From: a virus
Reading direction: 5' to 3' (one strand)
Virus record (IMG/VR): IMGVR_UViG_3300008267_000463
Span: 1-21,586 of that record
DNA length: 21,586 nucleotides
The position numbers and the translations under genes were made by a program. Numbering within the stretch: position 1 is the stretch's first letter; each line of letters starts with the position of its first letter. The notes under the pieces are model-generated. The model worked only from the letters and a program-made list of their open reading frames with translations, was not told where the DNA came from and ran no database searches. This document shows positions 1 to 21,586 of the stretch, piece after piece.

Positions 1-3000
1 ACTAGTATAATCACAACCACATCTAGAACCAGACCCAACGCTAGTTATTTCTTCAGCTGTTGGTATTGCTGCTATATCATCCATAAAGTCAACAAATGTT
101 ATATAAGTGTTTGTATCTTCTTCACAATTAGGTTCACAACCACAATTTATAACACATGCATCTAAAGCCCAATCCAAATCTTCTTGTATTTGACCCATAA
201 CTGTGTCTGTATAAGTGTTTATACTGTTCAAAGCACCGTTTATATCAAATGTTTGTGTTGATGCTGAACTTGGACATTTTATTGGTAAGTTTCTGTCTTT
301 TAAATTAAAATCATTGTTAGTAACATGATAAACTTCATTTGTTGAAGCGTTAACAACGTCTAAATGTACATAATAATCAATATCATCATAAAAACTCCAA
401 TTTCTGTCTATAGCATTTGCACTTGCACCTGGGTATGGCATTGTGTTAGTACTACCAGTAATATATGTTCCATATCCACCAGCAACATATAAATTTTGTT
501 CATCCCCATTTGGATTTTGATAAAAACCAGTTGGGTCTGTAATACCAATTGGTATAACAAGTTTTGTTAAACCATATGGATGTATTGGTTTAGCAAAACT
601 TGGTGATGCTGATGTATCATTTAATATATATTCTTCTTGGAATACTATTTCACCACCACGACCTTTTGTTATTGTTGTCGTGACCTTTACTGGTATATAC
701 CCACCACTCTCATCAACTGGTTTATTGGTTGTTGGGTCTTTAACTGTTGCATAATATGTAACCGTATTATTTGTTAAGAAATATTCGTTTTGTTGTTTTA
801 AATACGCATCTCTATACGCTCTTCTAGTACCAGCAATGTCTTCACCAAGTGGGTCTGGAAAATTCCAATCTATTGATGTACAAGCTGTTGAACCGCTGTT
901 TCTAGCTATAATATCTAAATAACATTGCTGATAAACACCAGAAGTATTAACTGTCCATGTTATATCATCAATTGGATAATACATGCTAAATTCTTCTGGT
1001 ATAACTTGTTTAAAATTATTTGTAACACACTTATTTCTAGATGAATCCCAACCCATATAAAAAGCTTCATTTGCTGGTCTAAGCCATTCATTAACATGTG
1101 TGTTGTTATTAGTTTTATAATGGAATCTAGCTATTTGATGATTAGCCAAATAATTATTCGTAGAAGCCAAAAATTTACAGAAAAATTCTTTTTTCTCTGG
1201 TGTATAAACACCACCGCTACCAGTAAGATACCAATCTGATGGGTAATCTTCTTCTATTATGTTACTTAAATCAATCCATGTTGTATTTGTTGGTGCAACA
1301 TCTGAGTTTGTTGTGTATAGTTTAACTTGTTTATCTGGCGTTTCAACAATATAGAAATTACCATAAGCTTCCTCACCAAAGAACATAGTATTAGGGAATT
1401 TAAGAATTCTACCACATTTGGTGTTAAATACCATTGGTACTAATGTTTCACCATCATCTACTAAATTAGGTTTTTCAATTAATCCTTCAATATAACCACC
1501 ACCAGATGCCAAATTCAATTCACGCATAGCTTTACGATAGGCTGCTTGAGTCTGTAAATACATTGACATTACATCTTCAGATGGATTAGGGTGATAAACA
1601 CCATTTATTATATCCATATATGGAGCTGTTGCTAACATAAGTTCATTCATGGCTTTTAGCCATGCATCTCTCATTGCTCTAATGGAAGTAGCATAATCTT
1701 GTGGGTCTATTGGCATTAATGGTGAAATAGCAACTGCTTCAGCATGTGTTATAATTTTAAACACATCTTTATAACATTCTGCTTCACATCCACATTCAAT
1801 TGAAGGTACTGAATCTAAAAGGTCTAAGTTATCATTTATATAGCATTGTACGTCATTTTCAATAGCACTAGCTATGTTTATATCCAAATCAATTTCTTTG
1901 GTGTTTATAACCAATCTTTCATCGTTTACATCATAATCAGTTCTTCTAATAATATTACCACCTTGATTGTTTGCAATATCAAAAGTTCTATTTACTCTTT
2001 CGCTATTTCTAACCCATGATTTTTTGTTATCAATTATTCTATCTAATTGAAATCCTGGTGATTCGCTAATCAATACTGATTTACCATTTCCATCTAAACA
2101 ATTTCTAAGTAATTTAATATTGTCAATGTATATACATACGTTTGCACACGTGTTGTTTATTTTTAATGATAATTTAATCTTTTTATTTTTAATTAAATCC
2201 AATATATTAGTATCATCAATAAAAGTTGAAAAATTTAACCATTTTGATGCAAATATGTCTTTAGATAAACTAGCTTTAAATGTGTTTCTATCATCTGTTG
2301 ATGTACTTAATCCAGATTGTCCATATAATCCTTTTAAGAATGCATCTTTTACTATTCTACATGAAGTAACATTGCAATGAAAATCAGCTGGTAACCCAAA
2401 TAATTCCCTATCACCACAATCAAAACTAAATGGTACTGTTGGTCCAGTTAATTCGTCATTGTATCTAAGTACTGTACATCCACTAGTCCATAATTCATCA
2501 GCTTGTGGTTCACCACATAAATAAAAACCACTATCATAAGGATGGTCTTTAAGATATGTATATAAATTTCCAGTTCCAATTGTTGGGAATAGCACAGATT
2601 CAAAAACACTAGTTAAAGAACCGTCAGATTCAACAACTTCCAATGTCATTGAAACATCTAATGTTTCCAATGCTTCAATTGGTGTTGAACAAGTACTCGG
2701 TATATCTAATTTTAATAATAATTGATTTAATTCAACTTCTAAATCATCAATTCTAGTTTGACACTTTTTACCTACTAGAATCGCATTATCAATTTCTCTT
2801 TTTATTTCACTTTTATAACCAAAAGGTGTTTCACATAGAACTATAATAGGTGGTTTATTAGAATTAAGTAAACCATTATTAAGATTGTTTATGTTATACC
2901 AATCATTACAGTCATAAGAATTTGGGTCACCATCTAAAAATCTTTTATATCTAGATGGTCCTAAAATATTTTGCCATTGTGTTAAACCGTCATTTTGTTC

Positions 3001-3717
3001 TTGAATACAATATAAATCATTTGAACCACAAGCTATTATTGAATAATTAGTATTTGTGAATTCTTTAGATTTCGAATCGATTTGAGATGTTATTTCAGAA
3101 CAATTTACTTTAAGTTCTTCTATAGTGTTTTGAAGGTTTCTTATATCTGCCAACAATTTAGGGTCAGCATTTGTATTCATAGATGGGTCTAATATATTGG
3201 CTAAATTTTGACAATCCATTTTAAACAAATAATCAAAATCTATAGTTAAACTACATTGTCTATCATCATTGTCAACATTGAACATTGCACCATCATTATC
3301 AACAGCGTTTAATATGACTTTAAAAGAATCCAAAGCACAATATTCTGGTTCTGCTTTCCATCTACATTGTTGTTTTTCAGCATCCCAATAAATAGCTGTT
3401 GTGTCAACACCTTCAAATACACCTATATCTATATTTGCTTGTTGCATAATAAATGGTAATCTATTTTTACAACAATAACCACCAAATTGAATTGGGGTTT
3501 TTTCACCACTATTAGGGTCAGAAACGAAAATACTGATACTACCATCATCATTTAAAATAACAGTTTGTTGTGATGGTTTATAACCATCACAATTTTTATT
3601 TTTTGTACAATAATCATCTTCATTAACTGAGTTATCGTTTTTTATAGAATATGTTATTTCAGAACCTATTGCTCTACATGTACTTTCGAAATCTTCTAAG
3701 TCAAAAAAATATGCCAT
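1..3717 (-). CDS. Very long fibre-like structural protein, C-terminus beyond the window (at least 1239 aa)
   Basis: I read this frame by hand from ATG at 3717 to the left edge: 1239 codons with no stop, so the C-terminus lies outside the window. It begins MAYFFDLEDFESTCRAIGSE. I do not recognise a family over the whole length. Two heptad-like, charged stretches (about residues 190-220 and 305-340) could be coiled coils. The protein is rich in Cys, Asn and Asp. A CGC motif appears at residues 642-644, 1192-1194 and 1233-1235, the first two followed by a fourth-position Cys (CGCEAEC, CGCEPNC). A short motif with RDA-LK and NE recurs near 678-698 and 962-984, with a weaker copy at 724-740. Length, repetitive low-similarity make-up and last place in the baseplate operon suggest a tail-fibre or outer baseplate protein; that role is inference. 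The leader lacks a Shine-Dalgarno sequence. Confidence 0.9.
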   Translation of the reverse strand, partial: MAYFFDLEDFESTCRAIGSEITYSIKNDNSVNEDDYCTKNKNCDGYKPSQQTVILNDDGSISIFVSDPNSGEKTPIQFGGYCCKNRLPFIMQQANIDIGVFEGVDTTAIYWDAEKQQCRWKAEPEYCALDSFKVILNAVDNDGAMFNVDNDDRQCSLTIDFDYLFKMDCQNLANILDPSMNTNADPKLLADIRNLQNTIEELKVNCSEITSQIDSKSKEFTNTNYSIIACGSNDLYCIQEQNDGLTQWQNILGPSRYKRFLDGDPNSYDCNDWYNINNLNNGLLNSNKPPIIVLCETPFGYKSEIKREIDNAILVGKKCQTRIDDLEVELNQLLLKLDIPSTCSTPIEALETLDVSMTLEVVESDGSLTSVFESVLFPTIGTGNLYTYLKDHPYDSGFYLCGEPQADELWTSGCTVLRYNDELTGPTVPFSFDCGDRELFGLPADFHCNVTSCRIVKDAFLKGLYGQSGLSTSTDDRNTFKASLSKDIFASKWLNFSTFIDDTNILDLIKNKKIKLSLKINNTCANVCIYIDNIKLLRNCLDGNGKSVLISESPGFQLDRIIDNKKSWVRNSERVNRTFDIANNQGGNIIRRTDYDVNDERLVINTKEIDLDINIASAIENDVQCYINDNLDLLDSVPSIECGCEAECYKDVFKIITHAEAVAISPLMPIDPQDYATSIRAMRDAWLKAMNELMLATAPYMDIINGVYHPNPSEDVMSMYLQTQAAYRKAMRELNLASGGGYIEGLIEKPNLVDDGETLVPMVFNTKCGRILKFPNTMFFGEEAYGNFYIVETPDKQVKLYTTNSDVAPTNTTWIDLSNIIEEDYPSDWYLTGSGGVYTPEKKEFFCKFLASTNNYLANHQIARFHYKTNNNTHVNEWLRPANEAFYMGWDSSRNKCVTNNFKQVIPEEFSMYYPIDDITWTVNTSGVYQQCYLDIIARNSGSTACTSIDWNFPDPLGEDIAGTRRAYRDAYLKQQNEYFLTNNTVTYYATVKDPTTNKPVDESGGYIPVKVTTTITKGRGGEIVFQEEYILNDTSASPSFAKPIHPYGLTKLVIPIGITDPTGFYQNPNGDEQNLYVAGGYGTYITGSTNTMPYPGASANAIDRNWSFYDDIDYYVHLDVVNASTNEVYHVTNNDFNLKDRNLPIKCPSSASTQTFDINGALNSINTYTDTVMGQIQEDLDWALDACVINCGCEPNCEEDTNTYITFVDFMDDIAAIPTAEEITSVGSGSRCGCDYTS

Positions 3718-3723
3718 ATATTT

Positions 3724-3731
3724 TATTTATA
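3724..3731 (-). promoter_or_regulatory. Possible T4-type late promoter box before the long fibre-like gene
   Basis: The minus strand reads TATAAATA, identical to the T4 late -10 consensus. It lies only 6 bases upstream of the ATG at 3717, so a transcript from it would be nearly leaderless. The surrounding 30 bases are almost pure A/T, so a chance match is quite possible. Confidence 0.22.
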
Positions 3732-3749
3732 ATTTTTATTTTTATTTAT

Positions 3750-6467
3750 TTACTTTCTATTAAAAAAAAATTGGTCTCCAGTTGGTGTTGTACAACAAGA
3801 CCTACCCTTATAACCGCCACCACTTCTATAATCAAACATTTTTAATAATATACTATTATCACCTTTTGCCATATCAGCAAGACCAGTAGCAGTTAATTTA
3901 CACCCAACTCCTATTTCACCAGTAAAAGGGTCTTTAATGCCACTTACACGTGTTGTAAAATTTTCTATACAGTTTGAACCATCTTTTGTTACAACTGCTT
4001 TTCCTCCAGTACCATAGAACATAGCAAATTGAAGGAAATAACTACCAGAACCAACTGGTATTTCTAATGGTTGTAAAATAGGTCCTCTAGTTACACTACC
4101 ACTATAAAGGTCTTGGGATAATTCTTTTAACACCCATGTACATGCTACATGACAACTACATTGGTTTGTTTTACAACAAATATAACCACTAGTTCCCATA
4201 TTAATATTTTCCTCAAAAGCACCATCAAATTGTGAATACATAAATTCAGAAACACCACCCAACGCTGTACAACATTCTTTATCAATAAATGATGTTTGTT
4301 TTAATCTAACTATTTCATTTTGTTGGTCATATACATTCTCAGTAACAACATAAAAACCAGTAGTTTCATCTACATATGGTTCTGAACTACCACCTAAATT
4401 TTTACATGGTTGTGTTATCGGTTGACCTTTTTCAACACAAACGCTTAAAATATCATCTTCACCTTCACATGGACAACCACAAGGTGTTAATATAGGTTCT
4501 GGCATCGGGTCTTTTATAATTTCTGATTGGTAAACAACACAGTTTCCAATATCTGTATTATCACTAGCTACTATATCAACGTATGTTGGTCCTTTATAAT
4601 CAGTAATAACACCTTGAGAGTAATTTGTAAATATATTTTTTTCACTAGTTAATGGTTCGTCAACACTTATTGTTACAGCTGAAAAATTAGGGATAAGTTT
4701 TCTAAATTGGTTGATATATTTGTATCCACCATCATAACCACCAGCATGTGGGTTATTACCAGCTAAAATATCTATAGTGGCACCAGTACCACCAGTTTCT
4801 CTATACCATAAACCATTATTTTGAAAATACATATCTGGTGTGTCTGGTAATGTTGTTGGGTAACCGTCTGAATCAATAGGATAAAGAGTTAAATCTGTAT
4901 CTAATCCATTTTGTTCTAATACTTTAACAAATATATCAACATCCAATGGAGCGTTAGCTCTATAGATGTACTCATTAAATGTTATTAACCCTTTTGGTAT
5001 ACCCATAAAATTAACTAAAAACTCTATTGATTTTCTAGCACCTTTTGATTTCCAAATCCATGGTGAATTTAATATTAATCTTCTCCATAATTCAATATCA
5101 GTTTCAACTGGTGTTAAACCAACTGATTGACCAGCAAAAGTAGATTCACCGTTATTTACATAGTTGTTAAGTAAATTATCTCCAACAATAGTAGAAACTA
5201 ATTCCCAACCTAAAACTCTAGCTAAATCTTTTAAATATTTATCTGGTGTATTGTCTTGTTTATCATAAGTAACAGTATGTGCAAATGAAATACCTTGAAT
5301 GAATTGATTCAAATCATCAAAAGACCTACCATATATATTAAGTGTTTTATTAACTTTTTGTCCAGTTGTTGTATCTTGATGTGCTTCATCTAAATGTACT
5401 GGTGTTGTATCAAAAGCAGAAATTGAGTCTGACACTAAAAATCTACTCATTAAATTTGTTTCATTCAAATCGTAATTTGTAGCAATTTTTAATAATTGAG
5501 TCGCATATTCAGTATAGTCCGCAGTGTCAAAATCAATATTGTACCCATCACTAACTGGCCAAGTCAATGATTTTGTTGTATACAAAACCATTCCACTGTC
5601 AGTTCTAGTAGGATACTCAAATGTTGCTTTATATAATGGTAATGATTGTCTATTTAATAGATATTCACCTAACCCAGTTAAACTGTTAAAGAATGTATTT
5701 TCAACTACCTTTTTTGGTTTTATGTGGTAGTAAATGTTTGATGTAGTACCTCCAGTAAAAGGATTACCTTTAACTTTAAAATAAATGTAATCGTTAATTT
5801 CAAATGTAGAACCAGTAAAAGATAAAACATCGTACTCTAAATCATTAAATAAAATAGCATATGAACCATAATTCATGGTCATATTTCTTAAATCATTTGT
5901 TTCATTAAATGTGTCAATAATAGTACCATTAGTTAAAAAATTTATTTGATACTGATTAATTAAGAACGTTGTGTTAACTTTAAAATTACTCTCATTTGTT
6001 GCTAAATCATAAGTGTAATCTTCATAAGTATTGCCGACATAATCACTACCATCAATATTAACAAATGGAGATGCATATAAAGATGCTGGCCATTTTGTAA
6101 TAATTTCTTCTAAAACTATCCTCATGTATTCAGTCATAGAACCGAATAAAGCATAATTTTTTAATTTAGAAGTATCTAAATTTAAAAAAGTAGATATATT
6201 ATTTTGTAATAAAACTTGTGTTTCTAAAACACTTAAATTCAAATTATCTAATGTGACAAAATCAGAAAATTTACCAGTAACATAGTTTTTATCAATTTTA
6301 GGGTCCAAGTTAGTGGTAATTGAAAAATTACCCATAGTAAATAAGGGTGTACCACCATTACTGGCTAATTGTACACCTACTAAATCTGGACTAAAATTTC
6401 TATATTCAATATTACCATCATATGATGTTTTTTGTGAATATCCAGCTACTTTTATTTTCTTTGCCAT
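3750..6467 (-). CDS. 905-aa baseplate/fibre-connector protein with a tail-protein-I-like stretch and Cys-rich C-terminus
   Basis: No full-length family is recognised. Residues about 450-503 contain WRRLILNSPWIWKSKGARKS followed by a hydrophobic helix and GIP. This has the R-R...W-K-S-K-G-x-R-K-x-I-E pattern that I associate with P2 gpI-like tail proteins and related baseplate-to-fibre connectors; it is the only functional clue. The region before it is a long acidic, beta-prone N-terminal part. The C-terminal third is Cys-rich: CGCPC at 663-667, CC at 732-733, 764-765 and 891-892, plus C770, C772 and C776. Two partly similar Cys-LGG units (about 688 and 732) precede it. The start ATG at 6467 follows the preceding stop by 8 bases (TAATAAATAAG leader, no Shine-Dalgarno). 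The stop is TAA. Its place between smaller unknown tail proteins and the giant fibre-like gene fits a connector role. Confidence 0.88.
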   Translation of the reverse strand: MAKKIKVAGYSQKTSYDGNIEYRNFSPDLVGVQLASNGGTPLFTMGNFSITTNLDPKIDKNYVTGKFSDFVTLDNLNLSVLETQVLLQNNISTFLNLDTSKLKNYALFGSMTEYMRIVLEEIITKWPASLYASPFVNIDGSDYVGNTYEDYTYDLATNESNFKVNTTFLINQYQINFLTNGTIIDTFNETNDLRNMTMNYGSYAILFNDLEYDVLSFTGSTFEINDYIYFKVKGNPFTGGTTSNIYYHIKPKKVVENTFFNSLTGLGEYLLNRQSLPLYKATFEYPTRTDSGMVLYTTKSLTWPVSDGYNIDFDTADYTEYATQLLKIATNYDLNETNLMSRFLVSDSISAFDTTPVHLDEAHQDTTTGQKVNKTLNIYGRSFDDLNQFIQGISFAHTVTYDKQDNTPDKYLKDLARVLGWELVSTIVGDNLLNNYVNNGESTFAGQSVGLTPVETDIELWRRLILNSPWIWKSKGARKSIEFLVNFMGIPKGLITFNEYIYRANAPLDVDIFVKVLEQNGLDTDLTLYPIDSDGYPTTLPDTPDMYFQNNGLWYRETGGTGATIDILAGNNPHAGGYDGGYKYINQFRKLIPNFSAVTISVDEPLTSEKNIFTNYSQGVITDYKGPTYVDIVASDNTDIGNCVVYQSEIIKDPMPEPILTPCGCPCEGEDDILSVCVEKGQPITQPCKNLGGSSEPYVDETTGFYVVTENVYDQQNEIVRLKQTSFIDKECCTALGGVSEFMYSQFDGAFEENINMGTSGYICCKTNQCSCHVACTWVLKELSQDLYSGSVTRGPILQPLEIPVGSGSYFLQFAMFYGTGGKAVVTKDGSNCIENFTTRVSGIKDPFTGEIGVGCKLTATGLADMAKGDNSILLKMFDYRSGGGYKGRSCCTTPTGDQFFFNRK

Positions 6468-6475
6468 CTTATTTA

Positions 6476-7399
6476 TTAGATTGTTGTAATGTTATTAAAT
6501 GTTTTAGAAAAATCAATCGCATTTCTTTGTTCTCTAACCTCAAATAATGGTTTACCAGTAAATTGGTCTTTGATTTCATATAGATTGAATTGTTTGTAAA
6601 TATCGTTGTTGAAATTGTAGATAGTGTAAATACCATCTTCAAGACTTTTAGTTTGATTACCAAACAACGCAAATGCCAATGTTTCAACATCATGTTGTAC
6701 CATTTCCACTTCAATCATAATAGGGTTGAAAAAAGTATTTGTTAAAATAATTTCTTGATTTGGTTGTCCAATAAAAGGCAACGCATTTGGTTTAACATTT
6801 GATGCAGATGCTGGTGATACAGTACAAAAAGTTAAACTAGAATTATCATTAAAACGATATCTAATAGCTTTTTGGTTTGTATTTGTTAAGTTTTGATTAA
6901 CTGGTTCAGCTCTGTTATTTGATGTTATTACTCTGAAAAAATTATTAATCTTAGCATCAGTTGATGAAGAGGTAGTGTTCAGATACTCAATTCTATAACC
7001 AACCAATCCATCATTTTCAAATTTACTAGCAAAATTAGCTGGTATTGATGAAATGTCGAATAATATTCCTTTTATGTCTGAAAAAGAAGACAATACACCA
7101 ACATCGACAATTTTTGTTCTAATTTCTATTGGTTTAATTATTATTGTATAAAAACCTTTTGTGCTAAATTGACCAACTGGTAATTTAAGAGTATACATAC
7201 CACCAAAAACCTCAAAACCAGTAACATTTGATTGTCCTTTGTTAGGGTTATCTATTTTTTGTAACACGGCAGCTGCGTCTAATTTTATTAAATTAGGGTT
7301 ACCTACTTTATCTCTAGAAGGTGTATAATGATAGAAAATTTCCACATCATCTGGTGAAATATCTGCTGGTCTTACTATTCCATATGTTCCCGTTGCCAT
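6476..7399 (-). CDS. Hypothetical structural protein, 307 aa
   Basis: I do not recognise the family. The protein starts MATGTYGIVRPADISPDDVE and appears soluble: no signal peptide, no membrane span and a single Cys. Alternating hydrophobic residues and many Asn, Thr and Gly suggest a mainly beta fold, with a somewhat more charged C-terminal part (about residues 245-307). It starts 3 bases after the stop of the small 46-aa gene upstream, and the next gene starts 8 bases after its own TAA, so it is a member of the tail operon. A virion (baseplate or fibre-associated) role is inferred from context only. Confidence 0.86.
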   Translation of the reverse strand: MATGTYGIVRPADISPDDVEIFYHYTPSRDKVGNPNLIKLDAAAVLQKIDNPNKGQSNVTGFEVFGGMYTLKLPVGQFSTKGFYTIIIKPIEIRTKIVDVGVLSSFSDIKGILFDISSIPANFASKFENDGLVGYRIEYLNTTSSSTDAKINNFFRVITSNNRAEPVNQNLTNTNQKAIRYRFNDNSSLTFCTVSPASASNVKPNALPFIGQPNQEIILTNTFFNPIMIEVEMVQHDVETLAFALFGNQTKSLEDGIYTIYNFNNDIYKQFNLYEIKDQFTGKPLFEVREQRNAIDFSKTFNNITTI

Positions 7400-7402
7400 A
7401 TC

Positions 7403-7543
7403 TTAACTTTTTAACTTATTATTTATAAAATTGACCATGATGTTTATTTCATGGTCATTTAATTTATTTATTTCCTTTAAAGGTAATAACAAATGATATG
7501 AAAGTAACCACTTGTTATTATATTCTTTTTCTTTTTCTGTCAT
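7403..7543 (-). CDS. Small protein, 46 aa, translationally coupled to the gene upstream
   Basis: A short frame starts at ATG 7543 and ends at TAA 7403-7405. It encodes MTEKEKEYNNKWLLSYHLLL and continues to NKLKS. The ATG overlaps the stop of the 293-aa gene as TAATG, and the following gene starts 3 bases after its stop, so it fills the only gap between these two genes exactly. The composition (charged N-terminus, then an alternating Leu/Ile-rich amphipathic stretch) looks like a small helical protein. There is no clear membrane span. The function is unknown; a small tail assembly factor or chaperone is one possibility, without direct evidence. Confidence 0.66.
   Translation of the reverse strand: MTEKEKEYNNKWLLSYHLLLPLKEINKLNDHEINIMVNFINNKLKS
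7420..7427 (-). promoter_or_regulatory. Possible T4-type late promoter box before the 307-aa gene
   Basis: The minus strand reads TATAAATA, the T4 late consensus. It ends 20 bases upstream of the ATG at 7399, a spacing that would give a short leader of about 14 bases. It lies inside the end of the 46-aa gene. Two such boxes in this window could arise by chance in DNA this A/T-rich, so this is a candidate only. Confidence 0.28.
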
Positions 7544-8424
7544 TATTGTTTATTTATCTTGTAATAACCATTTCCGTAATTTTCTAACCCATTAAGCGTC
7601 CTTATTTCTGACAATCTTAAATGCATATCCATAACGGTAGTAATACCTCTATCTATAAATACATCGTTTTGAACTTCTGGTGGAGAAATTATTCCAAATA
7701 AATATTCTTCTTTTGTTAAAGCTGATAATGATGTGTTTGTTTCATTAAAACCTTCACCAATATATCTAATAGTTGTAGTGTTTACTATTGTTTGTTCTCC
7801 ATCAATATTTGTTGTTCTAGTAACACCAGTATAGTCATTAAATAAAAAACCATATACTTGACTGTTGGTCCCTAGATTAACATTGTTAGGTGTATCGAAA
7901 ACATAAACTTTTGGTTCACCCATTGATTTTATTCTATCAACACCTATTATGTTTGTAATTCCTTCATAGTTGGTATATGTTTCGGAGTTAACGTCAAAAC
8001 CAGTTCTATATTGATTTGTCGCTGCGTAAGATTTAACATCTTCAATTCTAGAATCAGTAAAAGCTGTAATTACTGCATCAACAAAATTATAATAAGCGGT
8101 TTTTGGTTTAGTTGGATACCTTAAAACATTCCAAAGATTTTGGCTTGTGTTTACTGTTGTAAAATAAGGGTTTGTTGCCCCAGTCATAAATGGAAATTTT
8201 ATACCTAAATCATTTAGTTTAGTTTCTAGTATAGTGTAATCTGGTTTTGTATTATTTTTTTCAATATATTCCAAATCAGTAAACATACCCATATCATCAA
8301 TATTTTGTGTTAACAAAATATTCAAATAAAAAGTTGTTGCAGTCAAAGACCCCCAATTTTTTGGGTCTTTACTAGTTCTATTTATACTGTCTTCTAATAA
8401 TATTTTTCTTTTTATTACTTCCAT
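7543..8424 (-). CDS. Hypothetical structural protein, 293 aa
   Basis: The family is not recognised. It starts MEVIKRKILLEDSINRTSKD. There is no signal peptide, no membrane segment and no Cys. The middle (about 175-235) is Thr/Asn-rich and beta-prone. The C-terminal part (about 241-293) reads more conserved-looking, with FGIISPPEVQNDVFIDRG and a Glu/Leu/Arg helix. Its ATG shares the A of the previous gene's stop (TAATG at 8426-8422), and its own stop overlaps the next ATG in the same way, so it is translationally coupled on both sides. The context places it among tail proteins; no enzymatic motif is visible. Confidence 0.87.
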   Translation of the reverse strand: MEVIKRKILLEDSINRTSKDPKNWGSLTATTFYLNILLTQNIDDMGMFTDLEYIEKNNTKPDYTILETKLNDLGIKFPFMTGATNPYFTTVNTSQNLWNVLRYPTKPKTAYYNFVDAVITAFTDSRIEDVKSYAATNQYRTGFDVNSETYTNYEGITNIIGVDRIKSMGEPKVYVFDTPNNVNLGTNSQVYGFLFNDYTGVTRTTNIDGEQTIVNTTTIRYIGEGFNETNTSLSALTKEEYLFGIISPPEVQNDVFIDRGITTVMDMHLRLSEIRTLNGLENYGNGYYKINKQ

Positions 8425-9290
8425 TATGTTGCTTTTATTTCATATAGTGTAACTTTACAAGTATTTGAAGTGTAAAGCACATTATTAGGTCCAGACGGTG
8501 AAACTGGTATAGAATTTCCATTGTATGAATTATCAATTTGATAATAAAAACCAGTTGTTTTTCTAACTAATATAAATCTAGTATATAATTCGTGTACCAA
8601 CTTATCAATAGGTTGTGCTGTATTTTTTACCATTAAATTAACGCTTTTACCAGTCTTTGCATTCCTAAATGCTGCTTTCATATATAAATACTTTGGAACG
8701 CCAATATTTAAACCACTTTTATAATCATAAATGTGATATCCTTCAGAAAATCCATTAGGGTTTAATAATGGATTTTCTACGACAAAATTAACTGGTATTT
8801 GTGCAGCTGGTTTTGGTGTACCTGGGATTGTGTTTGGTGGTAATGGTGGTTGTAATAAATCAGAAGTATTTAATTCCGAATACAATGTCATAAATGTAAC
8901 CAATCTTTGAGTCAAAGGGTTATCAGTATCATAAAAACTTAAATTTAAAAATGTTTGTTTAAATGATTGTTTTCTGAATTTTATGTCATCATCAGTAAAA
9001 CCAATATCACCATAGAACCCTTTATATGTACCAGTTGAATCTAGCAAATAAATATCATATATTATTTTATCAACATGATTATTAGATAAATCCAAAGGTA
9101 AGAATCTAACTTTTTCATAATCTATAATTGGGTTGATAGCATACTCGGTTTCTGTTTCAACAAAAACTCTTTGAATTAACTCAGCATTATCAACATTTTG
9201 GAAATCCATAAAAACTGGGACAGTTATTGTTGTTGCTGTTGTTCCAGTTTCTATTGTACTTAAATTTATTGTATATTTATTAGCAAACAT
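8424..9290 (-). CDS. Hypothetical structural protein, 288 aa, two domains with a Pro-rich linker
   Basis: I do not recognise a family. The protein splits into an N-terminal beta-rich part (about 1-145) and a C-terminal part (about 167-288), joined by a Pro-rich linker at about 147-166 (LQPPLPPNTIPGTPKPAAQI). Such linkers are common between rigid domains in tail proteins. It has one Cys near the end and no membrane segment. The start is ATG at 9290, inside the last codons of the 603-aa gene (11-base overlap). The bases just before it read AGAAGAAG on the coding strand, the most Shine-Dalgarno-like leader in the window, although it directly abuts the ATG and is also coding sequence for Glu-Glu. 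The next gene begins in a TAATG overlap with its stop. Confidence 0.87.
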   Translation of the reverse strand: MFANKYTINLSTIETGTTATTITVPVFMDFQNVDNAELIQRVFVETETEYAINPIIDYEKVRFLPLDLSNNHVDKIIYDIYLLDSTGTYKGFYGDIGFTDDDIKFRKQSFKQTFLNLSFYDTDNPLTQRLVTFMTLYSELNTSDLLQPPLPPNTIPGTPKPAAQIPVNFVVENPLLNPNGFSEGYHIYDYKSGLNIGVPKYLYMKAAFRNAKTGKSVNLMVKNTAQPIDKLVHELYTRFILVRKTTGFYYQIDNSYNGNSIPVSPSGPNNVLYTSNTCKVTLYEIKAT

Positions 9291-11091
9291 CTTCTTCTGA
9301 ATTAATTGTGAATTTATCTGTTATTCTATCACCAGTTGGGTCTGCTGGGAATTTACCATAATATAACCCCCAAATACCAAATGGGTCTTGTCTTTTAACC
9401 GAAAAACAATAATTATTATACATATAATGAGAATTATTTAAAAATGGGTAATCCAAAGGTTTAACATCACTTTCATTATAACCAATATCCAATAAATCTC
9501 GCCAAACAATCCTAGTATCACCTAAATCAACTGCATAACTAGGTATACCATAAGTGAATTGGTCACCCACTTCAATATATGATGAAAATTCTCTAATTTT
9601 AATCAAATGATGTGGTTGGTAATAATACCCTTCATGTCTAGGACCTAAATCTATTCTTTTTGTTGTTGGTGGTACTGGTGGTGATGTAGGTTTACCTACT
9701 TGTGTAACATAATCTAACATGTTATTTGATGTTTCTCTATTATTAGTGTTAAATCTATGAGCCACATCAGCCAAAACTGTTTCGTTCAATGTGTTAACAT
9801 TGTATTCAACTAAATCACCATAAAATTCGTTATTATTATTTATGTTGTTTATCAGTACGTCTGTTTCTAAAGCGTTGTGTGTTGGAAAAATACCAGTAGT
9901 CCCGTTGTGTATTCTATGAATTGTCGGTATATTTCTTAAATAAGCTAAACTAGGTAAATTACTATTTATTAATTTAGAATCATATGGTGTTTCAATACCA
10001 GCCGCTACTTTTGAAAATAATTTATTGCTATCAGTTTTAACAATTGTTAAATAAAGTTGACTCAATGGTCTACCTAAATTATCTACTAAATCAGTAACAT
10101 CAATATCTTCATTAAAAACAAATTGAATGATTGAATCGTTAAAAAAGTTTTCACTAAAACCTACCCTATACGCTTCATAATCATCATTTTCTATTATTGG
10201 TGCTATTTTTGTTTTGATTTTTCTAAACATTCTAAAATAATATTCACATTCAATATTATTAACTATTTTTTTAATTCTAGAATTAGGTGACAACACACCA
10301 GTTGATGGTTTATCGATGACAAAATAGTAATCTTTTAAATCACCATTATCTAATCCAGTTCTTACAACAACATGGTCACCGTCATACCCAGTTGTACCCA
10401 CAATTCTAACAACATCACCAACATTTAAGTTGTGTCTACATGAAAGGCCAATAGCTGTCATATTTCTAGTTGACACGTTGGCTGGAACACTATTAGTAAT
10501 CAAAATACCACCATTAATCATATTGTGTGTTTTATTACTAGAAGCTGGATAAGTTATTGTTAATTCCCAATTTTTAACTGGTGTTGCTGACGTACCAAAA
10601 GGTTTACTGTCTGGTAAAAAACTAAAACGTTGTCTTTTGGGTTCCATGTCAATATAATTACATAACCCAGCTTTTGTTATGTCTGGGTCATAAACACCAA
10701 ACCAACCATCTTTTTCTTTTAAATTATTTTTAATCGATGCATTATAGGTTAAATCAGTTTCATCGTTTAACCCATCTTTAGGATATGATGTATCTAAAAA
10801 ATCAATAGTTGAATTTAACCAAGACCAAGTATATTTGTTTGAATATAATGGTTCAGACAAATTAAACAAAGGATTGGACATAGTTGTATTCATAGTACCA
10901 ATAATACGATACGATTTACATCTTTGTCTTTCAACATTGAATCTATCGGCAATGTTAACAATCTTATAAATTTCATTTGTTGGTAATAGTCTTTGACTAT
11001 TTTCAACATTAATTTTTAGATAAGTGTCATTGTTAACATTTTTAACAGACAATTCTTTGTTTAATATTTGTTTAGTTCTCTCTGTATTCAT
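9280..11091 (-). CDS. 603-aa tail/baseplate protein with an FCCH-like beta module
   Basis: No full-length match is recognised. Residues about 217-262 read SCRHNLNVGDVVRIVGTTGYDGDHV and onward to YYFVID, in the pattern H-x-L-x-x-G-D-x-V-x-I-x-G with DG-H and a closing aromatic/Ile strand. I know this pattern from small beta modules (FCCH-type) repeated in phage tail and fibre proteins. A Pro-rich linker (about 467-476, KPTSPPVPPT) separates a C-terminal domain with many Tyr, Trp and His residues. No signal peptide or membrane span is seen. The ATG at 11091 lies 4 bases after the stop of the giant upstream gene, with an A/T-only leader. It is probably a virion protein of the outer baseplate; the exact role is unknown. 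Confidence 0.88.
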   Translation of the reverse strand: MNTERTKQILNKELSVKNVNNDTYLKINVENSQRLLPTNEIYKIVNIADRFNVERQRCKSYRIIGTMNTTMSNPLFNLSEPLYSNKYTWSWLNSTIDFLDTSYPKDGLNDETDLTYNASIKNNLKEKDGWFGVYDPDITKAGLCNYIDMEPKRQRFSFLPDSKPFGTSATPVKNWELTITYPASSNKTHNMINGGILITNSVPANVSTRNMTAIGLSCRHNLNVGDVVRIVGTTGYDGDHVVVRTGLDNGDLKDYYFVIDKPSTGVLSPNSRIKKIVNNIECEYYFRMFRKIKTKIAPIIENDDYEAYRVGFSENFFNDSIIQFVFNEDIDVTDLVDNLGRPLSQLYLTIVKTDSNKLFSKVAAGIETPYDSKLINSNLPSLAYLRNIPTIHRIHNGTTGIFPTHNALETDVLINNINNNNEFYGDLVEYNVNTLNETVLADVAHRFNTNNRETSNNMLDYVTQVGKPTSPPVPPTTKRIDLGPRHEGYYYQPHHLIKIREFSSYIEVGDQFTYGIPSYAVDLGDTRIVWRDLLDIGYNESDVKPLDYPFLNNSHYMYNNYCFSVKRQDPFGIWGLYYGKFPADPTGDRITDKFTINSEEDVC

Positions 11092-11095
11092 TTTA

Positions 11096-14000
11096 TTATG
11101 TTGTTAATGTTATTGTACAACCTACATTATCAGTTATTGTTTTTGTTTGTAATGCTGGTGGATAAGCCGAACAGAAGCTAGGGTTAGTAACTGTACCAGC
11201 ATTAATATTTGTATTAACCGAATTACCATCGCTTGATGTATAAGGTGAGAATCCTCCACTAACATTAATCTTATAATAACAATAAGTAGTTGAACCAACA
11301 GTTGTATTACTTCTAGTTATACTTCCATTCAATGCAACAGTAGGCATTGCTATTGTAAATGAACCACTATTAGTACAACCTTTATTATCAGTTATTGTAT
11401 ATGTTATAACAGCCGAACTAGAAACACTTGGCATAGTTGCATTTATTACTTGTTGATTAGATGTAATCGTTTCAGTAAAGAATGAACTAGTACCAGTTGG
11501 ACCAGAGCCATTTATTTTAAATTTAAACGTATATGGTGCACGTTCTGTATAAAAACTATTAACTGACCAATGTGAAACATTAAATTTAAACGTAACAACA
11601 TTAGGGTTACATTGTTTTGTGTTATCAATACCACTAAAGTTTATACCTAATGTTGTGTTTGGTAATCTAATTGCTGATTCAAGCATTTCTAATTCATTAC
11701 TAAAACATAATCCATCAACTGACTTAAATCTTAAATACATTTTACCATTACTTAAAGCAGAACCAGGAACAGTCACATATACATACGTAGAACCGTTTAT
11801 ATAAGCTGTTGATGATGTTAAATTATTCCAAATTAAATCACCAGCACTATCATTTGCTCTATTAATATTATATTGTACACCAATATTTAAAGGTGGTGTA
11901 GAACCAACTGGGATAGGTGCACCAGCTTGTACATAAAATGGAATTATATAATTGTTAGGGTCACATTGTCTAGCTAAATCAGCTGATGCAGCCATTGCTG
12001 AAATCATTTGAGGATTATTACTATCAACATTAAAACTAAATGTAGCAGTAGTATTATAAGCATCTACAACAGTTGCTTGATAAGCACCTCTATATAACTC
12101 AATTGCTGATGTAGTTATGTTTTGATAACCAGCTGGACCAGTAACATTTACTTCATATGGTGATTTACCACCAGTTATTTTTAATTTATATTCACCATCT
12201 TTGGTTTCCCAACATGTTGTTTTCTTAAAAGTGTCTAGTGTTATAACAACTGGTGTTGGACCATCAACAACTAAATCATATATTGTTATATTTGTGGTAC
12301 CATCACTCAAAACTAATTTATAACCAAAATGTTCATTTGGTGGTAGTAATCCATTTGAAGTAGTATCAGCTTCTAACCCAGCTATAATCATTGGGGTTGA
12401 AGTTACACCACCAGAACCTCTTACAGCACCATTGCTTTTATATAATGTATAAGTCCATGTCCCAGAACCACCACCAATACTAGAAATTGTTATTTCACCA
12501 TCAACAGCTGAAGCTGAAGTACACATTTTTGTCACACCAGCACCCCCGTAAAAAGGTGGTGGACCATCAATACTAACTGTTTGAGTCACAACGTTACCAT
12601 TTGCATCTATAACTTCAATTGTATATTGTCCTTGTGGTCCGCTTATTGTTTTTGGAATTGGTTGTCCAGTTGCTGGGTCCATTACTAAAGTACCAGTACT
12701 ATTTAATCCACCAGGTCCACTTATCGTATATGTAAATGGTGCTGTACCAGAAACAACTGTGAACGTAATAGAACCATTTGCACTATTTGAAGCCGCTATT
12801 GAACTAGATGTGATATTAAATTCTTTTTCACTAACTGGAACGCATTTAGTGAAAAATCTTTGATTTAATTTATCTAAACCAGATTTCCCTGGTAAAATAC
12901 CAAAATAAAAGAAATAAGAATTTTTAGGTTGTAAGTAACTAGATGCAGCTCCAGATGGATAACCTCTAAATCTTATATAATCAGCACCGTTTTGTGAGTT
13001 TCCAGCAAAATCATAAGTTGGTGCATTACTTATATTAAAATCTGTTGTAAATGTAGCACCATGATTAAAAGTTGTTACACTATTTGGTAAATCTTTATTC
13101 AATTCAAAAATTACATCTCTAAACCATTTACCACCATTTTCGTCAATATCATTTTTACCTAAAATACCATCTGGTGGAATCGGGTTACCAGCTAAATCAT
13201 AATCTAATTCATCTAAATCAACACCCATTTCACACATGTGTCTAATATTTAAAACTTGTGTAGAATTAGAGTGTACACCTAAACAATCTACTTCAAAGAA
13301 TAACCCAGGTAATGCAGTATCTATACCACATTGACCATTAGTTTCAACTGTTGTTTTGTCATCTGATAATTCTTGTATATCTGGTGGTATTTTATATGAT
13401 GTTGGTATAAGTAAAGATTGTATTTTTGGTATTCCTTGCCAATCACAATCAAAAACAGAACCTAAACAAAGAATATCAGTTGCGAATAATTTGTTCGATA
13501 CAGTATGTGTTGTTGCTGCATAATAGAACTCTTCACCTATTTTTTTACCATCCAAATAAGAATCAATTTTTTTAATAAGACCTTCTTGTAACCCAACATA
13601 ATGAAAACTTTTTTGTGAGTTATTACCAGATGGATAACATAAATCAACCAAATAATTATTTCGGCAGTTATTATCACCAACACCGTTTTTATTTCCATCA
13701 ACACCACCTTGACTGAAAAAATTTGGGTTACAATCGTATTCACAAAATAACTCCCTACCTTTCTTTTTTTTCTTATATTTCAATAAGAAACCATATAAAG
13801 TACCATGTACCCAATCATTATAAAAATCAAATTGGAATAAACCCATACTTTTAGCCATTTCAAAAGCCAAACAGTTATCTAAACCAACTAAATCACCAAA
13901 ACCATTTCCATGGTCACCATCATTAGGATAATGAGATAATTCTGTTGGTTTAGTTGCTTCAAATCCTTTAGAATCTGGTTTACAACCTGGTGCAAAATAA

Positions 14001-15658
14001 GTCCCACTATCAGCTGGACATTGAACATATAAACATTGTACGTAAGGAATTGGGTCAATTTCCATTCCACAAAAAACCTTTAAAAAACCAAAAGGACAGA
14101 TTGTATATCCGAGAAGTGAAAAACAATTACCACCAGCTCTACAAAATGCACCAACAATAGAATTCCAAAAATTTATTAATTTGTTAACTATTGTTATCAT
14201 AAAATTTATGATTTTTATTATGAATGCATTCATAACATAAATCAAAAACCCAACAATTTTAATTATTAAACAAATAATAAAAAATATTGCTGAAATTTCT
14301 GTGTTTACTCTATTAAAAGGGAATGGATTTTTATCACCAGCACATTTGTCAACATTTTTAACAGCTGTTGCTGCTCTTTTCCATGGTGGTAACACGTTTG
14401 TTTGAAAGCGTGAAATAAAATTACTAACAGTATATATTTTATTCCAATATAAACTCCTAAAACTACTTTTTTTAGTGGTTTCGTCAAATTTATAATCAAT
14501 TTCAGTTGAATTTTTAGGATTGTTTGGTACTAAAAATTTAGCTCTTGTTCTAAGTCTACCTTCACCACCAGTATTTTCCATACCAATTTTAAATCTAACA
14601 CTAGCTCTAGTTGGTATTCCTTTGTTAGGGTCATCAGAAGGAATCAAGTTACCATTTTCATCGGTAACAACATAATCTAAATTCATAGGAATTTGATAAG
14701 CCCATGTACCATCAGCATCAATTAATTGACCACCATCTACATCAAATTGTTCAATACCACCATCTATTGTCTCTCGAATCATTTGTATTGTACCTTCACC
14801 AGCAACTTGGTCACAAAGTTCACCTAAATCTTTTCTAGGTCTACATAATTTATTAACACTATTTTTATCTTGGTCACCAAATATGCTACCCATAAACATA
14901 GCAGAAGGTATAATATTGTAATTCATATCAATATCAGCTCTACTAATACCTATTTCACAAGTTTCTTGTTCACCCCAAAATGGTTGTACGTTTACTGAAT
15001 AATTTGTAGATTTAACTTGAACCAATTTATCTAAATTTGTATCACCTTTATATTTTGTAGGACTTTCAAAAAATTTAGCTGGTGTACCTTGACTGATTAA
15101 GTCATAAGGTCTTTGTGATGCAATCCCAATATCTGAAATATCAGCGTCAACATGAATTGTATATGTACCTAGTGGTACACCAAATATCATAAAATCACCA
15201 GCACTATTTGTAGTGGTTGTAAATTTATAATATTTGCAATATACGTGTTCTAATTCTTCGTTGTCTAATATTTCTCTTTTGTTTGGAAAAGTACCAATTG
15301 GTGTATAACAGTCATTATTTGTTTCACTATTTTTTGGTAAAAGATTATATCTAATACCATCACTATCTTTATCAGTAACAATACTATAAGGATACAAACC
15401 TTTAATTACTGTATCATTTTTATCTTCGTCATCAATAGGTAAAAATATACTAACTTTGGCGTTTGGTAAACCAAACCCACTATTTATTATAACTCTACCT
15501 ACTACGACACCATAATCTGAACAAAAATTTCTATAAGCTTCTTCTTGTGTTATTTTCATTGAAAGAACTTCAATGAAATCAAACTCTTGCTCTATTTTAA
15601 CTTTAAGATATTTATCTGAACCATTTGGTGTTGTTCTTATTCTTATTGTTTCTGACAT
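11096..15658 (-). CDS. 1520-aa multidomain baseplate/tail protein with a hydrophobic segment and SprB-like repeats
   Basis: Domains in order: (a) about 50-172, a carboxypeptidase-regulatory-like beta domain, visible as VVVGRVIINSGFGLPNAKVS at its start and GDFMIFGVPLGTYTIHVD at its end; (b) about 454-503, a strongly hydrophobic helix or helices beginning EISAIFFIICLIIKIVGFLI, with Asn/Thr at 485, 489, 492, 496 and 499; (c) a Cys-rich region (C506, C512, C521, C530, C542, C547, C559); (d) a basic run YKKKKKGR at 628-635; (e) about 945-1520, at least five SprB/Ig-like repeats with G-x-x-P-[FY]-T/E and [GQ]-x-Y-x-x-x-V-x-D motifs. It follows gp25- and gp6-like genes, the place of gp7 in T4, but I see no gp7 similarity. 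The start ATG at 15658 has an A/T-only leader. It is probably a large peripheral baseplate or adhesin protein. A membrane-active segment in a virion protein is unusual. Confidence 0.9.
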   Translation of the reverse strand: MSETIRIRTTPNGSDKYLKVKIEQEFDFIEVLSMKITQEEAYRNFCSDYGVVVGRVIINSGFGLPNAKVSIFLPIDDEDKNDTVIKGLYPYSIVTDKDSDGIRYNLLPKNSETNNDCYTPIGTFPNKREILDNEELEHVYCKYYKFTTTTNSAGDFMIFGVPLGTYTIHVDADISDIGIASQRPYDLISQGTPAKFFESPTKYKGDTNLDKLVQVKSTNYSVNVQPFWGEQETCEIGISRADIDMNYNIIPSAMFMGSIFGDQDKNSVNKLCRPRKDLGELCDQVAGEGTIQMIRETIDGGIEQFDVDGGQLIDADGTWAYQIPMNLDYVVTDENGNLIPSDDPNKGIPTRASVRFKIGMENTGGEGRLRTRAKFLVPNNPKNSTEIDYKFDETTKKSSFRSLYWNKIYTVSNFISRFQTNVLPPWKRAATAVKNVDKCAGDKNPFPFNRVNTEISAIFFIICLIIKIVGFLIYVMNAFIIKIINFMITIVNKLINFWNSIVGAFCRAGGNCFSLLGYTICPFGFLKVFCGMEIDPIPYVQCLYVQCPADSGTYFAPGCKPDSKGFEATKPTELSHYPNDGDHGNGFGDLVGLDNCLAFEMAKSMGLFQFDFYNDWVHGTLYGFLLKYKKKKKGRELFCEYDCNPNFFSQGGVDGNKNGVGDNNCRNNYLVDLCYPSGNNSQKSFHYVGLQEGLIKKIDSYLDGKKIGEEFYYAATTHTVSNKLFATDILCLGSVFDCDWQGIPKIQSLLIPTSYKIPPDIQELSDDKTTVETNGQCGIDTALPGLFFEVDCLGVHSNSTQVLNIRHMCEMGVDLDELDYDLAGNPIPPDGILGKNDIDENGGKWFRDVIFELNKDLPNSVTTFNHGATFTTDFNISNAPTYDFAGNSQNGADYIRFRGYPSGAASSYLQPKNSYFFYFGILPGKSGLDKLNQRFFTKCVPVSEKEFNITSSSIAASNSANGSITFTVVSGTAPFTYTISGPGGLNSTGTLVMDPATGQPIPKTISGPQGQYTIEVIDANGNVVTQTVSIDGPPPFYGGAGVTKMCTSASAVDGEITISSIGGGSGTWTYTLYKSNGAVRGSGGVTSTPMIIAGLEADTTSNGLLPPNEHFGYKLVLSDGTTNITIYDLVVDGPTPVVITLDTFKKTTCWETKDGEYKLKITGGKSPYEVNVTGPAGYQNITTSAIELYRGAYQATVVDAYNTTATFSFNVDSNNPQMISAMAASADLARQCDPNNYIIPFYVQAGAPIPVGSTPPLNIGVQYNINRANDSAGDLIWNNLTSSTAYINGSTYVYVTVPGSALSNGKMYLRFKSVDGLCFSNELEMLESAIRLPNTTLGINFSGIDNTKQCNPNVVTFKFNVSHWSVNSFYTERAPYTFKFKINGSGPTGTSSFFTETITSNQQVINATMPSVSSSAVITYTITDNKGCTNSGSFTIAMPTVALNGSITRSNTTVGSTTYCYYKINVSGGFSPYTSSDGNSVNTNINAGTVTNPSFCSAYPPALQTKTITDNVGCTITLTT
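11099..12826 (-). repeat. Array of SprB/Ig-like repeats within the 1520-aa protein
   Basis: Diverged protein repeats of about 75-105 residues. Approximate units by residue are 945-1032, 1040-1133, 1137-1211, 1335-1438 and 1440-1520; 1222-1330 may be a sixth, more diverged unit. Shared signs are a G-x-[AS]-P-[FY] turn near the first third and a GxYxxxVxDA or TITDNxGCT strand at the end. The last two end with TITDNKGCT and TITDNVGCT, very close to the SprB consensus of flavobacterial adhesins. The units are too diverged to show as DNA repeats. Confidence 0.7.
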
Positions 15659-15666
15659 ATTAATTT

Positions 15667-16011
15667 TTAATTTTTTTCTGTTATATCTTCAACATCCATC
15701 ATGATAACATCATCTTCTGTTAAATCTTCAAAATCATCATCATCATCATCATCATGTTCATCATCTTTTTTACCGTTAAAATATCTGTTTAATAAGTTTG
15801 CAACATTAACATCTCTTGTTAATACTATAGTGTTAAACATGAACCATATGATAGCTAGATTTATTATTGGTAATAATAAAACACCAACTAAAAATCCTAT
15901 CACTTTGAAAAAATAATGTACAAATAATTTACCTTTTTCTTTGTTTGTTAATTTTGAAAACTTTGTTTTTTCTGGCATTTCAAAACCATCTTTTTTACAA
16001 CCACAACCCAT
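15667..16011 (-). CDS. Small membrane protein, 114 aa, with poly-Asp C-terminal tail
   Basis: It starts MGCGCKKDGFEMPEKTKFSK. Residues about 34-64 are hydrophobic (FFKVIGFLVGVLLLPIINLA then IIWFMFNTIVL), enough for one long or two short membrane spans with a Pro-Ile-Ile-Asn break at 48-51. The N-terminal 30 residues are basic; the C-terminal 33 are strongly acidic with seven consecutive Asp (87-93). The charge distribution suggests both termini may face the cytosol if there are two spans. No lipobox or signal-peptide cleavage site is seen. It sits between the gp6-like gene and the 1520-aa gene that also carries a hydrophobic segment. A holin-like or virion-membrane adaptor role is possible, but neither is supported by similarity I can recognise. 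Confidence 0.84.
   Translation of the reverse strand: MGCGCKKDGFEMPEKTKFSKLTNKEKGKLFVHYFFKVIGFLVGVLLLPIINLAIIWFMFNTIVLTRDVNVANLLNRYFNGKKDDEHDDDDDDDFEDLTEDDVIMMDVEDITEKN
15733..15755. repeat. Trinucleotide microsatellite (ATC)n / (GAT)n
   Basis: Seven full ATC units plus two bases on the plus strand, read as GAT (Asp) codons of the 114-aa membrane protein. Slippage here would lengthen or shorten the acidic tail without breaking the frame. Confidence 0.9.
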
Positions 16012-16076
16012 TTTATTTTTGTTTTATAATTTTGTTATTTTAACAATAATAATCATTATTTTTGAATAAATAAACC

Positions 16077-17891
16077 TTATTGTCTTGCCCTAACAAGAAT
16101 ATCTTTTGTTGGGTATTTGATTTCAAACATTGTTGTTGGTTCACCAAACAAAGTCATATCTGAAACATCTATTTGTCTGGTTGCTTCATCAAAATAAGAT
16201 TGTGATATTTCATTAAGACTATATTTACCTTCACCAACTTTATTATAAAACCTTATATCAATAAGATTCAATACACCACCAATATTATTTATTGTTTCAA
16301 TAAGAGGTGATATGTAAATATTTTCACCCATTTCAAACTTGTTAACATCAAAATATTTTTTAACTTCACTAATAACTTGAGACATAACTTGAGATTGTGC
16401 CACTTTTTTATCTATGAATAAATCAATTTCTAAAGATAAGTTAACTATCCTACCATCAGCAATTTGAACATAATCATTCAACATTCTATAATCAGCTAAA
16501 TAATTTGCCATATTTTCTTTCAATGTTGTTGTTGATTGGTTTGTTAATTGACCATTTGCATCTAAATTTAAAACGTATATTTTGACTTTGTTTTGTTCTT
16601 CAAAAACACCACTTCTAAATGGAGAACCAAATCTACCAGGTATTTGAGCAATTTTTGTTTGATAATCTTTTATTGTTACAGCTCTGTTTTGTGATGCAAA
16701 GTTATATCTAACCATATTTCTAATTTCTTCAACACTAGGTTCATTTTTACCACCTATAGCTGGAAATGCGTTGTTAACTTTTAATGACTTTTTAACATTT
16801 TGGTTTATTGTTGAATCACTACCGTTAACGCTCATATCAACAATACCTAACCCTTTAATTACATTTGGTCCTAAATTAGAATCAGAACCACCACCAACTT
16901 TATATTTTATAAACATAGTAGTATTTGGTGTTGGAACAACACCCAATGATAAATTATTGATAAAGTTACCTATTTGTTTAACCAACGCTGGGTTTGTGTC
17001 AAAATCACAAAGACTGTTTATGTCTTGTGTTCCAGCACCAAATGTAATTTTGGTAAAACCTAAATCTGTATATTCTCTTATAAATCTTTTTGACACACTT
17101 ATCCATTTTCCTGGTTTCATACCAGAATTATCACTAGCACGTGTATTGTCTTCTATGAAAACTTTATCTTCAGCCAAAGCATCAACTTCAAACCATCTAT
17201 TATCTATATTTAAAAAATCGCTAAAAGTTGGTGTTGTTGCGTAATTTGTTCCTGGCAATGTTATAATAGAATCAATCATCAATACATCATTATCTGGTAA
17301 TACAACATTTAAAAATGGTATAGCATCATTAGTGTTTATAATTCTTTTTAATATTTTACTGTAACCATTTGTTACCATTTCTCTTTTTGTTATGGTATAA
17401 TTTATCAAAGTACCATTTGAATTAAAGTTAGGTATAATTAAACGATTTGGTATACCACTAATTGAAAAAGGGCTAGAAAAATCAACATCATAATTTAATT
17501 CGAATATTTTACCAGAACCAGAAACTTGAGAACCAGCTCTTATAATTGGAGCATAGGTAACATCAAAAGTATCACCAAATACTGGCAACGTAACACTTAA
17601 ATCTACGATTGTTGCACTGGCTCTTTTTCCTGGCACTTTTAATCCTAATGTTCTAGCAATAGAAAGTATTGATTTTCTTTCTTGTGCATAATCTATTTGA
17701 GTTTCAGCAAACATTCTGTCGGTATTGAATGACAACATATCCCCAACAGCTGCATTTAATTCTAAAAGCATCATACCAACAGATGCATCATTAAAGTCAG
17801 CAAAAACATCTGGGTAATATTGTCTAACATAATTAACTAAATCGGTTCTAATGTTAGCGAAATCTCGTGATGTGTAATTTACATTTGGCAT
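16077..17891 (-). CDS. Baseplate wedge protein, gp6 / baseplate-J-like
   Basis: Baseplate wedge subunit of the type of T4 gp6, which dimerises to form the ring linking wedges around the central hub. The N-terminus NYTSRDFANIRTDLVNYVRQ with YPDVFADFNDASVGMMLLE after it is the characteristic opening of gp6-like wedge proteins. The middle has IKYKVGGGSDSNLGPNVI (328-345), a baseplate-J type strand-GGG-N motif. Residues 394-410 (VRYNFASQNRAVTIKDY) and the region to the end match the conserved C-terminal dimer domain. The length of 604 aa is close to that of T4 gp6 (660 aa). It follows the gp25-like gene by 4 bases, as in T4, where gp25 and gp6 contact each other in the wedge core. The leader is A/T-only. 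I give no symbol because nomenclature differs between phages. Confidence 0.87.
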   Translation of the reverse strand: MPNVNYTSRDFANIRTDLVNYVRQYYPDVFADFNDASVGMMLLELNAAVGDMLSFNTDRMFAETQIDYAQERKSILSIARTLGLKVPGKRASATIVDLSVTLPVFGDTFDVTYAPIIRAGSQVSGSGKIFELNYDVDFSSPFSISGIPNRLIIPNFNSNGTLINYTITKREMVTNGYSKILKRIINTNDAIPFLNVVLPDNDVLMIDSIITLPGTNYATTPTFSDFLNIDNRWFEVDALAEDKVFIEDNTRASDNSGMKPGKWISVSKRFIREYTDLGFTKITFGAGTQDINSLCDFDTNPALVKQIGNFINNLSLGVVPTPNTTMFIKYKVGGGSDSNLGPNVIKGLGIVDMSVNGSDSTINQNVKKSLKVNNAFPAIGGKNEPSVEEIRNMVRYNFASQNRAVTIKDYQTKIAQIPGRFGSPFRSGVFEEQNKVKIYVLNLDANGQLTNQSTTTLKENMANYLADYRMLNDYVQIADGRIVNLSLEIDLFIDKKVAQSQVMSQVISEVKKYFDVNKFEMGENIYISPLIETINNIGGVLNLIDIRFYNKVGEGKYSLNEISQSYFDEATRQIDVSDMTLFGEPTTMFEIKYPTKDILVRARQ

Positions 17892-17895
17892 ATTT

Positions 17896-18282
17896 TTATA
17901 TTTTAACTACTATTATATCAGATGTTGCAAAAACATCGTCAGTTATTGTGTAACTTATTGTTACGACAGCTGCATATTCACTTTCTGGTGAAGCAGAAAT
18001 TATTATATCATCTAATTTTAATTTAGGTAAGAATTTTTTAACTACAGTTCTAATTTCGTCTTTTACACCTTCTTCTGTCAATGCATCATTTGGTTCAAAG
18101 ATAAATTTTATTAAATTAGTACCAAAATCTGGGTTGAATAGTCTTTGACCTCTTGTAGTTAAGATTAAATGTAATAAATCAGCTTTTATAGCTTGATTGT
18201 CGGTTTCTGTTAAATCTAAGAAAAACCCTTTTTTACTATCCTTGAATGGATAATTGATGTTTATATACTTTCCGTCTGCCAT
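17896..18282 (-). CDS. Baseplate wedge protein, GPW/gp25 family
   Basis: A lysozyme-like-fold baseplate protein of the GPW/gp25 family; in T4, gp25 sits next to the tail tube and sheath and helps trigger sheath contraction. The 128-aa length matches the family (T4 gp25 is 132 aa). The family signature is clear at about residues 43-64: TTRGQRLFNPDFGTNLIKFI followed by FEP. The C-terminal strand-rich part ends VTISYTITDDVFATSDIIVV. It is the first gene after the nrdA terminator, so it probably opens the structural operon; the gp6-like gene follows 4 bases after its stop. The start ATG at 18282 has the leader TAATAAATAAAGTT, without a good Shine-Dalgarno. Confidence 0.9.
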   Translation of the reverse strand: MADGKYININYPFKDSKKGFFLDLTETDNQAIKADLLHLILTTRGQRLFNPDFGTNLIKFIFEPNDALTEEGVKDEIRTVVKKFLPKLKLDDIIISASPESEYAAVVTISYTITDDVFATSDIIVVKI

Positions 18283-18317
18283 AACTTTATTTATTAGATA
18301 AATATAATACTAAAAGA

Positions 18318-18325
18318 TTTTTATA
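18318..18325 (-). promoter_or_regulatory. Candidate promoter -10 box for the structural operon
   Basis: The minus strand reads TATAAAAA, one mismatch from the T4 late box TATAAATA. It lies just downstream of the nrdA terminator and 35 bases before the first structural ATG (18282). The position is right for restarting transcription after the terminator. An alternative host-type -7 element (TATATTTA, near TAnnTTTG) lies closer to the gene; I cannot choose between them. Confidence 0.33.
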
Positions 18326-18341
18326 AGTAAATATGGGAAAT

Positions 18342-18366
18342 AAAAAAAGGGGTCACTTAGACCCCT
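18342..18366 (-). terminator. Intrinsic terminator after nrdA
   Basis: Read on the minus strand: AGGGGTC, loop TAAGT, GACCCCT, then a run of T. The stem is 7 bp, perfect and G/C-rich in otherwise A/T-rich DNA; counting the last stem base, seven T follow. It starts 24 bases past the nrdA stop. The plus strand also has a T-rich tail after the stem, so it might work in both directions, but no plus-strand gene is present. Confidence 0.88.
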
Positions 18367-18389
18367 CTTTTATTAAAGTTTAGTTTATT

Positions 18390-20543
18390 TTAAGCTGAAC
18401 ACCCAAAACATTCAAATTGACTGTCTTTTGGTTTCTCAATATGTGCTACTTGGCTACTAGCTAATTTTTTGTTAGCATCCAATTTTGATTTAGTTCTAGT
18501 ATAATAAACACCAGTTTTTAACCCACCTTTCCATGCATACATAAGTGCCGATGCTATTTTAGCGTATTTAGCATCTGAATGATATACATTCAATGATTGA
18601 GATTGGTCAACATATTTATTTCTTATGATAGATAAATCCAATAACACTTTTTGCGATATTTCCCAAACATCTTTGTATCTATATCTGATATCTTCTGGTA
18701 TTTCCACTATGTTTTGAATACTACCTTGATTTCCAATAACTTTGTCAATCATATCTCTATCCCATAAACCTAAATCTAATAATTCATTTACTAGATATTT
18801 GTTAACAATCAAGAATTCACCTTGACCTACACGTCTAGTAAACAAGTTAGCAGTAACTGGTTCAAATGATTCAAACACACCTAATAAGATAGCAGACGAA
18901 GCAGTTGGCATAAGTGCTAATAATAAACTGTTTAACATTGGAATTGGTTCTCCTTCTGGTAGTGGTGACCAACCTTCAATATAAGTTTTACCTTCTGAAT
19001 ATGGACTACCTTCCCACGCTGGATAATTTCTACCTTGTTCAACAGCTAATCTCATTGATTCTTCAACAGCAGATTTATACATTGTTTCAAAGATATCTTT
19101 GTTCCATTGTTTAGCTTCTTCAGATTCATAAGATATTTTTTTCTTAGCAAAGAAATCAGCCATACCAGCAACACCAATAGCTAACGCTCTTTGGTCTTCA
19201 CCAGCAGCTTTACTCCAATCGTCAGACCATTTGTTTTTGTCTATTACTTTATTTAAAGCCTTTACAAGAACTTTTGTAGTCTTAGCAATAGTTTCTAATG
19301 TATCATGTTCTGATAAGTTAACAGAAGCCAGAGTACACTGTGGTGTGTATTTTGGTCTTGATGCTTGAAATACTTCGATACAAAGATTACTTTGTTTAAT
19401 TATTCCAATATTTCTTTGCATATTGTTTTTATTAGCATTATCTTTGAACATTACATAAGGTTTACCACTTTCAACTTGTGACTTAATAATAGAATCAAAA
19501 ATAGTTTTAGGACTAACTTTCTTACCTAACCCCATTTCAACAGCTTTGTAATACTCAGCAACAAATGCTTCACCATGTAATTCATAAAGTGGTGTTAACC
19601 CAGCTTTTTTAATTTCATTAGGACAGAATGTATACCAATCTTCATTATTCTGTAATTTTTCCATAAATAAATCGTTGATAACAACAGATGTAAATAAATC
19701 TCTAGTTCTTAATTGCTCATCACCAATTGGTAACGTTAAATCTAAGAAATCTAATATATCTCTGTGCCATACTGATAGATACAATGCACAACTTCCAGAA
19801 CGAGAACCTTGTTTATAGAATCTCATTTTTGATTGAACCATATCCGCTAATCTTACAACACCACCAGCGTTACCTTTAAAAGATTCTACAATGCTGTCTT
19901 TACTACGTAAGTTATCGATTAATAACCCAATACCAGAACCTTCTTTAGATGCAGCCGCTATTTTTGTAAGTGTTTCTTCAATACCTTCAAATGAATCATC
20001 TTCTAAATGTGTTAGATTACATGAAATCATACCATTTCTTTCTGGAACACCAGCGTTTGTATAGGTTGGTGTGGCAAAGTTTCCACGTTTTGACATTACT
20101 TCTTCTAACAATTCTAAACGGTCAGCTTCATTATCATCATGTAAATAACCAGAAACACGATTATACATACAAGATGGTAATTCTGTTGGCGTTTTCTTGT
20201 CATCTTTCAATGAATATTTTGAAAGGAAAGTTGTTGCAGCGAAGAAATCATAAGTTAAATCAACTGGTTGTAATTCTTTACCAATTAATTTTGATTGTCT
20301 GGATAAAAGAATTCTACCACCCAACAATGAATAGTCTGGGTGTTGAATAACTTTATCAGCTGCTTTAAATGCAATTATCTCATCAATTTCAGTTGTTGTA
20401 ATATTATCACTAATCAACGGAATAACTTCTTGAAATAATGTATCCGAATCAACTTTAAGACCTTTGGCTTGTGTTTTGATTCTAGTTAATATTTTATTTG
20501 GTGTAAACGCTTGTGACGTTTTATCTCTTTTTACTATTCTCAT
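18390..20543 (-). CDS. nrdA: Ribonucleoside-diphosphate reductase class Ia, alpha subunit
   Basis: Catalytic subunit of aerobic ribonucleotide reductase, which reduces ribonucleoside diphosphates to deoxyribonucleotides for phage DNA synthesis. An N-terminal ATP-cone (about 3-90; VKRDKTSQAFTPNKILTRI) implies dATP/ATP activity control. Visible active-site residues: C175 (MISCNL) and C403 (PQCTLASVNL), the redox pair; N386, C388 and E390 (NLCIE), with the thiyl cysteine C388; PTASSA at 546-551; Y680-Y681 (GVYYTRT), the radical-transfer pair; and the C-terminal CFGC (C712, C715) that re-reduces the active site through thioredoxin or glutaredoxin. The length of 717 aa is normal and the gene looks intact. 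It follows nrdB by 13 bases and is followed by a terminator, so nrdB-nrdA appear to end one transcription unit. The order nrdB before nrdA is opposite to T4 and E. coli. Confidence 0.97.
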   Translation of the reverse strand: MRIVKRDKTSQAFTPNKILTRIKTQAKGLKVDSDTLFQEVIPLISDNITTTEIDEIIAFKAADKVIQHPDYSLLGGRILLSRQSKLIGKELQPVDLTYDFFAATTFLSKYSLKDDKKTPTELPSCMYNRVSGYLHDDNEADRLELLEEVMSKRGNFATPTYTNAGVPERNGMISCNLTHLEDDSFEGIEETLTKIAAASKEGSGIGLLIDNLRSKDSIVESFKGNAGGVVRLADMVQSKMRFYKQGSRSGSCALYLSVWHRDILDFLDLTLPIGDEQLRTRDLFTSVVINDLFMEKLQNNEDWYTFCPNEIKKAGLTPLYELHGEAFVAEYYKAVEMGLGKKVSPKTIFDSIIKSQVESGKPYVMFKDNANKNNMQRNIGIIKQSNLCIEVFQASRPKYTPQCTLASVNLSEHDTLETIAKTTKVLVKALNKVIDKNKWSDDWSKAAGEDQRALAIGVAGMADFFAKKKISYESEEAKQWNKDIFETMYKSAVEESMRLAVEQGRNYPAWEGSPYSEGKTYIEGWSPLPEGEPIPMLNSLLLALMPTASSAILLGVFESFEPVTANLFTRRVGQGEFLIVNKYLVNELLDLGLWDRDMIDKVIGNQGSIQNIVEIPEDIRYRYKDVWEISQKVLLDLSIIRNKYVDQSQSLNVYHSDAKYAKIASALMYAWKGGLKTGVYYTRTKSKLDANKKLASSQVAHIEKPKDSQFECFGCSA

Positions 20544-20556
20544 ATCTTATATTATT

Positions 20557-21510
20557 TTAAAATTCTTCATCAAACATACCATCGATAGTAGTTGGTATCT
20601 CTACTCTTGTGTATTCACCTTCTCTTTTTTCAAAGAAATTATTTTTAGATGATAAACCAATTCTAGACATATACTCTAATGGGTTTCTCACATTAAATTC
20701 TACTTGGCAACCAAAATCATTCAAAACAATATCTGTAACATATTGAACGTATTTAACCATATCTTGTTTTGTTAATCCTTGTAACCCTTCTGGCATACTT
20801 TCTTCAATGAAAACTTTTTCTACTTCGTAACAACCTAAAACTATTTTTCTAATCTCGTCTTTTGATAATTTGTATTCATCTTTAAGATAAGTTTTGTAAA
20901 GTTTTAAAGCAAACTCATAATGGAAAGTTTCATCACGTAGAATTAACTCATTCATTGCAGCAAGTCCTGGCATTTTGTTTCTACTTCTATACCAGAATAC
21001 ACCAGCAAATACACTAGCAAAAGATATCCCTTCAACACAAGCAAATGCTAATAATCTATGAGGAAATGATGGGTGTTGAATCCAGTTCTCAGCCCAAGCC
21101 GCTTTTTTAGCAACAGCTTGATTTGATTCCATTGAATTGAATAATTCATCTCTTTCAATCAAATCTTTAATATAAGTTTCAATCAATAAAGAATAACCGT
21201 TTGCGTGTACTTGTTCAATGAATGTTTGATGTCCGTAAAAGTATTGAGCTTCTAATATTTCAACTTCTCTTTGAAAATTGTTTGCTAAATTTTCAATAAC
21301 CAAACCATCTGAAATAGCAAAAAACGCTAAAATGTTTTTCAAATAAATTTTTTCCTCTTCTTTTAATTCATCAAATTTATCTTTTGATAAATCTGGTTCC
21401 TCAGCAACCCATGTCTGTGCTTCAGCTTTTTTGTAATCTTCCCATAAATCATTATGAATTACTGGGAAGATTGAATACCTTTTTTTTAATGTCTTGTCTT
21501 TTAAATACAT
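20557..21510 (-). CDS. nrdB: Ribonucleoside-diphosphate reductase class Ia, beta subunit
   Basis: Radical-generating subunit that houses a diiron-tyrosyl cofactor and passes the radical to NrdA. All expected ligands are visible: D68 (SDG), E99 and H102 (IEQVH), E160 (VEG), E194 and H197 (RDETFH). The radical tyrosine is Y106 (ANGYSLL), W34 lies in AQTWVAEEPDLS, and Y300 in KREGEYTR matches the mobile-tail tyrosine of the radical path. The C-terminus GMFDEEF resembles the acidic, Phe-ending peptide that docks on the alpha subunit. The motifs (KKAEAQTWVAEEPDLSKD, NFFEKREGEY) are much closer to eukaryote-type R2 than to E. coli NrdB. The length of 317 aa is on the short side but complete. The leader ends AAAAAGAGA before ATG 21510. 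Confidence 0.97.
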   Translation of the reverse strand: MYLKDKTLKKRYSIFPVIHNDLWEDYKKAEAQTWVAEEPDLSKDKFDELKEEEKIYLKNILAFFAISDGLVIENLANNFQREVEILEAQYFYGHQTFIEQVHANGYSLLIETYIKDLIERDELFNSMESNQAVAKKAAWAENWIQHPSFPHRLLAFACVEGISFASVFAGVFWYRSRNKMPGLAAMNELILRDETFHYEFALKLYKTYLKDEYKLSKDEIRKIVLGCYEVEKVFIEESMPEGLQGLTKQDMVKYVQYVTDIVLNDFGCQVEFNVRNPLEYMSRIGLSSKNNFFEKREGEYTRVEIPTTIDGMFDEEF

Positions 21511-21532
21511 TCTCTTTTTGTTTTTTAATTTA

Positions 21533-21586
21533 TTATTCTTCTGTTTTTGGAACTGTCAATGCATTCAACACAGCATTTCTTTGTTT
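21533..21586 (-). CDS. C-terminal end of an unidentified upstream gene (partial)
   Basis: The frame entering from the right edge encodes KQRNAVLNALTVPKTEE and ends in tandem stops TAA TAA at 21530-21535. It lies 22 bases upstream of nrdB in the same direction, as expected for the preceding gene of the operon. Seventeen residues are too few to identify the product. Chance openness of a 51-base frame is possible, but the tandem stop and non-A/T-rich codons favour a real gene end. Confidence 0.5.
   Translation of the reverse strand, partial: KQRNAVLNALTVPKTEE

Follow-up and report, generated by a model that had tools for sequence, protein, structure and literature searches.

The window, by which we mean the whole stretch of DNA analysed (21,586 nucleotides, a 21.6-kb virus fragment), was studied entirely in silico. 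Along its minus strand lie a gp25-like gene, a gp6-like gene, a gene for a small membrane protein and a gene for a giant protein, in that order, with the following features:

17896..18282, minus strand: gp25-like baseplate wedge protein (PF04965, 1.6e-12; phrog_261, 4.6e-22)
16077..17891, minus strand: gp6-like baseplate wedge protein (Baseplate_J; PF04865, 1.9e-6; phrog_219, 2.4e-26)
15667..16011, minus strand: small, putatively single-pass membrane protein of 114 aa (sequence of 149 relatives, adjacency)
15835-15903, minus strand: predicted transmembrane stretch of the 114-aa protein, residues ~37-59
11096..15658, minus strand: giant tail/baseplate-region protein of 1520 aa, from an uncharacterised family (open reading frame)
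14309..15658, minus strand: N-terminal domain of the giant protein, residues 1-450, beta-rich and its best-conserved part (conservation and AF2)
14213..14296, minus strand: core of the hydrophobic segment that is near-universal among relatives, residues 455-482, including Cys463 at 14270-14272 and Asn477 at 14228-14230
14129..14290, minus strand: hydrophobic helix, residues 457-510, single and continuous (AF2, hydropathy, conservation)
12824..14116, minus strand: Cys-rich conserved region, mostly beta, residues 515-945 (Cys density and AF2)
11099..12823, minus strand: variable adhesin-like C-terminal part, residues 946-1520 (low conservation, SprB-like repeat)

Large relatives carry a T4-type portal gene (12/12) and a sheath gene (10/12), both of which lie outside the window fragment. 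Together with the gp25- and gp6-like genes, these place the locus in T4-like contractile-tailed phages and the small and giant genes inside a baseplate cluster; the source phages are uncultured T4-like jumbo phages with contractile tails. A 905-aa protein elsewhere in the window (3750-6467), whose LWRRLILNSPWIWKSKGARKSIEFLVNF recalls wedge proteins of the gpI/TssG/gp7 type, was considered and set aside, as it gave no Pfam hit even at E 10 and its alignment to T4 gp7 gave no signal above shuffles.

Relatives of the giant protein were found in IMG/VR in a first scan (161) and in a profile-guided scan (at least 572), and three further IMG/VR scans recovered rumen and marine-type relatives on contigs of up to 412 kb (habitat mostly inferred). 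Hundreds of viral contigs carry the family, tblastn with three different family members as queries matched none of the isolate phages searched (INPHARED), and a literature search found no paper on the family or on a hydrophobic segment of this kind. The giant protein matched nothing in PDB, PHROG or NCBIfam, and Pfam returned sub-threshold similarities only: a CarboxypepD_reg-like stretch at residues 146-173 of the N-terminal domain and a SprB-like repeat at residues 959-983 (E=0.00076, 19.5 bits against a cut-off of 28), the latter a resemblance to SprB adhesins only. An AF2 monomer model of residues 1-945 built with 55 sequences (pLDDT 85.1, pTM 0.82) is mostly beta in residues 1-450 and 515-945, and a fold search with it against PDB gave only loose beta-sandwich matches (TM ~0.1 by query length). 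The sole named relative, the uncharacterized protein A0A8S5LA66 of Myoviridae sp. ctPuP5 (a predicted structure in BFVD), is predicted to fold in the same overall way across the 945 residues that were modelled (E=1.9e-83, TM 0.73, 32% identity).

Family members range from ~750 to 3028 aa, and this large variation of the C-terminal part between phages fits a host-facing adhesin, as expected. At the extremes, two members of 3028 and 3019 aa (L250, L252) differ about fourfold in total length from two of 766 and 830 aa (L088, L089). The preliminary description had set the hydrophobic segment between a soluble beta domain and an adhesin-like repeat array; the beta domain does precede it and SprB-like repeats do lie beyond, beginning near residue 950, but they are not directly next to it, since the conserved region of residues ~515-945 intervenes. 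This region is 2.7-fold enriched in Cys (3.5 per 100 aa past the helix versus 1.3 on its N side), which makes disulfides or metal binding possible there. Many Cys columns past the helix (12824-14116) are conserved, including 596, 639, 665, 738, 792 and 939.

Residues 454 and 530 map exactly to 14299 and 14069 on the minus strand, and EISAIFFIICLIIKIVGFLI, quoted earlier for this segment, is present. The claim that these residues are as hydrophobic as a transmembrane region was borne out: Kyte-Doolittle hydropathy over 19 residues (KD19) peaks at 2.92 at residues 455-473, the Wimley-White octanol sum over 19 residues of the segment is -13.8 kcal/mol, and the Hessa sum is -3.0, an approximate value obtained by plain addition of published central-position figures. 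The rest of the giant protein (before residue 430 and after 540) reaches 1.19 at best, and among the window's large proteins the segment is the strongest hydrophobic stretch, the ribonucleotide reductase subunits coming next (~1.9). In 2000 whole-protein shuffles the maximum KD19 averaged 1.83, with a best value of 2.98, so that chance would seldom, though sometimes, produce one 19-mer this hydrophobic; a chance origin is ruled out because relatives conserve the segment. AF2 models residues 457-510 as one unbroken helix of 54 residues, with pLDDT ~90 in most blocks and ~79 near its C-terminal end; the Cys/Phe/Gly-rich sequence reported after the segment is indeed there, as a variable stretch outside the helix (residues 511-530). 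The DNA coding for the helix includes an AT-rich near-palindrome (14205-14248) whose 44 bases are 86% identical to their own reverse complement.

The segment is conserved throughout the family. Far from being absent in all homologues, an outcome that the preliminary description had raised, it is kept at a KD19 of at least 1.68 (median 2.68) in 273 of 274 near-full-length relatives, which correspond to 134 non-redundant representatives (<85% identity over residues 200-440, used for all column statistics) with identities down to ~33%. The same loci contain 811 other distinct open reading frames of 350 aa or more, and all of these stay below 2.3, with a maximum of 1.96. The giant protein has, in conserved form, a stretch of 19 or more residues as hydrophobic as a transmembrane helix, which is what an integral membrane protein would show. 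In relatives the segment nearly always lies shortly past a conserved P-F/Y-N motif. Among the 134 representatives its core is near-invariant, with Cys463 in 95%, Asn477 in 97% and always Phe or Tyr at position 459, and residues 458-480 hold no charged residue or a single one in 91. The part past residue ~483 varies in length and is missing in some members. The hydrophobic run of ~50 residues described before therefore stands for this protein, as the AF2 helix, but only residues ~457-482 are near-universal; this core of ~26 residues is of membrane-compatible length.

The 114-aa neighbour is, from its sequence, clearly a predicted bitopic membrane protein. It has an M-x-C-x-C-K N-terminus and an acidic C-terminal tail, which is strongly acidic in some relatives. 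Among 149 non-redundant sequences, C3 is present in all, C5 in 148 and K6 in 140 (94%); positions 37-56 are essentially charge-free and lack a polar stripe, and Pro48 within this stretch occurs in 136 (91%). The window's copy had no clear match in Pfam, PHROGs or NCBIfam. For the family N-terminus, M-G/A/S-C-x-C-K, candidate roles of the CxC include metal, lipid or disulfide.

The small gene lies directly upstream of the giant gene in ~254 of the 272 loci with enough upstream sequence, although partial overlap between family loci makes such counts non-independent, and in three further loci (L239, L245, L249) a single gene separates the two. One example of the arrangement is the small gene at L001:5325-5687. 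About 15 loci are without it (L088, L194, L204, L206, L212, L213, L218, L219, L222, L224, L225, L227, L231, L233 and L237), and all but L088 retain the helix of the giant protein. L088 (L088:2813-5110, 766 aa) is also the sole relative without the helix, the segment being cleanly missing. It lies on a 7-kb MAG contig binned with Ca. Wolfebacteria, with a different upstream neighbourhood, and no small membrane gene was found within its 2.8 kb of upstream DNA; this joint loss, a single case on a short contig, is at most suggestive.

The hydrophobic stretch has a median length of 53 residues in members with the small gene; in five members without it (L225:2916-8099, L204, L219, L222 and L224) the stretch is ~61-65 residues long. 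Fusion of the small gene into the giant protein was considered for L204, L219, L224 and L225, which have the longer stretch and a central Pro, and was dropped: the small-protein profile failed to pick these four out, other clades without the small gene show no longer stretch, and a weak AF2 model of L225 (pLDDT 60) shows one helix of 62 residues where a fusion would give a hairpin.

A conserved helix with a membrane-protein neighbour suggests that the base of the tail works in touch with a cell membrane. We consider that the helix and the small protein form a membrane-contact module of the baseplate that acts in the producing cell, and give this reading a probability of about one half. Helix 457-510 would join the conserved N-terminal domain, probably on the baseplate side, to the Cys-rich, adhesin-bearing outer part. 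It would pair with the helix of the small protein, either within the host cytoplasmic membrane or at it, and the pair would hold the nascent baseplate or adhesin there, the small protein perhaps masking the giant protein's helix up to the point at which the particle takes it in. We infer the binding of the two proteins, the entry into the bilayer and the timing at assembly, the last a guess made because the small protein must sit in the membrane of the producing cell. With a predicted membrane protein as neighbour, a membrane role is likelier than it would be from the helix alone, and the Cys enrichment past the helix would be compatible with an extracytoplasmic location of that part. Against this reading, the helix, at ~80 A, exceeds one bilayer, the loci without the small gene keep the helix in all cases but one, and the supporting joint loss in L088 comes from a single short MAG contig.

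The closest functional precedent, by analogy, is CisA of the contractile injection systems of Streptomyces, which like the small neighbour is a membrane protein of a contractile-tail cluster, and which serves the contractile machine from outside it. CisA is bitopic, is needed for firing, is absent from the particle and, by proposal, draws the baseplate up to the membrane (PMC12237407). It is a longer protein of a bacterial system with an extracytoplasmic C-terminal domain (310-468), whereas the window encodes a 114-aa phage protein; the likeness drawn here is one of function.

A contact with the membrane is not the only use to which such a helix could be put. It may instead be a structural helix that stays out of the bilayer altogether, buried in a helical bundle with its own copies, with the gp6-like protein or with the small one, and exposing no more than a narrow polar stripe; we regard this main alternative as a serious possibility, though a doubtful one. 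Average hydropathy along the helix has a strongly amphipathic period of 3.64 that is constant over ~50 residues. Polar residues (460, 467, 471, 474, 478, 485, 489, 496 and others) form a stripe over about a quarter of the circumference, which is the variable face and up to 47% charged; the remainder is a mainly hydrophobic, conserved arc of ~270 degrees. When a helix is embedded in lipid and its inner face is conserved, the moments of hydrophobicity and conservation tend to be opposite. Here the two lie 34-67 degrees apart, nearer parallel than opposite, and the moment test found no lipid-facing ('inside-out') signature. The result leans toward a buried or amphipathic role for the helix, but the test is weak because a measure based on entropy will rate any face confined to I/L/V/F as conserved. 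This pattern, with its variable stripe, counts against the membrane-contact module in so far as a buried helix would show the same, and L225, which has no small gene, is still modelled as a single helix without a hairpin, if in a weaker model.

Burial also has a precedent in T4 gp7, a large protein encoded right after gp6, much as the giant gene follows the gp6-like gene with the small gene between. The C-terminus of gp7 is annotated as a 'predicted integral membrane domain' (KD19 2.07), and the full-length chain is listed in entries for solved baseplates, 5iv5 and 5hx2 among them; 'predicted membrane' stretches can therefore occur in solved baseplates, which again tells against the membrane-contact module. 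With T4 gp29 at 2.20, it was an overstatement that segments of this kind are normally missing from tail and baseplate proteins, although those of T4 are weaker and the segment of the giant protein tops every T4 tail protein tested. The gp7 segment (residues 886-906) is the weaker one and lies near the C-terminus, whereas that of the giant protein is stronger and internal, and in T4, unlike in the window, gp7 follows gp6 without a small membrane gene in between. Homology of the 1520-aa protein to gp7 was rejected (local score 41 against a shuffled mean of 46), and a PDB search with the giant-family profile gave no hit, gp7 included. Burial sits less well with a hydrophobic arc wider than the usual two- or three-stranded coiled coil needs, a hydropathy above that of all 811 large neighbours, a core that is near charge-free in many members and the clear membrane protein encoded alongside.

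It is improbable that the helix instead acts at infection, as part of a virion protein whose helices are freed by receptor binding or contraction to form a plug or DNA conduit in the host envelope. Its place between the conserved N-terminal domain and the adhesin-like repeats would suit such a role, and transmembrane-like helices tied to genome delivery occur in tape measure proteins and in T7 gp14/gp16 (PMC5099701, PMC8954989), the membrane segments of gp16 being folded inside the particle and exposed on ejection (PMC8954989). The giant family differs from these in being beta-rich, with adhesin-like repeats and a gene just past the gp25 and gp6-like genes, and nothing marks it as a tape measure protein: apart from one long helix, AF2 models residues 1-945 as mainly beta, and PHROGs gave no match. 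Insertion at infection also leaves the small membrane protein unexplained, which must insert in the producing cell unless packaged, and in the tape measure protein (TMP) of TP901-1 such regions could not be linked to insertion (PMC5099701). Least probable is a segment that serves to recruit a partner for folding or assembly, the small protein perhaps, and that plays no part at a membrane once the phage is complete: TMP hydrophobic regions have been associated with chaperone binding (PMC5099701) and a possible partner gene is adjacent, but this candidate is itself transmembrane and would still place the action at a membrane.

If the membrane-contact module is real, a further and more tentative step is that a widespread T4-like jumbo lineage uses a dedicated two-part membrane module to assemble or fire its tails on the host cytoplasmic membrane. 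To our knowledge, no such module is known for phage contractile tails. How contractile tails make contact with the inner membrane or get across it is a partly open question, and a 2010 review of T4 left unsettled both the spike-tip protein and what becomes of gp27 (PMC3004832). The conserved helix and its dedicated membrane protein, which belong to families of giant tail proteins and small neighbours that carry no annotation at all, offer two defined genes for testing membrane involvement. Relatives of the giant protein also occur in seven bacterial assemblies, with Bacteroidales, Paludibacteraceae and further Bacteroidota bins among them, a hint that the phages carrying the family have Bacteroidota hosts.
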